A stretch of 64,000 nt of DNA, taken from Halovenus carboxidivorans. GTDB lineage: Archaea; Halobacteriota; Halobacteria; Halobacteriales; Haloarculaceae. The position numbers and the translations under genes were made by a program. Positions 1-64,000 of this stretch are shown piece by piece. The stretch spans positions 705,345-769,344 of the forward strand of contig NZ_WUUT01000001.1 of the NCBI RefSeq assembly GCF_009831575.1. The letters are read 5' to 3'. Each line of letters begins with the position of its first letter. The first letter of the stretch is position 1. Under the pieces are notes generated by a model. The model had not been told where the DNA came from. It worked only from the letters and a program-made list of their open reading frames with translations, and searched no databases.

Positions 1-72
1 GATGGCCAAGACGGCCAGGATGGCCAAGACGGCCAGGATGGCCAAGACGGCCAGGATGGCCAAGACGGCCAG
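1..72 (+). repeat. Four perfect 18-bp tandem repeats (Asp-Gly-Gln linker)
   Basis: Four identical 18-bp units (gatggccaagacggccag) run in frame through the open reading frame that enters from the left edge and encode (DGQDGQ) repeats. The array may extend further left, outside the window. It forms a flexible acidic stalk before the C-terminal anchor. Perfect identity between units suggests recent expansion or copy-number variation. Confidence 0.9.
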
Positions 73-180
73 GACGGCGGTAGCGGCTCCGACGACAGCG
101 GACCTGGCTTCGGCATTGCCGCAGCCCTGATCGCCTTCGTCGGCGCTGCACTGCTGGCGTTCCGTCGACGCGAGAACTAA
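1..180 (+). CDS. C-terminal end of a PGF-CTERM surface protein (partial)
   Basis: Only the last 59 codons are visible; the gene starts outside the window. The sequence shows a DGQ repeat stalk, then a GSGSDDS spacer, the tripeptide PGF, a hydrophobic helix of about 18 residues rich in Ala/Ile/Leu, and a final RRREN cluster. This is the tripartite PGF-CTERM sorting signal, which archaeosortase A recognises when it processes haloarchaeal surface proteins for lipid attachment. The gene directly downstream on the same strand is artA. The function of the exposed part cannot be judged from this fragment. Confidence 0.9.
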   Translation, partial: DGQDGQDGQDGQDGQDGQDGQDGQDGGSGSDDSGPGFGIAAALIAFVGAALLAFRRREN

Positions 181-226
181 CGACCGAATCGGCTCGGTCG
201 TCCTTGCGGTATTTTCCTTTTTTTTT
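181..226 (+). terminator. Hairpin plus T-run terminator after the PGF-CTERM gene
   Basis: Immediately after the stop codon, bases 181-187 (cgaccga) pair perfectly with 194-200 (tcggtcg) around a 6-nt loop. A T-rich tract follows, ending in nine T at about 218-226. It resembles an intrinsic terminator. In archaea the T-run alone is often sufficient, so the role of the hairpin is inferred. Confidence 0.65.
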
Positions 227-328
227 GCGCCGACCAGCGGCGGCGCTGCCTTGCCTCTTCGTCGAGAGTCGCTGCGTTGACTGCCTAACAATAAGACATA
301 TACTCCCGATAGCCCAACCAGCGTGTAG

Positions 329-1342
329 ATGCTCGGCCAGATCAACGACGCGTTGGCGTCTCTCGCCGGATTCGCTGAGCCGGTCGGGTGGATCACGCTC
401 GGACTGTTCGCGCTGGCAATTACGCTCGAGGCGGTCGACCGCGAGTACGCCCGAACGGTCTACGTCGGTGCGTGGCTGGTCTTTTCGGTCTTCTGGCTGT
501 TGTTGATCCAGCCGTTTTTCGTCGTCGATCAGAGCGTGATTCGCGGTGTCGGTGCGGTCATCGCCGTGCCGCTGTCCGTCCTCGCCGCGAAGGTGTTCTA
601 CGAGGGGCGAGACTCACTCTTTACGCTCTCGCGAGCGGTGGCGCTGATGGGATTCATCTACGTACCGGTGTTGATGATCCCGCCGCTCCGTGAACAGTTC
701 ATCCTGCTCGTCACGAATCACACGCGGGCGATCATCGAACTGTTGGGATACAACCCGCCCGTCGTGACGGAGCTGTCGGATCTGACAGCGGAGCAGATCC
801 CGGCCGGCTCGAACCCCGATACCACCCGTGAGATCAGCGGCAAAACCGACATGTACGAGAACACGTTCGTCTTCTTCCAGGGTGACGCGACGATCACCTA
901 CACGATCATCACCGACTGTACCGGAATCGGCAGCATGGCTGTCGTGCTCGGACTCGTCAACGCCGTCAGCGCCGACTGGCGTCGCAAACTCAAAGCCAGC
1001 GCGCTCGCTGTCGGAATCATCTACGCCGCAAATCTCGTCCGAAACGTGTTCATCTCGCTTTCGTACGGCCACCAGTACGCTCACTTCTTCCCGGATCTCA
1101 CGATGGCGGTCTGGGGACTCGACAACCCGTTTCGCGTGTCGTACATCTGGGCAGACCGAATCATCGCACAGAGTGCGTCCGTCGTCGCGATGATCCTCAT
1201 CATCTGGCTGATGATCCGGATCGTTCCGGAAGTGATGGAACCGATCGAGGATCTGCTCTACCTGCTGACCGGAGAGGAGTACGACCTCGCAGGAGCGCTC
1301 GATATCGACACCGAGGAGACACAGCCCGACCCCGCGGACTAA
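329..1342 (+). CDS. artA: Archaeosortase A, processes PGF-CTERM proteins
   Basis: A polytopic membrane protein of 337 residues. Archaeosortases cleave PGF-CTERM signals and couple them to lipid attachment at the cell surface. The conserved exosortase/archaeosortase catalytic residues are present: Cys197 in TDCTGIGS, Arg238 in NLVRNVF and Arg277 in WADRII. Their spacing (41 and 39 residues) equals that of the C173/R214/R253 triad of the Haloferax volcanii enzyme. The N-terminal half has several predicted membrane helices, and the acidic C-terminal tail follows the last helix. It lies about 150 bp downstream of a PGF-CTERM substrate gene and ends convergently with dphB, overlapping it by 4 bp. 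Confidence 0.95.
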   Translation: MLGQINDALASLAGFAEPVGWITLGLFALAITLEAVDREYARTVYVGAWLVFSVFWLLLIQPFFVVDQSVIRGVGAVIAVPLSVLAAKVFYEGRDSLFTLSRAVALMGFIYVPVLMIPPLREQFILLVTNHTRAIIELLGYNPPVVTELSDLTAEQIPAGSNPDTTREISGKTDMYENTFVFFQGDATITYTIITDCTGIGSMAVVLGLVNAVSADWRRKLKASALAVGIIYAANLVRNVFISLSYGHQYAHFFPDLTMAVWGLDNPFRVSYIWADRIIAQSASVVAMILIIWLMIRIVPEVMEPIEDLLYLLTGEEYDLAGALDIDTEETQPDPAD

Positions 1343-2088
1343 TCCGGCAGTCCAGCCAGCGCCGAGAGCGAGTCTTCCTCGATTGGGTGTAGATCACCGG
1401 GGACGACGAGCAGATGCAGCGGCGGGCCGAACGACTCCGTTGCAAGCGCCGACAGTCGGTCGGCCCTGACGGTCGGGTCGTCGCTGCCGGCCTGGCCGAC
1501 GACGACGCCGACCGGGTCGTCCAGTTCGCTCGCGAGCAGAGCCGCTGCCGTGTCGCCGCTCATGAACCGCTCGTTTTCCCCGTCGATGTCGAGATAGACC
1601 AGCGTGTGCAGGCCCCGCTGTCGATTTGCTCGGATCGTCTCGATCACGCTGTCGGGAACGCCGCCGTGTGTCTCCTCGAACGGTAGCGTCGTCGCTTTCC
1701 CGAAGCGGTAGTTCTGTAACCCGGTGAGCGAACTCGCTGCGGTCTGCGCCGTCGTTCCGTGGACGACCTGTGTGTCGATGTGTCGGTCGTGCGCACGGAG
1801 TCGGAGGTCGACGTGCGTTGTCGAAATCATCGTGTCCCCCGCGGTAAGGAAGACGGTGTGGCCGTCTTCGGCCGCGTCGAGGATCGGCTCCGGATGCTGC
1901 TCGACGCCTGCTCTGTCCCGTACCGCTATCTCGATGTCGTGCGTCGCTTCGAGCGTCCCGACATCCGTCCCCGCGAGCCGACTCGTGTACCACTCAGCGA
2001 ACGCCTGATCCGCCGTTGCGAGGACATCCCGCCCGCGGACCGTAATCGACCGTTCGTCGTACAGTCCGAGTCCAACAAACGAAAGCAT
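1339..2088 (-). CDS. dphB: Diphthine synthase (diphthamide biosynthesis methyltransferase)
   Basis: 249 residues, typical for archaeal DphB. The enzyme is an S-adenosylmethionine-dependent tetrapyrrole-methylase-fold protein that methylates the aminocarboxypropyl group on the modified histidine of elongation factor 2 during diphthamide synthesis. The sequence opens with MLSFVGLGLYDERSIT, has the TAGDTMISTTHVDLRLRA region typical of the family, and the NYRFGKATTLPF segment. It is a single gene, convergent with artA; the two stop regions overlap by 4 bp. Confidence 0.96.
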   Translation of the reverse strand: MLSFVGLGLYDERSITVRGRDVLATADQAFAEWYTSRLAGTDVGTLEATHDIEIAVRDRAGVEQHPEPILDAAEDGHTVFLTAGDTMISTTHVDLRLRAHDRHIDTQVVHGTTAQTAASSLTGLQNYRFGKATTLPFEETHGGVPDSVIETIRANRQRGLHTLVYLDIDGENERFMSGDTAAALLASELDDPVGVVVGQAGSDDPTVRADRLSALATESFGPPLHLLVVPGDLHPIEEDSLSALAGLPD

Positions 2089-2276
2089 ACCGGACGTTGG
2101 CGGGGCGAGGGGATAACTGCTGTACTTTCAGTCCGGTTCAGCCACAGATTGCACCGACTCTGTGGCCTGCTGTGCTGTAGATCTGGAGATTTGCTATCGC
2201 AATATACGATTTATCGGTGTGGCCTCGAACGGGTGGTGACACAACCATTAGGTCACTCCGTCTCCTCTCAGTGGGT

Positions 2277-3350
2277 ATGTCGTTACGACAGCCGCCCATC
2301 GAGCACTCGACGAAACAGACCGATTTCGGTGGCTGGGAGATGCCCGTCGAGTTCGACTCGATTCGGACGGAACACACCGCCGTCCGCGAGGCCGTCGGCA
2401 AGTTCGATGTATCACACATGGGTGAGATAACCGTCTCGGGGCCGGACGCGACGCGGTTGCTCCAGCGGCTCACGACCAACGATGTCGCGGATCTCGAGCC
2501 CGGGGAAGGCCAGTACGCCGCGATCACCGACGAATCGGGCATCATGCTCGACGATACCGTCGTCTACCGACTTCCCGAAGCGGAGTCCGAGACCTTCCTG
2601 TTCATCCCTAACGCCGGCCACGACGAGGAGATCACCGAGTGGGCAACGTCACACCGTGACCAGTGGGGGTTCGAGGCGACGGTCACGAACAGGACCGAAG
2701 AGTACGCGATGATCGCCGTTCAGGGGCCGGACTCCCCGGACGTGCTGGGTGAGAACACCGACGTTGATCTCTCCGAACTCTCACGGTTCGAGATAACGGA
2801 CGGAACGGTCGCGGGCGCGCAGGCGCTCGTCGCCCGGACGGGCTACACCGGAGAGCAGGGCTTCGAGTTGCTCTGTCCGTGGTCGGCCGGCCAGGAGGTC
2901 TGGACGGCGCTGGAGTGTCAACCCTGTGGACTGGGGGCGCGAGACACGCTTCGCCTGGAGATGGGTTTTCTGCTCTCCGGGCAGGACTTCGACCCCGAGG
3001 AGAACCCTCGCAACCCCTACGAGGCGGGAATCGGGTTCACGGTCAAACTCGACACCGAGTTTCTCGGCCGTGACGCCTTAGAGGGCGTCGACGTCGAGGG
3101 TCCGGAAGAGAAGCTAATCGGCCTCGTCATGCGCGAACGCGGCGTCCCGCGAGCGGGCTACGCCGTCGAGACTCCCAGCGGCGAGCAGATCGGTGAAGTC
3201 ACCAGCGGAACGATGAGTCCCACGCTCGGCGACCCCATCGCGCTCGCCTACCTCCCGGCGGAATACGCCGGCGAGGACCGAACCGTCCGGATCGTCGTTC
3301 GCGGCGAACCGAAGAAAGCACGTACGACCACGACACCATTCCTATCATGA
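2277..3350 (+). CDS. gcvT: Glycine cleavage system T protein (aminomethyltransferase)
   Basis: 357 residues if the ATG at 2277 is used; the frame is open further upstream, but the family N-terminus ([26 protein letters not shown]) begins there. A TATA-like gatttat lies at about 2208. GcvT transfers the methylene group from aminomethyl-lipoyl GcvH to tetrahydrofolate (or tetrahydromethanopterin) and releases ammonia. Visible motifs are DVSHMGE, the [10 protein letters not shown] segment, and the C-terminal barrel from about residue 270. The stop overlaps the gcvH start (ATGA), so the two are translationally coupled. The P-protein genes that often follow are absent. Confidence 0.96.
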
Positions 3351-3730
3351 GCTTCACTGTCCCAGACGACTGCCGGTATCTCGACTCGCACGAGTGGGCA
3401 CGCCAGCAGAACGGAACCGTCCGTATCGGAATCACAGACTTCGCACAGGACGAACTCGGTGACGTCGTGTTCGTCGAACTCCCCCGAGAGGGCGACGAAC
3501 TCGAACAGGGCGCGGAGTTCGGCGTCATCGAGTCGATCAAGGCCGTCTCGGATCTGTACGCCCCCGTCTCGGGGACGGTCACCGCGACGAACGAAACGCT
3601 GATCGACGACCCGGAACTGGTCAACGACGACCCCTTCGGTGACGGCTGGATGCTCGAAGTCGACCTCGACGACGAGAGCGAACTCGACGAACTGCTCTCG
3701 CCCGAGGAGTACCGCGAACAGATCGAATAA
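3347..3730 (+). CDS. gcvH: Glycine cleavage system H protein (lipoyl carrier)
   Basis: 127 residues, the normal length. The lipoyl attachment site is Lys65 in [11 protein letters not shown], on the beta-turn of the biotinyl/lipoyl fold; [10 protein letters not shown] precedes it. GcvH shuttles the aminomethyl intermediate between the P, T and L proteins. It overlaps gcvT by 4 bp. Its lipoylation could involve the lipoate/biotin ligase-like protein at 55904-56719, which is an inference from family membership. After the stop the operon ends; a broken metalloregulator and an oxidoreductase follow where gcvP genes would be expected. Confidence 0.96.
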
Positions 3731-3847
3731 CAACGGACCAGACGTTCTCTCGGCACATTCTGTGTGGAGTCGCATCGCCGTGCGCGCTTTCGATGTATCC
3801 TATGTCGCTATACAGAATGCCCCGCTCGTGCGCCGGCTCGTAAGCTC

Positions 3848-3873
3848 TTTATATCTTTTAGGCAAGCCTAAAA
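3848..3873 (+). promoter_or_regulatory. TATA box and perfect iron-box palindrome (DtxR/IdeR type)
   Basis: A TATA-like tttatat (3848-3854) is followed at once by ttttaggc-aa-gcctaaaa (3856-3873), a perfect palindrome with 8-bp arms. The TTAGGC...GCCTAA core matches operators of DtxR/IdeR/SirR-family metalloregulators. The site sits where it would block transcription initiation of the downstream regulator gene, fitting autoregulation. That downstream gene is now broken. Confidence 0.7.
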
Positions 3874-3918
3874 TATGCGCAGACACGAGACAGAGCACCG
3901 CCGGGCAGTTCCCCGGCT

Positions 3919-4292
3919 ATGAGCGGGGGGTCACAGTACCTGCTGGCGTTGTACATCGCCGAGCACCGGTTGACACCGCCCATTCCGCCCGGCGACCTCG
4001 CGGAGATGCTCGACCGCTCGCCGGGGTCGGTGACGGAGATGTTGGAGCGACTCGACGGACGGTCTCGTCGAGTACGAGAGCTACGAGGGTGCGACACTGA
4101 CCGAATCCGGCCGCGAAGGCCGTACACGAAACGTGCGTCGCGCTATCGTGGTTCTTCCGGGAGGTGCTCGATCTCGCTGACCACGAACAGGTGGCGGTAG
4201 AGATCGCCAGCACGGTCAGCCCAGAGGTAGCGGAACGGATCGTCTCGGTCCTCTCCGCGGAGTTCGAGTCCGACGCTCCCTCACCGAACTGA
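3919..4292 (+). pseudogene. Frameshifted DtxR/SirR-type metal-dependent regulator
   Basis: The frame starting at 3919 encodes QYLLALYIAEHRLTPP and the winged-helix segment LAEMLDRSPGSVTEMLERLDG of haloarchaeal SirR/IdeR proteins. After that the frame is lost. GLVEYESYEGATLTESGRE, the expected continuation, is read in the next frame from about 4062. AKAVHETCVALSWFFREVLDL, the dimerisation domain, is read in a third frame from about 4111 to the stop at 4290-4292. At least two indels therefore separate three consecutive parts of one protein. An ATG at 3875, nearer the promoter, leads only to a short frame. It is likely a decayed iron or manganese regulator; a sequencing error is the alternative. 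Confidence 0.8.
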
Positions 4293-4296
4293 GCCG

Positions 4297-5970
4297 TCAG
4301 CCGGCGTACTCGACGGCTTCGTCCGGAACCGTCCCGTCGGGATTCCAGCCGCGGGCCTCGTAGTACTCCTGGCGGGCGTCCTCGAAGCCGTCGAGATCGT
4401 ACGGCAAGGTATCGTCTCCGCGGTCGAAGCCGCGCTGGTTGTTGAAGTGCCGCTCGAGTTCGACGACCTTCGCCCCGATTGCCCGCAGGTCGTCTATCTC
4501 CGCGCCGAACAGCGTCTCCATGCGTTCGGGCTGGCTGGCGAGCATCCCCCGGGAGAACCGACAGACGACGCCGCAGTCTTCGAGCGCACGCGTGTTCTCC
4601 TGAATCGCCACTGCCGCGGCCTTGCCGCTCAGCCCCTTCGGGTCGAAGGCCTGGTCGCCGCTGACCAGCGGGTACTCCCAGGCGTAAAACGTCGAGTACA
4701 TGTGGTCAGCGCCGCGGTTCGCGACCGCGTAGGCCAGCCCCTGGCCGTTGAGCGAGCGTCCCTCGTGAGCGGCGAAATCCAGGCCCTTGACCGTCCAGTT
4801 TTCGACGCCGAGATCGGTGTGAATCCGGTCGATCCCCTCCGCGAGCTTGTCGCCCACCCCCTCACGGTGAGCGATCTTCTCGACCAGATCGCGGATCAAC
4901 TCGGCGTTGCCGAACTCGTCGTTGGCCGCCAGATAGGCTGCGATGGTGTTGCCACAGGAGATCGTATCCATCCCCAGATCGTCACACAGCTCGTTCGCCT
5001 GCATCACGTCGACGATGTCGTCGACGGCGCAGTTCGAGCCAAACGCCGCCAGCGTCTCGAACTCCGGTCCCTCCGTCTCGACCCCGCGTTCCTCGTCCCG
5101 GGTCGGGAGCTTACAGGCGAAGGCACACTGCGAGCAGGTGCCTTTCTTGTACTTTTTCGCCTCGACCGCCGCCCCGTTGATGCCTTCGACGCCCTCGAAC
5201 TGCCGGTCGCGCCAGTACCGCGTCGGCAGGCCGTCGACCTCGTTGGCCAGGTCCGTCACCGAGGTCGTCCCCTGCCGTTTCATGATGTGGTCGCTCGTCG
5301 CGGCGTCGCGGTGGATCTCGGTCTGGATCTCCGGCACGTCGATCTCGGGCGCGGAGTCACCCGCGAAGGTGATCGCTTTCACGTTTTTCGCGCCGAGGAC
5401 GGCACCGAGGCCGCCGCGGCCGAACGCCCGGCTCTCGGTGGTCATGATCGACGCGAAGCGCACCTGGTTCTCGCCGGCGGGTCCGATCGCCGCGATGTGT
5501 TCGGCGTCGAGGCCGCGCTCCTCCTCGACGTGGTCGGTCACCTCGGAGACGGTCGCTCCGGCCAACTCCGGAGCGGCCTCGAACTCGACTCCCTCGTCGG
5601 TGACGTGCACGACTGTCAGTTCGTCCGCCGAACCGGTGAGTTCGACGACGCTGTAGCCTGTTGCGGCGAAGTTCCGGGACATGAACCCCCCGGCGTTCGA
5701 GGAACACAGCCCGTCCGTCAGCGGCGAGACTGCCGTCGCGTTCATCCGGCCGGTGAAGCTCATCTGGGACTGCTGCATCGGGCCGGTCGAGAAGTACAAC
5801 CGGTTCTCGGCACCGAGCGGATCGACGTCGAACGGGATCCGGTCGTGGGCGAGTCGGGTCGCGATCCCGCGGCCGCCGACGAACGACTCGCGGATCTCTG
5901 GAATCGATTCGGTCGCTGTCTCCCCCGCTGTGAGGTCGATCGACAGGAGTGGGCCGACTGCGTGAAGCAT
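4297..5970 (-). CDS. Aldehyde:ferredoxin oxidoreductase family protein
   Basis: 557 residues from the ATG at 5970; 15 further residues are open upstream but do not resemble the family, whose N-terminus reads like LLSIDLTAGE. AOR-family enzymes are tungsten or molybdenum pterin enzymes that oxidise aldehydes to acids, with ferredoxin as acceptor. Visible are the N-terminal FVGGRGIATRL pterin-binding segment, GRGGLGAVLGAKNVKAI, and cluster ligands Cys279, Cys282 and Cys286 (CSQCAFAC), with the fourth ligand in the C-terminal DCGVVCRF. All four iron-sulfur ligands are present, so it is probably functional. The substrate is unknown. It ends 5 bp from the pseudogene end. Confidence 0.92.
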   Translation of the reverse strand: MLHAVGPLLSIDLTAGETATESIPEIRESFVGGRGIATRLAHDRIPFDVDPLGAENRLYFSTGPMQQSQMSFTGRMNATAVSPLTDGLCSSNAGGFMSRNFAATGYSVVELTGSADELTVVHVTDEGVEFEAAPELAGATVSEVTDHVEEERGLDAEHIAAIGPAGENQVRFASIMTTESRAFGRGGLGAVLGAKNVKAITFAGDSAPEIDVPEIQTEIHRDAATSDHIMKRQGTTSVTDLANEVDGLPTRYWRDRQFEGVEGINGAAVEAKKYKKGTCSQCAFACKLPTRDEERGVETEGPEFETLAAFGSNCAVDDIVDVMQANELCDDLGMDTISCGNTIAAYLAANDEFGNAELIRDLVEKIAHREGVGDKLAEGIDRIHTDLGVENWTVKGLDFAAHEGRSLNGQGLAYAVANRGADHMYSTFYAWEYPLVSGDQAFDPKGLSGKAAAVAIQENTRALEDCGVVCRFSRGMLASQPERMETLFGAEIDDLRAIGAKVVELERHFNNQRGFDRGDDTLPYDLDGFEDARQEYYEARGWNPDGTVPDEAVEYAG

Positions 5971-6022
5971 ACCGATGCATCTCGATAGTCGAAGATAAAT
6001 CTGCTGGCGCGTCACCCGCCGG

Positions 6023-6148
6023 CTACGTGAGGACCAGCAGCGCGAACCCGCCCACGCCGAGGAGATTGACTACGACCATGACGATGATGAACTGCTTGAT
6101 TCGCCGGAACCTGTCCTCGTCCAGCCCCGCATCCGTTGCGCTGTTCAT
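6023..6148 (-). CDS. Small single-span membrane protein, 41 residues
   Basis: A short frame on the minus strand: MNSATDAGLDEDRFRRIKQ, followed by a hydrophobic helix (FIIVMVVVNLLGVGGFALLV) and a stop. An acidic N-terminus with an RFRRIK stretch before the helix is typical of small haloarchaeal membrane proteins with the N-terminus inside. It lies directly upstream of the AOR gene on the same strand, about 50 bp away, and may be cotranscribed. No function is recognisable. Confidence 0.55.
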   Translation of the reverse strand: MNSATDAGLDEDRFRRIKQFIIVMVVVNLLGVGGFALLVLT

Positions 6149-6240
6149 TGTTATGTGCTACCGGTTGCCACTTTGATTGATGTTACTTAAGACTTACTCT
6201 GATTATCAAAACATGTCCGTCCGGGTCGGGAGCGTCGCGT

Positions 6241-6813
6241 TCAGTCCGCGGACTGCTCGGTTTCGTCGCGGTCCGCCGACAGCCACCGGTACGGGCCGGT
6301 CGCACCCAGTAGCCGTCCGGACTCGGCGACCGCCTTCCCGAACCGGGCCGCCAGTCCGATTCCGCTGGCCGCTGCCGCCGTCGGGCCGTGTCTGAGAAGG
6401 TGTCTCGCGGGGTCGGTGAGCGCGCTCACGTCGTCGTGGTGGAGTTCGTACCGTTTCGGGTACGAGCGAACGTGTATATCACCCTCTCCGAGCGAGCGCC
6501 GGTAATCCATCCACTGCCCCTGAAAGCTCCCGACGTGGACCTGATAGCCCGCTTCGGTCGGCCGCGGAACGGCGTCTTTCCAGACCGTGATATGCTCGTC
6601 GCGGTCGAGTGCCTCGGCTTCCAGCAGGCGCCAGACAGACAGCGCCGTCCCACACTCCGGACACGCGTCTTCGGTGTAGGAGACGACGGCCTGACAGTCG
6701 TGACAGGGGCCACGGTAGGTCCACTCGTGGCTCGTCTCGCAGTGCTCACAGACCGGCTGAAACACCGCGAGCGACTCGCCACAGTTGACACACGTCCGCG
6801 CAGAGGCTGTCAT
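6241..6813 (-). CDS. Haloarchaeal zinc-ribbon protein, unknown function
   Basis: 190 residues. The first 60 carry four CxxC knuckles (CVNC, CEHC, CHDC, CPEC), so two zinc ribbons in tandem are likely. The rest has no motif I recognise, with a weakly hydrophobic Ala/Gly-rich stretch near residue 150 and an acidic C-terminus. It is probably a cytoplasmic protein-protein or nucleic-acid binding protein conserved in haloarchaea. It is a single gene, divergent from rpl15e, and the promoter region between them holds a TATA-like ccttttatt at about 6867 facing rpl15e. Confidence 0.8.
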   Translation of the reverse strand: MTASARTCVNCGESLAVFQPVCEHCETSHEWTYRGPCHDCQAVVSYTEDACPECGTALSVWRLLEAEALDRDEHITVWKDAVPRPTEAGYQVHVGSFQGQWMDYRRSLGEGDIHVRSYPKRYELHHDDVSALTDPARHLLRHGPTAAAASGIGLAARFGKAVAESGRLLGATGPYRWLSADRDETEQSAD

Positions 6814-6994
6814 ACGGTACTAACTACCCGTCGTACGAATATACCGCTGTCGTCGCGGTTCGATATCCTTTTATTCGCAACTCCGGTACGACCAGTAACT
6901 CGCTGGCGGTCACGGGCACCAGCGGGCACCTGTCACACAGGTCGGGATGTGAGCCTCACGGCTTGAACCACACAACGCCCGTGGGTGAATACCC

Positions 6995-7585
6995 ATGGCA
7001 AAGAGCTTCTACGCACACATCCGGGACGCCTGGAAGGACCCGGACGACGGCAAACTCGCGGAACTGCAGTGGCAACGACAACAGGAGTGGCGCGACCAGG
7101 GCGCTATCGAGCGCGTCGACAACCCGACGCGACTCGACCGTGCCCGCTCGCTCGGCTACAAGGCCAAGCAGGGCATCACGGTCGTTCGCGTCAGCGTCCG
7201 TAAGGGCGGGGCGCGCAAACAGCGCTTCAAGGCCGGTCGCCGCTCGAAACGACAGGGTGTCACGCGGATCACCCGACGGAAGGACATCCAGCGCGTCGCC
7301 GAGGAACGCGCCGCGCGCAAGCACCCGAACATGCGCGTGCTCAACTCCTACTGGGTCGGGGAAGACGGCAGCCAGAAGTGGCACGAAGTCATCCTCGTCG
7401 ACCCCGAACACCCCGCAATCGAGAACGACGACGACCTCAACTGGATCTGCGACGACACCCACAAGAACCGCGCGCTGCGCGGTCTCACCAGCGCCGGCAA
7501 GCAGAACCGCGGACTCGGACAGCGCGGCAAGGGCGCGGAGAAGACCCGCCCGAGCCTCAACGCCGGCAACGGTCGCGGCAAGTAA
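6995..7585 (+). CDS. rpl15e: 50S ribosomal protein L15e
   Basis: 196 residues, a basic protein of the large ribosomal subunit shared by archaea and eukaryotes. MAKSFYAHIRDAWKDPDDG, LGYKAKQGITVVRVSVRKGG, RRKDIQRVAEERAARK and the Gly/Arg-rich tail (TSAGKQNRGLGQRGKG) are diagnostic. It is a single-gene unit in this window. Base and codon use match the neighbours. The start ATG at 6995 opens the conserved N-terminus directly. Confidence 0.98.
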   Translation: MAKSFYAHIRDAWKDPDDGKLAELQWQRQQEWRDQGAIERVDNPTRLDRARSLGYKAKQGITVVRVSVRKGGARKQRFKAGRRSKRQGVTRITRRKDIQRVAEERAARKHPNMRVLNSYWVGEDGSQKWHEVILVDPEHPAIENDDDLNWICDDTHKNRALRGLTSAGKQNRGLGQRGKGAEKTRPSLNAGNGRGK

Positions 7586-7594
7586 TCCCCCTCG

Positions 7595-7825
7595 CTATTT
7601 TGCGGCCTGACAGACTGTCTGCGTGACGCTGGCGAGGTCGTACTCCTCGGCGTCTGTGGTGAACACCTCGGCTCCGTCGACGAACACCCGGAACGATCCG
7701 TCGTCGACCGGGGTGAGATCGACGTCTTCGACGACCTCTCCACAGTCCTGAATCACCGCGTCGCGCACTTCGATTGCCATCCCCAGGCCGCCACAGGCCT
7801 CGCAGTAATCGATCTCGACGCGCAT
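7595..7825 (-). CDS. SelW/Rdx-family thioredoxin-like protein
   Basis: 76 residues. The N-terminus MRVEIDYCEACGGLGMA carries the CxxC redox pair (Cys8, Cys11) of the SelT/SelW/SelH Rdx family, in the cysteine rather than selenocysteine form. A beta-rich centre and a second short motif, EEYDLASVTQTV, follow. Family members are small redox proteins of poorly defined substrate. It ends 10 bp from the end of rpl15e (convergent) and lies downstream of the DJ-1-like gene on the same strand. Confidence 0.85.
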   Translation of the reverse strand: MRVEIDYCEACGGLGMAIEVRDAVIQDCGEVVEDVDLTPVDDGSFRVFVDGAEVFTTDAEEYDLASVTQTVCQAAK

Positions 7826-7891
7826 CGTGTGACAGGATACGAACTACCCACGAAAAAACACATCGGCGGGCCGATACCGCAGACAGACGCG

Positions 7892-8578
7892 TCAGTCCTC
7901 TACTCCGAGTTCGTCGAGCAGCGTCTCCGCCGCGGCCGCCGAGGACGGCGGTCCGCGCGCGGTGATCAGATCGCCGTCGACGGTGACGCTCGTGTCGGCG
8001 TCGAGTTCGGCGTCCCAGTTCGCGCCGGCCGCACGGACCTCCTCTTCGACCCAGTACGGCAGTTTCCGGCCGTCGGGCATCAGGTCGTGGTCGTCGACGA
8101 TGCCGTCCTCCCAGGCGTCGGGGAAGCCGGTCACGTCCCGGTCCGCGACCAGGATCTCCCCGTCGGAGTCGCGCGTCCACGCGAGGATGCCGACGGCGTG
8201 ACAGACGACCAGGGCGATGCCGTCCTCGCCCTCGACGGCGGTCCGCAGCGCCGCCCGAGCCTGCTTGTCCTGGTTCACGTCCCAGCAGGTGCCGTGCCCG
8301 CCGGGGAAGACGACGGCGTCGTACTCGCTCGCGTCGACGGTCGCGATCGGTTCGGGGTCGGCCAGTCGCTCGTCGGTCTCGTGGACCTCGCTGACGTGTT
8401 CGGCCGTCTCTTCGCCGACCTCCTCGGGGTCGATCGACCGCTCGTCGATCTCGGGCTTCTCGCCGGTCGGTGTCGCGACGGTGATGTCGATCCCGGCCTC
8501 GGTGAGGCGTTCGAGCGGCGTGATACACTCCTCGCCCCAGTAGCCGTGCTCACTGACGATGAATAGTGCAGAACTCAT
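7892..8578 (-). CDS. DJ-1/PfpI superfamily protein (Hsp31-like)
   Basis: 228 residues from ATG 8578, chosen because MSSALFIVSEHGYWGEE matches the first strand of the fold; nine further upstream residues are open. The candidate catalytic residues are Glu16 (WGEE) and Cys126 in the nucleophile elbow VVCHAVG, with FPGGHGTCWD before it. Hsp31-type proteins act as glyoxalase III, deglycase or chaperone; which applies here cannot be told. It is a single gene, divergent from the ABC-ATPase remnant. Confidence 0.9.
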   Translation of the reverse strand: MSSALFIVSEHGYWGEECITPLERLTEAGIDITVATPTGEKPEIDERSIDPEEVGEETAEHVSEVHETDERLADPEPIATVDASEYDAVVFPGGHGTCWDVNQDKQARAALRTAVEGEDGIALVVCHAVGILAWTRDSDGEILVADRDVTGFPDAWEDGIVDDHDLMPDGRKLPYWVEEEVRAAGANWDAELDADTSVTVDGDLITARGPPSSAAAAETLLDELGVED

Positions 8579-8735
8579 GTGCAACGACGGGTAGGAGACG
8601 AACACTTGTCCGGCTTGTGGACTGGCCGACCCTTGCCGCTGGCAGAAGGAATATCAGTCGCTCCGCGCCCTCTCGCGCTCGGATCGACCCCCGGAACAGT
8701 GGCCTGTAAGAGGATCGGACCGGTATCGAGGGGTA

Positions 8736-9127
8736 GTGAGTTCTGACGACGACGAGACCCGGGTGGGCGAACGCGGCGTGAAACTCCCCGGCGGCCAGCG
8801 CCGGCGCATCGCCGTCGCTCGGGTCGTGCTCGCCGACCCCCCGATCCTGATCCTCGACGAGGCGACCAGCGCCGTCGACACCGAGACCGAACTCGCGATC
8901 CGGGAGTCCGGCGAACGGCTCGCGGCCGACCGGGCGACACTCCCTGTCGCTCACCGGCTGTCGACGATCAAAGACGCCGACGAGACTCTCGTCCTCGAAG
9001 ACCGGAGGTCGTCGAGCGCGGCGACCACGAAGCACTGCTCGACCAGGACGGCCGGTACGCCGCGTGGTCCGTGCGGGCCGGCGCGGTCGACTTCGAGCGT
9101 CGGGCGGAGGCGCTGGCCGAGGACTGA
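8736..9127 (+). pseudogene. Remnant of an ABC-transporter ATPase domain
   Basis: The fragment begins inside an ATP-binding cassette: [16 protein letters not shown] (signature motif, LPGGQ instead of LSGGQ), [11 protein letters not shown], Walker [12 protein letters not shown] and the H-loop VAHRLSTI. The Walker A half and any membrane domain are missing. About position 9002 the frame shifts: [20 protein letters not shown], the normal continuation, is read in another frame to the stop at 9125-9127. The original gene was probably an ABCB/exporter-type ATPase. A 5' truncation plus a frameshift indicates a dead fragment. Confidence 0.85.
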
Positions 9128-9165
9128 CGGAAGACTTACCCCGACCCTGCTGTTACCCACCGCCG

Positions 9166-10641
9166 ATGTCGACGGCTCGCTCCGGCGCGGTCCCCGACTG
9201 GCTCGGCGCCCGTCTCGGCGTCGATAGCCGGGCACTCGCGGCCTTTCGGGTCGCCCTGGGGCTGGTTCTGCTGGTCGACGTGTTCACCAGACTCCGTTCG
9301 TTCCGTGCGCTGTACACCGATGCGGGGGCGGTCCCGCGCTCTGTCGTCCTCACCGAGTACGGCGGGGCCTACGAACTCCTGCTCGCCGCTCCCGACCCCT
9401 GGCTCCCCCTGGCGGCTCTGTTCGTCACCACGTGCTGTGCGCTCGCGCTGATCGCCGGCCGTCGCGCGCGACTCGCCGCCGTCGGCGCGTTGCTCGGGCT
9501 GGTCGTCATCCAGATGCGCAACCCCTACGTCCTCAACGGCGGCGACGTGATCCTCCGGACGTTCGTCCTCTGGGCGGTGTTCCTGCCACTCGGGGAGCAC
9601 TCCCTCCGGGGGCCGGGCGAGCGCGTCGTCTCTATCGCGACCGCCGGGATCATCACACAGGTCGTCATCGTCTACGCGGTCAACGCCACGCACAAACTCG
9701 ACAGCGAAGCCTGGCGCTCCGGCGAGGCCGTCGCCGACGTGTTCGGGACCGCCCAGTTCACCTATCTGCTAGCGGACTGGCTGGCCGACCCGCTCATCGG
9801 ATCGGGAGTGCTGACGGCCGCCACCTACGCGTGGTTCGTCCTCCTTCTCGGTTCCCCGCTGCTCGTCCTCTCGACGGGGCGGGCGCGGACGGTGCTGGTC
9901 TCGCTGTTCGTCGCCTTCCACGTTGGCATGTTGCTCACGCTGTCGGTCGGTCACTTCCCGCTGATTTCGATCACCGGGCTGCTCGTGTTGTACCCCGCCG
10001 GCGCGTACGCGTGGGCGGCCCGAACTGCGGGGAAGATCCGGCGGCGCCTCGGTATCGATCCGCCGTCTCTCCCCGACGCGCTGTCGGCTGGAGCCGTTCC
10101 GGTCGATCTACCCGGCGGCCGCCTTCGCGCGGCCCTCCCCGCCCCGGTTCGCCGCCGCGGCCGACAGCTGTTTTTCGTCGGAGTGCCCGCACTGATTATC
10201 TTCGTCAGCCTCCTCTCGGCCGTGAGCGCGGCCGGGCTGGTCGACACTCCGGAGACGGCCGACAGCGCCATCGAAACGTCCGATCTCGGACAGGACTGGC
10301 GGATGTTCGCCCCCGATCCGCCGGAGCGGTCCTGGTGGCTCGCCACGCCGGCCACACGGCCTGACGGACGCTCTGTCGACGCCTTCCACGACGAACCGCT
10401 CGCTCGCGACTCCCCGAAGCAGGCCGAACGGATGCCCGGATTCCGCTGGCGGAAGCTCTACCAGAAACTCATCTTCCAGAATGTCACCGCTCACCGCACC
10501 GAGTACGCACGGTATCTCTGTGAAACTCGGAACGTAGAGCAGGTCACACTCTACTACGGCTACCACTCCAGCGAGCCGGGCCGTATCGAGGCCGGCGGTG
10601 AGATCCTTCTCAGCCACACCTGCTCCCGCACGGACGGTTAG
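9166..10641 (+). CDS. HTTM-domain membrane protein
   Basis: 491 residues from ATG 9166; the longer open frame upstream belongs to the ABC remnant. The N-terminal half has about six to eight hydrophobic helices with the pattern of HTTM (horizontally transferred transmembrane) proteins related to vitamin K-dependent gamma-carboxylase: [17 protein letters not shown] at the start and [21 protein letters not shown] in the middle. A soluble C-terminal domain from about residue 370 contains [10 protein letters not shown], common in this family. The enzymatic activity is unknown. It ends convergently with the RNB nuclease gene, overlapping by 4 bp. Confidence 0.85.
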
Positions 10642-11945
10642 TCCTCGACGACTTCGAGTCCGCGGTTGTTGACGGCGCTGGGGTCCAGTCCGACCTCTTC
10701 GAGGAAGTCCTTGTACTCCCGTTCGCACTGTTCGGCGTCCTGCTGGCGCTCGGAGGCGTGATCGCAGAGTTGGACCAGATCCTCGGGCACGTCGTTGGTG
10801 TGGACGATCCAGTGGTTGACGAGATCGGAGAGCCGCCGGATCGGGGAGGTGAAGTGGCCGTAGATCTCGAAGTTCAGCGCGTGGTGGCCGCCGAAGGGGT
10901 CGTTCATGTACTTCGCGCGGGGCATCACCTTCATCACCGCCCACTGGATCTTGTCCAGTTGGCGCTGTGGGGCCTCCTCCAGGGTCGCGTTGACGGCCTT
11001 CCGCGGGTCGTCCCAGGCCTCGCCCGGCACGCTCACGCCGTCGAGTTCCTGGATCTCCCGGAGGGCGTCGTTCCACTCGTCGGGGCTCGGTTGCGGGTGG
11101 ACGCGGTACATCGCCTCGACGCCGCGGTCCCACATCAGTTCGTGGGTGACCGCCTTGTTCGCCTTCAGCATGCACTCCTCGATGATAGTGTGTGCACGGT
11201 CGCGGCGGGGGTTGAGCACGAGCGAGCCGTCCTCCTTGCGGAGTTCGTGCATCCGGTCGGCGAGTTCCCAGACCAGTTCGGTCTTCTCGGCCAGGTCGAT
11301 GTCCGCGTCTTCGAGGAACTCGTCGGCCGCGTCGGGGTCGTCGAGAATGTCCTCACACTGCGTGTAGGTCAGGCGGGCGTCGCTGCGGATGACCGACTTG
11401 TAGATCTCGATGGTCTCGTAGCCCAGCGTCTCCTTGTCGAGGTGCATCTCGACGGTGTGCGCGAGGCGGTCCTCGTGGGGGACCAGCGAACAGACGGTCT
11501 CGGCCAGCACCGGCGGGAGCATGTGGACGGTGTGGGCGGGCAGATAGACGGTGTTCGCGCGGCGCCGGGCCTCGTCCCACATCTCGGTGTCCGGGGTCAC
11601 GTAGTGGGTCACGTCGGCGATGTGGACCCACAGGACGTACTCGTCGTCGCGCTCCTCGACGGAGATCGCGTCGTCGAAGTCCTGCGCGTCGATGGGGTCG
11701 GTCGTCCACGTCGTCAACTCGCGCAGATCCTCCCGGTCACCGATCTCTTCCCGAATCTCCGCCTGCACGTCTTCCGTCCGGGCCTCGGCTTCTTCGATCA
11801 CCTCGGGCGGAAACTCGTAGGGCATCTCGAACTTCTCGAACAACTCCTCGCGCTTGTTCTCCAGGTGGCGGGCCATCTCCTCGTCGATTTCGACGGGGCC
11901 TTGGCCCTCGGCGGTCCCGGCTTCGGCCTGCTCTGAGTCACTCAT
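10638..11945 (-). CDS. RNB-domain exoribonuclease (RNase II/R family)
   Basis: 435 residues from ATG 11945. The RNB catalytic centre is visible as TTDPIDAQDFDDAISVE, with the Asp cluster that binds two magnesium ions, and HIADVTHYV follows. The C-terminal conserved HFTSPIRRLSDLVNHW is present. The protein is shorter than bacterial RNase R: it lacks recognisable N-terminal cold-shock domains and a C-terminal S1 domain, as is usual in haloarchaea, where an RNase R-like enzyme trims and degrades RNA 3' to 5'. A coiled-coil protein gene lies 55 bp upstream on the same strand. Confidence 0.92.
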   Translation of the reverse strand: MSDSEQAEAGTAEGQGPVEIDEEMARHLENKREELFEKFEMPYEFPPEVIEEAEARTEDVQAEIREEIGDREDLRELTTWTTDPIDAQDFDDAISVEERDDEYVLWVHIADVTHYVTPDTEMWDEARRRANTVYLPAHTVHMLPPVLAETVCSLVPHEDRLAHTVEMHLDKETLGYETIEIYKSVIRSDARLTYTQCEDILDDPDAADEFLEDADIDLAEKTELVWELADRMHELRKEDGSLVLNPRRDRAHTIIEECMLKANKAVTHELMWDRGVEAMYRVHPQPSPDEWNDALREIQELDGVSVPGEAWDDPRKAVNATLEEAPQRQLDKIQWAVMKVMPRAKYMNDPFGGHHALNFEIYGHFTSPIRRLSDLVNHWIVHTNDVPEDLVQLCDHASERQQDAEQCEREYKDFLEEVGLDPSAVNNRGLEVVED

Positions 11946-12000
11946 ACCCCCGGCTACGGCCGACCGGTAATTAGAGGTGTCGCCGCCGCGACGACCGCCC

Positions 12001-12333
12001 TCAGTTCTCGTCGGAGCGGCCGAACAGGAGGCTGCCAAGCCGAAAGCGGTCCTCTGCGGTCTCCGCTCGATCGGCTTCGGAGTCGGCGGCTCTGCGTGCG
12101 AGGATCCGCTCGTAGTTCTCGACGATCTGCTGGCGGTTGCGCTCTTTCTGTTCGAGTCGGCGTTCGAGGGCGGCGATCTCCAGTTTGAGCATTCGGTTTT
12201 CGGCTTCGAGGGCGTTGACGGTCGCCGACAGACGGTCGCGGTCGGCCCGGAGGCGCTCGAGTTCGCCGTCGGGGACCAGATGGACCGGCTCGGTCTCTGA
12301 CTCGTCCCGGCTCCGGTCGGAAGGGTCGGACAT
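12001..12333 (-). CDS. Short coiled-coil protein, unknown function
   Basis: 110 residues. An acidic N-terminus is followed by a long heptad-rich helix (about residues 22-78: ELERLRADRDRLSATVNALE and onward), a clear coiled coil, and an acidic tail ending in FRLGSLLFGRSDEN. No enzyme motif is present. It lies directly upstream of the RNB nuclease gene on the same strand, so an RNA-degradation accessory role is possible but unproven. Confidence 0.7.
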   Translation of the reverse strand: MSDPSDRSRDESETEPVHLVPDGELERLRADRDRLSATVNALEAENRMLKLEIAALERRLEQKERNRQQIVENYERILARRAADSEADRAETAEDRFRLGSLLFGRSDEN

Positions 12334-12423
12334 ACGCGTCTGCTCGAATACGTGATCCCGACTGAAAAGTAACCGTCAGTCGACTGTCAGACGTGCCGCG
12401 GGCCGGCGGTTCAGCGACTCCAG

Positions 12424-13659
12424 TCAGCACCACCGTTCGTACTGGTACGCGCGGGCCGGGTTGTGCGACTGCGGCGCCCGGTCGGTGTCGTCGTAGCGCT
12501 CGCGGTGTTGCTCGTAGCCGATGCTCAGGTCCCCCTCGGGGTCGAACTCGCGGGGGAGCGTCTCCTCGGCCTTGCGCCTGTTCCAGCCCGCGAGTTTCCG
12601 GAGCGCGGTGTCGTCGCCCAGATCCTCGATTTCGAGTTCGGACGCGGCGGCATCGAGCGCGTCGGCCCCTCGCTCGCCGCGGACGACGAAGGTCGTCGCG
12701 TCGTCCGGGCTGGCGACGTTGCCAGCGGCAATATCGGCCGCTCGGCCGGTGAAATCCGCACACTCCTCACAGCCGGGCAGTCCGGCCGCGTCGAACGCCT
12801 CGACGTCCGTTTCGAGCAGCGTCTCCGACTCGCCGTAGGCGAACAGTTTTCCGTCGGCCACGTCGAGGTGATCGACCGCCTCGGGTTCGACCCCGTGTTC
12901 GACCAGAAGCGAGGTCAGCCGGTCGTACTCGAAACTGCGGGTGCAGAACAGCGCGACCGTCAGCGCGATCTCGCTGCCCTCGCCCGGTCGCCCGAACGAC
13001 TCCAACGCTTTCGCGCCCTGGATCACACACGGCGTGCCGACCAGCGCCAGATCCGGATCGTCGAGGTCGGATTCACCGACCACGCGGTCGATCTCGCCGA
13101 GTTGCATCGTCTGGTTGAAGATCGACCCGCCGCTTTCGAGCAACTCCTCGCGGCTGGTCGCGAGCATCGCCTCGCCGCGCAGCGGTTCGTCCTCGCGCTC
13201 GCGAGCGACGACGGCACCGTCGATCTCGCCGGCCTCGAGCAGGCCCGCGAGCAGCGCCGTCACCGCGCCGCCGTCCTGTCCGGCCTCCCGTGCGGAGTCG
13301 TCGTCGGCCCGGACGGCGTAGGCGCTGGTCGATCCCTCGCGGTTCGCTTCGGTCTCCTCGATGACCCGCTCGTACCGGAGGCCGCTGCGGGGGCAGAAAT
13401 CCCAACAGCGCGAACAGCCGGTACACATCTTCACGAGCGTCGGTTTACCGTCAATCTCGTCGATCCCGATGGAGTCGGAGGGACAGGCCGCCGCACAACT
13501 CCCACACTGGATACAGCGGTCGGCCTCGATGACGGCCTCGTCGAGGTCACGGAACCGGATCTTTCCCGGCGGGGTGTTCGTGTCTTTGTGCTCTCGGGGA
13601 TCGTCTCCCACCCCGGGCGAGCGGGGCAGGTGGTCAGTTCGGTTCTCTCCTTTCGACAT
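12424..13659 (-). CDS. FrhB/FdhB-like F420 hydrogenase beta-subunit family iron-sulfur flavoprotein
   Basis: 411 residues. The N-terminal 90 residues hold two [4Fe-4S] ferredoxin motifs: Cys49/52/55/59 (CIQCGSCAAACP) and Cys79/82/85/89 (CTGCSRCWDFCP). The remainder matches the FrhB/FdhB N and C domains: QDGGAVTALLAGLLEAGEIDGAVV and ALVGTPCVIQGAKAL are characteristic. Proteins of this family bind FAD and exchange electrons between F420H2 and ferredoxin-type clusters. The start codon shares one base with the stop of the upstream siroheme reductase (TGATG), so coupling is tight. I infer that it delivers electrons, probably from F420H2, to that reductase, a two-gene counterpart of the fused F420-dependent sulfite reductase of methanogens. 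Confidence 0.9.
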   Translation of the reverse strand: MSKGENRTDHLPRSPGVGDDPREHKDTNTPPGKIRFRDLDEAVIEADRCIQCGSCAAACPSDSIGIDEIDGKPTLVKMCTGCSRCWDFCPRSGLRYERVIEETEANREGSTSAYAVRADDDSAREAGQDGGAVTALLAGLLEAGEIDGAVVAREREDEPLRGEAMLATSREELLESGGSIFNQTMQLGEIDRVVGESDLDDPDLALVGTPCVIQGAKALESFGRPGEGSEIALTVALFCTRSFEYDRLTSLLVEHGVEPEAVDHLDVADGKLFAYGESETLLETDVEAFDAAGLPGCEECADFTGRAADIAAGNVASPDDATTFVVRGERGADALDAAASELEIEDLGDDTALRKLAGWNRRKAEETLPREFDPEGDLSIGYEQHRERYDDTDRAPQSHNPARAYQYERWC

Positions 13660-16046
13660 CAGTCATCGGCCTCCGTTGGTGTCGCAGTCGATTCGGCCCG
13701 GTCGGTCACGAGATCGAACAGCCGTTCCCGGGGTGTCTGTTCGACCCAGACGCTGAACGGTTCGTCCTCGGTGTCCGCCGCGTAGGCGTCGAGTACCCGC
13801 CGGACCGCGTCCGGCAGGTCGGCGGTCGGGTGGCTACCGACGATCCAGTCGATGAACCGTTCCCGGCCCAGATCACCGCCGAGTCCGACATCGACCGCCG
13901 GTTCGCTGCCCTCGATGGTGCGGCGATCCTCGCCGCGCAGGCCGATGTCGGCGATCTGCGGCTGCGCACAGGAGGCCGAACAGCCGGAGAGATGCATCCG
14001 GATCGCGTCCGGGTCGGCGGGACCGTCGTACTCCTGTTCGTACCACTCGTCGAGTTCGCGGGCCCACCGCACCGCCCGGTTTTTCGTGTTGATGATGCCG
14101 TAGGTGCAGTACTCCTTGCCGGTGCAGGCCAGCACGCCGCGCGTGAACGGACCGGGGTCGGGGCTGTACCGCTTGACGACGGGATCCTCGCGCAACTGCT
14201 CGACCTCGTCGGGAGCGACGCCCGGCAGCACGGCGTTCTGGTTGAGCGTGACCCGCACCTCGCCGTTGCCGTACTGCTCCGCGAGGTCAGCGAGACGCGC
14301 GAACTCCGCGCCGCCCATCCGGCCGACCGGGACGTTCAGCCCCACGTAGCGGTTGCCGTCGGCCTGCTCGTGGACGCCGACGTGGTCGCCGCGGTAGCGC
14401 TCGGTGAGTCCCTCGCCGGCCGACTCGAACTCGAAGGACGCCCGGGCCTCGATCTCCTCGCGGACGGTCTCGACGCCCATCTCCGCGACCAGGAACCGCA
14501 GGCGGTTGACCGCCGTGTCGAGGTAGCTCCCGTGATCGATGAAGAAGTCCGCGGCGGCCTCGACCAGATCGACGACCTGGTCGGGTTCGACGAACAGATC
14601 GAGGTCCCGAGCGATCCGCGGTCCGTCCGAGAGCCCGCCACCGATCTTGGCGTTGAACCCGACCCGACCGTCCTTCCGGGCGGGGAGCAGACCGAGGTCG
14701 TTGATCTCCGCCCGGGCACAGTTCTCGTGACAGCCGGTGACGGAGACTTTGAACTTCCGCGGGAGGTTCGCGTAGTGCTCGTCCCCGAGGAACCGTTCGG
14801 TCACCCTGTCGGCGACCGACTGCGCGTCGAGTTCCTCCTCGGGATCAAGTCCCGAGACGGGACAGGCGACGACGTTGCGGACGGAGTTGCCACAGGCCTG
14901 CATCGTCGTCAGTCCGACCTCGTCGTACCTGTCCCAGATCTCCGGCACGTCCTCCAGTTCGATCCAGTGCATCTGGATGTCCTGGCGGTCGGTGATGTCG
15001 AGATACGCGTCGCCGAACTCGGCGTTCTGCTCTGCTCCGCCGTACTCCTCGGGGGCGGTCGCGAACTCGTCGGCGACTTCCCCGATCACGCGGGCCTGCT
15101 CGGCGGTCAGGTTCCCGCCGGGCACCTTCGTCCGGAGCATGAAGTAGCCGCGCTGTTTCTGGTGGTAGAGCCCGATGAGTTTCAGGCGGTCGAGCACGCC
15201 GTCGCCGTGGGCGTCGACCAGCGCCTCGAACCCCTCGTCGGCGTACTCCCGGACCTGCTGTTCGAGCCCCTCGGGACTCCAGTCGTCGGACTCCTCGCGG
15301 ATCCAGTCGGTGAGACTTCCCTCGTAGGCATAGACCGATTCGTACCCCAACTCGGAGAGGACGGCGTAGGTGTGGCTCAGCCGACGGGCCGTGTTACAGT
15401 ACAGCACGATTTCGCGGTCCGCGTCCAGGCCGCGGTCGGCGAGCATCCGTCGGATCTCCTCGCGGTCTTTGAGCGAGCCGTCGGCGACCAGATCCTCCCA
15501 GCCGAGCTGGACCGCGCCGGGAATGTGGGCGGAGTCGTACTCCGCGGCCGAGCGGGTGTCCACGAGCACCGTCTCGTCCTCGTCCACCGCGGTCTCGACG
15601 CGCTCGCGGCCGACGACGGGCGATCCGGGCTCGTCGGCGTCGTAGCTCGCGGCTTCGTCTCCCTCGACCGGTCCGGTCTCGGTCTCGTAGCTGTCGCTCC
15701 AGTCGTCGTAGCCGCCGTCGAGCAGGTACAACTCGCCCTCGTGGCCGAGGGCCGCGGCGGTCAGCAACAGACGGGCGGCGTAGACGCCCGGCCCGTCGTC
15801 GTAGGCGACTATCGGCGTCTCCTCGTCGATACCCGCCTCGGCGCACAGTCCGGCGAATTCCGCCGGAGTCGGGAGGTGACCCGCCGTCCCGCTCGTCGGG
15901 TCCCTGATCGCCTCGTACGGGACGTTCACCGCGCCCGGAACGTGTCCGACGGACTCGTAGCTGTTCTCGTCGCGAACGTCGACGACCGCTACCTCGTCGC
16001 GGTGGTCGTCGAGCCACGCCGGACCGACGACCGACACGTCACTCAT
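13659..16046 (-). CDS. Rhodanese-rhodanese-siroheme sulfite/nitrite reductase fusion
   Basis: 795 residues in three parts. Residues about 5-125 are a rhodanese domain with Asp83 where the active cysteine should be, so inactive. Residues about 140-255 are a second rhodanese with active-site Cys217 (YCNTARRLSHTY). Together they look like a complete two-domain thiosulfate sulfurtransferase. Residues about 270-795 are a nitrite/sulfite reductase with duplicated ferredoxin-like and catalytic halves: YFMLRTKVPGGNLT, GNSVRNVVACPV, VTGCHENCARAEI, and the siroheme-[4Fe-4S] ligands Cys641-x5-Cys647 and Cys689-x3-Cys693. Siroheme reductases carry out six-electron reduction of sulfite to sulfide or nitrite to ammonia. 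The fused sulfurtransferase favours sulfite released from thiosulfate (inference). It is the first gene of a two-gene operon with the FrhB-like protein. Confidence 0.92.
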   Translation of the reverse strand: MSDVSVVGPAWLDDHRDEVAVVDVRDENSYESVGHVPGAVNVPYEAIRDPTSGTAGHLPTPAEFAGLCAEAGIDEETPIVAYDDGPGVYAARLLLTAAALGHEGELYLLDGGYDDWSDSYETETGPVEGDEAASYDADEPGSPVVGRERVETAVDEDETVLVDTRSAAEYDSAHIPGAVQLGWEDLVADGSLKDREEIRRMLADRGLDADREIVLYCNTARRLSHTYAVLSELGYESVYAYEGSLTDWIREESDDWSPEGLEQQVREYADEGFEALVDAHGDGVLDRLKLIGLYHQKQRGYFMLRTKVPGGNLTAEQARVIGEVADEFATAPEEYGGAEQNAEFGDAYLDITDRQDIQMHWIELEDVPEIWDRYDEVGLTTMQACGNSVRNVVACPVSGLDPEEELDAQSVADRVTERFLGDEHYANLPRKFKVSVTGCHENCARAEINDLGLLPARKDGRVGFNAKIGGGLSDGPRIARDLDLFVEPDQVVDLVEAAADFFIDHGSYLDTAVNRLRFLVAEMGVETVREEIEARASFEFESAGEGLTERYRGDHVGVHEQADGNRYVGLNVPVGRMGGAEFARLADLAEQYGNGEVRVTLNQNAVLPGVAPDEVEQLREDPVVKRYSPDPGPFTRGVLACTGKEYCTYGIINTKNRAVRWARELDEWYEQEYDGPADPDAIRMHLSGCSASCAQPQIADIGLRGEDRRTIEGSEPAVDVGLGGDLGRERFIDWIVGSHPTADLPDAVRRVLDAYAADTEDEPFSVWVEQTPRERLFDLVTDRAESTATPTEADD

Positions 16047-16393
16047 CCGTGCTCACCGGCCGGCCCGCTGTTGGCTCGACCTGTCTCTCGGTATCCGTAC
16101 ATTAACAGAGGCTATGCGATCACACTACTTTCGCCCTCGCTATCGGGTAAATTCGGCCCCGGATCCGAAACAAAGGCAGGTACTGACCGCCGTTATTGAC
16201 AGAATTTGTACCCGTTATATGACCGCCGTTCTTCACCGTCGCTCGGAAAACCGCACGCCGTCTCGGTATCAGATCCCCGATGTATTCCTGATCGTCGCTC
16301 CTCGAAAAAGGATAATTTTGCCGGATAACTGCGGCCGGTGAGGGCCGTCGGATCGCCTCGATAACAACGGTTACTCGAAAACCCGGTCCCGGA
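16047..16393. other. Intergenic region with an 11-bp direct repeat
   Basis: 347 bp without a supportable gene, between the end of the LeuA/CimA gene and the start of the siroheme reductase gene; both are on the minus strand, so this is the reductase promoter region. It is more AT-rich than its surroundings. The 11-mer tgaccgccgtt occurs twice in the same orientation, at 16184-16194 and 16220-16230, 36 bp apart. TATA-like stretches on the minus strand lie near 16145-16155 (gaatttacc) and 16214-16222 (catataacg). The repeats are candidate regulator sites. Confidence 0.5.
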
Positions 16394-17929
16394 TCAGTCG
16401 TCGGCGATGACTCGGTCGCTGCGTTCGATGAGCCGATCCATCGCCTCGACCATCGCGGTCACCGAAGCGCCGGTGATGTCCGAGTCGCTTTTCGAGACTG
16501 CAACCGTGTCGTCGCCGCGAGACATCTCCACCTCGACGGTGACGATGGCGTCGGTGCCGCCGGTGATCGCATCGACGTGATACGACTCCAGGGCGGCGTC
16601 GATCTCGTGAGAGAGCGCCTCGACGGCCGCGTTCATCGCGGCGTCGACCGGTCCGGATCCGGTCGCGGCGTTCTCTCGCGTCTCGCCGTCGACGTCGAGT
16701 CGGATGCTCGCGGTCGGCGGGCTGACCCCGCTGACGGCCGTGAGATCGAGTAGTTCGACGCGCTGTTCGCGGTCGCTGCCGCTGACCTCCTCGGCGATTC
16801 GCAGCAGGTCGGCGTCGGTGACGCGCTTGCCCCGGTCGCCGATCTTCTTGACCCGGGAGACGATCTCACCGAGTTGGTCGTCGGTGACCTCCATGTCGTG
16901 CTCGTCCAGCGCCGCCTCCACGCCAGCCCGGCCGGCGTGTTTGCCGAGTGCGAGCCGCCGTTTCCGACCCACCTTCTCGGGCGGGTACGGCTCGTACATG
17001 GCGTCGTCTTTGAGCGTGCCGTCGGTGTGAATGCCCGACTCGTGGGTGAAGGCGTTCTGTCCGACGACAGCCTTGTTCGGCGCCAGCGGAATGCCCGTCT
17101 TGTTTGCCACCAACTGGGCGAGTTCGTACACCGCTTCGAGGTTCATCGTCTCGACGCCGTAGCCGTGGTCGAGCGCGATGGCGACCTCTTCGAGGGCGAC
17201 GTTGCCCGCCCGTTCACCGATGCCGTTGACGGTGCCGTGGACGAGGTCCGCACCCGCCGCAATCGAGACCAGGGCGTTCGTCACCGCGAGTCCCAGGTCG
17301 TCGTGGGTGTGGGTGCTCGTCGGCCCCAGGTCGGACAGCGTCGAGACGACTTCGAGCGTCCGGTCCGGGGTCGCGTGGCCGACGGTGTCGGCGTAGCAGA
17401 CCCGGTCCGCACCGGCCGCAAGCGCCGCGGCCATCAGCTCTTCGAGGTACTCGAGGTCGGCCCGGGAGCCGTCCTCGCCGATGACCTCGACCCAGAGGCC
17501 GTGGTCTTTCGCGTACTCGACGAGGTCGGCAGTCGTCGCCACGTTCTCCTCGGGCGTGGTCCCGACTTTCTCCGTGACGTGTTTGTCACTCGCCGGTACG
17601 ACGAGGTTGATCCCGTCGACGTCACAGTCCATCGCCAGATCGATATCGTTCTGGATGCCGCGACAGAAACTCGTCACCGTCGCGTCCAGATCCAGATCGG
17701 TGACGCGCTGGATCGTCTCGCGTTCGCCCGCCCCTGTGCAGGCGCTACCAGCCTCTATTACATCGATTGCCGCATCGTCGAGCTTGCGAGCGATACGTGC
17801 TTTCTCGTCCGGGGTGAGCGAGATACCAGGGGCTTGTTCGCCATCCCGGAGCGTCGTATCGAGGAACTGTACGTCGGAAGCGTCGGAGAGTGAGTTAGTT
17901 TCGGGGTGGCCCCCGAATAAATCGATCAC
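16394..17929 (-). CDS. 2-isopropylmalate / (R)-citramalate synthase family protein
   Basis: 511 residues, starting with GTG at 17929; no other in-frame start precedes the conserved VQFLDTTLRDGEQAPG. The enzyme condenses acetyl-CoA with 2-oxoisovalerate (LeuA) or pyruvate (CimA), the entry step to leucine or to isoleucine via citramalate. The HMGL-like barrel with catalytic Arg in LRDGEQ, the metal-binding HTHDDLG and NGIGERAGN are visible. The C-terminal LeuA dimer/regulatory domain begins about residue 385. The substrate cannot be decided from sequence alone; haloarchaea carry both paralogues. It is a single gene, with an AT-rich upstream region containing a palindrome. Confidence 0.88.
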   Translation of the reverse strand: MIDLFGGHPETNSLSDASDVQFLDTTLRDGEQAPGISLTPDEKARIARKLDDAAIDVIEAGSACTGAGERETIQRVTDLDLDATVTSFCRGIQNDIDLAMDCDVDGINLVVPASDKHVTEKVGTTPEENVATTADLVEYAKDHGLWVEVIGEDGSRADLEYLEELMAAALAAGADRVCYADTVGHATPDRTLEVVSTLSDLGPTSTHTHDDLGLAVTNALVSIAAGADLVHGTVNGIGERAGNVALEEVAIALDHGYGVETMNLEAVYELAQLVANKTGIPLAPNKAVVGQNAFTHESGIHTDGTLKDDAMYEPYPPEKVGRKRRLALGKHAGRAGVEAALDEHDMEVTDDQLGEIVSRVKKIGDRGKRVTDADLLRIAEEVSGSDREQRVELLDLTAVSGVSPPTASIRLDVDGETRENAATGSGPVDAAMNAAVEALSHEIDAALESYHVDAITGGTDAIVTVEVEMSRGDDTVAVSKSDSDITGASVTAMVEAMDRLIERSDRVIADD

Positions 17930-17965
17930 GGGTCATGTTACCCTACTCGTGTCTCCTGACGTCCT

Positions 17966-18028
17966 CACCTATAACGCTTACTTTTGCGACCGCTACCTGT
18001 ATATAGCGGATATTTACGACGTGTCGTA
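17966..18028 (-). promoter_or_regulatory. Upstream region of the LeuA/CimA gene with a 14-bp palindrome
   Basis: On the minus strand a TATA-like ttatagg sits at about 17969-17975, 40-46 nt before the GTG start. Further upstream, tacgac-gt-gtcgta (18015-18028) is a perfect palindrome embedded in TATA-rich sequence. It is a plausible operator for an amino-acid-responsive regulator; the regulator is unknown. Confidence 0.4.
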
Positions 18029-18090
18029 TATATTGGTTGAACTGACCGCTGTAGTCCCAAATTTTCTGCTTGTTTGTCCGCGAATGTCCG

Positions 18091-18501
18091 TCACTCGTTT
18101 ACGTCCGTTTCGTCGACGACCCGGACGGTATCACCGACTTCGACGCCCTCGGCCGCCCCCGCCGGGAGTTCGATGATCCGGTCCGCCTTGGCCATTCCGA
18201 CGCTGCGCCACGGACGCATCCGCGCGACCTTCTGCACGTCGTCGTCGGCCAGCCAGATCACGTCGAGCGGGTGTCTGACAAAGAGCATGTGGACGAACTG
18301 CCGGGGCGGCCCGCCTGTCAGCGAGAACCCGCCCCCGACCTCCATAACGAGCGCCTCGGGGAGTTCCGAGCGGAACATCAGCCCTCGCATCTGTGAGAGC
18401 GTCGAGTCGGCAATCTCGACGTTTCGCGCCAGTATCCGCGGCTCTGACTCGCCCTCACCCAGCGTATCCTCCTGCTCGTGGACGACGTACTCCTCGGCCA
18501 T
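18091..18501 (-). CDS. DUF192 family protein
   Basis: 136 residues. The core matches the DUF192 pattern: RNVEIADSTLSQMRGLMFR at the start, GFSLTGGPPRQFVHMLFVR in the middle, LDVIWLADDDVQKV and a C-terminal IIELPAGAAEGVEVGDTV. The family is widespread but of unknown biochemical role; it is often secreted in bacteria, yet no signal peptide is seen here. It is divergent from the exchanger gene, with about 100 bp between them. Confidence 0.9.
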   Translation of the reverse strand: MAEEYVVHEQEDTLGEGESEPRILARNVEIADSTLSQMRGLMFRSELPEALVMEVGGGFSLTGGPPRQFVHMLFVRHPLDVIWLADDDVQKVARMRPWRSVGMAKADRIIELPAGAAEGVEVGDTVRVVDETDVNE

Positions 18502-18607
18502 ACTGGCTTCTCACACCCTCGGAAAAAAAGTCTATCTCCGCGTTCGATTGTGCGGAGTCTGCTGGACAAGCAAAAGACGTAGGTGCCAGCCTCGTATTAT
18601 CTGGACC

Positions 18608-19930
18608 ATGATAGGGCGGCTCCGGCACCCGTTGGTCGCTGTCGCATTGACGCTGGCACTGACAGTCCCGTGGATCGGGACAGTTCTCTCCTACGGTGGG
18701 TACGGAGCGATCCATCCAGGTGAGAACATCGCACCCGGCTTGGCGGTTCTCATCGGTGGGGTCGCAATCCTCGGTGCGGCGTTTCTGCTCGCCTGGGCCG
18801 CTGAAACGGCCGAAAAAGACGTCCCGACGGCATTCGCAATTGCGGTGCTCGCGGTGCTTGCGGTCGCACCGGAGTACGCGGTGGACGCGTTGTACGCCTG
18901 GCGGGCGGGCGCCGGCTCCGCGGAGGCCGGTAACCTCGCCGTCGCGAACATGACCGGCGCGAACCGGATTCTGATCGGTCTGGGGTGGTCCGGCATCGCG
19001 ATATTCACCATCTATCGCGCCCGGAAGAGCGCGGACATCGCTGTCGAGAGGCGGTCGGGCTTTCTCACCGACGTTGTCAAACTCGACCCCAAAATCGCGA
19101 CCGAAATCGCCTTTCTGCTGATCGCCACGATCTACGCGTTTTTCATCCCGCTTCGCGGCGGTATCGGACCGGTCGATTCGGTGGTTCTCGTCGGTCTGTT
19201 CCTCCTGTACATCGCCATCATCATCCGCGGTGACGTTACCGAGCCCGATGTCCACGTGGGCATTCCGGCGTACTTCCAGCAACTCTCGAAGCCGAGACGG
19301 ATCGCCTCCACGCTGTTCGGATTCGTCTTCTCGGGTGCGATCATCTTCACCGCAGTGCACCCGTTCGCCGAAGGGCTCGAAGAACTCGGGCTCCAGTTCG
19401 GCATCCCCGAGTTCTTCATGATCCAGTGGATCGCGCCGCTGGCCTCCGAAAGCCCCGAACTCATCGTCGTCGCCTACCTCGTGAACAAGGCGCGTACGAC
19501 TGCTGGATTCAACGCCTTGATCTCCTCGAAACTCAACCAGTGGACACTGCTGATCGGCACGCTGGCAGTCGTCTACTCCATCTCTGCCGGTGAAATCGGA
19601 ACGCTGTCGTTCGATCCGAAACAGTCCGCCGAGATCTGGATCACCGCCGCCCAGAGCTTCTTCGCCATCGCCATCCTGCTGAATTTCGAGATCAGCCTCC
19701 GCGAGGCACTCACACTGCTGATCCTGTTCAGTTCGCAGGTGCTCGCGGAGTTTTACATCATTCAGACCTACAGCGAGCCCGCGCTCACCTCGAACAGTAA
19801 GCTAGTGCTGTACGCGTACACCGGTGTCTACGCGGCTATCGCACTCTTGCTGTTCGTCAAACGCAGACGGAGTCTCAAGACGATTATCACGCGTACGGTC
19901 GGCACCGCTCGGTCAGCATTCCAGACGTGA
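18608..19930 (+). CDS. Sodium/calcium exchanger-type (CaCA) membrane antiporter
   Basis: 440 residues from ATG 18608; the frame is open far upstream but overlaps the DUF192 gene antisense. It has about 11 hydrophobic helices in two related halves. The alpha-repeat-like segments are APEYAVDALYAWRAG...NMTGANRIL (residues about 90-125) and APLASESPELIVVAYLVNKA (about 275-300), both with the Pro-Glu and Asn/Ser ion-binding pattern of the cation/Ca2+ exchanger superfamily. It probably exchanges Na+ or H+ for a divalent or monovalent cation across the membrane. It is a single gene. Confidence 0.85.
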   Translation: MIGRLRHPLVAVALTLALTVPWIGTVLSYGGYGAIHPGENIAPGLAVLIGGVAILGAAFLLAWAAETAEKDVPTAFAIAVLAVLAVAPEYAVDALYAWRAGAGSAEAGNLAVANMTGANRILIGLGWSGIAIFTIYRARKSADIAVERRSGFLTDVVKLDPKIATEIAFLLIATIYAFFIPLRGGIGPVDSVVLVGLFLLYIAIIIRGDVTEPDVHVGIPAYFQQLSKPRRIASTLFGFVFSGAIIFTAVHPFAEGLEELGLQFGIPEFFMIQWIAPLASESPELIVVAYLVNKARTTAGFNALISSKLNQWTLLIGTLAVVYSISAGEIGTLSFDPKQSAEIWITAAQSFFAIAILLNFEISLREALTLLILFSSQVLAEFYIIQTYSEPALTSNSKLVLYAYTGVYAAIALLLFVKRRRSLKTIITRTVGTARSAFQT

Positions 19931-19975
19931 ACCGGTTCGGTCTCGCTTTCGGGAGTTGGCTACCCCGACAGCCGG

Positions 19976-20773
19976 TCAGTTCCCCTCGAACTCCGGCTCT
20001 CGGTTCTCGTTGAACGCCTGGACGGCCTCCTGGTGGTCCTCCGTCTGTGAGCAGATCCGCTGTGCGCGCATCGCGTCCTGCATCGCCTGGTCGAGGTCCA
20101 CGTCGAAGCTCTCGTTGACCAGCCGTTTGCTCTCTCCGAGCGCGATGGGTGGCTGTTCGGCCAGCGTCGAGGCGAACTGAACGGCCTCCTCCCGCAGTCG
20201 GTCGTCGGCCACTACGTCCCGAGCGAGGTCCCACTCGACCAACTCCTCGCCTTCGAGTTTCCGGCCGGTGAAGATCAACTCCTTGGCCCGCTGCTCGCCG
20301 ACGAGTCGCGGCAGGAGGTACGCGCCGCCGTCTCCCGGAACGAAGCCGACGTCGATGAACGTCTCGCCCATCACAGCGGATTCCGACGCGATCCGGAAGT
20401 CACAGGCGAGCGCGGTGTCACAACCCGCGCCGAGCGCGTAGCCGTTGACCGCGGCGACGACGGGCGTCTTGATCGTTCTGAGCGTTCGGACGACGGTCTG
20501 GAACAGGCCCAGGCCGCGCTCGTAGTCCGCGAAGTCCATCTCCGGCGACAGCGGCAACTCCTCCAGGTCGCCGCCGCTACAGAAGGCCTCGCCGTCGCCC
20601 GTCAACACGAGCGCGCGGATCTCGTCGCGCCCGTCGAGTCGTTCGAGCGCGTCGACGAGGTCGGTGAGCAACGCCTCGTTGTACGCGTTCATCGCCTCCG
20701 GGCGGGACAGTTCCACGACAGCGACGTGTTCTTCCGGTTCTGTCACCTCGATAGTCGTCGAATCAGCGGTCAT
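19976..20773 (-). CDS. Enoyl-CoA hydratase/isomerase family protein
   Basis: 265 residues, the usual length of the crotonase fold. Oxyanion-hole segments AFCSGGDLEEL and NGYALGAGCDTALACDFRIAS are intact, and ETFIDVGFVPGDGGAYLLPRL supplies the second active-site glutamate region. Crotonases hydrate enoyl-CoA in fatty-acid or amino-acid breakdown, but several other CoA reactions are possible. The gene stands alone, with no other beta-oxidation genes next to it. Confidence 0.92.
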   Translation of the reverse strand: MTADSTTIEVTEPEEHVAVVELSRPEAMNAYNEALLTDLVDALERLDGRDEIRALVLTGDGEAFCSGGDLEELPLSPEMDFADYERGLGLFQTVVRTLRTIKTPVVAAVNGYALGAGCDTALACDFRIASESAVMGETFIDVGFVPGDGGAYLLPRLVGEQRAKELIFTGRKLEGEELVEWDLARDVVADDRLREEAVQFASTLAEQPPIALGESKRLVNESFDVDLDQAMQDAMRAQRICSQTEDHQEAVQAFNENREPEFEGN

Positions 20774-20980
20774 AACAGTGCGTGGTTACCGCTGTGCAGT
20801 CTAAACAGTACCCTTTGTGAACCCGCGGATCCGGTCTCGGTATTTATTCGGCGTATGGATTCTGTTCCTGTAAGACGGAGAGTACCGGGACTGTCCGTGA
20901 ACGAGGTATCTAGCTGGAAACTCCCTATTCTATACTACCAACAGATTATTATTTCTTAGATACTCATTGAGAAAATAAGG

Positions 20981-21502
20981 ATGGGGGATCCGTCACGTCT
21001 AGCACTGCTATGTGGGTCCGCTCTTATACTGGTTCTAATCGCAGTCGTCTCACTGAGTTTCGTTGCGAACGACGGAGACCTTCTAAACGAGTCCGCAGAA
21101 ATCGAAGTTGACAATCAGGACGACACTGGGTACACTATTTCAGTCTATTACAGCCACGGCGGGAGTGTGGCAGATGTTAGCTACACAGGTATCGTCGATA
21201 ATCGGACACAGCAGTACGAGTCGACGCCCGACGTTCCCGTGGGGGGAAACGTTACTCACATCGAACCAACGAATGCAGACTTACTCGAAACGGTTCGTGT
21301 CGGAGCGAAACAGAGTACAGTTACAAAATTTGGTGACTGGGAGAAAAGCGGGACGTTCGTATATGTGATCGAGTCCTCGAACAGTAGCGTCGTCCACGTC
21401 GATGCTACGCACTGCGGCAGTGGAACTCCAGAATATTACTTCGAGGCCGACGCGAGCGGATACTCCCTGTCGTCCTGGACCTGCAACGACGGTCTATTCT
21501 AA
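20981..21502 (+). CDS. Orphan secreted or membrane-anchored protein, AT-rich
   Basis: 173 residues. One hydrophobic helix at residues about 8-28 (LCGSALILVLIAVVSLSFVA) anchors or exports the rest, which is acidic, Ser/Thr/Tyr-rich, beta-like and has two cysteines near the C-terminus (HCGSGTPEYY, WTCNDG) that could form a disulfide. N-glycosylation sequons (NES, NRT, NVT, NSS) are present. Base composition is clearly lower in GC than the neighbours, and codons such as ata, tta and aga are frequent, suggesting recent acquisition. I recognise no family. Confidence 0.7.
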   Translation: MGDPSRLALLCGSALILVLIAVVSLSFVANDGDLLNESAEIEVDNQDDTGYTISVYYSHGGSVADVSYTGIVDNRTQQYESTPDVPVGGNVTHIEPTNADLLETVRVGAKQSTVTKFGDWEKSGTFVYVIESSNSSVVHVDATHCGSGTPEYYFEADASGYSLSSWTCNDGLF

Positions 21503-21757
21503 ATGGGCATAATGAAACTTAGAGGAGGGTGATTCCACAGATCCACGCGACTCTGCACGTGTGCTTCAGACAGCCCTCATTTCGTAGCGCCAACAACCCT
21601 CCACGCTATTTCTCACGGTGTGGCTACCGACCAGTACAGGGGAGTGACAGATCATTCAGTAGCTATTGCTGTAGTTTCCTGTCCCCAACTTTATGGAAAC
21701 TTTAACTTAGTTTCTGTATGGCATATACTAACATGCCGGAGCTAGGGTGGGGGATGA

Positions 21758-22621
21758 ATGCCACATAGGATCTGTACCTCAGAACAGGGCAATGAGTTGT
21801 CCTACTTTCAGCGGCTATTCGGTACCTTACTGAGCCCCGATACCGATCTGGCGAGCAAACTCGAACGGCTGTTTGCAGAGGAGACGATCGAGTTCGACCT
21901 GAGCCATGCGTTTCTGTCTCGGATCGACCTCGACACCGAGACGCAGTATTTCGAGGTCGTTCACGAACCCCAGCGGAGCGTCGAGGCCGGAAACACGGTT
22001 CCGCTCTCGAATACCTACTGTCGGGAAACTATCGAAGATCCAGACGGGATGATGGTCATCGACGACGCGTTCGCTGAAGGCTGGAAAGACTATCCTGCGT
22101 ACGAAACGCTCGGGTTCAGGAGCTACATCGGAACGACCGTTACCAGTGAAAACAAACTGTACGGGACGCTCTGTTTCGGGAATGCGACTCCGCGCGAGAC
22201 ACCGATCGCCGAGGACGAGAAGATCCTCGTCGATATATTCAGCCAGTGGGTGACTTACGAACTGAACCAGTGGCAGGGGCCGCAGATCCACGATCCCGTC
22301 CACGGTGATTTTGCCGAGTATGACGTTCCGTCCTCAGAGATAGACTCACTACTGGAGACCGTCAAGAGCCGAGAACGGCGACTCATTCTCCGCTCTCTCG
22401 TAGACGATCCTACCGAACGTAGACTGGAACAGATCGTTGAGCCGATCGACGCCGACCCTTCGGAGATCGATCTCTTTCACACCCACTTGCCAAAATTAGA
22501 GCAAGCCGGCTACATCAGGTGGGACCGGGACTCGAACACGATTTCTCGGGGCACGAACTTCTTCGAGATCGAACCGCTCGTTGGACTGCTGGACGATTTT
22601 ACCGCGGAATTTCGCGGGTAG
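21758..22621 (+). CDS. GAF-domain protein with C-terminal winged-helix domain
   Basis: 287 residues. Residues about 15-165 form a GAF sensor domain: FDLSHAFLSRIDLDTETQYF, NTVPLSNTYCRETI, VIDDAFAEGW, FRSYIGTTV and YGTLCFGN are typical. Residues about 190-285 are a predicted winged-helix output domain (SRERRLILRSLVDD...HTHLPKLEQAGYIRWDRDSNTI), as seen in haloarchaeal regulators. It probably binds a small ligand and controls transcription. The nearer upstream ATGs at 21733 and 21754 lead to an immediate stop, so 21758 is the start. It is a single gene. Confidence 0.85.
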   Translation: MPHRICTSEQGNELSYFQRLFGTLLSPDTDLASKLERLFAEETIEFDLSHAFLSRIDLDTETQYFEVVHEPQRSVEAGNTVPLSNTYCRETIEDPDGMMVIDDAFAEGWKDYPAYETLGFRSYIGTTVTSENKLYGTLCFGNATPRETPIAEDEKILVDIFSQWVTYELNQWQGPQIHDPVHGDFAEYDVPSSEIDSLLETVKSRERRLILRSLVDDPTERRLEQIVEPIDADPSEIDLFHTHLPKLEQAGYIRWDRDSNTISRGTNFFEIEPLVGLLDDFTAEFRG

Positions 22622-22697
22622 AGTGTGCCCGTTGATCGTGAACCCCTCGTCGGTCAGTCCGCGCAAACACTAAGCGCGACGCTCGCCAAGCGACGGT

Positions 22698-23252
22698 ATG
22701 GAACAGACCGAGTCGGGAACCTCGGTCGGCGTCGACGATCCGTACCGATTCGTCGAGCGCTGTGACCATCTTACCGACGAAGGCAAGTGCCGATTCGCGG
22801 TCGAACACGGGGATCGCGACCCGCAGTTTTCGAGCGAGCTCCGGGCCGAGGAGTTCCAGTGTCCGGTCGCCGGCGAGACCGACGAGGAGGGGTTGACCGG
22901 CCCGTGGGACTGGCAGGACTGTCCGCACTTCCGGGCGCGGAACACCAGCGACGAGTGCATCCGCTGTGGACTGACCGAACAGCGGATGGCCCACGACGAC
23001 GACCGACCGCTGTTGGAGGAACATCACCTCTCGTATGCCGATACTTCCGTCGAGGGTAGCGGCGACCCCTCACACGAGATCACGGTCTCGCTGTGTCGGT
23101 GGTGTCACGCGAAAGTCCACGACTCGTGGGCGCGTATCGACGACGACGCCAGCCCGGATCCGGAGGCGATCGCACAGCAGGAGACGCGGAGAGCCCGTCA
23201 GCAGGAGGAACTCTCCTTCGAGACGGCCGCCGACCGATACGACGACACGTAG
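22698..23252 (+). CDS. HNH-like zinc-binding haloarchaeal protein
   Basis: 184 residues, acidic. Cysteines are numerous: CDHLTDEGKC, FQCP, CPHF, CIRCG. The section EEHHLSY ... SLCRWCHAKVHDSWARI resembles the treble-clef HNH fold, with CxxC and HxxxH zinc ligands. Whether it is a nuclease or only a zinc-structured protein is unclear. It lies convergent to the cupredoxin gene, 1 bp apart. Confidence 0.75.
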   Translation: MEQTESGTSVGVDDPYRFVERCDHLTDEGKCRFAVEHGDRDPQFSSELRAEEFQCPVAGETDEEGLTGPWDWQDCPHFRARNTSDECIRCGLTEQRMAHDDDRPLLEEHHLSYADTSVEGSGDPSHEITVSLCRWCHAKVHDSWARIDDDASPDPEAIAQQETRRARQQEELSFETAADRYDDT

Positions 23253-23253
23253 C

Positions 23254-24030
23254 TCACTCCTCGCCGATCGGCGCGAGCCGCAGCGCCTTGCTCTCGGGGG
23301 CGAGGTCGTCCCACGAGACGCTGCCCGCCTCGACGATGTTCTCCGGCGCTAACGCCGGATCGCTGAGGACGAGCCCCGCGGTGAACTCCGGCGGCCGGGC
23401 CTCCGACGGGCCCGGGGCCTCGCCGACCGCCGACGCCGCCGGTCCGGTCGGGGACCCGACGACGATCGAACCGACCATACCGAACAGTTCGTGGGGGGCG
23501 CACATGATGTTGTGGACGCCTTCCGTCTCGAAGGTGTACAGCCAGTACTCCCCGGCTCCGAGAACCGGCGAGGAGTACGCCGGCGCCGACTCGGGGACGC
23601 GCTGGGTGTAGCCAAAGGCCGGGTGGTACGCGTTGACGTTGTGGTGAGGCGTCGTCATCTGGAACCGGACCGTATCGCCGGGTTCGATCGCGAGGCCGGT
23701 CGGTTCGAAGTAAAACTGTGGGATCGGCGCCTCCTCGCGCTCCCGAATCAGCAACTGTACGGTGTGATCCGGCTCGACCGGTGGTTCCTCGCCCGTCCCG
23801 ACGTAGCCGAACCGCGGTTCGATCGCCTGCCCGTTCGTCTGCTCCTGTTGGGTTGTCCCGTTCATATCTGGTTCAGTGTCCGCGCTTGTCGTGTTCTCGT
23901 CCGGTTCGTTCGACTCGCTGGAGCAGCCTGCGACGGCCGGCATCGCCGCGGCTCCGAGAGCGGTCAGCACCTGCCGCCGCCCCAGCGTGGTCGTCCTGTG
24001 CTCCGCCCGTTCTCGCCCATCTGCACCCAT
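23254..24030 (-). CDS. Tat-exported cupredoxin lipoprotein (halocyanin/plastocyanin-like)
   Basis: 258 residues from ATG 24030; a TTG nine bases further up is open, but a TATA-like ttaaatgtg near 24057 favours 24030. The N-terminus has a Tat motif and lipobox (LGRRQVLTALGAAAMPAVAG followed by CSS), so the protein is exported folded and lipid-anchored. A Ser/Thr/Asp/Gln-rich linker follows. The cupredoxin domain shows type-1 copper ligands: the first His in TPHHNVNAYHP, then Cys, His and Met in the loop IMCAPHELFGM. It probably carries electrons on the outer membrane face. A C-terminal extension of about 60 residues is unassigned. Confidence 0.88.
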   Translation of the reverse strand: MGADGRERAEHRTTTLGRRQVLTALGAAAMPAVAGCSSESNEPDENTTSADTEPDMNGTTQQEQTNGQAIEPRFGYVGTGEEPPVEPDHTVQLLIREREEAPIPQFYFEPTGLAIEPGDTVRFQMTTPHHNVNAYHPAFGYTQRVPESAPAYSSPVLGAGEYWLYTFETEGVHNIMCAPHELFGMVGSIVVGSPTGPAASAVGEAPGPSEARPPEFTAGLVLSDPALAPENIVEAGSVSWDDLAPESKALRLAPIGEE

Positions 24031-24288
24031 CGTGTGCAAATGCGTTCCCGAGAATCACATTTAATTAGCCCAACTGGAACATCTTGCGGGATTGGAAATG
24101 ATTTTTATACTTCTGTACTAATTTATTTGTCCGATTTTACTCGGTTCAGCCGGACTCGCATCGGGGCCGGTCGACCGAACTACTAGCTCCTGTACAGGGT
24201 AGTCGGGGGTACGAACCCGGTCGCGGGAGCAGCGACAGCGCAGGCTTTCGGGAGGACTGTTTTTACTGGCTCCCTCGTATACCGCCGT

Positions 24289-24702
24289 ATGCGAACGGTC
24301 GAACTCACGAGACAGATCGACGCCTCGCCGCCGGTCGTCGACCGGGCGCTCGATCCCGCGTCAATCGTCGAGTACGAGGGAAGCTTCGAGGTGTTCGAGG
24401 TCGAACGACGGGAAGACGACTGGCTGGTCGTCGCCGGCGGGTCGGGACTCCGGTTGACCCTGCGGTTCGAGGAGCGCGAAAACGGTTTCTTTTACGAACA
24501 GGAGGCGGCGGAGGGCCAGCCACTCGACGCGATGGAGACCACGATCACGTACCGCCAAGAGGGAAACGGCACCCGAGTGACGGCCGTCTCCGAAGTCAGC
24601 ATGGGCGTTCGACCGACGGCCATCACCGACCGCCTCGCCGCCTGGAAACGGAACGGCGAACTCGAACGCGCGCTCGACGCGCTGGCCGCGGAAGTCGAGT
24701 GA
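24289..24702 (+). CDS. SRPBCC (START-like) family protein
   Basis: 137 residues. The pattern of one N-terminal strand (MRTVELTRQIDASPPVVDRA), a helix, several antiparallel strands and a long C-terminal helix (AITDRLAAWKRNGELERALD) fits the polyketide-cyclase/SRPBCC ligand-binding fold. Such proteins bind hydrophobic ligands; no specific ligand is indicated. The gene is preceded by an AT-rich divergent promoter region shared with the cupredoxin gene and followed closely by a zinc-ribbon gene on the same strand. Confidence 0.8.
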   Translation: MRTVELTRQIDASPPVVDRALDPASIVEYEGSFEVFEVERREDDWLVVAGGSGLRLTLRFEERENGFFYEQEAAEGQPLDAMETTITYRQEGNGTRVTAVSEVSMGVRPTAITDRLAAWKRNGELERALDALAAEVE

Positions 24703-24772
24703 CGACGGATGGCCGTGTGTCACTCGTACACAGCCGAGGACGATTTATGTGAGTCGGCCGGCATCGCCTCAT

Positions 24773-24982
24773 ATGAGCATCATACAGACCGTACGGGAGA
24801 TGTTCGAGGCGTCGTCGTCGGCGACGACAACGGACGGCTCGGAGGGGGCGTACTGGTGTCACGACTGCAACGAGCGGATCCGCGATGTCGATGTCGACGG
24901 CCCGGACGCGCCCTCGTGTCCGGCCTGCGGCGAGGAGATGGAGTTCGAGCGCTCGACTGGAACGGCCGGCTGTGCCTGCTGA
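24773..24982 (+). CDS. Small zinc-ribbon protein, 69 residues
   Basis: Start ATG 24773 (MSIIQTVREMFEA); the open frame extends 8 codons upstream without similarity. An N-terminal amphipathic helix and an acidic Ser/Thr linker precede one zinc ribbon with WCHDC and CPACG knuckles; the protein ends in GCAC. It is one of several small CxxC proteins in this window. Role unknown. Confidence 0.75.
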   Translation: MSIIQTVREMFEASSSATTTDGSEGAYWCHDCNERIRDVDVDGPDAPSCPACGEEMEFERSTGTAGCAC

Positions 24983-24984
24983 GT

Positions 24985-25167
24985 TCACTCGGAGAGGACG
25001 AGTATCTGCGTCGCGGCCATAATCACGACGGTCAGCACGGCAAGCCTGACGTACGTGAACTCCAGGGTTCTGAGCAGATCCAGGCCCCGGAGGACGATGT
25101 ACGAGAACAGCGTCGACAACGCGAGATTCATGACGAAGAGTACACGCGGGTCGCCGTCACTGGCCAT
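24985..25167 (-). CDS. Small two-helix membrane protein
   Basis: 60 residues from ATG 25167; a GTG at 25179 is also in frame. A TATA-like attttaga at about 25190-25198 would place the transcript start at the ATG, which favours a leaderless message. Two hydrophobic helices (VLFVMNLALSTLFSYIVL and YVRLAVLTVVIMAATQILVL) are joined by a short polar loop. Function unknown. It is convergent with the zinc-ribbon gene and divergent from the next membrane protein. Confidence 0.65.
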   Translation of the reverse strand: MASDGDPRVLFVMNLALSTLFSYIVLRGLDLLRTLEFTYVRLAVLTVVIMAATQILVLSE

Positions 25168-25268
25168 GTGGTGGGCCACGACGCCGCCCGTCTAAAATCT
25201 CCCGCCCGCCGCTTCCGCGTCTCGACGCCGACTGAATATTTTTGAGGCTACCGCCGCAAACCGTGGTA

Positions 25269-25586
25269 ATGGATATCACGAACCGCGAGGGGACTCCTAT
25301 CGACCCGGTGCCGTTTCTCGTCGTCGCGCTGTTGGCGGCGATGCTTCTCGTCGCGTGGGGGCCGCTGTACCTGCGGGCTCACGGTTTCGGGCTCACGGTT
25401 TCGGTCGCCGTCTCCGTCGCGCTGACTCTCCTCGTCTGGGTCGTGCTCTACTACCGGTTCGTCTGGACCGCGAACCCGCTGATCAGACAGGAGGTGCCGG
25501 CGGCGACGCGGTATCTCCGCCTGCTCTACGGTATCGTCGCCGGCGTGATCGTCCTGCTCGGGTTGACTGCGCTGCTTTACATCTGA
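25269..25586 (+). CDS. Three-helix membrane protein, unknown function
   Basis: 105 residues from ATG 25269. Three hydrophobic helices are evident: PFLVVALLAAMLLVAWGPLY, VSVAVSVALTLLVWVVLYY and LLYGIVAGVIVLLGLTALLY. The short N-terminus is polar. No motif is recognised. It lies between a divergent small membrane protein and the convergent CobW gene, 4 bp from the CobW stop. Confidence 0.75.
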   Translation: MDITNREGTPIDPVPFLVVALLAAMLLVAWGPLYLRAHGFGLTVSVAVSVALTLLVWVVLYYRFVWTANPLIRQEVPAATRYLRLLYGIVAGVIVLLGLTALLYI

Positions 25587-25590
25587 TCTG

Positions 25591-26787
25591 TCACCGCGTC
25601 TCGACGGACAGCGCCTCCTCGTCGGCGCTCGGGAAAACGCCCGTCTCGACACCCTCCCCCCACTCCTCGTCGGTGACGAGACAGTCGTCGAGGCGGCCGA
25701 TCAGCGAGTCGTCGATCTCCTGGCCGATGAACACGAGTTCGGTGCGACGGTCGCCGTGTTCGTCGTCCCACTCCACGTCCGGCCGATTGCTCCGGTACAT
25801 CTCCCGCTCGATTTCGGGAAGGCTCGCTAGCCACGGCCCGAGGACCTCGACTGTCGCGTGCGCGCCGGCCTGGCTCATCAGCAGCGCGGACTCGTCCCGA
25901 CCGGCGATCCAGAGCAGTCCCTTCGAGCGGACGACCGACGAGGGGAGATCACCGAGCAACGCTCGAATCCGCTCCGGGTGGAACGGTCGACGCCGCCGGT
26001 AGACGAACGAACTGACGTTGTACACCTCGTCGGGATGAGCGTGGTCGTGGTCCCCGTGTGCTGGCGCGTCGTCTCCATCCAGTCCGTGCTGCCAGCCCGC
26101 TCCGGAGCCAGTCTCGGCCGGATCGAACCGGCCGGTCCCGAGGACCGCTCCGGGATCGATCTGACTGTGTGTCGTCCGGTGAATCTCCGCCCGCGGCACG
26201 AGCGCCCGGACTAACTCCTCCGCGCGGTCGAGTTCGGCCGCGTCGAGCAGGTCGGCCTTGTTGAGCAGAATCACGTCGGCGAACTCGATCTGTTCGACCA
26301 GCAGATCCGAGAGCGGCCGGTCCGTCGACCCCGGCGCAGTCTCGCGCTCGATGCCCTCTGCGTCTCCGAAGGCGTCGAGGAACCGAGCCGTATCGACGAC
26401 GGTGACCATCGTGTCGAGTTCGTAGGCGGCCGCGGCGCGCGAACCGGTGGTGAACAGCCGCGCGACCGGTTCCGGTTCGCTGATCCCCGAGGCCTCGACG
26501 ACCAGGTACTCGAACTCACGCTCGCTGGCGAGCCGTGCGACCTCCGTCTCCAGGTCGTCCTGGAGTTCACAGCAGATACAGCCGTTCGAGAGTTCCGCCA
26601 CACCCCCGTCGGCGGCGACCTCGGTGCCTGCGGAGAGCAGTTCCGCGTCGACGTTGATCTCCCCCATGTCGTTGACCAGCACCGCGATGGAGCGGTCGCC
26701 GCTGTTCGACAGCAGGTGGTTGACCAGTGTCGTCTTCCCCGCTCCGAGCGGTCCGCTGAGCACCGTTACCGGAATCTCCTCACCCAT
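25591..26787 (-). CDS. CobW/COG0523 family GTPase metallochaperone
   Basis: 398 residues. The GTPase domain has Walker A GPLGAGKTT (residues 12-20), the metal-binding GCICC motif (69-73, CxCC), Walker B-like EASGISEPEPVA and the base-recognition NKAD. A His/Asp-rich linker (HGDHDHAHPDE) precedes the CobW C-terminal domain (about residues 255-365, ending near the GQEID segment). COG0523 proteins insert zinc, cobalt or other metals into target enzymes. The His-rich loop suggests zinc or nickel; no zinc-responsive operator was identified upstream. It is divergent from the ArsA pair. Confidence 0.92.
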   Translation of the reverse strand: MGEEIPVTVLSGPLGAGKTTLVNHLLSNSGDRSIAVLVNDMGEINVDAELLSAGTEVAADGGVAELSNGCICCELQDDLETEVARLASEREFEYLVVEASGISEPEPVARLFTTGSRAAAAYELDTMVTVVDTARFLDAFGDAEGIERETAPGSTDRPLSDLLVEQIEFADVILLNKADLLDAAELDRAEELVRALVPRAEIHRTTHSQIDPGAVLGTGRFDPAETGSGAGWQHGLDGDDAPAHGDHDHAHPDEVYNVSSFVYRRRRPFHPERIRALLGDLPSSVVRSKGLLWIAGRDESALLMSQAGAHATVEVLGPWLASLPEIEREMYRSNRPDVEWDDEHGDRRTELVFIGQEIDDSLIGRLDDCLVTDEEWGEGVETGVFPSADEEALSVETR

Positions 26788-26874
26788 GTGTCCGGGTTGG
26801 CCGTCGCGGTTCTTAGTTCGTTCCCCGGCCTGCCGTCAGTATCTTTTTGTGGCAAAAACCCGGTACCGTGGCAC

Positions 26875-27171
26875 ATGGAGCTATCGGACAGGATCTCTGC
26901 GACTATCGAACGACTCAAGCTCTGGGCGCGGGGGCTCTATCACGGGATGATTACCCACCCGGCCTACGAGAAAATCGAGAAGGAGGCGGAGGATCTGGAG
27001 GACGCGTTCATGCTCGCCTGCTTCCCCGACGCGTTCGGCATCCCGAGTCCAGTCTCCTATTACACCGCGGAGTTGCTCCCGTATCTCGCAGACGAGTTCG
27101 AGAGCTGGCAGCGACGGATGTGGGACCGCGGATCGCTGGTCGAACGGAAGGGACAGCAGTACCACTTCTGA
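26875..27171 (+). CDS. Conserved 98-residue protein coupled to ArsA
   Basis: Start ATG 26875; the frame is open further upstream inside antisense CobW sequence. The protein is largely helical (MELSDRISATIERLKLWARG, then AYEKIEKEAEDLEDAFMLAC) with FPDAFGIPSPVSYYTAELLP in the middle. No known motif. Its TGA overlaps the ATG of the ArsA gene by one base (TGATG), so the two are translationally coupled and may act together. Confidence 0.75.
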   Translation: MELSDRISATIERLKLWARGLYHGMITHPAYEKIEKEAEDLEDAFMLACFPDAFGIPSPVSYYTAELLPYLADEFESWQRRMWDRGSLVERKGQQYHF

Positions 27172-28121
27172 TGACGACTTTCAGTTTCTTCGGGGGGAAG
27201 GGTGGGGTCGGCAAGACGACGGTCTCCTCGGCGTTCGGGCTGAACTGTGCCCGGGCGGGGCTGGAGACGCTTGTCGTCTCGACCGATCCGGCCCACAGCA
27301 CCTCCGACGTGTTCGACCAGCAGTTCGGGGACGAACCGACCCCCGTGTCGGGATACGACAACCTCCACGCCATGGAGATCGATCCGGAGGAGGTCGTCGA
27401 CGAACACCTGTCGGATCTCCGGCGACAGTTGGGCCAACAGCTCAGCCCCGCGATGGTCAACGAGGTGTCGATGCAACTCGAGATGGCCCACCAGACGCCG
27501 GGCGCGTACGAGGCGGCGCTGTTCGACCGCTTCGTCGAGGTGATGCGCACCGCCGAGGAATACGACCGCGTCGTCTTCGACACCTCGCCAACCGGCGGGA
27601 CGCTTCGACTGCTCGCGCTGCCGGAGTATCTCCAGCAGTGGATCGAACGCCTGTTGCACAAGCGCGAGAAGAGCATCGAGTACTACGAACGCGCGGCAAT
27701 CGGCGAGCAACAGGCCCGAAAGATGATGGAGGGGGACCCGATCATCGCCCGGTTACAGGAGCGCAAGGAAACTTTCGAGTTCGCCGGCGAGACCCTGCGC
27801 GACGACGCCCGCTTCACCTTCGTCCTCAACCCCGACGACCTCTCGATCCGGGAGACGCGGCGGGCGCTTGCCGACATCCAGGAGGCCGATCTGTCCGTCG
27901 CCGGTCTCGTCGTCAACAGGCTCACTCCGGAACCCGATCCGGACGAGCAGGGCCGCGGCGCTACCTACCTCCGTGACCGGGTCGAGACCGAACAGGAGCG
28001 ACTCGCCGAGATCCGTGAAACGCTCGATCCGCCGGTCGTCGCCGAAATCGAAACCCGGGTGCGGGAGGTCAAAGGCTCGCTGCTCGAGGACGTGGCCGAG
28101 GAGATCGAACTCGACCCCTGA
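27171..28121 (+). CDS. ArsA/Get3-family ATPase
   Basis: 316 residues, a single ATPase domain. The deviant Walker A is GGKGGVGKTT (residues 8-17); STDPAHSTSDVF is the switch I region with the family DPAH signature; FDTSPTGGTLRLL is switch II; and VVNRL is the nucleotide-contact motif. Family members drive arsenite efflux (ArsA) or insertion of tail-anchored membrane proteins (Get3). No arsenite pump or ArsR gene lies nearby, so a Get3-like or other chaperone role is the more cautious reading. It is coupled to the 98-residue protein upstream. Confidence 0.92.
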   Translation: MTTFSFFGGKGGVGKTTVSSAFGLNCARAGLETLVVSTDPAHSTSDVFDQQFGDEPTPVSGYDNLHAMEIDPEEVVDEHLSDLRRQLGQQLSPAMVNEVSMQLEMAHQTPGAYEAALFDRFVEVMRTAEEYDRVVFDTSPTGGTLRLLALPEYLQQWIERLLHKREKSIEYYERAAIGEQQARKMMEGDPIIARLQERKETFEFAGETLRDDARFTFVLNPDDLSIRETRRALADIQEADLSVAGLVVNRLTPEPDPDEQGRGATYLRDRVETEQERLAEIRETLDPPVVAEIETRVREVKGSLLEDVAEEIELDP

Positions 28122-28309
28122 TACCGATCCGAGGCGGCCTCCCCCGCGTTTCCGCTCGCATCTATCGAAGTTTTTATGTCTGATTCGTGTACACATACCA
28201 GTACAGTAGAGTACGTCGGGCAGTCACGGTACGAGAGACGTCGCGTCGGTCACGATGGTGTCCTGGGGGGGCATCAGATATTCATGGGACAAACTGACGG
28301 TGAGCATCC

Positions 28310-28393
28310 ATGATACGGAACGGCCAACTCACGGACGGAGGCATCGCCAGACAGACCAGTGATCGTCGGACACCGGAGGGGGTACGATGGTAA
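28310..28393 (+). CDS. Possible leader peptide overlapping the cstA start
   Basis: A 27-codon open frame (MIRNGQLTDGGIARQTSDRR, then TPEGVRW) starts at 28310 and ends with a TAA at 28391-28393, overlapping the cstA ATG at 28387 in another frame. A TATA-like gtttttatg near 28167 implies an untranslated leader of over 150 nt, in which this frame and a 9-codon one at 28284 lie. Translation is unproven; chance is possible. Confidence 0.25.
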   Translation: MIRNGQLTDGGIARQTSDRRTPEGVRW

Positions 28394-30267
28394 GTGTCCT
28401 CTGGGTCGTCGCGTTCATCGCCGCCACGTTTACCGTCGGCTACTTCGCCTACGGGAAGTACCTGGCGCGCTTCGTCGAACTCGACGAGGAGGCGGAGACG
28501 CCGGCACACAAGTACAACGACGGACAGGAGTACGTCCCCTCGAAGAAGCCGGTGTTGCTGGGCCATCACTACTCCAGCATCGCAGGGGGCGCTCCGATTG
28601 TCGGTCCCATCACGGCGGCGTTCGTGTGGGGCTGGGTCCCGGCGGTGCTGTGGGTCGCGATCGGCAACCCGCTGATGGGTGCCGTCCACGACTTCACGTC
28701 GCTGTCCAGTAGCGTCCGCCACGACGGCAAATCGATCGGGTACATCGTCGGCGAGTACGTCGGCGAGCGGGGGAAGAACATGCTGCTGTGGTTCGCCTTC
28801 CTCCTGATCATCCTCGTCGTGGCGGTGTTCGCGCTGGTGATCGGGCTGGTGTTCGACGCATATCCCGAGACCGCGACCGCCGGCATCGTGTACATCGGGC
28901 TGGCGGTGCTGTTCGGGATCTGGCTCTACCAGCTCGATCTCTCCTTCGTCGCCGGGACGATCATCTTCGTCGGGGGCGTGTTCGCCTCCGTCTGGGTCGG
29001 TCTGGAGTACCCAATCGCCATCTTCGGTGACCACCCGGACAACGTGATCGTCCTCGCGGGATCGGCACCCAGTTTCTTCCCGAAGATTCTCGGGAGCGCG
29101 AACATCGGCGCGTGGCTGATGATCGTCCTCGTGTACGGGGGCGCGGCGAGTGTCCTCCCGGTCTGGGTGCTGCTCCAGCCCCGGGATTATCTCTCGTCGT
29201 ATCTCCTGTACACCGGCGTCGGCGGGGCGCTTCTGGCGATCATCGTCGGCTCGCTGGTTACCGGCATGGACGTGACCGCCGCACAGACGCCCGAGAACGT
29301 CGGCGCGCCCAGTTTCGACATCGCACAGGACGCCTGGTACGGCTTCTTCGGTGGGGGCAGTCCGTTCGCGGACGCCCTGCCGTTGATGCCGCTGTTCCCG
29401 CTTTTGTTCGTCACCATCGCCTGCGGGACGATCAGCGGCTTCCACTCGCTGGTCTCCTCGGGCACGACCGCCAAGCAACTCGACAAGGAGACCGACGCTC
29501 GACTCATCGGCTACGGCGGCATGCTCGGTGAGGGCCTGCTCGCCGCGGTCGCGATCTCGGCGGTCGCGGTCATCGCGATTCCGGCTGACACCGGCGGTAT
29601 CGGGCTGGCGCTGCCGAACTTCGCGCTCGGCGGCGGTGCGATCCTCACCGCGCTCGGGATTCCCTTCGAGGTCGGTGAGGTGTTCATGGCGCTGGTGCTG
29701 TCGGCCTTCCTGCTGACCAGTATGGACACGGCCTGTCGGCTCGGCCGCTACATGGTCGAGGAGGTGGTCGGCACGCCCGAAACCAGCGCACAGGAACTGG
29801 CGGCGAACCGCTACGCCAACACCGGCGTGATCGTCGTTGCGGCGTTCGTACTCGTCGGCTCCGGTCGCTGGGAAGACCTCTGGACGCTGTTCGGGGGTGC
29901 CAACCAGCTGCTCGCCGCGATGGCGCTGTTGACGGTGACTATCTGGATCGCCAACTGGGACGAGAGCAAACAGCTCGTCTCGACCGGCGTCCCGATGCTG
30001 ATCATGTCCGCGGTGACGATCACGGCACTGCTGTGGGTATCGATGTACCAGGTCCTCGGGGGACGGTTACTCGGAATCACCGCAGAAGCGGAGACCTCGG
30101 TGATCGCAATCGGCTCCGCGATCGCACAGATCATCATCGCGCTGTTGATGGTCTTCATCGCCATCTCGTTGCTGTGGTTCGGCTACGGCAACATGCGCGA
30201 GATCGGCCGCCTCGGCGACGAACCTGCGGTTGCCGACGGGGGCGAACCGCAGTCTGACGACGACTGA
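28387..30267 (+). CDS. cstA: CstA-family peptide/pyruvate transporter (carbon starvation protein)
   Basis: 626 residues with about 14-16 hydrophobic helices. Family landmarks are the N-terminal YGKYLARF, HHYSSIAGGAPIVGPITAA, NPLMGAVHDFTSL, the FHSLVSSGTTAKQL segment and LTSMDTACRLGRYMVEE near residue 450. In bacteria CstA and relatives import peptides or pyruvate under carbon limitation. The C-terminal tail is acidic. The long leader with small open frames suggests post-transcriptional control. No two-component sensor is adjacent. Confidence 0.93.
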   Translation: MVSVLWVVAFIAATFTVGYFAYGKYLARFVELDEEAETPAHKYNDGQEYVPSKKPVLLGHHYSSIAGGAPIVGPITAAFVWGWVPAVLWVAIGNPLMGAVHDFTSLSSSVRHDGKSIGYIVGEYVGERGKNMLLWFAFLLIILVVAVFALVIGLVFDAYPETATAGIVYIGLAVLFGIWLYQLDLSFVAGTIIFVGGVFASVWVGLEYPIAIFGDHPDNVIVLAGSAPSFFPKILGSANIGAWLMIVLVYGGAASVLPVWVLLQPRDYLSSYLLYTGVGGALLAIIVGSLVTGMDVTAAQTPENVGAPSFDIAQDAWYGFFGGGSPFADALPLMPLFPLLFVTIACGTISGFHSLVSSGTTAKQLDKETDARLIGYGGMLGEGLLAAVAISAVAVIAIPADTGGIGLALPNFALGGGAILTALGIPFEVGEVFMALVLSAFLLTSMDTACRLGRYMVEEVVGTPETSAQELAANRYANTGVIVVAAFVLVGSGRWEDLWTLFGGANQLLAAMALLTVTIWIANWDESKQLVSTGVPMLIMSAVTITALLWVSMYQVLGGRLLGITAEAETSVIAIGSAIAQIIIALLMVFIAISLLWFGYGNMREIGRLGDEPAVADGGEPQSDDD

Positions 30268-30293
30268 TCCCGGTCGTCCGCCCGCACCGATTT

Positions 30294-30899
30294 TTATAGC
30301 TGAAACCGCCTGGCGATCAGCCGCAGGAGGCCGGGCTCGTCGCGCTCGATATCGTCCCACGTCGTGAACGCTTCTTTGACATCCGCGGCGTCGTTGGCGA
30401 CCAGTTCCCGCTGCTCCGGGGCGACGACGACGAGGTTGACCTCGTAGTGGCCGTTGTAGCCGTACTTCAGAAGCGTCCGCTCGTCGAGCCCGCTCACCCG
30501 CGACCGGACCGCGTCCGGAATCTCCGAGGTGACCGTCACGAAGGTGAACTCGCTGCTGTAGTGCTCCTCGTCGGGATCGATACGCTCGTCGGCGAGGTCG
30601 TGGCCGAGTTCGACGAGTCTGTCGAGGTCGTCTTCGGTCACTCGCTCGCGGCGGCGCGCGAACAGGTACTCGTAGGACCAGTGATTCCCGATCTCGATCG
30701 ACGGGTGCAGGAAGTGTTTCTTGTTCTCGATCACCATCTCCCCGTAGAGGGTGAACCGCTCGCCGTCGACCCGGTAATCCCGTTCGAGGTCGTAGTGGTA
30801 GGCGAGCCGTCCGCCGACCTGCTCGAAGTACTCGTCGTCCCAGGTCGGGATCGATTCCTCCCCGTCTTCCGGCGTCGTGCCTGATTCGACGTTACTCAT
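30294..30899 (-). CDS. Haloarchaeal protein of unknown function
   Basis: 201 residues, acidic, no membrane segment. The middle part (ERFTLYGEMVIENKKHFLHP) reads as alternating strands, followed by a helical stretch with a conserved-looking HYSSEFTFVTVTSEIP and YGYNGHYEVNLVVVAPEQ. I recognise no family or catalytic motif. It is a single gene convergent with cstA. Confidence 0.7.
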   Translation of the reverse strand: MSNVESGTTPEDGEESIPTWDDEYFEQVGGRLAYHYDLERDYRVDGERFTLYGEMVIENKKHFLHPSIEIGNHWSYEYLFARRRERVTEDDLDRLVELGHDLADERIDPDEEHYSSEFTFVTVTSEIPDAVRSRVSGLDERTLLKYGYNGHYEVNLVVVAPEQRELVANDAADVKEAFTTWDDIERDEPGLLRLIARRFQL

Positions 30900-31020
30900 A
30901 GATCCCCGCTGTTATCTCGTTGCACGGTAGCTGTCACATAAACTCTTCCGGCGATGGCGTCTCGGGTCGTCTCCCACCGGACAAGCTTTAATTGTGCGCC
31001 TCACGAACTGTACGGACACA

Positions 31021-31251
31021 ATGGGGGGCAAAAAGTCCGAAGCGTGCGGCCGATGCAGTGTGTCCACGGCCGTCGACGTGACACAGTCCGACGACGAGGA
31101 AGGGGCGGAACATCCCTTCGCGGGTGACCGGATCGAAATCGAGGAGTCCAAGATGCGATCAGTCGTGCGACACGAAGTGTTCATGGGACGGATCAAAGAC
31201 CGACTCGACCGGTTCGCGGCCCGCGTGATCTTCGGCAAATCCGGCGAGTGA
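31021..31251 (+). CDS. Small haloarchaeal protein with one CxxC, unknown function
   Basis: 76 residues from ATG 31021. A CGRC pair sits at residues 9-12 after a basic start (MGGKKSEA), then an acidic stretch and a C-terminal helix rich in Arg (MGRIKDRLDRFAARVIFGK). A single CxxC could bind metal only as a dimer, or serve redox chemistry. Function unknown. Confidence 0.65.
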   Translation: MGGKKSEACGRCSVSTAVDVTQSDDEEGAEHPFAGDRIEIEESKMRSVVRHEVFMGRIKDRLDRFAARVIFGKSGE

Positions 31252-31300
31252 TCACCACGTACATCGCGGGATACAATACTCTTCGTCGACTCGCTCCGGT

Positions 31301-31813
31301 ATGCGCGTCGCAGTCGGTAGTCTGAACCCAGTCAAGGAGGCAGCAACAGCACGGGCGCTCGGTGACCGACCGGCCGACGTTCTCCCGGTCGATGTCGATT
31401 CCGGTGTTTCCGAGCAGCCACGGGGTCGCAGCGAGACGATCACCGGCGCGGAGAACCGGGCGTCGGCGGCGCTCGCCGAGACCGATTGTACCTACGGCGT
31501 CGGCATCGAGGGCGGCGTTGCCGACGTCGACGGTGCGGAGGGGCTCTGGCTGATTATGTGGGCGGCGGTCACCGACGGCCGGGGGTGGGGTCGCGGCGGC
31601 GGCCCGACGCTCAGGCTCCCGGCAGACATCGCAGAGCGGGTGCGGGCGGGCGAGGAACTCGGCCCCGTCATGGACGATCATCTCGACGCCGAGGGTATCG
31701 CGACCGACCAGGGCGCGGCCGGCGTGCTCACGGACGGATCGATCGACCGAACGTCCGCGCTCGCACACGGCGTCAGTGCCGCCTTCGGTCCGTTTCTCGC
31801 GGACGTGTACTGA
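31301..31813 (+). CDS. Inosine/xanthosine triphosphatase (DUF84 / YjjX family)
   Basis: 170 residues. MRVAVGSLNPVKEAATARAL matches the ITPase/Maf-like fold start, and GAENRASAAL, YGVGIEGGV and the GGGPTLRLP region are typical of the NTPase family that removes non-canonical purine triphosphates (ITP, XTP) to protect nucleic acids. The C-terminal DQGAAGVLTDGSIDRTSAL is also conserved. It is followed by the GGT gene 77 bp downstream. Confidence 0.88.
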   Translation: MRVAVGSLNPVKEAATARALGDRPADVLPVDVDSGVSEQPRGRSETITGAENRASAALAETDCTYGVGIEGGVADVDGAEGLWLIMWAAVTDGRGWGRGGGPTLRLPADIAERVRAGEELGPVMDDHLDAEGIATDQGAAGVLTDGSIDRTSALAHGVSAAFGPFLADVY

Positions 31814-31889
31814 CCGGGAACAGTCCGAGCGAGCGACCTGTAAGCGGAGTCGGACAAAACGGTTTGAACGACGACGCCGAACGGGGGGT

Positions 31890-33530
31890 ATGGAACCCGA
31901 TCTTGATCGGTACGGATCGCGCCGGTCGACAGTGTACGCACCGAACGGTGTCGTCGCAACGAGCCAACCGCTCGCCGCGGAGGCGGGCGTCGAGATTCTC
32001 CGCGAGGGCGGCAACGCTTTCGACGCTGCCGTCGCGACCGCGGCGGCGCTGAACGTCGTCGAACCGACGAGTACCGGCCTCGGCGGCGATGTCTTCGCCT
32101 GCTACCGGACCGCCGACGGCGAGGTCGGCGGGATGCGCGCCTGCGGCCACGCACCCGAGGGGGCGACCCGTGAGAAGGTACGGGAGGCGGTCGACGAGGG
32201 CGAGGAGACGATCTACGGGGCCGACCGGACGCGCGAGGGGGTCACGATGCCCGACCAGGGGCCACACACCGTGACCGTCCCCGGCACTGCCCGCGGGTGG
32301 GAGGCGACCGTCCAGAAACACGGTCGCTTCGGGCTGAGTGACGTGCTCCAGCCAGCCATCGAGTACGCTATCGAGGGCTATCCGGTGACGGAAGTGGTCT
32401 CCGCGCAGTGGCAGCACGGCGAGGAACTGTTCACCGACGAGCACGCCCGCGAGGCGTATCTCTTCGACGGCGAAGCGCCGGATCCCGGCCAGTACGTCAG
32501 TCTGCCGCGCCTGGGTGAGTCGATGCAGCGTATCGCCGAGGAGGGCGCGGATGTCGTCTACGAGGGCGAGATTGGCGAGGCTATCGCCGAGGAGATCCAG
32601 TCCAAGGGCGGCTTCATGACGACCGACGACCTCGCGGACTTCGAGGTCGAGTGGCTCGATCCCGTCTCGACGACCTACAACGGCGTCGAGGTGTTCGAGT
32701 TGGGCGCGAACAACCAGGGTCAGATCGCGCTGGAGGCGCTGAACATCGCCGAGGAGATCGGCGCTGGCGAGCATCCGTACGAGTCGCCCGAACGAGTCCA
32801 CGCATTCGTCGAAGCGATGAAATTGGCCTTCACCGACGGCCACCACTACATCACCGACCCCGAGTTCGAGGACGTGCCGAAACTCCACTCGAAGGCGTAC
32901 GCACGCCAGCGTGCGACGGAGTACTCCCCCGACGACGTGCTGACGGATGTCGAGGTCGGCCCACCGGATTCCAGTGGCGAGGACGCTGATACGGTGCTGT
33001 TGACCGTCGCTGACGACGAGGGCAACGTCGTCTCGTACATCAACTCCCGATTCGCCGGCTTCGGCAGCGGCGTCGTCGCTGGTGAGACGGGTATCGCGCT
33101 CCAGAACCGGGGGGCTTCCTTCTCCCTGTCGGGGGACGTGCCGAACAGCCTCGAACCCGGAAAGCGCCCGTTCCACACCCTGATTCCGGGACTCGCCCGC
33201 TTCGGTGAGGACGACTGGATGTCCTTCGGCGTGATGGGCGGGTACATGCAGCCACAGGGCCACGTCCAGACGCTCGCGAACATGATCGACTACGAGATGC
33301 CGCTGCAGGCCGCGCTCGACGCCCCGCGCTGGCGGTACCGGGCCGACGGATCGGTCGCTCTCGAAGAGCGGATGGCCGACGGCATCGCCTCGAAACTCGC
33401 TCGGAAGGGCCACGACGTGCGGATTCTGCCCCCGCTACAGTTCGGTGGGGCCGAGGCGACCCGCAAGGACGGCGACGTGCTCTCGGGCGCGACCGAGCCA
33501 CGGAAAGACGGCCAGGTCGCGGGATTCTAA
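31890..33530 (+). CDS. Gamma-glutamyltransferase family Ntn-hydrolase
   Basis: 546 residues from ATG 31890. The N-terminal subunit region contains VVATSQPLAAEAGVEILREG and the LGGDVFACYR segment; the autocatalytic site is likely Thr368 (ADTVLLTVAD), which would become the N-terminal nucleophile after cleavage. FGSGVVAGETGIALQNRG and HTLIPG follow, as in the family. No Sec or Tat signal is seen, so it acts in the cytoplasm. Haloarchaea use gamma-glutamylcysteine, a plausible substrate, but the specificity is not visible. Several haloarchaeal paralogues exist. Confidence 0.9.
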   Translation: MEPDLDRYGSRRSTVYAPNGVVATSQPLAAEAGVEILREGGNAFDAAVATAAALNVVEPTSTGLGGDVFACYRTADGEVGGMRACGHAPEGATREKVREAVDEGEETIYGADRTREGVTMPDQGPHTVTVPGTARGWEATVQKHGRFGLSDVLQPAIEYAIEGYPVTEVVSAQWQHGEELFTDEHAREAYLFDGEAPDPGQYVSLPRLGESMQRIAEEGADVVYEGEIGEAIAEEIQSKGGFMTTDDLADFEVEWLDPVSTTYNGVEVFELGANNQGQIALEALNIAEEIGAGEHPYESPERVHAFVEAMKLAFTDGHHYITDPEFEDVPKLHSKAYARQRATEYSPDDVLTDVEVGPPDSSGEDADTVLLTVADDEGNVVSYINSRFAGFGSGVVAGETGIALQNRGASFSLSGDVPNSLEPGKRPFHTLIPGLARFGEDDWMSFGVMGGYMQPQGHVQTLANMIDYEMPLQAALDAPRWRYRADGSVALEERMADGIASKLARKGHDVRILPPLQFGGAEATRKDGDVLSGATEPRKDGQVAGF

Positions 33531-33607
33531 ACATCTAGAGCCGGCCCGATTTCAGATTTTGGATATCAGCCCTGCCGCTCATATAGCTACGTATCCTACG
33601 CCTATTC

Positions 33608-33766
33608 ATGTCATTCAGCCCCCAGTCGGAGTCGCGATCTATCTACGAGTGGCTGTGCTGTCCCGAGTGCGGTTCCCGCGACGTGGTTCGCGGTCCCCGA
33701 TTCGACGACGGCTCTGTCGAACTCCGGTGTGACGAGTGTGAACTGACCGCCCGCGTCGGCCTCTGA
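33608..33766 (+). CDS. Small zinc-ribbon protein, 52 residues
   Basis: A short frame from ATG 33608: MSFSPQSESRSIYEWLCCPE and onward. Two knuckles, CPECGS and CDECEL, are separated by a 20-residue beta hairpin, forming one zinc ribbon. It belongs to the many haloarchaeal zinc proteins under 70 residues. Role unknown. It lies between the GGT and GuaA-glutaminase genes on the same strand. Confidence 0.75.
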   Translation: MSFSPQSESRSIYEWLCCPECGSRDVVRGPRFDDGSVELRCDECELTARVGL

Positions 33767-33847
33767 AGACGTGACTCTCCTCTCTCATCACGTCCGCGCG
33801 ACCACAGAGCGCGGGACATATATGAGCCACCCTGCTACAGTGGGTCA

Positions 33848-34396
33848 ATGACGCGTATCGACGTGATCGACAATCACGGCCAGTTCACCCATCTCGAACA
33901 GCGTGCGCTCCGGGACATGGGCGTCGACGTCGAGATGATCGACAACGAGACCCCGCCCGAGGAGATCGACGCCGACGGAATCGTCCTCTCCGGTGGCCCC
34001 GACATCGACCGGATCGGCAACTGCCCGGAGTATCTGGGCCTCGACATTCCGGTCTTCGGGATCTGTCTCGGGATGCAGATCATGGCCGACGAACTCGGTG
34101 GGACCGTTGGCTCCGGCGAGTACGGCGGCTACGCCGACGTGACCGTCGACATTACCGACGACGACGACCCGCTCGTCGGGTCGCTCGCTCCCGACACCCG
34201 CGTGTGGGCCAGCCACGCCGACGAGGTGAAGACCGTCCCCGACGGGTTCGAGCGGACCGCGCGGAGTGACATCTGCGGCGTCGAGGCGATGAGCGACACC
34301 GACCGCGACCTCTACGGCGTCCAGTGGCACCCCGAAGTCGCCCACACCGAAGAGGGCGAAGCCGTCTTCGAGAACTTCCTCGAGATCTGCGAGTAA
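33848..34396 (+). CDS. guaAA: GMP synthase glutamine amidotransferase subunit
   Basis: 182 residues, the separate glutaminase subunit found in archaea; the ATP pyrophosphatase subunit is encoded elsewhere. It hydrolyses glutamine and passes ammonia for the conversion of XMP to GMP. The catalytic triad is visible: Cys73 in FGICLGMQ, His161 and Glu163 in VQWHPEV. MTRIDVIDNHGQFTHLEQR is a typical start. It is probably a single gene or an operon with the next gene (44 bp apart). Confidence 0.95.
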   Translation: MTRIDVIDNHGQFTHLEQRALRDMGVDVEMIDNETPPEEIDADGIVLSGGPDIDRIGNCPEYLGLDIPVFGICLGMQIMADELGGTVGSGEYGGYADVTVDITDDDDPLVGSLAPDTRVWASHADEVKTVPDGFERTARSDICGVEAMSDTDRDLYGVQWHPEVAHTEEGEAVFENFLEICE

Positions 34397-34440
34397 CGCC
34401 TTCCCGTAGTTCTATTTTCCCCGAGTCGTTCGGTATCCCT

Positions 34441-35139
34441 ATGTCCGTATTCGAGCGCGGAGACTCGGACGGCGCGCGCGTCACAGTCGAGTACGACGGC
34501 GGACTCAGTTGGATCGCCCACCCGGAGGAGACGGGCCAACGGAGCAGTCACGCGATCAGCACGGCCGACGGTGTCTGGCTGCTCGACCCGCTCGATGCGC
34601 CCAACGTCGAGGAGCGGATCGCGCCGCTCGGTGACGTGGCGGGCGTGGCGGTGCTGTCGTGCTGGCACGCCCGCGACGCCGGCCTGTTCGCTCGCCGTCA
34701 CGACGTGCCCGTCTACCTCCCCGAGTGGATGGGCCGCGTCGAATCGCTGGTCGACGTACCGGTCCGGCGGTACACGTTTTCGCCGGCGTCGGAGTTCCGG
34801 GTGCTTCCGTGCCGTCCGTTCCCGAACTGGGAGGAGGTCTTCTGGTATCACACCCCCAGCGGGACGCTGGTCGTCCCCGAGTCGCTCGGAACTGTCGACG
34901 CGTTCCGTGTCGGTGACGAACGCCTCGGTCTGGAACTGCTCCGACGGCTCCAGCCACCCACCGAGCTTGCAGGTCTGGATCCTGAACGGATCCTCGTCGG
35001 CCACGGTCCCGGGATCACCACACATCCCGGCAGCGCACTCCGGGAGGCGCTCGACGGGGCGCGGTGGTCGTTTCCGGCCGCCCTCGTCGAGAACGGCACC
35101 GAGAGCGTCCGCTCGATTCTCGCCGCGATGCGCTCCTGA
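34441..35139 (+). CDS. Metallo-beta-lactamase-fold-like haloarchaeal protein
   Basis: 232 residues from ATG 34441. The arrangement GLSWIAHPEETGQRSSHAIS, TADGVWLLDPLD, VAVLSCWHARDAGLFAR, then GTLVVPESLGTVDAF and ILVGHGPGI looks like a metallo-beta-lactamase fold. The classic HxHxDH metal motif is reduced to CWHARDAG, so metal binding and activity are uncertain. It follows the GuaA glutaminase gene closely but has no evident link to purine synthesis. Confidence 0.7.
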   Translation: MSVFERGDSDGARVTVEYDGGLSWIAHPEETGQRSSHAISTADGVWLLDPLDAPNVEERIAPLGDVAGVAVLSCWHARDAGLFARRHDVPVYLPEWMGRVESLVDVPVRRYTFSPASEFRVLPCRPFPNWEEVFWYHTPSGTLVVPESLGTVDAFRVGDERLGLELLRRLQPPTELAGLDPERILVGHGPGITTHPGSALREALDGARWSFPAALVENGTESVRSILAAMRS

Positions 35140-35144
35140 TCGGG

Positions 35145-35579
35145 TTACTCGGACTGCCGGACGATCAACACGTCGTACGCCGAATCCGCGGTCACCGTCG
35201 AGGCGACACTGGAGACGTTCGAGACGATGCGTCCGGCGTTCTCGCTTCCGAGGACGACCAGTCGGGCGTCACGATCCTTGGCGAACTCCCGGATCTTGCT
35301 GGCGATCTGGCCGGGTTGGGCGTACCGGCCCGTGACCACGTACTCGAAGGTCGCGTCCGGATCGATCTCCCGTATCTCTTCGCGTAGCCGACGTACGACC
35401 TCTTCCGGGTCGAAAGACTCGCCCTCGCCCAACCACCCGCGCTCGCGTGCGTAGCGGTCGTTTCCGTTCGGGATCACCGTGACGGCGATGACCGTCTCCG
35501 TACGGTCTGTAAACTCGTCGGCGCGGCGCAGCGCGGCCCGTGACCGTGGGCTGCTGTCGTAGGGAACGACGACTGTCAC
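35145..35579 (-). CDS. Universal stress protein (UspA family)
   Basis: 144 residues, starting with GTG at 35579. MTVVVPYDSSPRSRAALRRA and the C-terminal LVVLGSENAGRIVSNVSSVA match the Usp fold with an ATP-binding-type G-x2-G-x9-G(S/T)-like loop, although the loop is irregular here. UspA-type proteins are numerous in haloarchaea and have diverse stress roles. It is a single gene, convergent with the previous one; the tRNA-Ser repeats begin 45 bp upstream of it. Confidence 0.88.
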   Translation of the reverse strand: MTVVVPYDSSPRSRAALRRADEFTDRTETVIAVTVIPNGNDRYARERGWLGEGESFDPEEVVRRLREEIREIDPDATFEYVVTGRYAQPGQIASKIREFAKDRDARLVVLGSENAGRIVSNVSSVASTVTADSAYDVLIVRQSE

Positions 35580-35623
35580 ACGACAGCGTAGCGTGTGCTG
35601 TCATGTAGCTCGTTCGGTGAGAC

Positions 35624-35873
35624 GCGCCGAGGGGGAGATCTGAACTACGCCGAGACGGTTTTCTCGCGGCGCTCGAAACTGCGACTTCCCTCGTTCAAAT
35701 TCCTTGGCTGTCGCTCACACCTCACTGCGTTCGAGGAAAAGCGCCGAGGAGGAGATTTGAACTACGCCGAGACGTGCTCGTTCCTGTGCGCGTCTCGTCT
35801 CATTCAAATCTCCGCGTTTGTCGTTTACCTCTCACTGCGTTCGAGGAAAAGCGCCGAGGAGGAGATTTGAACT
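35624..35873. repeat. Tandem copies of the tRNA-Ser 3' end
   Basis: The sequence of the tRNA 3' half (gcgccgaggaggagatttga plus act on the plus strand) occurs three times: 35624-35646 (with two changes), 35741-35763, and 35851-35873 within the real tRNA gene. The last two are part of a perfect 43-bp repeat (35721-35763 and 35831-35873), 110 bp apart. Copies one and two also share the continuation acgccgagacg. In unit two, ggagatttgaa (35751) is matched inversely by ttcaaatctcc (up to 35813) and cgagacg (35768-35774) by cgtctcg (35791-35797), giving a long imperfect hairpin. No protein gene lies in 35580-35851. Confidence 0.85.
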
Positions 35874-35936
35874 CCTGAGTCCTTACGGAGACCTGCTCTC
35901 GAAGCAGGCGCCTTGGCCAGGCTAGGCTACCTCGGC
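35852..35936 (-). tRNA. tRNA-Ser, anticodon CGA
   Basis: 85 nt, no encoded CCA. The acceptor stem GCCGAGG pairs with CCTCGGC, discriminator G. The anticodon stem-loop is CCTGC-TTCGAGA-GCAGG, giving anticodon CGA (reads UCG). A long variable arm makes it a type II tRNA, as expected for serine. The T arm is GAG-type with TTCAAAT in the loop. Its 3' half is duplicated in the downstream repeats. Confidence 0.95.
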
Positions 35937-35983
35937 TCGTTCGTGATTATCCGGTGGCTGTTGTTATCCGTTTCGATTCGAGA

Positions 35984-36667
35984 TCACGACTCGAACCGCT
36001 CGCGGACCTCCGCCTTCGCGTCTTCGATGACCGCCCGCTCCGCCCGAGACATCGCCCGCATCGCCTCGTCCGTGTACTCCACGTCGAAGGTCGACCCACC
36101 GAACATCCCGCCGATGCCGCCGAGAATCTCCTCGGGGTCGATGGTCGCGACCATCTCGAACGCGTCGCGGTGGGCTTCGAGCGGGCCGGTAAAGGCGAAG
36201 TGTTCCTCGACGAGTTCGGTAGCCGTCGCTCGATCCAGTTCGGCCCGCGCGGCCGCCCAGAAGTCGTCCTCCTCGGCGGCGACGAGTCCACGAACGGCCT
36301 CCCCGAGCCGTCGGTGTCGTTCGAGCAGTTCGTTTTCGACCTCCTCGTGCCGCCGTGTGGACAGGTCCTCCCGGATGTTGCCCGCGAACGGCCCGGCCGC
36401 GAGAATCTCTTCCCTGTAGGCGTCGATGTCGTCGCCGGACTCGACCCAGTCGAGGATCACCTCGAACTGGTCGAGCGTCTCCTGTCTGTACTCCCGTAGT
36501 TCCGGTTCGACTATCTTCTCCTGTAACACGTCAGATTCGCCGAGAAACTGATCGAGCGCCCCGCTGTTCCCGCCGATCACGGCGGAGATGCTGAACTCCG
36601 CGGCCGTCTGTTCGATGGCGTCGCTGACGAACCGAGTGAACCCCTCCTCGACTGCCGCTCTGGTCAT
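35984..36667 (-). CDS. Helical haloarchaeal protein, unknown function
   Basis: 227 residues, almost entirely predicted helix and acidic: LREYRQETLDQFEVILDWVE, RRHEEVENELLERHRRLGEA, EEDDFWAAARAELDRATATE. A short Gly-rich segment (DPEEILGGIGGMFGGSTFDV) breaks the pattern near residue 185. No enzyme motif, signal or membrane helix. It is divergent from the pilus ATPase gene, with 259 bp between them. Confidence 0.7.
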   Translation of the reverse strand: MTRAAVEEGFTRFVSDAIEQTAAEFSISAVIGGNSGALDQFLGESDVLQEKIVEPELREYRQETLDQFEVILDWVESGDDIDAYREEILAAGPFAGNIREDLSTRRHEEVENELLERHRRLGEAVRGLVAAEEDDFWAAARAELDRATATELVEEHFAFTGPLEAHRDAFEMVATIDPEEILGGIGGMFGGSTFDVEYTDEAMRAMSRAERAVIEDAKAEVRERFES

Positions 36668-36892
36668 ACCCGTTGGTCCGGCCGCGTTCCTGTTGTACCT
36701 GACGACCGACCAGACGACCTGATCCGACGCCGGTACCGCTCCGGGGGAGACGCGACCGCGGCCGCTGGTGCTCTCGCGCCCGCCGGCCGACCTCTCTGTG
36801 TACGCAGTGTACCCCCGGAGTCTCCACGGTCATCTGCCGTCTCGTTCTTTTCCGAGAGCGAGGCGAATTATATACGATTTCCAATGGTGATA

Positions 36893-36900
36893 TTTATATA
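36893..36900 (+). promoter_or_regulatory. TATA box of the pilus operon
   Basis: tttatata at 36893-36900 lies 27 nt before the ATG at 36927, the spacing of a leaderless or near-leaderless archaeal transcript. The region upstream (36868-36892) is unusually AT-rich and holds a second TATA-like string (attatatac), which could serve the divergent gene. Confidence 0.65.
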
Positions 36901-36926
36901 CGAAGGAGCGGCCAACTCCCCCGAAG

Positions 36927-39212
36927 ATGAGTTCCGGTGACGTTTCGATTCCGTGCGATACCGACGGACGGCACACGGTGCCGCCGCCGCTCGCCCCGGA
37001 CGATCCGGAGGCGTGGTACGCAGAGGATGTCCAGAGCCAGTACGAGGTCCACCCGGGCGTCGTCGTTACGATCGCTCGCGACGGAACCGAGTTCCGGTAC
37101 GACGTTCGAGAACCGGCGCTCCCGCCCGGTGACCGCGACCAACTGGAGCGCATGCTCGAACACTTCAGCGAGGCCCGTCTCCAGCGCCCGCTAACACGGG
37201 AGGGTGCCGTCGAGGCGATGGACGACGGCTTCGCACAGAAACACGAGACCGTTCTCGACCGACTGCTCGACTGTTCGGCGAAGGCCCGCCAGCGGATCGG
37301 CTACCACGCGCTCGCGGAGTTGGCCTGTCTCTCCGATCTGACGCCGTACGCCTTAGACGACCGGATCGAGGTCGCTGACACCGACGAGGACGGAATCGTC
37401 GTTCACACGACCGACTACGCCCCCGCGGTGACCGACCTCCCGAACGATCCCGACTACCTCGACCGCTTCGCCAGCGAGCGCATCGAGCGGTACACTGTCG
37501 ACTTCCACGACTTCGAGATTCCGGTCATCCGGTACCGGACGAACCTGCTCGGCGACGATCCGTTCAGCATCAAGTACGCGGTCCGCGAACCCGACCTCCT
37601 CCCCGGAGACGAACAACTCATCGCGGAGTGCAAAGAGCGGATCTGGGAGACTGCCGTCGACGGCATTATCGACGACGAGCGCGCGTTCGTCCGCGACCGG
37701 GCGGCGGAGTTGCTCGCACGCAGGCTCCGGCGGCGTGACACGCGGGCGTGGCTCGACGCCCTCGACCATCGGCTCAGGTCCGCACTCGCGGAGTACGGAC
37801 TCACCGTTCCGCCGGTCGACCGCGAGTACGACGAGAACCGCCTCGAAGATCTGGTCTACTACGTGCTGCGGGATTACGTCGCCTACGGGAAACTGACGAT
37901 ACCGATTCGGGACCCCCGGCTGGAGGATATCGAGGCCAACCGCGTCGGCGAACGGATCAAGGTCGTCCCGCGGGACCGGGCGGCCGAACGCGTCCCGACG
38001 AATCTCGCCTTCGAGGACGAACAGGAGTTCGTCAACGTCGTTACCCAACTCGCGGCCGCCGACGGCATGGAACTCAACGCCACGAGGCCGAGCGCGAAGG
38101 TCAACCTCAGCCCCGACGGCATCGAGGAGACGATCCGCTGTGCGGTCGCGCTGCCGACGATCAGCGAGGACGGCCCGCACATCTCGATCCGCAAACAGGC
38201 GAGCGACGCGCTCACGCCCGTCGATCTCGTCGAGCGCAACAGCATCCCCACGGAACTAGTCGCTCTGCTGTGGCTCTGTTACGAACACCACCGGATCGTC
38301 CTCTTCTCGGGACCGACCGGCGTCGGCAAGACGACGCTTCTGAACGCCCACATGCCCTTTATTCCGTTCGAGGATCGCCCGATCAGCATCGACGAGGGCT
38401 CCCGGGAGGTTCGCCTGCCACACGAGACCGGCGTCTCGCTGACGACCCGCGACCACGAGAGCGAGCACAAGCGGGTCACGATGGCGGATCTGATGACCGA
38501 GTGCAACTACCTCAACCCGGATGTGGAGGTCATCGCGGAGATCAACACGAGCGCGAGTTTTCAGACCTTCGCGGAGTCGATCAACACGGGCCACGGGATT
38601 CTCGGGACGACACACGCGACCGACATCGAATCGCTGGTCAACCGGGCCGTCGAGCAGGGCCTGCCCCCGTACCTTCTCCGCGAGGTGGATCTCGTCGTCT
38701 TCCCGCGGAAGGTCGACGGTGAGCGCTACGTCGGGGAGGTCGTCGAACTCCTCGACGAGGAGTCGTTCCGCGCGCTCGACCGTGATGAGGGCTGTGGCGT
38801 CGTCAGGAAAGACGGCGGCTCGGTCTACTGGAACCGAGTCGCTCAGCGCACTCCCGACGGGACGTTCACGGTCGCCTACGACCACCCCGACCTCGGCGAC
38901 GACCAGACGAACTGCCAGATCCAGACGCTGGCTCGGATCGCGGACCTGACCGACCGGGAACGTTCGGCGGTCGAGGCCGAGTTCCACCGCAAGCACCGGT
39001 ACGTCGAGCATATGGTCCAGGAGGGAATCGACGAATTCGAGGGGCTCTTCGAGTTACTTGCCGACCTCCAGACGAACGAGGCGGCCACGGTCGAACGGCT
39101 GCGCCGCCAGGCCGACGGCGACCAGCGACGGCCCGGCTCGGATGGTATCTCTGCCGGGCGGACGGGCGGTGATCGATACAGCGGCTCCCCGGCCTCCCGG
39201 GAGGTGGACTGA
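36927..39212 (+). CDS. Type IV pilus/secretion ATPase (PilB/TadA-like)
   Basis: 761 residues, the usual size of haloarchaeal PilB-type ATPases. The N-terminal 340 residues are the long archaeal N-domain. The ATPase core has Walker A GPTGVGKTT at about residue 462, the Asp box ISIDEGSREVRLPHE, Walker B-like VEVIAEINTSASF (here Glu-Ile-Asn rather than the common Glu-Ile-Arg) and the His box GTTHATD. Such hexameric ATPases power assembly of type IV pilus-like filaments. The stop overlaps the start of the platform gene by one base. It heads a seven-gene overlapping operon. Confidence 0.94.
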   Translation: MSSGDVSIPCDTDGRHTVPPPLAPDDPEAWYAEDVQSQYEVHPGVVVTIARDGTEFRYDVREPALPPGDRDQLERMLEHFSEARLQRPLTREGAVEAMDDGFAQKHETVLDRLLDCSAKARQRIGYHALAELACLSDLTPYALDDRIEVADTDEDGIVVHTTDYAPAVTDLPNDPDYLDRFASERIERYTVDFHDFEIPVIRYRTNLLGDDPFSIKYAVREPDLLPGDEQLIAECKERIWETAVDGIIDDERAFVRDRAAELLARRLRRRDTRAWLDALDHRLRSALAEYGLTVPPVDREYDENRLEDLVYYVLRDYVAYGKLTIPIRDPRLEDIEANRVGERIKVVPRDRAAERVPTNLAFEDEQEFVNVVTQLAAADGMELNATRPSAKVNLSPDGIEETIRCAVALPTISEDGPHISIRKQASDALTPVDLVERNSIPTELVALLWLCYEHHRIVLFSGPTGVGKTTLLNAHMPFIPFEDRPISIDEGSREVRLPHETGVSLTTRDHESEHKRVTMADLMTECNYLNPDVEVIAEINTSASFQTFAESINTGHGILGTTHATDIESLVNRAVEQGLPPYLLREVDLVVFPRKVDGERYVGEVVELLDEESFRALDRDEGCGVVRKDGGSVYWNRVAQRTPDGTFTVAYDHPDLGDDQTNCQIQTLARIADLTDRERSAVEAEFHRKHRYVEHMVQEGIDEFEGLFELLADLQTNEAATVERLRRQADGDQRRPGSDGISAGRTGGDRYSGSPASREVD

Positions 39213-41107
39213 TGTCGGTCGATCACTCGTCGCGACGCCTCGGGACGGTCGACAAGGGGCTGTACGCACTGTTTTCCCGGCACGCGGACAGCCCAAGCCA
39301 CGACCGTGACCGACAGCGCTACCGCTCGACCGGGCTGACGACGAGCTTCGAGGTCTTTATCGCCCGTCTCTACGGCCTCGGATGGCTCGCCGGTATCGCC
39401 GTCTCGGTCCTCGCCTTCGCCGGAACGAGCGTCCTTCCGCCGTCGCTGATCGAGGGGATCTTCGGTTTTTTCGGTCGCGGGTTACCGATCATCAACCAGT
39501 TGTCGCTCCCGTCGTTCGGGCAGGCGTCACTCGCCGCCGTCGTCTCACTGGCAGCCGGCGGGCTCGCTCGGTGGCTCGTGATCCGGGCGGGCGGCTGGTA
39601 TCTGAGCCGACTCGCTGCCGCCCGCCGCGACGGCATCGAGCGAACGCTCCCCGGCGCAGTCCGGTACATGCGGGTGCTGGCCTCGGGGAACAGCGACACC
39701 CGGGAACTGCTCGCTCGGGTCGCGGAACAGGAGGCATACGGCGCGACCGCAGACTCACTCCAGGATGCTCTCAATCGCGCCGCCCTCGCCGGCAGCCTCG
39801 ACGAGGGGCTGTCGCTGGTCGCGCGCGACACTCCGTCCCGAGACGGTCTCGCTCCGTTCCTGCTGAAACTCAGCGAGCACGCCTCGCAGGGAAGCGACTC
39901 CCTCGAAAGCTACCTGCGGATGGAGAGCCGTCTGCTCTCGCACAAGCAGGAACGAGCCCACCAGCGGGCCACCGGCTACCTCGAACTCCTCGCGGAACTG
40001 TTCGTCGTCGTGCTCATCTTTCCGGCGCTGATGGTGCTCATTTTGACCGTCGCCGGTGTCCTCTCTCCCGGACTGAGCGAACCGGTCGCGACTCCGTTCG
40101 GCCGGACGACCGTTCGGGGGGTGATCTTTGCCGCCAGCCTCCTATTCGTGCTAGTCGCCGGTCTCGGCGGGGCGTGGGCTGTGAGTGCGCTCCGGCCGAC
40201 CGATCACGCGACTCCGAGCTACGAACGCCCCGAGGGAGTAGTCGCTGTCGTCAGGACGGCGGGTCAGAACCCGGCGAGCGCGGCGCTTGTCTGTCTCCTC
40301 CCCGCGGCTGCTGTTGTATCTGTCCTCACCGTCCTCGGATACGGGATCGCGAACACGCTGCTGCTTGGCTACGTCGCCTACAGCATCCCGGTCGGAGTCG
40401 TCTCGGTCCGCCGCGCTCGGATTGACGACGCCAAAGACCGCGAGATCCGGGACTTCGTCCACGCGATCAGCGGCCACGTCAGCCTCGGCCGACCGTTCCC
40501 CGATGCCGTCCAGCGCGTCGCCCGAGAGGTCGACCTCGGACCCCTGCAGTCCGACGTGGAGGCGCTGGCGTTCAACCTCAGCCTGACGACGGGGACTGCG
40601 GACGGCGACGACGTGCGCGCGGCGGCGCTGGATCGGTTCGTCGCCCGGATCGGGACACCGCTGGCCTCACAGACTGTCGGACTGGTCGTCGGAGCGCTCG
40701 AAGCCGGCAGCGACACGGAGAACGTCTTCGAGACGCTGGAGACGGAGATCGGCCGGCTGTACCACGAACGCAAGACCCTGCGTTCGCGGATGCTCGTCTA
40801 CGCGGCCGTCGGCTGGACGACTGCCCTGCTGGTCGTCGGAATCATCGTCGCGGTCAACCTGACGGTCCTCGACAGTTTCTCACAGCTCTCTGGGGTCGCC
40901 GGCTCCTCCTCGGAGATGGCACTCGACCCGTCGGCCGTCCAGCCTGCTCGCGATCGGTTTCGGTTCTATCTGATCGCACAGGCGACCGTCATGGCCTGTG
41001 GCTGGTTCGCCGGGGTCGCGAGCCGCGGCAAGTACGAGGCGCTGTTGCACTCCGGCGGATTAGTCGCGATCACCTACCTCGTCTTCACCGGGCTGGGGGT
41101 GGCATGA
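39212..41107 (+). CDS. Type II secretion F-domain membrane platform protein (PilC/TadC-like)
   Basis: 631 residues. Two copies of the T2SSF domain are visible: one near residues 140-260 (GIERTLPGAVRYMRVLASGN, ending in LESYLRMESRLLSHKQERAH) and one near 405-520 (DREIRDFVHAISGHVSLGRP, then FETLETEIGRLYHERKTLRS), each followed by membrane helices. About eight to nine hydrophobic helices in all. It forms the inner-membrane platform on which the ATPase acts. It overlaps both neighbours (1 bp upstream, 4 bp downstream). Confidence 0.93.
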   Translation: MSVDHSSRRLGTVDKGLYALFSRHADSPSHDRDRQRYRSTGLTTSFEVFIARLYGLGWLAGIAVSVLAFAGTSVLPPSLIEGIFGFFGRGLPIINQLSLPSFGQASLAAVVSLAAGGLARWLVIRAGGWYLSRLAAARRDGIERTLPGAVRYMRVLASGNSDTRELLARVAEQEAYGATADSLQDALNRAALAGSLDEGLSLVARDTPSRDGLAPFLLKLSEHASQGSDSLESYLRMESRLLSHKQERAHQRATGYLELLAELFVVVLIFPALMVLILTVAGVLSPGLSEPVATPFGRTTVRGVIFAASLLFVLVAGLGGAWAVSALRPTDHATPSYERPEGVVAVVRTAGQNPASAALVCLLPAAAVVSVLTVLGYGIANTLLLGYVAYSIPVGVVSVRRARIDDAKDREIRDFVHAISGHVSLGRPFPDAVQRVAREVDLGPLQSDVEALAFNLSLTTGTADGDDVRAAALDRFVARIGTPLASQTVGLVVGALEAGSDTENVFETLETEIGRLYHERKTLRSRMLVYAAVGWTTALLVVGIIVAVNLTVLDSFSQLSGVAGSSSEMALDPSAVQPARDRFRFYLIAQATVMACGWFAGVASRGKYEALLHSGGLVAITYLVFTGLGVA

Positions 41108-41820
41108 TGCGGGCGCAGTCACACGTCGTCGGCGTCGCGTTGATGCTCGGCATCGCCGTGCTGGCGCTCGGCACGCTCACCGCTGGGGTGGGCACGCTCA
41201 TCGACTCCCAGACCGCCGATGCGGACGCGCAACGCGTCGCCGAGGGGTTCGACCGCGCGATTCAGGGCGTCGAACGCACCGGCACGCACAGCCACGACCT
41301 GTCTTTCACGGGCGGACAGCTGCACACCGTCGACCGGACGATGCGAGTCCTGAACAACGGCACAGTCGTCGCCAGTGTCGAGGCCGACGCGCTCGTCTAC
41401 GAACGCGGTGACAGACGAGTACTCTCACTGGCGGGGGCTGTCGTCCGCGACCAGGACGGCAACACGTTTCTCACTGGTACTCCCCCCATCACACACTCCG
41501 AGCGGACCGACGTCCTGCTCGTGGGCGCGCCGAAACTGAACGCCAGCCGCTTCTCTCTCAGCGGCGGTGACGGCGTGACGGCGACACTCCGAACGAACGT
41601 CTCTCACGAGCGTCGGGACCTCGGGACCGGCGAGTTCAGTGTCGCGATCGAGACGGACTCGCCCGATCCGTTCCGGCGCTTTTTCGCCGAGCAGGGGGCG
41701 ACCGTCGAGAGTCGGACGTTCGCCGGCGACGAGGTCGCAAGCGTCGTCGCGACCTACCCCGGTGTCCGACAGGGGTATCTCGTCGTCCACGATCTTCGAC
41801 TGGAGGTGACCCATGGATAG
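41104..41820 (+). CDS. Pilin-like protein 1 of the pilus operon
   Basis: 238 residues; ATGs at 41104 and 41107 are both in frame. The N-terminus MMRAQSHVVGVALMLGIAVL is a short basic stretch, RAQS, then a hydrophobic helix, which resembles archaeal type IV pilin-like (class III) signals. The exposed part is beta-rich, with a G-G-Q-L-H motif and N-glycosylation sequons (NGT, NAS, NVS). It is the first and largest of five such genes and probably a filament or pseudopilin component. Confidence 0.8.
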   Translation: MMRAQSHVVGVALMLGIAVLALGTLTAGVGTLIDSQTADADAQRVAEGFDRAIQGVERTGTHSHDLSFTGGQLHTVDRTMRVLNNGTVVASVEADALVYERGDRRVLSLAGAVVRDQDGNTFLTGTPPITHSERTDVLLVGAPKLNASRFSLSGGDGVTATLRTNVSHERRDLGTGEFSVAIETDSPDPFRRFFAEQGATVESRTFAGDEVASVVATYPGVRQGYLVVHDLRLEVTHG

Positions 41821-42274
41821 CAGCAGAATCGCTGCCGACGAACGCGGGATGACATCCGTGGTCGGCAAGACACTCGTCATCGGCATCGTCCTCCTGTACG
41901 TCGGCGGCATGACGACGCTGCTGCTCGGTGGTGTCGTGCCGGAGTACCGGAGCACCGCGGGAGCCGAACTTGGTGACCGCGTCCTCGCAACGGCGGGTGG
42001 TGCTATCGAACAATCCGTTTCGGAGGTGAACGGGACAGTCCGCACGAACCGGAGTGTCGACCTTCCGTCGACGATCCGCGGTCGACACTACGAACTCGAA
42101 CTAGCCGGTACCCGACTCCGTCTCCGCCATCCGGATCCGGCCATCGAGGGCGAACTCTCACTCGCGCTCCCACCGACGATGTCGACCACGAACGCGACGT
42201 GGCGTAGCGGAACCGACCTCCAGATACGGGTCAGCGGTCCCCGACAGAACCGCACCCTCACGATCGATTCATGA
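41813..42274 (+). CDS. Pilin-like protein 2 of the pilus operon
   Basis: 153 residues. DERGMTSVVGKTLVIGIVLL has the same layout as its neighbours: charged residues with Arg-Gly, then a hydrophobic helix (residues about 15-40). The C-terminal part is a small beta domain with sequons (NGT, NRS, NAT). It overlaps the preceding gene by 8 bp and the next by 4 bp (ATGA). Confidence 0.78.
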   Translation: MDSSRIAADERGMTSVVGKTLVIGIVLLYVGGMTTLLLGGVVPEYRSTAGAELGDRVLATAGGAIEQSVSEVNGTVRTNRSVDLPSTIRGRHYELELAGTRLRLRHPDPAIEGELSLALPPTMSTTNATWRSGTDLQIRVSGPRQNRTLTIDS

Positions 42275-42942
42275 GAGCACAAACGGAGCTACCAGCGGTC
42301 GCGATTGCACTGGTCCTGCTGACGAGCGTGTTCGTCCTCAGTCTCGGTGCGGCCGACTCGGCGCTGTCGAGTGCCGACCGGCCGGCTCTCGAACGGCAGG
42401 CGGCTGTCAGCCTCTCCGAGGCACTGACTGCACCCGGTGCTCACGTGACACGGAGAGCGAGCGTTCTCGACAACCGGACCGTTGCGAACCTCAGCGTCGA
42501 GGATCTCGAAACGAGATACGGGGCCAGTCCCGACACCGATGTCCGGATCCGGCTCGGGGGCGAGACGCTAATCGAGTCCGGCGATCCGACCGGGGGGACA
42601 TCGATCACGCGGCTGGTCGTCGTCGAACGTCGAACACGGAACAGACTCGTCCCGACCTTCGCGGATAACCGAACGGTGACGCTTCCGCAGCGGGCAACCG
42701 CCCCGGTGGTCGACATCGACCCGCCACGGCAGACGACCGTCCGTCGCGTGTACGCAGACGAACAGATACTACTGGAAAACAGAAGCGGGATCGAGGGGGT
42801 CAACAAGCTCTCGCTGTCCCGGTTCGAGACCGAACAGCTCCGGTTCGAGGCGATTGGACCGCTTCCGAAGGGATCGGTCGAAATCACTCACGACCGGATC
42901 GAGACCGAAAAGACGACTCTCGAGGTGACTGTCGATGCGTAG
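42271..42942 (+). CDS. Pilin-like protein 3 of the pilus operon
   Basis: 223 residues. MRAQTELPAVAIALVLLTSV repeats the R-A-Q motif before a hydrophobic helix. The exposed domain is Thr/Val/Arg-rich and beta-like, with sequons (NRT, NLS, NRS). No enzymatic motif. Probably a minor pilin or structural partner of the ATPase-platform pair. The ATGA overlap with the upstream gene implies coupled translation. Confidence 0.78.
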   Translation: MRAQTELPAVAIALVLLTSVFVLSLGAADSALSSADRPALERQAAVSLSEALTAPGAHVTRRASVLDNRTVANLSVEDLETRYGASPDTDVRIRLGGETLIESGDPTGGTSITRLVVVERRTRNRLVPTFADNRTVTLPQRATAPVVDIDPPRQTTVRRVYADEQILLENRSGIEGVNKLSLSRFETEQLRFEAIGPLPKGSVEITHDRIETEKTTLEVTVDA

Positions 42943-43345
42943 AGGACAGGCCACGATCACCGCAATCGAGGCCGGGATCGGAGTCTTGCTGCTCCTCGCA
43001 CTCACGCTCCTGTTCGCGCTCGGCTCCCCGGGCGGCTCCGATTCCGCGACCCAGGCACAACTGGACGCGTACGCCGAGGACACAGCCACCATTCTCGCAC
43101 AGGAACAGCCCCGCCACGCCGACCAGACGCGGCTGGCGGAGGTGACGGCTTCCGGTGCCGCGTTCGAGCGGGAAGCGCCGGCACTCGAACGCCGTATCGA
43201 GGCCATTCTCCCCGAGAACGTCTTCTTTCGCCTCGACACGCCGTACGGACGTATCGGCCACCCGCTTCCCGCAAACGTCCAGACCGGGACGACGACTGTC
43301 ACGACGGTGAACGGCCCCGTTACCCTCGAGGTGTGGTACGCATGA
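42935..43345 (+). CDS. Pilin-like protein 4 of the pilus operon
   Basis: 136 residues. MRRGQATITAIEAGIGVLLL contains R-R-G-Q-A and a hydrophobic helix. IEAG, with Glu in the helix start, recalls the conserved Glu5 of mature type IV pilins. A helical amphipathic stretch and a short strand region follow. It overlaps the upstream gene by 8 bp and the next by 4 bp. Confidence 0.78.
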   Translation: MRRGQATITAIEAGIGVLLLLALTLLFALGSPGGSDSATQAQLDAYAEDTATILAQEQPRHADQTRLAEVTASGAAFEREAPALERRIEAILPENVFFRLDTPYGRIGHPLPANVQTGTTTVTTVNGPVTLEVWYA

Positions 43346-43872
43346 AACCAACTTGGTCAAGCCAAGCTAACGAACGTGGGCAGACCGTCGTGCTTGCGGC
43401 TGTCGTGCTGGCGGTCGCACTGGTTCCGATCATCGCCGCCTATCTCCAACTCGGCTACGGCGGCGAGACCCCCGCCGGTATCGACGACCCGCAACGAGAC
43501 GCGCATCGACTGCTCGAACGTACTGTCCAGGAGGAGACACACGATATTCCCGCGACGTACTCCTGGAGTGAGCGCCGAGACGCGGCTGAACGGGTTCGTG
43601 TGCGGCTTGCACCGACTGTCGAACAGATCAGGCGGGGATCACTCCCCGACGGTGTCACACACCGGTTGCGGTACAACGAGAGCCGCGGAGTTCGCTGGGC
43701 GGCCGAGCGCTGTCCGCGCGGGCCGAACCGACAGTTCGGTCCCTGCGAGTCTATCGATGGAATCGTGGTTCAGGAGCGCGGCGACCGGACACACGTGCTC
43801 GCCGTTGCCGTCGACCTCTCGACGACGACGCCTGATGGCGACTACAACCTCACGACTGTGGTCAGACCGTAA
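43342..43872 (+). CDS. Pilin-like protein 5 of the pilus operon
   Basis: 176 residues from ATG 43342, which overlaps the previous stop (ATGA); three more codons are open upstream. The N-terminus NERGQTVVLAAVVLAVALVP again has R-G-Q-T before a hydrophobic helix. The remainder includes two cysteines (CPRGPNRQFGPC) that could form a disulfide, and a strand-rich end. It closes the operon. Its first codons contain a near-copy of the palindrome found upstream of the HTH gene at 51771. Confidence 0.78.
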   Translation: MKPTWSSQANERGQTVVLAAVVLAVALVPIIAAYLQLGYGGETPAGIDDPQRDAHRLLERTVQEETHDIPATYSWSERRDAAERVRVRLAPTVEQIRRGSLPDGVTHRLRYNESRGVRWAAERCPRGPNRQFGPCESIDGIVVQERGDRTHVLAVAVDLSTTTPDGDYNLTTVVRP

Positions 43873-43961
43873 CCGATGTCCTTCTGCTCTCCGAGAACCG
43901 GCTGTTTCCGGCTTGCCGACATGTGGGAAAAGCTAAGTAAATTCGGTGTCTCGTGGCAACT

Positions 43962-44192
43962 ATGAGCAAGCAAGGGAGAGACACCGAGTTCGAGTTGGAG
44001 GATGTCACTGCCGTCTTCGAGGAGCGCGACGACTACGCCGAACCGCTCACCGCGACAGAGATCGCCGACCGGCTCGGCTGTTCACGACGAACAGCCCTGA
44101 ACAAACTTCACCGACTGGAAGAGAACACCGACCTCACGAGCAAGAAAGTCGGCGGTCGAAGTCGCGTCTGGTGGATTCCCGTCCACGTCTGA
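43962..44192 (+). CDS. Small HTH DNA-binding protein
   Basis: 76 residues from ATG 43962. A helix-turn-helix of the winged type is clear: LTATEIADRLGCSRRTALNK followed by LHRLEENTDLTSKKVGGRSR, with the wing and the C-terminal VWWIPVHV typical of haloarchaeal small regulators. It lies 89 bp downstream of the pilus operon on the same strand and ends one base from the convergent MinD-partner gene, so it may regulate either unit. Confidence 0.85.
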   Translation: MSKQGRDTEFELEDVTAVFEERDDYAEPLTATEIADRLGCSRRTALNKLHRLEENTDLTSKKVGGRSRVWWIPVHV

Positions 44193-44193
44193 G

Positions 44194-44736
44194 TCACTCG
44201 ACGGGGAGGTTCCACTCGTCGGCCCGAGACTCGGCTTCGGACTGTGCGCGGTCCCGGATCGCCTCGATCTGTTGTTCGTTTTCGAGAAACGCTTCGACTG
44301 CCGCTAGACTGTCCCGACCGTTCGACTCCGATTCGAGTCGGTCGTTCGGTGCCCGCTGTCGTGTCCGTTCGATTAGCTGTTGATCGCCGCCGAGCACCCG
44401 GGCTGGCATCTCGGGTGGCACGCGCGCTGACTCGCTCTCGTGAATCCGGTCGAGTGCCGACTCCTCGAGTTCGTACAGACCGAGGCGGTACGGTCCGCTG
44501 CTGGCGATTTCCGTCAACGCGTCTGTCCCGCTGGCGTCGGGCGCCGTGTGGTAGGCGGCGACGGGGACCCCGTCGACGAAGGTGACGACCCCGACACGAT
44601 CCGCGCTCAACAGCAGCGTCTCCTGCGGTTCGAGACGTGCGTACCCCGTCAGCCTCCGGTCGAGGGCACCGGTTAGCACAGTTTCGGGCGAACTGAGCAC
44701 CCGCTGGCGCAGGAGTCGTCCCTGTGGCAGATTCAT
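44194..44736 (-). CDS. MinD-coupled haloarchaeal protein, unknown function
   Basis: 180 residues. The N-terminal half is a strand-rich domain (LTGYARLEPQETLLLSADRV, FVDGVPVAAYHTA), and the C-terminal half is charged and helical (AVEAFLENEQQIEAIRDRAQ). It starts inside the stop region of the MinD-like gene with a 4-bp overlap, so the two are coupled. It may be the cargo adaptor or regulator of that ATPase. No family name can be given. Confidence 0.72.
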   Translation of the reverse strand: MNLPQGRLLRQRVLSSPETVLTGALDRRLTGYARLEPQETLLLSADRVGVVTFVDGVPVAAYHTAPDASGTDALTEIASSGPYRLGLYELEESALDRIHESESARVPPEMPARVLGGDQQLIERTRQRAPNDRLESESNGRDSLAAVEAFLENEQQIEAIRDRAQSEAESRADEWNLPVE

Positions 44737-45497
44737 AACTCCGGGATGACGGCGTTACGAAACCGATCAGCGACGGTCCCTTCCTCGCCGTCTCGGACGG
44801 TCAGCGAGTCCGTCGCGTTCCGATAGGACCGGGCTGCCTCCGATTCGGGAGCGTATGCGAGAAGCGGCTGACTCGCCCGCCTCGCCTCTCTGACCTCCTC
44901 ACTTTCCGGGATACTCGCCAAGATTTCACCCTCGAAGTACTGCTGTGCCTTGTCGCTGACGCGGTCGATCCCCTCGTCCTGCGTGACCCGGTTGAACAGC
45001 ACGCCGGCGATTCCGGTTCCGTACGTCGTCGCGTACTCCTGCACCTTGAGTCCGTCCGAGATTGCCGGAATTGTCGGCTGCACGACGATCACGACCCGAT
45101 CAGCGAGGACGATTGGCAACACCGCGCTCCGACTGCCGAGCGTCGCTGCCGAGTCGAGTAAGATCACGTCGGTCTGTTCTGCGACCGTCGCGACGACCTC
45201 ACGAAGCCGCGCGGGATCTGCCTCCCGGAAACCCGACAGCGACGTCCCGCAGGGAATCACGTCCATCCCGAACCGCTCGTAGATCGCCGCCTCGACCGGT
45301 TCGTCCCCGCCCAGAACCTCGTGAAGGGTCGTCTCTCGGTCGGACAGGCCGGTGTGAAAGAGTAGGTTCGCCATGCCGGTATCCGCGTCGATCACCGTCA
45401 CGTCGTAGTCGTCGGCCAGAGCCATCCCGAGTGCCAGCGTGCTCGTCGTCTTCCCGGTTCCGCCCTTGCCGCTGGCCACAGCGAACACCTCTACCAT
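44733..45497 (-). CDS. MinD/ParA-like P-loop ATPase
   Basis: 254 residues from ATG 45497 (MVEVFAVASGKGGTGKTT); 12 upstream codons are open but unlike the family. The deviant Walker A KGGTGKTT, switch I DADTGMANL and switch II LLDSAATLG are present. MinD-like proteins dimerise with ATP and position cellular structures; haloarchaea have several MinD paralogues that place the archaellum, chemoreceptors or pili. The adjacent pilus operon suggests a link, which is an inference. The final helix (VADRFRNAVIP) may be amphipathic and membrane-binding. Confidence 0.9.
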   Translation of the reverse strand: MVEVFAVASGKGGTGKTTSTLALGMALADDYDVTVIDADTGMANLLFHTGLSDRETTLHEVLGGDEPVEAAIYERFGMDVIPCGTSLSGFREADPARLREVVATVAEQTDVILLDSAATLGSRSAVLPIVLADRVVIVVQPTIPAISDGLKVQEYATTYGTGIAGVLFNRVTQDEGIDRVSDKAQQYFEGEILASIPESEEVREARRASQPLLAYAPESEAARSYRNATDSLTVRDGEEGTVADRFRNAVIPEL

Positions 45498-45634
45498 ACA
45501 CCCAGAGGTGTGCCTGTATCCACATATAAACACTCGGATTCACTCGGTAGTTAGTCAACTGGCCTTCCCGATAAAATGAAAATCGCACCCGCAACCGTGG
45601 CCGACCCGTGCGGGTACGGTGGTCGGGTGGTCCG

Positions 45635-45802
45635 TCACTCCTGGACCCATCTGGAGCAACGGATGTCGAAACTCCCACAGACAGGGCAACTGTGATGCTG
45701 GACCTCGAATCCTGTCTCGCAGGCGAGACAGACGTAGGGCTGAGGCTTCTCCGCCTGTCTCGACAGCCCTGACATCTCTTTTGCCCTATCGATGACGCCC
45801 AT
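45635..45802 (-). CDS. Small zinc-ribbon protein, 55 residues
   Basis: Start ATG 45802 (MGVIDRAKEMSGLSR); an upstream open stretch of 12 codons has no similarity. Zinc knuckles CLAC and CPVCGS are spaced 15 residues, with a further Cys near the end (IRCSRW). A haloarchaeal small zinc-finger protein, upstream of the MinD pair on the same strand. Confidence 0.75.
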   Translation of the reverse strand: MGVIDRAKEMSGLSRQAEKPQPYVCLACETGFEVQHHSCPVCGSFDIRCSRWVQE

Positions 45803-46610
45803 CACGACCACACCAGCACCGTGGGGTTGAACGGGCATAAAAAGGTGAGATAGTTTACGTCATTTTTTGGCCCTGCCGTCTGGCGATCTTCCGGATTCAG
45901 GACAGGCGTTCACACTGTCTACTGCGCCTCGAACACGACTCCGGGAACGGTCCAGCCTCGATCTATTCTCTCGCGGACCGATTTATATGAGAATATACGA
46001 CCATTGATCGGTTTCAGCCGCGGCTCGGACGTAGAGTAATAAAATATATTATGTGTCTGGTGCTTGACTAACACGTTGACTATCCGAGACATCTATGACA
46101 TATATGAAAACGTATGTGTTTAGCAGTATCTTGTTTTCCGTGGTCGGATAGTGACTCCGGTGACGGGCCGACGCGAACCGCCACCATCGACGCGCCCAGG
46201 ACCTGCCGACCAGCGGTGGATTCGCGAACCCGAGTAGAGTCTGCACACGCGCCAGCGGCCCGGCGGTGGCCCATGGACCAGTAGTTCCCCCTTCGAGGGT
46301 AGTGAGTCACTCGTGGAGGTAGGTGTCACCCGTGACCAGTGTACCGACACCGCTCGCGCGCGGGTGCTCCGATAGGACACCTTCTGGTGCAGCAGCCGAA
46401 CTCGTTCCCCTCGAAACCGGGGTAATCTCACCTGCGGTTATCTCGCTCCGCTCCCATTTCATTCTGTAACATCACTCGCGAGCACACGACTCGTCTGCTC
46501 GAACCTGTGTGGACTTGTCAGTTGTCACGTTCGTCCGACAGAACACATCTGTCCTCCCCGGTCGAATGCATAATGGTTAAGTCGCATAGCCATCCTACAC
46601 TCTGATGCGA
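45803..46610. other. 808 bp without a supportable gene
   Basis: The flanks (45840-46140 and 46440-46600) are AT-rich, while the centre (about 46150-46440) is very GC-rich with short inverted repeats such as cccttcgaggg (46290-46300). Several short open frames run on the minus strand through the centre but have no recognisable start, motif or conservation. I find no RNase P or SRP RNA signature. The stretch could be a decayed gene or an unannotated RNA. Confidence 0.5.
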
Positions 46611-46684
46611 CCGCCCTTAGCTCAGACTGGTAGAGCAGTCGACTGTAGATCGACTTGTCCCCCGTTCAAATCGGGGAGGGCGGA
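46611..46684 (+). tRNA. tRNA-Tyr, anticodon GTA
   Basis: 74 nt including the discriminator A, no intron and no encoded CCA. The acceptor stem CCGCCCT/AGGGCGG has the C1-G72 pair that identifies archaeal tRNA-Tyr. The D arm GCTC...GAGC, anticodon arm GTCGA-CTGTAGA-TCGAC and T arm CCCCG-TTCAAAT-CGGGG are all intact. An AT-rich promoter-like string (gcataatggttaag) lies about 30-45 nt upstream. Confidence 0.97.
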
Positions 46685-46747
46685 CTGCTTCTCCACGGAC
46701 CATCACGGTGAGCGGCAAGCAGGTCGAATCGGGGAGTTCACACCGGA

Positions 46748-46765
46748 GTCTGACGCCTGTCAGAC
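46748..46765 (+). promoter_or_regulatory. 18-bp palindrome upstream of cdrL
   Basis: gtctgac-gcct-gtcagac is perfect over 7-bp arms. It lies just upstream of a TATA-like ttgaaataggta (about 46776-46787) that would serve cdrL (ATG 46813). The size and the outer GTC/GAC resemble the palindrome at the cdrS promoter (47539-47556). It is a candidate site for CdrL or CdrS autoregulation. Confidence 0.5.
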
Positions 46766-46812
46766 ATCCAGGGAAGATTGAAATAGGTAGGGTGAATACC
46801 TCCGACAACTCG

Positions 46813-47436
46813 ATGAGCAAGATCACGTTCCGGGCTGACGACGAGCTCATCACACAACTCGAGGAGTTCGACGCCTCGAAAAGTGAAGTCATGCGTCGAG
46901 CGCTTCGGGAGTATCTCGAAACCCACGGCGACGACGAGACTGTCGTGACCGAGCCCACCGACGACTCCGACGGCTCCGAGGACTCTCCCGAGGGGAGCCT
47001 CGACGACTTGGTCGCTGACCGCGTCGATGCGATCATCGCAGACCGGCTCGATAACGTGTTTACGCCCGCGCAGCCACAGGACGTGAACGTAAACATCTCC
47101 GTAGAGGGCCAAGCTGCGCCGCGTAGCCCTGATCCCGACGCGGAGGTAAACACATCCGTGGAGTCGTCACACGCCTCGTCAAACGATGTGTCACACGAGG
47201 CCGCCGAGAGTAAGACGGGTGTAGACGACACCGAAAACGCGCGTGTACAACACAGTACGACGTGCGCCAAATGCGGCGAAAATGTAGAGCCCTCCCACGT
47301 TTACTGCCCGAACTGCGGTGAGAAAACATCCCACCGAGTGTTCTGCGAATGCGGTGACGAGATCAGATCTGACTGGTCGCACTGCCCCAGTTGTGGCAGG
47401 CGAACCCCCGCAGCAGACGTTCTTGATCAATCATGA
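46813..47436 (+). CDS. cdrL: RHH regulator with C-terminal double zinc ribbon (CdrL)
   Basis: 207 residues from ATG 46813; 35 further codons are open upstream without family similarity. Residues 1-45 form a CopG/ribbon-helix-helix DNA-binding domain (MSKITFRADDELITQLEEFD then SKSEVMRRALREYL). A long acidic linker follows. Residues about 155-200 carry four CxxC/CxC-type knuckles (CAKC, CPNC, CECG, CPSC), two zinc ribbons. In haloarchaea a long RHH protein, CdrL, is encoded beside cdrS-ftsZ2 and controls that operon; the position here matches. The linker DNA contains repeated gtaaac strings like those in the downstream intergenic region. Confidence 0.85.
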   Translation: MSKITFRADDELITQLEEFDASKSEVMRRALREYLETHGDDETVVTEPTDDSDGSEDSPEGSLDDLVADRVDAIIADRLDNVFTPAQPQDVNVNISVEGQAAPRSPDPDAEVNTSVESSHASSNDVSHEAAESKTGVDDTENARVQHSTTCAKCGENVEPSHVYCPNCGEKTSHRVFCECGDEIRSDWSHCPSCGRRTPAADVLDQS

Positions 47437-47462
47437 ACGCCTGTAAACGCACGGTAGAGGCT

Positions 47463-47647
47463 GTTTACTCGGGTAAACGCTCGAATGTCTTACGCTGACC
47501 GGTACTTTTATTACCTTCTGGTCTGTGGTTAGGTTTGCGTAAGACGGTCGTCTTACACAGTATGGGTCGTCGTGTGCGGCCCGCCGCATTCAGGCGGTTT
47601 CGCTGTGTAAGACGGGTGGGCGGGCCGTAAACTCCGCCCCGTCTTAC
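47463..47647 (+). promoter_or_regulatory. cdrS-ftsZ2 promoter with several palindromic operator candidates
   Basis: Between cdrL and cdrS are gtttac-tcgg-gtaaac (47463-47478), a single gtcttac (47487-47493), a TATA-like cttttatta (47505-47513), the perfect palindrome gtaagacg-gt-cgtcttac (47539-47556), and a larger inverted repeat starting gtaagacggg (47607) and ending ccccgtcttac (47647). The perfect palindrome is 26-43 nt after the TATA box and so covers the expected transcription start. The layout suggests repression or autoregulation by RHH proteins. The long leader (about 120 nt) containing the last hairpin is unusual for haloarchaea. Confidence 0.7.
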
Positions 47648-47667
47648 CACAGGGGAAACTAACAACC

Positions 47668-47880
47668 ATGGAGCGTGTGACACTGCGGATTCCGAAACAG
47701 CAGATCGAAGAGGTAGAGCAGATGGTCGAAACCGGCGAGTATCCGAACCGGAGCGAGGCGATTCGCTCGGCGGTGCGAGAGATGCTCGCAGAGCAGGAGA
47801 CCGGCAAGGAACGACCGTCGGAAAAACGCAAACGGCGCAACAGCCAGCGGAAGAAAGACCGCTCGTGGGCGAAGGTGTAA
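47668..47880 (+). CDS. cdrS: CdrS, small ribbon-helix-helix cell-division regulator
   Basis: 70 residues. The RHH fold is [20 protein letters not shown] then [19 protein letters not shown]; a very basic tail ([18 protein letters not shown]) follows. In Halobacterium and Haloferax, CdrS is a short RHH transcription factor cotranscribed with ftsZ2 that controls division genes. Here its stop is 2 bp before the ftsZ2 start, so one transcript is certain. Confidence 0.93.
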
Positions 47881-47882
47881 CG

Positions 47883-49070
47883 ATGCAGGATATCGTTAAC
47901 GAGGCCCTCGAACGCGACGAGCAGGAACAACAGCAGATGGACGACGTCGACGGCTTCGGCGATCCGCGGATCGTCATCGTCGGCGCGGGTGGCGCTGGCA
48001 ACAACACCGTCAACCGACTGTACAACATCGGTGTCGACGGCGCCGAAACCATCGCGATCAACACCGACAAACAGCACCTGAAGATGATCGAAGCCGACAC
48101 GAAGATCCTCGTCGGCAAATCCCTGACCAACGGCCTCGGTGCTGGTGGCGACCCGTCGATGGGCGAGCGTGCCACCGAGATGGCTCAGGGGACGATCAAG
48201 GAAGTCCTCGGTGACGCCGATCTGGTCTTCGTCACCGCGGGCATGGGCGGCGGAACCGGGACCGGTGCCGCGCCGGTCGTCTCGAAGATCGCAAAGGAAC
48301 AGGGTGCCATCGTCGTCGGGATGGTTTCGACGCCGTTCAACGTCGAACGCGCCCGGACGGTCAAAGCCGAGGAAGGACTCGAACGGCTCCGGGACGAAGC
48401 CGATTCGATCATCGTGCTCGACAACAATCGGCTGCTCGATTACGTCCCGAACCTGCCGATTGGCAAGGCCTTCTCGGTGATGGACCAGATCATCGCCGAG
48501 ACGGTCAAGGGGATCTCCGAGACGATCACCCAGCCGTCGCTGATCAACCTCGACTACGCGGATATGACCTCGATCATGAACCAGGGCGGTGTCGCGGTGA
48601 TGCTGGTCGGGGAGACACAGGACAAGAACAAGACCGAGGAGGTCGTCAAGGATGCGATGAACCACCCGTTGCTGGATGTCGACTACCGCGGCGCGAGCGG
48701 CGGACTGGTCCACATCACCGGCGGTCCCGATCTCACGCTGCAGGAGGCCGAGGGGATCGCCCAGAACATCACCGACCGCCTCGAAGCGAGCGCGAACGTC
48801 ATCTGGGGCGCCCGAATCCAGGAGGAGTACAAGGGCAAGGTGCGGGTCATGGCGATCATGACCGGCGTCAAAAGCGCCCAGGTGCTCGGTCCGACGACCC
48901 AGAAACAGGCGGACAAGTCCCGCCAGGCGATCCAGGGCGTCGACGAGAACGACGACGCTTTCGACGCGGCCAACAACTTCCAGCAGTCCAACCAGGAGTT
49001 CGGTGAGACTGACGGCGGCCGCGAAGAAGTGGAGACGAAAAACGGACTCGACGTCGTCCGGACCGAGTAA
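47883..49070 (+). CDS. ftsZ2: Cell division GTPase FtsZ2
   Basis: 395 residues from ATG 47883. The tubulin/FtsZ GTP-binding set is complete: [19 protein letters not shown], the signature [14 protein letters not shown], and the T7 loop segment [11 protein letters not shown]. The N-terminal [20 protein letters not shown] and [10 protein letters not shown] are typical of FtsZ2 rather than FtsZ1, as is cotranscription with cdrS. In haloarchaea FtsZ2 constricts the division ring assembled on FtsZ1 and SepF. An acidic Gln-rich tail of about 50 residues ends the protein. A T-rich terminator follows. Confidence 0.97.
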
Positions 49071-49094
49071 CGGTCCCGTCGTCTTCGGTCGGTA

Positions 49095-49107
49095 TTTTCC
49101 GTTTTTT
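49095..49107 (+). terminator. T-rich terminator after ftsZ2
   Basis: ttttccgtttttt, 25 nt downstream of the ftsZ2 stop, preceded by GC-rich sequence. Two T-runs in a row are the usual archaeal termination signal. Confidence 0.55.
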
Positions 49108-49229
49108 CACTGCCCGACAGTGTGGCAACTCTTCGTCGCGGCGTCTCTGACGACGGACACACAGCTGTCTGACGATGTCGACACACCGTGAGACAAGCGC
49201 CAGAGAGTCAGTCGGGGTTCGAGCGTCGA

Positions 49230-50210
49230 TCAGACCGCTTCGAGCGTTTCAAGCAGATCGCACTTTCGACAGAACTCCCCGGTCGTCGGACTGCCGCAGT
49301 TGTCGCACTCGTCGAGATCGGGCGTCCCGTCTCGGTACTCCGCCGACGCCAGTCCGGCGAGTTCCTCGTAGCCGGACATGATCGAGTGCCGCGTGCCGGG
49401 ATGTCTCTCTTCGAGTTCGTACAGTAGTTCCTGTACCTCCCCACGGAAGGCTTCGTCCGCGTGGGGACACTCCGTCATGTGCGCGGGAAGATCCTGCAGG
49501 TGTGCGTACAGCGCGACCTCTTTCTCGGGAATATCTCGCAGCGGTTTTGCACGTGGAATAAAGTCGTCCGACTCCCCCCGCGTTCGGCTCGCGTCGGCCC
49601 CCTCGAACGGGCCGATACTGGAGTCGAACTGTTGTGACATCTTTCTGATATCGCCCTCGAAGAAATTCATCAGCGCCGTCTCGGCTTCGTCATCGAGATT
49701 GTGACCAGTCAGCAGTTTGTCAGCGCCGAACTCCTCGGCGTAGGTGGAGAGGATATCCCGTCGGAAGACCCCGCAGTACGCACAGGCCGCCATATTGTTC
49801 GGATCCTCCTCGACGACGTCGTCCATCTCGACGCCGAACTCCTCGGCGTAGGAGACCGTCTCGTGACGGACGTCCAGGTCGTCGGTCAGTTCCTCGCAGG
49901 CCTCGAGGCTCTTGTCGCGGTACTCGTCGATGCCCTCGTGAATCGACAGCGCGATCAGTTCCACGCGGGGGTCCTTCGCGAAGGTGTCGTGGAGAATCTG
50001 CGTGAGCACTACGCTGTCTTTGCCACCTGAGAGGCCGATCACCCACGTCTCGGGGTCTTCGACGGTCGCGTCGTCGGGAAGCAAGTTGTCCTCGCGAACA
50101 CGACTGCGAACTCGCTTTTCCACCGAGGCACAGAAGTGTTCCTCACACATGTGCAGCCCGGAGTATGCCGCGTGCATGACCGCCTCGCTCGGACACTTAT
50201 CGCACTCCAT
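49230..50210 (-). CDS. ncsA: tRNA 2-thiolation protein NcsA (TtcA/Ncs6 family)
   Basis: 326 residues from ATG 50210 (MECDKCPSEAVMHAAYSG); upstream codons are open but not conserved. The PP-loop SGGKDS is at residues 61-66. Zinc-type cysteines lie at the N-terminus (CDKC, C22, C27) and C-terminus (CDNC, CRKC), and the central CAYCGVFRR and GHNLDDEAET are typical. The enzyme adenylates and thiolates U34 of tRNAs reading purine-ending codons such as Lys; in Haloferax it works with a SAMP ubiquitin-like sulfur carrier. It is a single gene convergent with ftsZ2. Confidence 0.92.
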   Translation of the reverse strand: MECDKCPSEAVMHAAYSGLHMCEEHFCASVEKRVRSRVREDNLLPDDATVEDPETWVIGLSGGKDSVVLTQILHDTFAKDPRVELIALSIHEGIDEYRDKSLEACEELTDDLDVRHETVSYAEEFGVEMDDVVEEDPNNMAACAYCGVFRRDILSTYAEEFGADKLLTGHNLDDEAETALMNFFEGDIRKMSQQFDSSIGPFEGADASRTRGESDDFIPRAKPLRDIPEKEVALYAHLQDLPAHMTECPHADEAFRGEVQELLYELEERHPGTRHSIMSGYEELAGLASAEYRDGTPDLDECDNCGSPTTGEFCRKCDLLETLEAV

Positions 50211-50298
50211 TACCGCGGGGTAATCGACCGCGCCCGTTGACCCTTTCGACTCCCCGCTTTCCATCACCGTTTTGACTCCGTATCCGCTACTGCGCACA

Positions 50299-50952
50299 AT
50301 GGAACAGTGGGACCGAGAGGCGGCCGTCGACCGGGTGGAACGACTCGTTGAGACGGTCGAAGACGAGCAGATGCCGGTGCCAGTCCGGGAAATCTGGGTC
50401 TACGGCGACGTGGCGCTCGGGCTGGATCCGGTCGAACGCCTCGATATCTATCTGACCAAAGACATCCTGCTGCACGACGACGCGGACCGAGAAGCCCACT
50501 TCCGCGAGGAGTACGGCATCGAGAGCGTCGGCAAGACCGTCCGGGCGGAGTGGGCCGAAACCCACCCCGAGTATCTCCGCGCGACCGCCGGCGGTCACGC
50601 CGCCCCCGAGAAGTGTCTGGCGGCGCATCTGCTCGAAGACGACGAGCCGATCCATCTGGAGGTCTGCAACGCCAGTTTCGAGGACAACGTCAGGCAGCGA
50701 CTCCAGGGTGCGCTGGCACGGGAGAACTACGGGGAGATTATCGATCCCCGCGGCGTCTGTCTGTGGATGGAGGGGACTCGTTCGTCCGAAGCCGTCGAGA
50801 AACTCCGCGCCGGCGAGTTCGTCTTTCCGACGCTTCCGGAGGCACTGGAGATGCTCGGTGCGGACGCAGACACCGCCGAGGAGGCCGCCGATGTTCTCGC
50901 GGGCTCTCGTAAGCAACAGGTCGGCAGTTCCGTCCGGGGCGACGTGATCTAA
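50299..50952 (+). CDS. Conserved haloarchaeal protein, unknown function
   Basis: 217 residues from ATG 50299. The start MEQWDREAAVDRVERLVETV and the following VPVREIWVYGDVALGLDPVE and IYLTKDILLHDDADREAHFR recall a nucleotidyltransferase-like fold, but no GS-x10-DxD catalytic motif is intact. Cys-containing ECN-like segment HLEVCNASF and CLWMEGTRSSEA are present. It is divergent from ncsA (88 bp) and convergent with the methyltransferase, overlapping by 4 bp. Confidence 0.75.
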   Translation: MEQWDREAAVDRVERLVETVEDEQMPVPVREIWVYGDVALGLDPVERLDIYLTKDILLHDDADREAHFREEYGIESVGKTVRAEWAETHPEYLRATAGGHAAPEKCLAAHLLEDDEPIHLEVCNASFEDNVRQRLQGALARENYGEIIDPRGVCLWMEGTRSSEAVEKLRAGEFVFPTLPEALEMLGADADTAEEAADVLAGSRKQQVGSSVRGDVI

Positions 50953-51737
50953 TCGACGCGCCCGACAGTGACGTAGAAGGGTACGGTCTCGGTCCGCCGG
51001 TACGTCGCGTCCTGTAGCTGGTCGACCGCTTCGCGGCCGATTGCCCGCCACTGTTCGCGCAGCGCGTCGAACTCCTCGGGTGTGGTATCGCCCGCGAGAA
51101 TCGTTTCCCGGTCGGTGTCGATTCCCGCGCCGCTGGCTTTCCGCCGGATCGATTCCAGCGCCTGTTCGGAGTACGGCGGTTCGGTGACCCGTCTGTGGTC
51201 GTATCGCTCGACGGCGACCACGTCCAGCCCCGCCGCCGCGAACAACTCGCTGGCTTCACCCATCGTCACGTCCGTGTCCACGCCCTCGAAGTACAGCGTC
51301 CGCGCGCGCTCGGCCAGTTCGGATTCCCCGTCGACGGTCGACTCGACCGTGACGGCGCTGTTGTCGGGTTCGATGACCGCGACCAGATCTTCCGAGACAC
51401 GGGCGAACTCCTCGAGTGCCTCGACCGGGTCGGGGAGATTCACCAGCAGCGCCTGACAGACCACGAGATCGAACGCACCCGTCCGGAACGGCAACCGCGT
51501 GGCGTCTCCGAGCGCCCGCGGCGGATCGACGTGCCCGAGCAACTCCCTGTCGGCGTCGACCGCGACTACCTCGCCGCTCGTCTCCGCTCTGAGCACGCGT
51601 GTCAGCTCTCCGGTTCCGGCCCCGACGTCGAGCACTCGCCGGCGCGTATCGAGTCCCAGGTCGGCCAGCGCACTCCGGGAGTCCTCCCACATTCCCGCTC
51701 GGGTCGTCTTCAGATACTCGGCAGTGAACCGGCGCAC
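50949..51737 (-). CDS. Class I SAM-dependent methyltransferase
   Basis: 262 residues, GTG start at 51737. Motif I is VLDVGAGTGELTRVL, motif II VVAVDADRELL, motif IV FDLVVCQALLVNLPDPVEAL. The C-terminal half is variable and should hold the substrate site; no target is evident. The HTH gene lies 33 bp upstream on the same strand, so both are probably cotranscribed. Confidence 0.9.
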   Translation of the reverse strand: MRRFTAEYLKTTRAGMWEDSRSALADLGLDTRRRVLDVGAGTGELTRVLRAETSGEVVAVDADRELLGHVDPPRALGDATRLPFRTGAFDLVVCQALLVNLPDPVEALEEFARVSEDLVAVIEPDNSAVTVESTVDGESELAERARTLYFEGVDTDVTMGEASELFAAAGLDVVAVERYDHRRVTEPPYSEQALESIRRKASGAGIDTDRETILAGDTTPEEFDALREQWRAIGREAVDQLQDATYRRTETVPFYVTVGRVD

Positions 51738-51770
51738 AGCCGTCGTTGGCGGCTGCTCGGTAAAAAAGAT

Positions 51771-52289
51771 TCAGAACAGATCGCGCAGTGAATCCGTCTC
51801 CGCCGCCAGCGCCCTGCTCAGTTCCGCCCCCGGCGCGGCGTCGTCCTCCGCTTCGAGTCCGGCCGCGACCGGTTCGGGGAGATCCGGGCGTGGTGCGTCC
51901 TCGTGGCGTCGGATCCGCTCGGTCTTGGCCGTCTGCTCGTGAACGGCCTGCAACATCGGAATCCCCCGGAGGTACTCGAACCGATCCAGCAGGAGGACGC
52001 CGCGCTCGGTGAATCCGTAGAACGTCCCCGGCAGGTCCCGCCTGTGTCTCCCCTCGTCGAGGTCGTACGTCTCGACCAGCCCGAACTCCTCCAGTTGGCC
52101 TAGCTGATCGAGCACCGCCGACTCGCTTTTCTGCGTGTAGTACGCCAGTTCGGCCAGCGACGGGAGGTGAGCGGGGTGGCCGAGAATCGTCTGGATGATC
52201 CTGTGACGGGTCTCCTGTGCGAACACCGCGTGTAGCTGTCGCTGGCTCTCGAACGGCGAGAGATGCTCTCCGGGCGGGATCTCTTCCAT
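51771..52289 (-). CDS. Winged-helix (ArsR-like) transcriptional regulator
   Basis: 172 residues. Residues about 20-95 form a winged helix: FAQETRHRIIQTILGHP, SLAELAYYTQKSESAVLDQL, FGLVETYDL, with a short wing and FYGFTERGVLLL. The C-terminal 70 residues are acidic and unordered. The strong overlapping palindromes just upstream suggest autoregulation. It heads a two-gene unit with the methyltransferase. Confidence 0.85.
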   Translation of the reverse strand: MEEIPPGEHLSPFESQRQLHAVFAQETRHRIIQTILGHPAHLPSLAELAYYTQKSESAVLDQLGQLEEFGLVETYDLDEGRHRRDLPGTFYGFTERGVLLLDRFEYLRGIPMLQAVHEQTAKTERIRRHEDAPRPDLPEPVAAGLEAEDDAAPGAELSRALAAETDSLRDLF

Positions 52290-52311
52290 ACGTCTCCTCT
52301 CCCGGCCAGCG

Positions 52312-52349
52312 GTTTATACTTTGTCTGTCCAACTTGGACAAACCAAGTT
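52312..52349 (-). promoter_or_regulatory. TATA box and overlapping palindromes of the HTH gene
   Basis: On the minus strand the TATA-like agtataaac (52312-52320) sits about 25-30 nt before the ATG at 52289. Immediately upstream are two overlapping palindromes: gtccaa-c-ttggac (52327-52339, plus strand) and aacttgg-acaaa-ccaagtt (52331-52349). Occupancy would affect TFB/BRE access. A 23-nt near-copy of the second occurs at 43347 at the start of a pilin-like gene. Confidence 0.6.
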
Positions 52350-52457
52350 AACCGGCGAGCATCCTCTGACCGGTCGCCGTGTCGACTCCACGGGGCGTTC
52401 CGTGCCGAGAAACGCGCACGTGGGTTTTTAGATCCTCCTGCCCGTTAGTGTGGGAGG

Positions 52458-54353
52458 ATGTCCGATCAGGAAGATCTTGACGTACTCGAAGAGTTGGCCA
52501 GTCTGCCGACGCTCGTCCACCCGACAGCGTCGCCGGACGGCGACGAAGTCGCGGCCTACTACGATATCACCGGCCGGAACGAACTCCACGTGATCGACGC
52601 CGACACCGGCGAGCGCGAACAGTGGAGCGACGGGGAGGTTCCGCGCAACGCCCGCTGGTACGTCGAGTGGGGGGCCGACGGGGAGCGCGTGTACTTCCAC
52701 CTCGACGACGGCGGCAACGAACAGAACGACCTCTACGCGCTGGACAGAGAGGGCAACGCCGAACCGGTCGTCGAGATGGACGGCCAGGTCGCCCTCCAGT
52801 CGGTCGGTGACGACGGTGAGACGCTGATCGTCGGGTCGAGCCGCGACGGCCAGATGAACCTCTACCGGCACGACCTCCCGACGGGCGAGACGACGAAGAT
52901 CACCGATTACGAACGCGCCGCCGGCAGCGCACAGCTCTCCCCGGACTGTGAACGCGTCGCCTACGCCACCAACGAGAGTGACGACTTCGACAACCGCGAC
53001 GTCTACATCGCCGACGTGGACGGCTCGAACCCGCGAAACCTCGAAATCGGCGACGACGGCGCCGAGAGCGAGCCGGTCGACTGGAGCCCCGACGGCGACC
53101 GCTTGCTCGTCGGGGACAACACCGCAGACCTCGGCCGGATCGGCGTCTACGACCTCGAGGCCGACGACGTTCGCTGGCTCGGCGACGGCGAATACGAGGA
53201 GGCCCCCGAGGCCTTCCTCCCCGGCGGCGACCGCGTGATCGGGACGCGCCAGCGCACCGCCGAGAGCATCCCGGTCGTCTACGACCTCGACACCGGCGAA
53301 GCGACCGAGTTCGACCTGCCGGAAGGAGTTGCGGACTTCGGAATGGCCGGCGACGCGGTCCTCGACGAGAACCGTGTCGTCCTGACGCACACCACTCCCA
53401 CGACACGGCCGGAACTGCTCGCGTACAACGTCGACACCCACGAGACGGAGACGCTCGTCGAACCGGAGTACGGCCCGTTCTCCCCGGAGGACTTCGCCGA
53501 CGCGGAATATTTCCGGATCGAGTCCGACGGCGTGCCGGAGTCCCCGCAGGCGGCGATCGAGCACGACCCCTACGAGACTCTGGAGATCGAAGCCATGCTG
53601 TACGACTCCGGCGTCCGACCGTCCGGGCTGATCGTCAACCCCCACGGCGGTCCGCGCGCCCGGGACACGAAGTCGTTCGACCTCTACACGCAGGTGCTGG
53701 TCTCGCTGGGCTTCTCCGTCCTGCAGGTGAACTACCGCGGCTCCACGGGCCGCGGCCGCGAGTTCGTCGAGGAGTTGATCGACGACTGGGGCGGCGCGGA
53801 GCAGGGTGACGTGGCGATCGCCGCCGAACACGTCCTCGAAGAGTACGACTGGCTCGACGAGGACCGGGTCATCGTCTTCGGCGGCTCCTACGGCGGCTAC
53901 TCGGCGTACTGGCAGCTACTGCAGTACCCGGATCTCTACGACGCCGGCGTGGCCTGGATCGGCGTGACCGACCTGCACGACATGTTCGAGAACACGATGC
54001 CGCACTTCCGGACGGAACTCCTGGAGAAGTACCTCAGCACGCCCGAGGAGAATCCGGAGTTGTACGAGCAGCGGTCGCCGGTGACACACGTCGACAACCT
54101 GGACGCGCCGCTTTTCATCGTCCACGGGGTCAACGACCGTCGGGTTCCGGTCTCCCAGGCCCGGATCTTCCGGGACGCCCTCGAAGACGCGGGCTACGAG
54201 GAGGGCGACGAGACGGGAACAGACGGCGACTACGAGTACCGCGAACTCGGCGAGGAGGGCCACGCCTCCTCGGATCAACAGCAGAAACTCCGGATGTTCG
54301 AGTTGCTCGCTGACTTCCTCGACAGACGAGTCGGCACCGACCGGGGACTCTAG
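52458..54353 (+). CDS. S9 family (prolyl oligopeptidase/acylaminoacyl peptidase) serine peptidase
   Basis: 631 residues. The first about 360 residues form a beta-propeller with WD40/TolB-like repeats (SPDGDEVAAYYDITGRNELH and similar). The alpha/beta-hydrolase domain follows: Ser477 in GGSYGGYSA, Asp in HGVNDRRVP, His in EEGHASS, and the oxyanion PHGGPRARD. Such enzymes cleave short peptides in the cytoplasm. No signal peptide. It is a single gene. Confidence 0.93.
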   Translation: MSDQEDLDVLEELASLPTLVHPTASPDGDEVAAYYDITGRNELHVIDADTGEREQWSDGEVPRNARWYVEWGADGERVYFHLDDGGNEQNDLYALDREGNAEPVVEMDGQVALQSVGDDGETLIVGSSRDGQMNLYRHDLPTGETTKITDYERAAGSAQLSPDCERVAYATNESDDFDNRDVYIADVDGSNPRNLEIGDDGAESEPVDWSPDGDRLLVGDNTADLGRIGVYDLEADDVRWLGDGEYEEAPEAFLPGGDRVIGTRQRTAESIPVVYDLDTGEATEFDLPEGVADFGMAGDAVLDENRVVLTHTTPTTRPELLAYNVDTHETETLVEPEYGPFSPEDFADAEYFRIESDGVPESPQAAIEHDPYETLEIEAMLYDSGVRPSGLIVNPHGGPRARDTKSFDLYTQVLVSLGFSVLQVNYRGSTGRGREFVEELIDDWGGAEQGDVAIAAEHVLEEYDWLDEDRVIVFGGSYGGYSAYWQLLQYPDLYDAGVAWIGVTDLHDMFENTMPHFRTELLEKYLSTPEENPELYEQRSPVTHVDNLDAPLFIVHGVNDRRVPVSQARIFRDALEDAGYEEGDETGTDGDYEYRELGEEGHASSDQQQKLRMFELLADFLDRRVGTDRGL

Positions 54354-54386
54354 ATCTCGCCGGGCGCTGTAACTGCGCTCTCTTGC

Positions 54387-54896
54387 TCAGGATCCACTCG
54401 TCGTGTCGGTCCCGTAGACGCGCTCTGCGAACAACAGCGCGACCAGCGCGAAGATGATAACCGCGTAGGAACTGGCGGCGAACATGGCATCCTGTAGGGT
54501 ATCGTACTCGCCGGTGCGGAAGATAATCGCTTTCCGGACCATCGCGATTACCCCGGTGTAGATGACCAGCCGAACGATCCGCCGGGTATCGCTCTCCTCG
54601 ACGTAGGCCAGGACCGTCTGGTAGACTTCGACGATGATCAAAAGCAGCAGGCCGGTGTCGATGAACCCGATGACGACGAGCGGGTCGGTGATCTGTCCGC
54701 TCCGGGTAGCCTCCAGGATCTGCAGGGTCAGATCGGCGACGCCGATAGCGAACAGCACGGCGAAGACCGTCGCGGCGGCCAACTCGATTGCGCGGACGAA
54801 GCCGTTGACGGCCAGAGTGTATCGCTCCGAGAGTGCGTGCATGAACGCCGGTTCGGCCATTCCCGGCTCCTCCGCGGTCTGCTCGTCACTCGCCAT
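54387..54896 (-). CDS. PsiE-family membrane protein
   Basis: 169 residues with four hydrophobic helices: AIELAAATVFAVLFAIGVAD, GFIDTGLLLLIIVEVYQTVL, LVIYTGVIAMVRKAIIF and ASSYAVIIFALVALLFAERV. RMV-type RLVIYTGVIAMVRKAII is the family signature region. PsiE is named after phosphate-starvation-inducible genes of bacteria; the function is unknown. It is a single gene convergent with the S9 peptidase. Confidence 0.85.
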   Translation of the reverse strand: MASDEQTAEEPGMAEPAFMHALSERYTLAVNGFVRAIELAAATVFAVLFAIGVADLTLQILEATRSGQITDPLVVIGFIDTGLLLLIIVEVYQTVLAYVEESDTRRIVRLVIYTGVIAMVRKAIIFRTGEYDTLQDAMFAASSYAVIIFALVALLFAERVYGTDTTSGS

Positions 54897-55028
54897 TGCT
54901 CCAACCGTGAACTCTCCGCGGGCGCGCTTGGTAACTCATCTATCCATTGATTGGGCTTCTCCCCCATAATCTGTGGGGTGGCTATCACGTCGAGCAGCGA
55001 CTGCCAGGTGACCGGTCCGTGGTACGCG

Positions 55029-55856
55029 TCACTCGCGCAGTTCGTGTACCCGGTCGATGTTCCACTCGTAGCTCTTGCCGTCCTCCGTCGGCGTCTCCAA
55101 CACGAGCGGCACGTCACGGATCGCTTCGTGGTTGATGAACGCGCGCATCCCGGACTCGCCGATCTTCCCTTCGCCGATGTGTGCGTGTTCGTCTTTGTTG
55201 GTCCCGCAGTCGTGTTTCGAGTCGTTCAGGTGGACGTACGCGAGGTTTTCGAGCCCGACCACGTCGTCGAACTCGGCGAGAGACTCCTCGACCCCCTCTG
55301 GCGTCGAGAGGTCGTAGCCGGCGGCGAAGGCGTGTGCCGTGTCCAGACAGACCTCGATGTCGGCGTCCGTGCGCTCGATCACGCCCGCGAGGTGCTCGAA
55401 CTCGCCGCCGAGTTTGGTGCCGCTGCCGGCGTCGGACTCGATCAACAGCGTCACGTCGTCGGGAATCGACAGCGAGTCGATGACGGTCGCGGCGTTGTCG
55501 AGACCGCCCTCGACGCCGGCGCCGGTGTGCGCCCCCAGGTGGACGTTGACGTACTCGATGCCCAACCGGTCGGCGGCGTCGAGTTCGGCCTGCATGCTGG
55601 AGCGGGACTTCTCTCTGAGGTCCTCTTTCGGCGTCGCGAGATTGACGAGATACGCCGAGTGGATGACCCAGGGACCGACCCCCGCGTCGGTCGATTCGTC
55701 GACGAACCGGTCGGCCTCGTCGTCCTCGATCGACGGTTCCTGCCAGACCTGCGGCGAGGTGGTGAAAATCTGTCCGCAGTTGCCGCCGACGTCGATCTGT
55801 CGCTGTACTGCGTTGTCGACTCCGCCCGCCACCGAGACGTGTGCGCCTACCTGCAT
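55029..55856 (-). CDS. nfo: Endonuclease IV (AP endonuclease)
   Basis: 275 residues from ATG 55856 ([17 protein letters not shown]). The TIM-barrel zinc ligands are visible: [65 protein letters not shown] and ETP. All conserved His, Asp and Glu positions appear intact. The enzyme cuts DNA 5' of abasic sites in base excision repair. It is a single gene. Confidence 0.96.
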
Positions 55857-55903
55857 ACCACAGCAGACGTGGCTCGCGGCCATAGTGGCTTCGGCTTCGG
55901 CCG

Positions 55904-56719
55904 CTACTCCGCCAGCGGATCCGTCCGCTCCCGGTTCCACGCCTCCGAACCGTACTTCTCGTCCGCGATCTCCCGTGCTCGGTCCAGTTCTTCGTCGGTC
56001 CACGTCCCCTCCGTGGCGTCTGCCCACTCCTGAAGCGCGGCTTCGAGACGCGTCACCGCCGCTTCCCGCTCGATGCCCGACTGCTCGCGGATCGACGTGA
56101 CTCGCTGCTCGAACTGGTCGGTCGTGATCTCCTCGGTCGCGAAGACACCGAGATGGCGCTCGGTCGCCCGGTCGTACGACAGCGACCCGTGCTGGATCAC
56201 GGCGTCGCGCTGGCGGTACTGCGCGTTCCCGCTGATCTTCCGCCCGTCGACGAGGATGTCGTGGGCCGGATGGATCGCCCGCAGGTAACAGGCGGGCTGG
56301 TAGATCGCCTCCTGTTCCTCCTCGGCGAACGCGGCGTCGACGCCCATCCGCTCGAAGGCGTCGAGGATCGGATCGCAGAGCAGTTCGTACGACTCCATCA
56401 GATCTCCGGGCAGTTCCTCGGCCGGCGCGATGATCGAGTACGAGATGTCTGCGTCGACGTCGTGATAGATCCCGCCGCCGCCGGTCTGCCGTCGCGTGAC
56501 GGTGATCCCCTCGCGGTCGCAGTACGCCCAGTCGATGCTGTCCGGGGACTGTCGGTAGCCGGCGCTGAGCGTGCTCGGCTCCCACCGGTAGATCCGCAGC
56601 GTCCGGGGGCCGCCCGCCGCCGCGGTCTCGGCGGCGACCTCGTCGAGCGCCATCTGCATCGGGCCGGGGTTGCGTTCCTCGCGGACGAGCCGCCACTCCC
56701 GGTCGGCCAGGTCGGTCAT
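55904..56719 (-). CDS. Lipoate/biotin protein ligase-like (BPL/LplA/LipB fold) protein
   Basis: 271 residues. Family motifs: [37 protein letters not shown] (the RRxTGGGGxxHD box) and catalytic Lys161 in [13 protein letters not shown]. The enzyme would activate lipoate or octanoate as an adenylate and transfer it to a lysine of a carrier domain. GcvH at 3347-3730 is the one lipoyl carrier seen in this window and so a candidate acceptor. The gene stands 47 bp upstream of nfo on the same strand. Confidence 0.9.
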
Positions 56720-56808
56720 ACCCGTCGTACGGTCGGCTCCGTCAAATGCGTGACCCCCCGGCCGCCGGGAATCGACAGATCGAATTACCCGCTCGACGGT
56801 TATCCGGT

Positions 56809-57207
56809 ATGACCGAGTTCAACTACGAAGTCGAGGTCGACGTTCGGTTCCGAGATCTGGATTCGATGGGTCACGTGAACAACGCCGTCTACGCGACGTA
56901 CTTCGAACACGCCCGGACGCTGTACATGGACGACGTGTTCGGCGACCGGCCGGAGGAGATCAACGTCGCCCTTGTCAACCTCAATATCGATTTCAAACGC
57001 CAGGTCAGGTTCGGCGAGAGCGTGACCGTCGGCGTCGGCGTCACGGAACTCGGCGATTCGAGCGTCACGATGGAGTACGAGGTCCGGACGGGCGACGAAC
57101 TCGCGGCGACGGGGAGTACGATTCTCGTCGCCATCGACGACGAGGGCAACTCCCGCTCGATGCCGGAGTCGGTCCGCGAGGGCATCCGAGAGTACGAGGG
57201 CCTGTAG
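56809..57207 (+). CDS. Acyl-CoA thioesterase (4HBT hot-dog family)
   Basis: 132 residues from ATG 56809. VRFRDLDSMGHVNNAVYATY is the 4-hydroxybenzoyl-CoA thioesterase pattern with catalytic Asp (DLDSMGHVNN). The hot-dog helix and sheet (LNIDFKRQVRFGESVTVGVG) follow. It probably hydrolyses acyl-CoA; the acyl group is unknown. It is divergent from the ligase gene. Confidence 0.9.
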   Translation: MTEFNYEVEVDVRFRDLDSMGHVNNAVYATYFEHARTLYMDDVFGDRPEEINVALVNLNIDFKRQVRFGESVTVGVGVTELGDSSVTMEYEVRTGDELAATGSTILVAIDDEGNSRSMPESVREGIREYEGL

Positions 57208-57271
57208 CCGACGCTTTCTGGCCGCGCAACGCGGCACGCGAACTATCCGTCTCTCGCCCGTAGGCCCTACA

Positions 57272-57454
57272 GTGACGAACTCGACGACCCGGTCAGCAAC
57301 GAGAGCCCTGGCCGGGGCCGCCGTCTCGGCGGTGACGTACCGCCTCCTCGGAGCCGCCGGCGTCTCGAAACCGCTCGCGGGCGCAGTCAGCGGCGGAGCC
57401 GGTATCCTCGTCGTCTCCGTGTGCTGTGGTCCGCGAGACAATCCCGGACCGTGA
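57272..57454 (+). CDS. Possible small membrane-associated protein, GTG start
   Basis: 60 residues beginning with GTG at 57272. The sequence is Ala/Gly/Val-rich with two weakly hydrophobic segments (ALAGAAVSAVTYRLLG, LAGAVSGGAGILVVSVCC) and a polar end. Codon use is like its neighbours, but there is no homology I can name, so it could be non-coding. It lies between the thioesterase and the LLM gene. Confidence 0.4.
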   Translation: MTNSTTRSATRALAGAAVSAVTYRLLGAAGVSKPLAGAVSGGAGILVVSVCCGPRDNPGP

Positions 57455-57519
57455 CTTGCGGCCGCGTACCGCCGACCCGGGCGGCCGGATTTTTATCCTT
57501 CGGCCGTGTCGGCTGGCGT

Positions 57520-58491
57520 ATGCCGACCGGAATCCTGTTTCCGAACGACGAGCCGGATCTCGCATCGTTCGCCGAGCGCGTCGAATCACTTGGCTATCGG
57601 TCGCTGTGGACGGGGGAACTCTGGACGCGGGACGCCTTCGTCGCTCTGACCCGGGCTGCCGAGGTGACGAGTGACATCGACCTCGGGACGGCAATCGCGA
57701 ACGTCTACGGCCGCACGCCCGCGACGCTCGCGCAGGCGGCGGCCACACTGGATCGCGTCTCCGACGGTCGCGCCCGTCTCGGCCTCGGCACCTCGACCCG
57801 CAAGGCCGTCGAGGATCTTCACGGGATGGAGTTCGACAACCCGGCCAGACGGCTCCACGAGACCGCCGAACTGGCGGGGGAGTTTCTCAACGGCTCGGGT
57901 CGGGTCTCCTACGACGGCGACGTCTTCGAGGTCGCTGACTTCCCGGCGCTCGGCGCGGACGTGCCGGTGTACACGGCGGCGCTGGGCCCGGCGACGCGGC
58001 GGGCGACCGGCCGCGTTGCCGACGGCTGGCTCCCGCACAATATCCCGTTCAGCCGACTCTCAGTGGCCTTCGAGACGGTCGCGGAGACGGCCCGCCAGCG
58101 GGACCGGGATCCCGACGAGATCACCGTCGCGCCGTACATCCCCGCCGCGGTCAGCGACGACCCCGAGCGCGCCCGGGAAGCGATCCGCGGGCACGTCGCC
58201 TACTACGTCGGCAGCGGCGAGGGCTACCGGCGGGCGGTCGCCCGGCAGTTCCCCGACGCGGCCGAGGCGGTCGCGGACGCGTGGGCGGCGGGCGAGCGCG
58301 AGCGGGCCCGCGCGGAGGTGACCGACGAGATGGTCGCGGACCTCGGCGTCGCGGGCACTCCCTCGGAGGCGAACGAGCAGTTCGACCGCCTCGCGTCGAT
58401 GGACGTGATCGACGACCCGCTCGTCGTCATCCCGAACGGGACGGCACAGGAGATCAAAACACAGACCATCGAAGCACTGAGCCCGTCCTAA
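57520..58491 (+). CDS. LLM-class F420-dependent oxidoreductase
   Basis: 323 residues from ATG 57520. The luciferase-like barrel is evident: FAERVESLGYRSLWTGEL, DLGTAIANVYGRTPATLAQA, GRARLGLGTSTRKAVEDLHG (non-prolyl cis-peptide region), and VPVYTAALGPATRRATGRVA. Resemblance to methylenetetrahydromethanopterin reductase suggests F420H2 as the flavin donor, although FMN is possible. A second paralogue is at 62677. Substrate unknown. Confidence 0.87.
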   Translation: MPTGILFPNDEPDLASFAERVESLGYRSLWTGELWTRDAFVALTRAAEVTSDIDLGTAIANVYGRTPATLAQAAATLDRVSDGRARLGLGTSTRKAVEDLHGMEFDNPARRLHETAELAGEFLNGSGRVSYDGDVFEVADFPALGADVPVYTAALGPATRRATGRVADGWLPHNIPFSRLSVAFETVAETARQRDRDPDEITVAPYIPAAVSDDPERAREAIRGHVAYYVGSGEGYRRAVARQFPDAAEAVADAWAAGERERARAEVTDEMVADLGVAGTPSEANEQFDRLASMDVIDDPLVVIPNGTAQEIKTQTIEALSPS

Positions 58492-58618
58492 CCGCCTTCG
58501 TTGCGAGAGACGCCGTCTCGGTTCGACCTCGGACAGATTCGACCGAGCCGTCTCGCCAGGCGGTAGGATCCTGCCACTGCTGGTCTAGCTTCGACGGTAC
58601 CGAAAAAACGACAGGAGG

Positions 58619-59023
58619 TTATCGATGACTGTACATCCCGGCTTCGGGCTCGGAGTCGGTGTAGGTGTGTGCCCCGCCACCGAGGATGAGCAGGCCAGCG
58701 AGCAGGCTCACGTACAGGCCGAGGCTCGGAGCGAGAGTGCCCGAACCGATCACGCCGACCGTCTCGGCGAGCGTATAGCCCGCGAGTCCGGTCGCGACCA
58801 GCCCGAGTACCACCGCGATCAGTTGCGCCGACGCCGTCCAGTCCGCGACGTACAGCAGTCCGACGGCGACGATTCCGACCAGCAGTGCGATGATCTCTCG
58901 CCCGCCGAGTCCGACGCCGCCGACCAGTCCGGAGCCCGTCCAGGGCAGTACGGACCCGACGACTGCGAGTACTCCGCCGAGGAGAACGAGTTTCTCACCG
59001 ATCGAAAGCTCAGCAACGCCCAT
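58619..59023 (-). CDS. Four-helix membrane protein, unknown function
   Basis: 134 residues. Hydrophobic helices: LVLLGGVLAVVGSVLPW, EIIALLVGIVAVGLLYVAD, LIAVVLGLVATGLAGYTL and LGLYVSLLAGLLILGG. The VLPW segment after the first helix is common in small haloarchaeal membrane proteins. It follows rpoF on the same strand, about 80 bp away. Confidence 0.75.
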   Translation of the reverse strand: MGVAELSIGEKLVLLGGVLAVVGSVLPWTGSGLVGGVGLGGREIIALLVGIVAVGLLYVADWTASAQLIAVVLGLVATGLAGYTLAETVGVIGSGTLAPSLGLYVSLLAGLLILGGGAHTYTDSEPEAGMYSHR

Positions 59024-59100
59024 GGGCGAGATTCAGAATCGGCACACAAAACGCTTACTACACGGCCGCCACGACCAGAGACGGCACACGCTCGTCGGGT

Positions 59101-59457
59101 TCAGGCGTACTTCTTGACGACGTCGAGGATGTCGTCGAGTTCGTCACCGGACAGGGAGTACCGCTCCTGTGCGTACAGCGCGCGGAGTTCGTCGCGGTCG
59201 AGCGGCTTCGAGTCGACAATCTTGTGTGCGGTCTTCTCGTCGACCTTCTCGAGTTCGAGCAGGTCGTCGACGAACTGCCGAGCCTCCTCCGGGTCGAGCA
59301 CCGCGAACCGGTTGACGTGGTCGATGGCCCGCGAGAGTTCGTAGCGCATCTCGCGGTCCTCGTCCTCCGCTCGTTCCATCTCGATCCCTTCGAGAAGCTC
59401 TTTGGTCTCCGCGATGGTGAGATACTCCTCGTCGACTTTCTCCTTGAAGATGCTCAT
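59101..59457 (-). CDS. rpoF: DNA-directed RNA polymerase subunit F (Rpb4)
   Basis: 118 residues, the usual haloarchaeal length. MSIFKEKVDEEYLTIAETKE and LSRAIDHVNRFAVLDPEEAR, FVDDLLELEKVDEKTAHKIV are characteristic. Rpb4 pairs with Rpb7 (RpoE) in the stalk of archaeal RNA polymerase. In many euryarchaea rpoF is followed by a DUF655 gene and ksgA and preceded by rpl21e; none of these is seen here. Confidence 0.95.
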   Translation of the reverse strand: MSIFKEKVDEEYLTIAETKELLEGIEMERAEDEDREMRYELSRAIDHVNRFAVLDPEEARQFVDDLLELEKVDEKTAHKIVDSKPLDRDELRALYAQERYSLSGDELDDILDVVKKYA

Positions 59458-59642
59458 CTGTAGCTAATTGTGCGGTGTAGACAACCGAGGGCAAAATACC
59501 TTCGGAAACGACACCGCGGCTCCGAGAGCGAGCGGCGACGCCGCGGCTCGATTCCCGACTGACTCGTCTCACACGAATCACGTCGTCGGGGCTGTCCACC
59601 GTCGGCGGAATTACTTTGTGATTCTCACTCGATCAGTAGCGC

Positions 59643-60113
59643 ATGCAGGTCGACGAATCAGAGCTCGACTGGACGGAGTACGACGAAGACGAGACCACCT
59701 TCCGTCGCAAGGAGTTAGGCGACGCTGCCGGGACCGACCAACTGGGCTGTAGCCTCTACGAACTGCCCCCCGGAGAGAAATCGTGGCCGTATCACTACCA
59801 CACGGCCAACGAGGAAGCCATCTACGTCCTCGCGGGAGCGGGGCAGGTTCGCACGCCCGACGGCACGCGGTCGGTGAGCGAGGGCGTGTTCGTCTCCTTT
59901 CCGGCCGACGAGTCGGGCGGCCATCGCGTCATCAACGACACCGACGAACCGCTCCGATATCTGGCCGTCTCGACGATGAACGAACCGGACGTGACGCTGT
60001 ATCCCGACAAGGAGATGTTCGGCGTCTACGTCGGATCGCCGCCCGGCGGTCGCGACGAACGGACGTTCGAGGGGTATTTCCCGACGGACGCCGAGACCGA
60101 GTACTGGGACTGA
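59643..60113 (+). CDS. Cupin-domain protein
   Basis: 156 residues. The cupin motifs are clear: GEKSWPYHYHTANEEAIYVL (G(X)5HXH(X)3-4E) and GVFVSFPADESGGHRVIND (G(X)5PXG(X)2H-like). Metal-binding His and Glu are present. It may be a sugar-phosphate isomerase or dioxygenase, or a small ligand sensor. No partner gene is obvious; it is convergent with the thioesterase gene, one base apart. Confidence 0.88.
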   Translation: MQVDESELDWTEYDEDETTFRRKELGDAAGTDQLGCSLYELPPGEKSWPYHYHTANEEAIYVLAGAGQVRTPDGTRSVSEGVFVSFPADESGGHRVINDTDEPLRYLAVSTMNEPDVTLYPDKEMFGVYVGSPPGGRDERTFEGYFPTDAETEYWD

Positions 60114-60114
60114 C

Positions 60115-60597
60115 TCACTCCAACCGCTCGACGAGCGCTTCGAGTTCCTCCTTGCGTCTGCTCTTGGCCCGCTCTCTGAGCGCCTGTTCGTTTTCGGTCT
60201 CACAGACCAACTCGGGCACCTCCGTCGGTGTCCCGTCCTCGTCGATTGCGACGAAGGTGAGAAACGACGAGGTCGTCTCCCGGGTCTCGTTCTCCTGCGG
60301 GTTCTCGGCCCGAACGTCGACTTTGACGTTGATGCTCGTCCGGCCGGTGTCGTAGACGTACGCCTCGATGACGGCGATCTCGCCGAGGTCGATCGGCCCC
60401 TTGAAATCGACGTGATCCATCGAGGCGGTCACGACCGACTGGTTGCTGAACCGCAGCGAGGCGATGGCACCGCAGATGTCCATCCAGTGCAACACCGCCC
60501 CGCCGAGGGCCCGTCCCAGGGCGTTCGTGTCGTTCGGCAGCAACATCTCCGTCATCTCCGTGTACGACGACGTGAGCGTCGCAGTGTCTTCGCTCAT
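60115..60597 (-). CDS. Acyl-CoA thioesterase (hot-dog, YciA/BFIT-like)
   Basis: 160 residues from ATG 60597. LPNDTNALGRALGGAVLHWM is the Asn-Asp box of this hydrolase group; VTASMDHVDFKGPIDLGEIA and the C-terminal SFLTFVAIDEDGTPTEVPEL complete the hot-dog fold. It hydrolyses acyl-CoA thioesters. A second, unrelated thioesterase subfamily is at 56809. The 129-residue gene lies 31 bp upstream on the same strand. Confidence 0.92.
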   Translation of the reverse strand: MSEDTATLTSSYTEMTEMLLPNDTNALGRALGGAVLHWMDICGAIASLRFSNQSVVTASMDHVDFKGPIDLGEIAVIEAYVYDTGRTSINVKVDVRAENPQENETRETTSSFLTFVAIDEDGTPTEVPELVCETENEQALRERAKSRRKEELEALVERLE

Positions 60598-60628
60598 GTA
60601 CGCCAGCACAACGCCGCAGCGACACATG

Positions 60629-61018
60629 TCAGTTGTGGCTCCCGTCCTCTCGACGGTGGAGCCGCCGCTGGCACTGCTCGACGAACTCGGTGAGGTTCTG
60701 CGCCACGTCCGACCCCATCGAAATCACGAACCCCTCGGAGTCCGCGAGCCAGAAGTGGATCAACACGCCCTCGCTGTGCACCTCGACGGTCGCTTTCGTC
60801 TCGCCCAGTCTCTCGTACTCGTCGGTCGGCATCACCGGATCGTGTTCGCGAACGTTTTCGATGTAGGTCGCGAGCCACCGCCGGAGTTCGGGCGTGTCGA
60901 CGTCCTCTCTGACGTACAGCGCCGTCCACTCGTCGTCGGTGTAGCTGAACGCCGTCCGGAGGGAATCTCCACCGCGGGCACGCAGGAATCGGAGCACGTT
61001 CTCGTACCGCTCGTTCAT
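60629..61018 (-). CDS. Conserved haloarchaeal protein, unknown function
   Basis: 129 residues. Helical N-terminus (MNERYENVLRFLRARGGDSL), then strands WTALYVREDV, KATVEVHSEGVLIHFW and GFVISMGSDVAQNL, a layout that recalls sensor-like domains found as single proteins in haloarchaea. No catalytic motif. It probably shares an operon with the thioesterase gene. Confidence 0.75.
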   Translation of the reverse strand: MNERYENVLRFLRARGGDSLRTAFSYTDDEWTALYVREDVDTPELRRWLATYIENVREHDPVMPTDEYERLGETKATVEVHSEGVLIHFWLADSEGFVISMGSDVAQNLTEFVEQCQRRLHRREDGSHN

Positions 61019-61103
61019 CGTGTCTGCTTTGGTGTGCCCACAGTTGTAACTCTGTGGTCAGGTGTGCCAACATACATTTGGCCACGCTCCCCAACGCCCT
61101 CCT

Positions 61104-61889
61104 GTGTACACGACCACAGAGGACGGCGTCGACCTCTACTCCGAGACAGCGGGCGAGGGCGAGACGGTCGCCTTCGTGGGCGACTGTGGCTTCGGCGCCT
61201 GGCAGTGGGCCTGGCAGTACGACGCCCTCGCCGGTCCGTACGAGACGCTGGCGTGGGATCTGCGCGGGACGGGTCGCTCTGACAGTCCCGCCGGACCGTA
61301 CGACGTCGACCGACTCGCCGCCGACTTCGAGGCTGTTCTTGCCGACAACTCGGCCCGGCGCGTCCACGTCGTCGGTGCGGGGCTGGGCGGGATGATCGCT
61401 CTGCGGTACGCCCGGGAGTACGGCCGTGCGGCGTCGCTCGCGCTTTTCGGCACCGCGCCGCGGGGCGCGGCCGTCGACCTCGACGCACTCCGGGCGCTGT
61501 ACCCGGATCCGGACGACCGCGAGCGGTCCGGGGCGGTCCGCGACTCGCTGTCGGGTGCGTTCTCCCCCGCGTTCCGGGAGTCAGACGCGTTCGAGCAGGT
61601 CGTCGACTGGCGCCGCGAGGAGGACGCCCTCGGCGACGGACTGGCCGCACAGATCGCCGCAGTCGAGGGGTTCGAGACCGGCCCGCTGTACGAACTGACG
61701 GTCCCGACGCTCGTGTTCCACGGGCTTGCCGATCCGGTCGTCGACTCGGCTGTCGGCCGCGAACTCGCGGCGGATCTCCCCCGCGGGGAGTTCGTTCCCG
61801 TCGAGGGCCGCCGCCTCGCTCACGTCGAGCACGCTCGCGCGGTGACCGACCGCCTCGACGGGTTCGTCGACGACCACCGCTCCGGGTAA
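61104..61889 (+). CDS. Alpha/beta-hydrolase-fold protein lacking the nucleophile
   Basis: 261 residues with GTG 61104 as start: the conserved sequence VYTTTEDGVDLYSETAG begins there and a TATA-like atacattt lies about 30 nt upstream. An ATG at 61062 is also in frame. The fold is that of peroxidase/esterase-type hydrolases (WDLRGTGRSD, IALRYAREYG, LVFHGLADPVVD). The elbow G-x-S-x-G reads GAGLG, with Gly93 in place of Ser, and the C-terminal Gly-His box is VEGRRLAHVEH, lacking the catalytic His. It is probably catalytically dead as a serine hydrolase, or uses another chemistry. Single gene. Confidence 0.85.
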   Translation: MYTTTEDGVDLYSETAGEGETVAFVGDCGFGAWQWAWQYDALAGPYETLAWDLRGTGRSDSPAGPYDVDRLAADFEAVLADNSARRVHVVGAGLGGMIALRYAREYGRAASLALFGTAPRGAAVDLDALRALYPDPDDRERSGAVRDSLSGAFSPAFRESDAFEQVVDWRREEDALGDGLAAQIAAVEGFETGPLYELTVPTLVFHGLADPVVDSAVGRELAADLPRGEFVPVEGRRLAHVEHARAVTDRLDGFVDDHRSG

Positions 61890-61953
61890 ACGAGCGCGGC
61901 AGAACTCGCCAGCGGTGCGGTACTTATCAGTCCGCACCGACTACGGTCACACG

Positions 61954-62667
61954 ATGAACCGACTGCGCATCGCGTTGCTGAACGCGGCCCACGACGGCGA
62001 CCACACCCGCCGGAACTTCCGGCGGGAGATCGACGCCGACCTCGTGGAGTACAACGTCACCGAGGGGGACTTCCCCGAGGGGTTCGGGTTCGACGCCTGC
62101 GTGGTGACTGGCTCGCGAGCCTCGGTCTACTGGGACGAGCCGTGGATCGGCGACCTCGAACGGTGGGTCGGCGAGGCGATCGAGACGGGAATGCCCGCTC
62201 TCGGGGTCTGTTTCGGCCACCAACTTCTGGCTGACGTTCTCGGCGGCAGCGTCGCCGACATGGGCGAGTACGAGATCGGCTACCGCGAGATCGAACACAG
62301 CGGCGACTCCCTGCTCTTCGAGGGGATCGACGAGCGGTTTACCGCCTTCACGACTCACTCCGATTACGTCGAACGGCTGCCGCCGGGCGCGGAGTTGCTG
62401 GCGGAAAACGACTACGGCGTGCACGCCTTCCGAGACGGCCAAGTCTTCGCCGTCCAGTTCCACCCCGAGTACGACATGCGGACTGCCCGGAAGATCACGG
62501 AGGGCAAAGAGCAACTCTCCGAGCAACGCCGCGAGCGCATCCTCGACGGGATCACCGAGGAGAACTACGCCGCCGCCTGCCGAACGAAGGCGCTGTTCGA
62601 GAACTTCACACAGTTCGTCCGCCGGCACCGCGAGACCGCCGACGCGGCGGGTGCCGCCGGCGACTGA
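61954..62667 (+). CDS. Class I glutamine amidotransferase (GuaA-like)
   Basis: 237 residues from ATG 61954. The triad is present: Cys86 in LGVCFGHQ, His170 and Glu172 in VQFHPEYD. It differs from the true GuaA glutaminase subunit (33848) in having a long C-terminal extension (residues about 185-237). Family members hydrolyse glutamine or gamma-glutamyl compounds; the acceptor is unknown. It is convergent with the LLM gene, 9 bp apart. Confidence 0.88.
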   Translation: MNRLRIALLNAAHDGDHTRRNFRREIDADLVEYNVTEGDFPEGFGFDACVVTGSRASVYWDEPWIGDLERWVGEAIETGMPALGVCFGHQLLADVLGGSVADMGEYEIGYREIEHSGDSLLFEGIDERFTAFTTHSDYVERLPPGAELLAENDYGVHAFRDGQVFAVQFHPEYDMRTARKITEGKEQLSEQRRERILDGITEENYAAACRTKALFENFTQFVRRHRETADAAGAAGD

Positions 62668-62676
62668 CAGCGGCAG

Positions 62677-63687
62677 TTACTCGGTGCGGTCCGGTGCGAG
62701 CGCTTCCATCGTCTGTTTGATCTCGTCGACGTCCGCGCTGCGGGGGTAAGAGGTGTAGACGGCGTCGACGCCGTCGATGGATTCGTACTCCGCGAGCTGT
62801 TCGCGCGCCTCCTCGGGCGTCCCCGCGACGCTCATATGCGGCAGGAGGTTCTCCTCGACGAGTTGCTGTGCGTGCTCCCGGTCGCCGTCCTGCCAGGCGT
62901 CGTGAATCGTGTGCGCGAGCTCTTCGTAGCCCTGTCGGGCGAGGCTGTCCCGGTAGTAGGTTCCCATCCCACCGATGTAGAAGGCGACGTGCTGGGTGAC
63001 CATGTCGCGGGCGTGCTCGCTGTCCTCCAGGGCACAGCAGGTCACCGAGACGGTCGTCCGGAACTCCTCGGGGTCGCGGTCGCCGAGTTCGAGACCGCGT
63101 TCGAGGTCCTCCATCCGGTCGGCCAGGCCGTCGTGGGTGAACGTCGTCGCGTGCCAGCCGTCGGCGAAGCGACCGCACATCTCGACGGCCTTCGGCCCCA
63201 GTCCCGCGGCGTCGACTTTCGGCAGCGTCTCGGGCAGGTCACAGCGGAGCCGGAACCCGTCGAGATCGAAGTACTCGCCGTCGTAGGAGACCTCCTCGCC
63301 CGACAGCACCTGCTTGATGATCTCGACGGTCTCGCGGGTCCGCCGGAGCGGGTTCCCGAAGTCGACGCCGTGCCAGTTCTCGATCACGATGGGGCCGCTG
63401 GGGCCGACGCCCAGGCGGAACCGACCGTCGCTGGCCTCCTGCAGTGTCACGGCGGTCTGACCCAGCAGCGAGGGCGACCGGGAGTAGGCGTTGAGGATGC
63501 TCGTCCCGAGACCGATCTCGTCGGTCCGGTGGGCGGCCGTCGCGAGCAGCGTCACGGCGTCGCGGCCCCACGTCTCGGGTGCCCAGGCCGTATCGTAGCC
63601 GAGCTCCTCGGCGAACTCGATCTGCTCGACCATCGCGTCTAAGGACGGCTGTGCGCCGACGGAGAGAAACACATCTCGCTCTGTCAT
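62677..63687 (-). CDS. LLM-class F420-dependent oxidoreductase
   Basis: 336 residues. QIEFAEELGYDTAWAPETWG, GLGTSILNAYSRSPSLLGQT, FRLGVGPSGPIVIENWHGVD and PKVDAAGLGPKAVEMCGRFA are typical of this class, with a C-terminal MEALAPDRTE. Haloarchaea have many such F420 enzymes; the substrate cannot be told. About 35% visually similar to the paralogue at 57520 in the core motifs (approximate, by eye). Confidence 0.9.
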   Translation of the reverse strand: MTERDVFLSVGAQPSLDAMVEQIEFAEELGYDTAWAPETWGRDAVTLLATAAHRTDEIGLGTSILNAYSRSPSLLGQTAVTLQEASDGRFRLGVGPSGPIVIENWHGVDFGNPLRRTRETVEIIKQVLSGEEVSYDGEYFDLDGFRLRCDLPETLPKVDAAGLGPKAVEMCGRFADGWHATTFTHDGLADRMEDLERGLELGDRDPEEFRTTVSVTCCALEDSEHARDMVTQHVAFYIGGMGTYYRDSLARQGYEELAHTIHDAWQDGDREHAQQLVEENLLPHMSVAGTPEEAREQLAEYESIDGVDAVYTSYPRSADVDEIKQTMEALAPDRTE

Positions 63688-63762
63688 ACCACCTCCTTAC
63701 GAGGCCCGATATATAGTAGTAGTCACACTGTCCCGGGGCAATCTCCCCGTCCGCTCCCGGCA

Positions 63763-64000
63763 CTACTGCGTCGGGACGACTCGTCCCCGGTCGCGGACGT
63801 ATTCGGGGAAGTCCTCGTAGACCGGCGCCGCGGTGACCGTCTCGGAGTCACCGACGACGATTGCCTTGCGCCGCGCCCGGGTCAGCGCGACGTTGAACCG
63901 CCGCGGTTCGTCGAGGAACCCGACCGACCCGCGGTCGTTCGAGCGCACCAGTGACACGAGGACGACCTCCTTTTCGCGGCCCTGAAAGCCGTCTACGGTG
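63763..64000 (-). CDS. C-terminal end of an SF1 (Upf1/Dna2-like) helicase (partial)
   Basis: Only the last 78 codons lie in the window; the gene continues to the right. TVDGFQGREKEVVLVSLVRS is motif V and RRFNVALTRARRKAIVVGD is motif VI of superfamily 1B helicases (arginine finger region). Such proteins unwind DNA or RNA. The end VRDRGRVVPTQ is the true C-terminus. Confidence 0.9.
   Translation of the reverse strand, partial: TVDGFQGREKEVVLVSLVRSNDRGSVGFLDEPRRFNVALTRARRKAIVVGDSETVTAAPVYEDFPEYVRDRGRVVPTQ

Follow-up and report, generated by a model that had tools for sequence, protein, structure and literature searches.

Which reactions does a haloarchaeal protein carry out when two rhodanese domains precede a siroheme reductase in one chain, and where would its sulfur and its electrons come from? 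The question is raised by a gene in the window analyzed here, a stretch of 64,000 nucleotides of Halovenus carboxidivorans (contig NZ_WUUT01000001.1). The first-pass annotation had read a 795-residue fusion at positions 13659–16046 as a self-contained thiosulfate assimilation enzyme. The open reading frame is present, with an ATG start and a TGA stop, and lies on the minus strand, which had not been given. Our analysis indicates that this gene and the one overlapping it probably encode the two subunits of an assimilatory sulfite reductase that depends on F420H2, with a thiosulfate sulfurtransferase added at the N-terminus of the siroheme subunit. Such an enzyme would be of the kind called 'aFsr', the F420H2-dependent assimilatory sulfite reductase that Susanti and Mukhopadhyay postulated in haloarchaea (2012, PMC3448663). 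Support at the sequence level comes from the domain order, the catalytic residues, the invariant gene pair, a fusion that arose once, unfused relatives lying among sulfate-assimilation genes, and F420 biosynthesis in the fusion genomes. The features of the locus are listed in Table 1.

Table 1. Features of the fusion locus, numbered by position in the window
Feature	Position	Strand	Description
Partner gene (aFsr-beta)	12424..13659	-	Ferredoxin-like 4Fe-4S domain + FrhB_N + FrhB_C, predicted F420H2-oxidizing type, 411 aa
TGATG stop/start overlap, fusion/partner	13657..13661	-	
Fusion gene (aFsr-alpha)	13659..16046	-	Two-domain thiosulfate-sulfurtransferase-like region + NirA/SirA-type siroheme reductase, 795 aa
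Siroheme sulfite/nitrite reductase half	13707..15263	-	~aa 262-780, two NIR_SIR_ferr/NIR_SIR repeats
Siroheme-[4Fe-4S] motif C641-x5-C647 ... C689-x3-C693	13968..14126	-	Intact
K431-F-K433, sulfite-type substrate lysines	14748..14756	-	Nitrate-operon NirA has Asn at 433
Rhodanese domain 2	15291..15608	-	~aa 147-252, predicted catalytic
Active-site loop C217-N-T-A-R-R222	15381..15398	-	Identical in 32/32 fusions
Rhodanese domain 1	15672..16037	-	~aa 4-125, non-catalytic; Asp83 where catalytic Cys expected

Pfam analysis showed that the fusion protein has two copies each of the Rhodanese, NIR_SIR_ferr, and NIR_SIR domains, with every score well over the cut-off. Among solved structures, residues ~6–250 were closest in sequence to two-domain sulfurtransferases, and residues ~282–770 to plant nitrite reductases and M. 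tuberculosis NirA. In an AlphaFold2 model of the fusion (mean pLDDT 80.6, pTM 0.69; inter-domain geometry not reliable), the siroheme half showed its best structural match to M. tuberculosis NirA/SirA (1zj8), with a Z score of 43.5 and an rmsd of 2.3 Å over 502 residues, while the rhodanese lobes superposed poorly (rmsd 7.6). The four cysteines of the siroheme-[4Fe-4S] motif are complete, as the first-pass annotation had recognized, and Cys217 was correctly placed in the second rhodanese domain. The same annotation had pointed to Asp83 in place of the catalytic Cys of the first domain; this is right for the window's protein but is no family feature, as the position is occupied by Asp in 21 fusions, Gly in 10, and Cys in one. 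Except for that one fusion with Cys83, the proteins thus have two rhodanese domains with a catalytic Cys only in the second.

The database search for this domain order that had been suggested showed that it recurs: 31 full-length fusions were found across 30 of 391 haloarchaeal genomes from several families, so the fusion is no assembly accident. Carriers include Natrinema versiforme, Natronococcus occultus, Halomontanus rarus, and one Natronomonas MAG, whose fusion was counted apart from the 391-genome search. Nearly all other strong matches in the 391 genomes were unfused siroheme proteins with 41–55% identity.

Phylogenetic analysis was performed with 84 siroheme halves, including 32 fused, 30 unfused haloarchaeal, and 7 Rubrobacter/Thermomicrobia sequences. 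All of the fused halves formed one clade (support 100), with the 30 unfused haloarchaeal and 7 Rubrobacter/Thermomicrobia members as its neighbors, and the FrhB-linked siroheme proteins, fusions included, made up a 69-row clade (support 93). The fused clade was separate from nitrate-operon NirA and from the KWK group, which is without FrhB. Because all 32 fused siroheme halves belong to one clade, a single fusion event is the simplest account. The rhodanese half alone gave a single origin in 45% of bootstrap trees, and a standalone CNTARR group appeared in the rhodanese tree as the closest kin of the fused rhodaneses. The window's genome contains the fusion, an unfused aFsr, and a NirA in a nitrate operon. 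Most fusion genomes likewise carry an unfused aFsr in addition, and the fused enzyme must therefore have a special or conditional role. In genome G043 (single contig, 98% complete), the fusion is the sole siroheme reductase, and no match to a close CNTARR-type standalone thiosulfate sulfurtransferase (TST) was found there.

The N-terminal region has the two domains and the intact active loop of the two-domain thiosulfate sulfurtransferase that had been proposed, but its loop is not of the classical TST form. The classical TST loop reads CRxGx[R/T], and the CNTARR of the fusions is neither this nor the MST motif. CNTARR also occurs in the standalone haloarchaeal TST group, often divergently oriented beside a second TST with the loop CRIGER. 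We therefore refer to the region as TST-like, with an uncertain sulfur donor; 3-mercaptopyruvate or a persulfide may serve in place of thiosulfate. One rival explanation accordingly keeps the same F420-dependent sulfite reductase and has the sulfurtransferase use 3-mercaptopyruvate or a protein or thiol persulfide, or run backwards, forming thiosulfate from sulfite and sulfane sulfur and thereby buffering toxic sulfite. Rhodanese reactions are reversible, and the divergent loop would suit another donor. Among the nearest solved sulfurtransferases are M. tuberculosis CysA2/CysA3 and the mercaptopyruvate enzyme E. coli SseA, and CysA2 has been reported to act with both donors (PMC6856128). Thiosulfate is nevertheless the likely donor: the two loop arginines favor an anionic donor of this type, joining these domains to a sulfite reductase would be most economical with sulfite as the first product, and a thiosulfate route in haloarchaea has been proposed independently (PMC3402447). 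We consider the rival donors and the reverse reaction unlikely, but a serious alternative.

Sulfate activation was rejected as a source of the sulfite, as ATP sulfurylase (Sat) was missing from all 30 fusion genomes. This absence does not separate fused from unfused systems, since Sat is rare in haloarchaea generally (7 of 292 genomes). The search for the CysH family was muddied by other PF01507 proteins and yielded one clear CysH-like match, in genome G171. A 2012 genome paper found the APS/PAPS route absent from sequenced haloarchaea and proposed for Natronomonas pharaonis and Natrinema a route in which separate enzymes convert thiosulfate to sulfite (TST) and sulfite to sulfide (sulfite reductase) (PMC3402447). 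The fusion would unite exactly these two steps, encoded there by separate genes, in one chain. Against this reading, the fusions have neither a thiosulfate transporter nor any other sulfur gene as a conserved neighbor.

The description of the enzyme as self-contained was not borne out, because its electrons very probably come from F420H2 via the overlapping FrhB-like gene, which had escaped the first-pass annotation and is the likely electron route. The TGATG overlap suggests translational coupling of the two genes. An FrhB-like gene lies directly downstream of all 32 fusions, of 30 of the 30 sampled unfused haloarchaeal relatives, and of 6 of the 7 bacterial ones, the seventh locus being cut by a contig end. 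Sulfite reductases that depend on F420 are among the best PDB matches of the partner (7np8, E 6e-42), and it has FAD and cluster motifs in common with them. The partners of the fusions formed one clade (support 100) in a tree that mirrors that of the siroheme halves; as both sets form one clade each, the two genes appear to have moved together. CofE, of F420 biosynthesis, was found in all 30 fusion genomes; the role of this cofactor in haloarchaea has been termed enigmatic (PMC8305020).

Two further ideas about the pair were discarded. One was that the unfused partner conceals a rhodanese in its N-terminal extension; this stretch is low-complexity, Cys-rich, and without a Pfam match. The other was that the first siroheme repeat holds an additional [4Fe-4S] cluster through which electrons enter specifically in the FrhB pair; such specificity was rejected because C385 is missing in 14 of the 32 fusions and C395, C439, and C443 are present in nitrate-operon NirA too.

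The FrhB-like protein could also be a ferredoxin-type adaptor without F420, and the fusion would then be a sulfite reductase of the usual ferredoxin-dependent kind. Related siroheme enzymes that lack FrhB are known from haloarchaea, presumably with ferredoxin as their donor. In non-methanogenic archaea, halophiles included, F420 has been detected in small amounts only (PMC8305020). We regard this adaptor role as improbable, given that the partner has FrhB_N and FrhB_C with conserved FAD and cluster motifs as in Fsr and that F420-biosynthesis genes adjoin the unfused pair in two separate lineages. In the Rubrobacter-type loci L063 and L065, the unfused pair lies among CofD, CysH, APS kinase, and TauE genes, together with ATP sulfurylase in L063 and with CofC and CofE in L065. 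In Halarchaeum and Halobonum, it is located downstream of CofC and a radical-SAM gene.

Sulfite binding in MjFsr involves Arg355, Arg423, Lys460, and Lys462, which are kept across sulfite reductases (PMC10229431). By motif rather than by superposition, these residues correspond to R305, R390, K431, and K433 of the fusion, and R305, R354, R390, K431, and K433 were invariant in all 32 fusions. Position 433 is Asn in paralogues adjoining nitrate-assimilation genes (loci L115 and L150), among them one beside nasA in Halobaculum; in L115, the NirA paralogue is accompanied by a NasA-like oxidoreductase, MFS transporters, and SUMT. A location of the fusion within nitrate-assimilation operons, named at the outset as an observation that would speak against a sulfite role, was looked for, and no such operon was found among the fusion neighborhoods examined. 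Nor does the fusion show the nitrate reductase or transporter neighbors and the Asn433 that mark nitrate-operon NirA. Lys433 and the operon context thus argue for a sulfite rather than a nitrite reductase, in line with the initial proposal. Against this, nitrite is often a second substrate of siroheme sulfite reductases. The Natronococcus occultus fusion sits ahead of nosZ; as this is the only nosZ neighbor among the fusions, an association with denitrification or copper genes was rejected.

A mainly nitrite-reducing enzyme of the NirA family, with an accessory rhodanese helping Fe-S cluster upkeep, would fit the plant nitrite reductases as top PDB sequence matches, the NCBI name of the unfused relatives ('ferredoxin--nitrite reductase'), and the single fusion adjoining nosZ, but it is highly improbable in view of Lys433, the operon context, the separate NirA in the nitrate operon of the window's genome, the CysH, Sat, and APS kinase neighbors of the bacterial relatives, and the top structural match, M. 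tuberculosis NirA/SirA, described as a sulfite reductase by assay. NCBI annotates the fusion itself as 'rhodanese-like domain-containing protein', and both common annotations are probably misleading.

In the F420H2-dependent sulfite reductase with a fused sulfurtransferase that we favor, the rhodanese pair would bind thiosulfate, and Cys217 would accept its outer (sulfane) sulfur to form a persulfide, with sulfite freed beside the siroheme domain. The partner would oxidize F420H2 at its flavin (FAD), and electrons would pass from its [4Fe-4S] clusters to the siroheme, a route taken from the homology to Fsr. The siroheme would then reduce sulfite to sulfide with six electrons, and the persulfide sulfur could go to a cellular thiol acceptor or be released reductively, so that both sulfur atoms would be usable. 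From the sequences, we infer sulfite as the substrate, F420H2 as the electron donor, and thiosulfate as the sulfur donor; direct transfer of sulfite between the domains, also put forward in the first-pass annotation, is speculative. More tentatively, and with some doubt, we suggest that one complex may turn thiosulfate and F420H2 into two usable sulfide-level sulfurs, with sulfite channeled and both steps on one polypeptide, as the main thiosulfate route in haloarchaea without sulfate activation.

Comparison with known systems revealed both likenesses and differences. The fusion pair and aFsr each combine an aSir-type siroheme subunit with an Fsr-N-type F420H2 dehydrogenase subunit, and the pair shows the duplicated aSir/NirA-type siroheme subunit, the adjacent Fsr-N-type subunit, and the tree grouping of aFsr. 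It differs from the common haloarchaeal aFsr in the two-domain sulfurtransferase in front, in its separate clade, and in a partner without the long Cys-rich N-terminal extension; the text of PMC3448663 makes no mention of rhodanese, sulfurtransferase, or thiosulfate. Methanogen Fsr (7np8, 7npa; PMC10229431) likewise couples an F420H2 oxidase to a siroheme sulfite reductase, and our partner is homologous to its N-terminal half. However, methanogen Fsr consists of one polypeptide that has a dissimilatory-like architecture and only one siroheme repeat, whereas the fusion system comprises two polypeptides and combines a TST with a siroheme protein that is duplicated and of assimilatory type. M. 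tuberculosis SirA/NirA (1zj8), the closest fold to the siroheme half, is without a fused rhodanese.

A 2024 survey reported, as cluster 195.2, that 19 of 529 halobacterial NirA proteins are fused to rhodanese and suggested sulfur metabolism (PMC11237513). These are very probably the same proteins as the fusions described here; the available text of the survey covers neither active-site residues and operon context nor the F420 partner and the two-domain architecture of the TST. A literature search for rhodanese–siroheme fusions under other wording found nothing. What is new here is that the aFsr proposal, the route by separate TST and sulfite reductase genes, and the rhodanese–NirA fusion, each published on its own (PMC3448663, PMC3402447, PMC11237513), are brought together, with residue, tree, and operon evidence.

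Most haloarchaea lack the classical genes for converting sulfate to sulfite, and how they produce sulfide is an open question. Where the fusion is the genome's only siroheme enzyme, as in G043, a knockout could in principle give a clean test. In this family, one gene would link both steps of the proposed thiosulfate route and tie them to F420.

The first siroheme repeat of the fusion, in which two rhodanese domains precede a siroheme reductase half, carries four cysteines (C385, C395, C439 and C443) that are absent from plant nitrite reductase. Residue comparison revealed that all four are invariant in the unfused (rhodanese-free) and bacterial forms of the putative F420-dependent assimilatory sulfite reductase (aFsr), and that C385 is missing from 14 of the 32 fusions.

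The FrhB partners of unfused haloarchaeal aFsr, at L114 and other loci, bear a long low-complexity N-terminal extension, frequently with a Cys-rich CGCGSSCGC-like motif, whereas those of fusions and of bacteria lack this extension.

On Natronococcus occultus plasmid 2, nosZ and nosD lie directly downstream of the fusion and its partner on the same strand. At L096 and L101, from two related genomes, a heavy-metal P-type ATPase gene is divergent from the fusion and a DsbD_2 gene is close by. One genome (G347) harbors two differing fusion copies (L104 and L107).

In Rubrobacter loci, a conserved ORF of approximately 116 aa, without a Pfam match, separates FrhB from ATP sulfurylase. At L027, a siroheme protein with the sulfite-type lysines (KFK) but without FrhB adjoins ATP sulfurylase; it is an assimilatory type of its own.

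Coordinates of the features described
Feature	Locus	Position
Fusion	window	13659-16046 (-)
Extended FrhB partner	L114	9736-11430
N. occultus fusion region	L149	5001-12364
Rubrobacter ORF	L063	10907-11257
FrhB-less siroheme protein	L027 (G057:C37)
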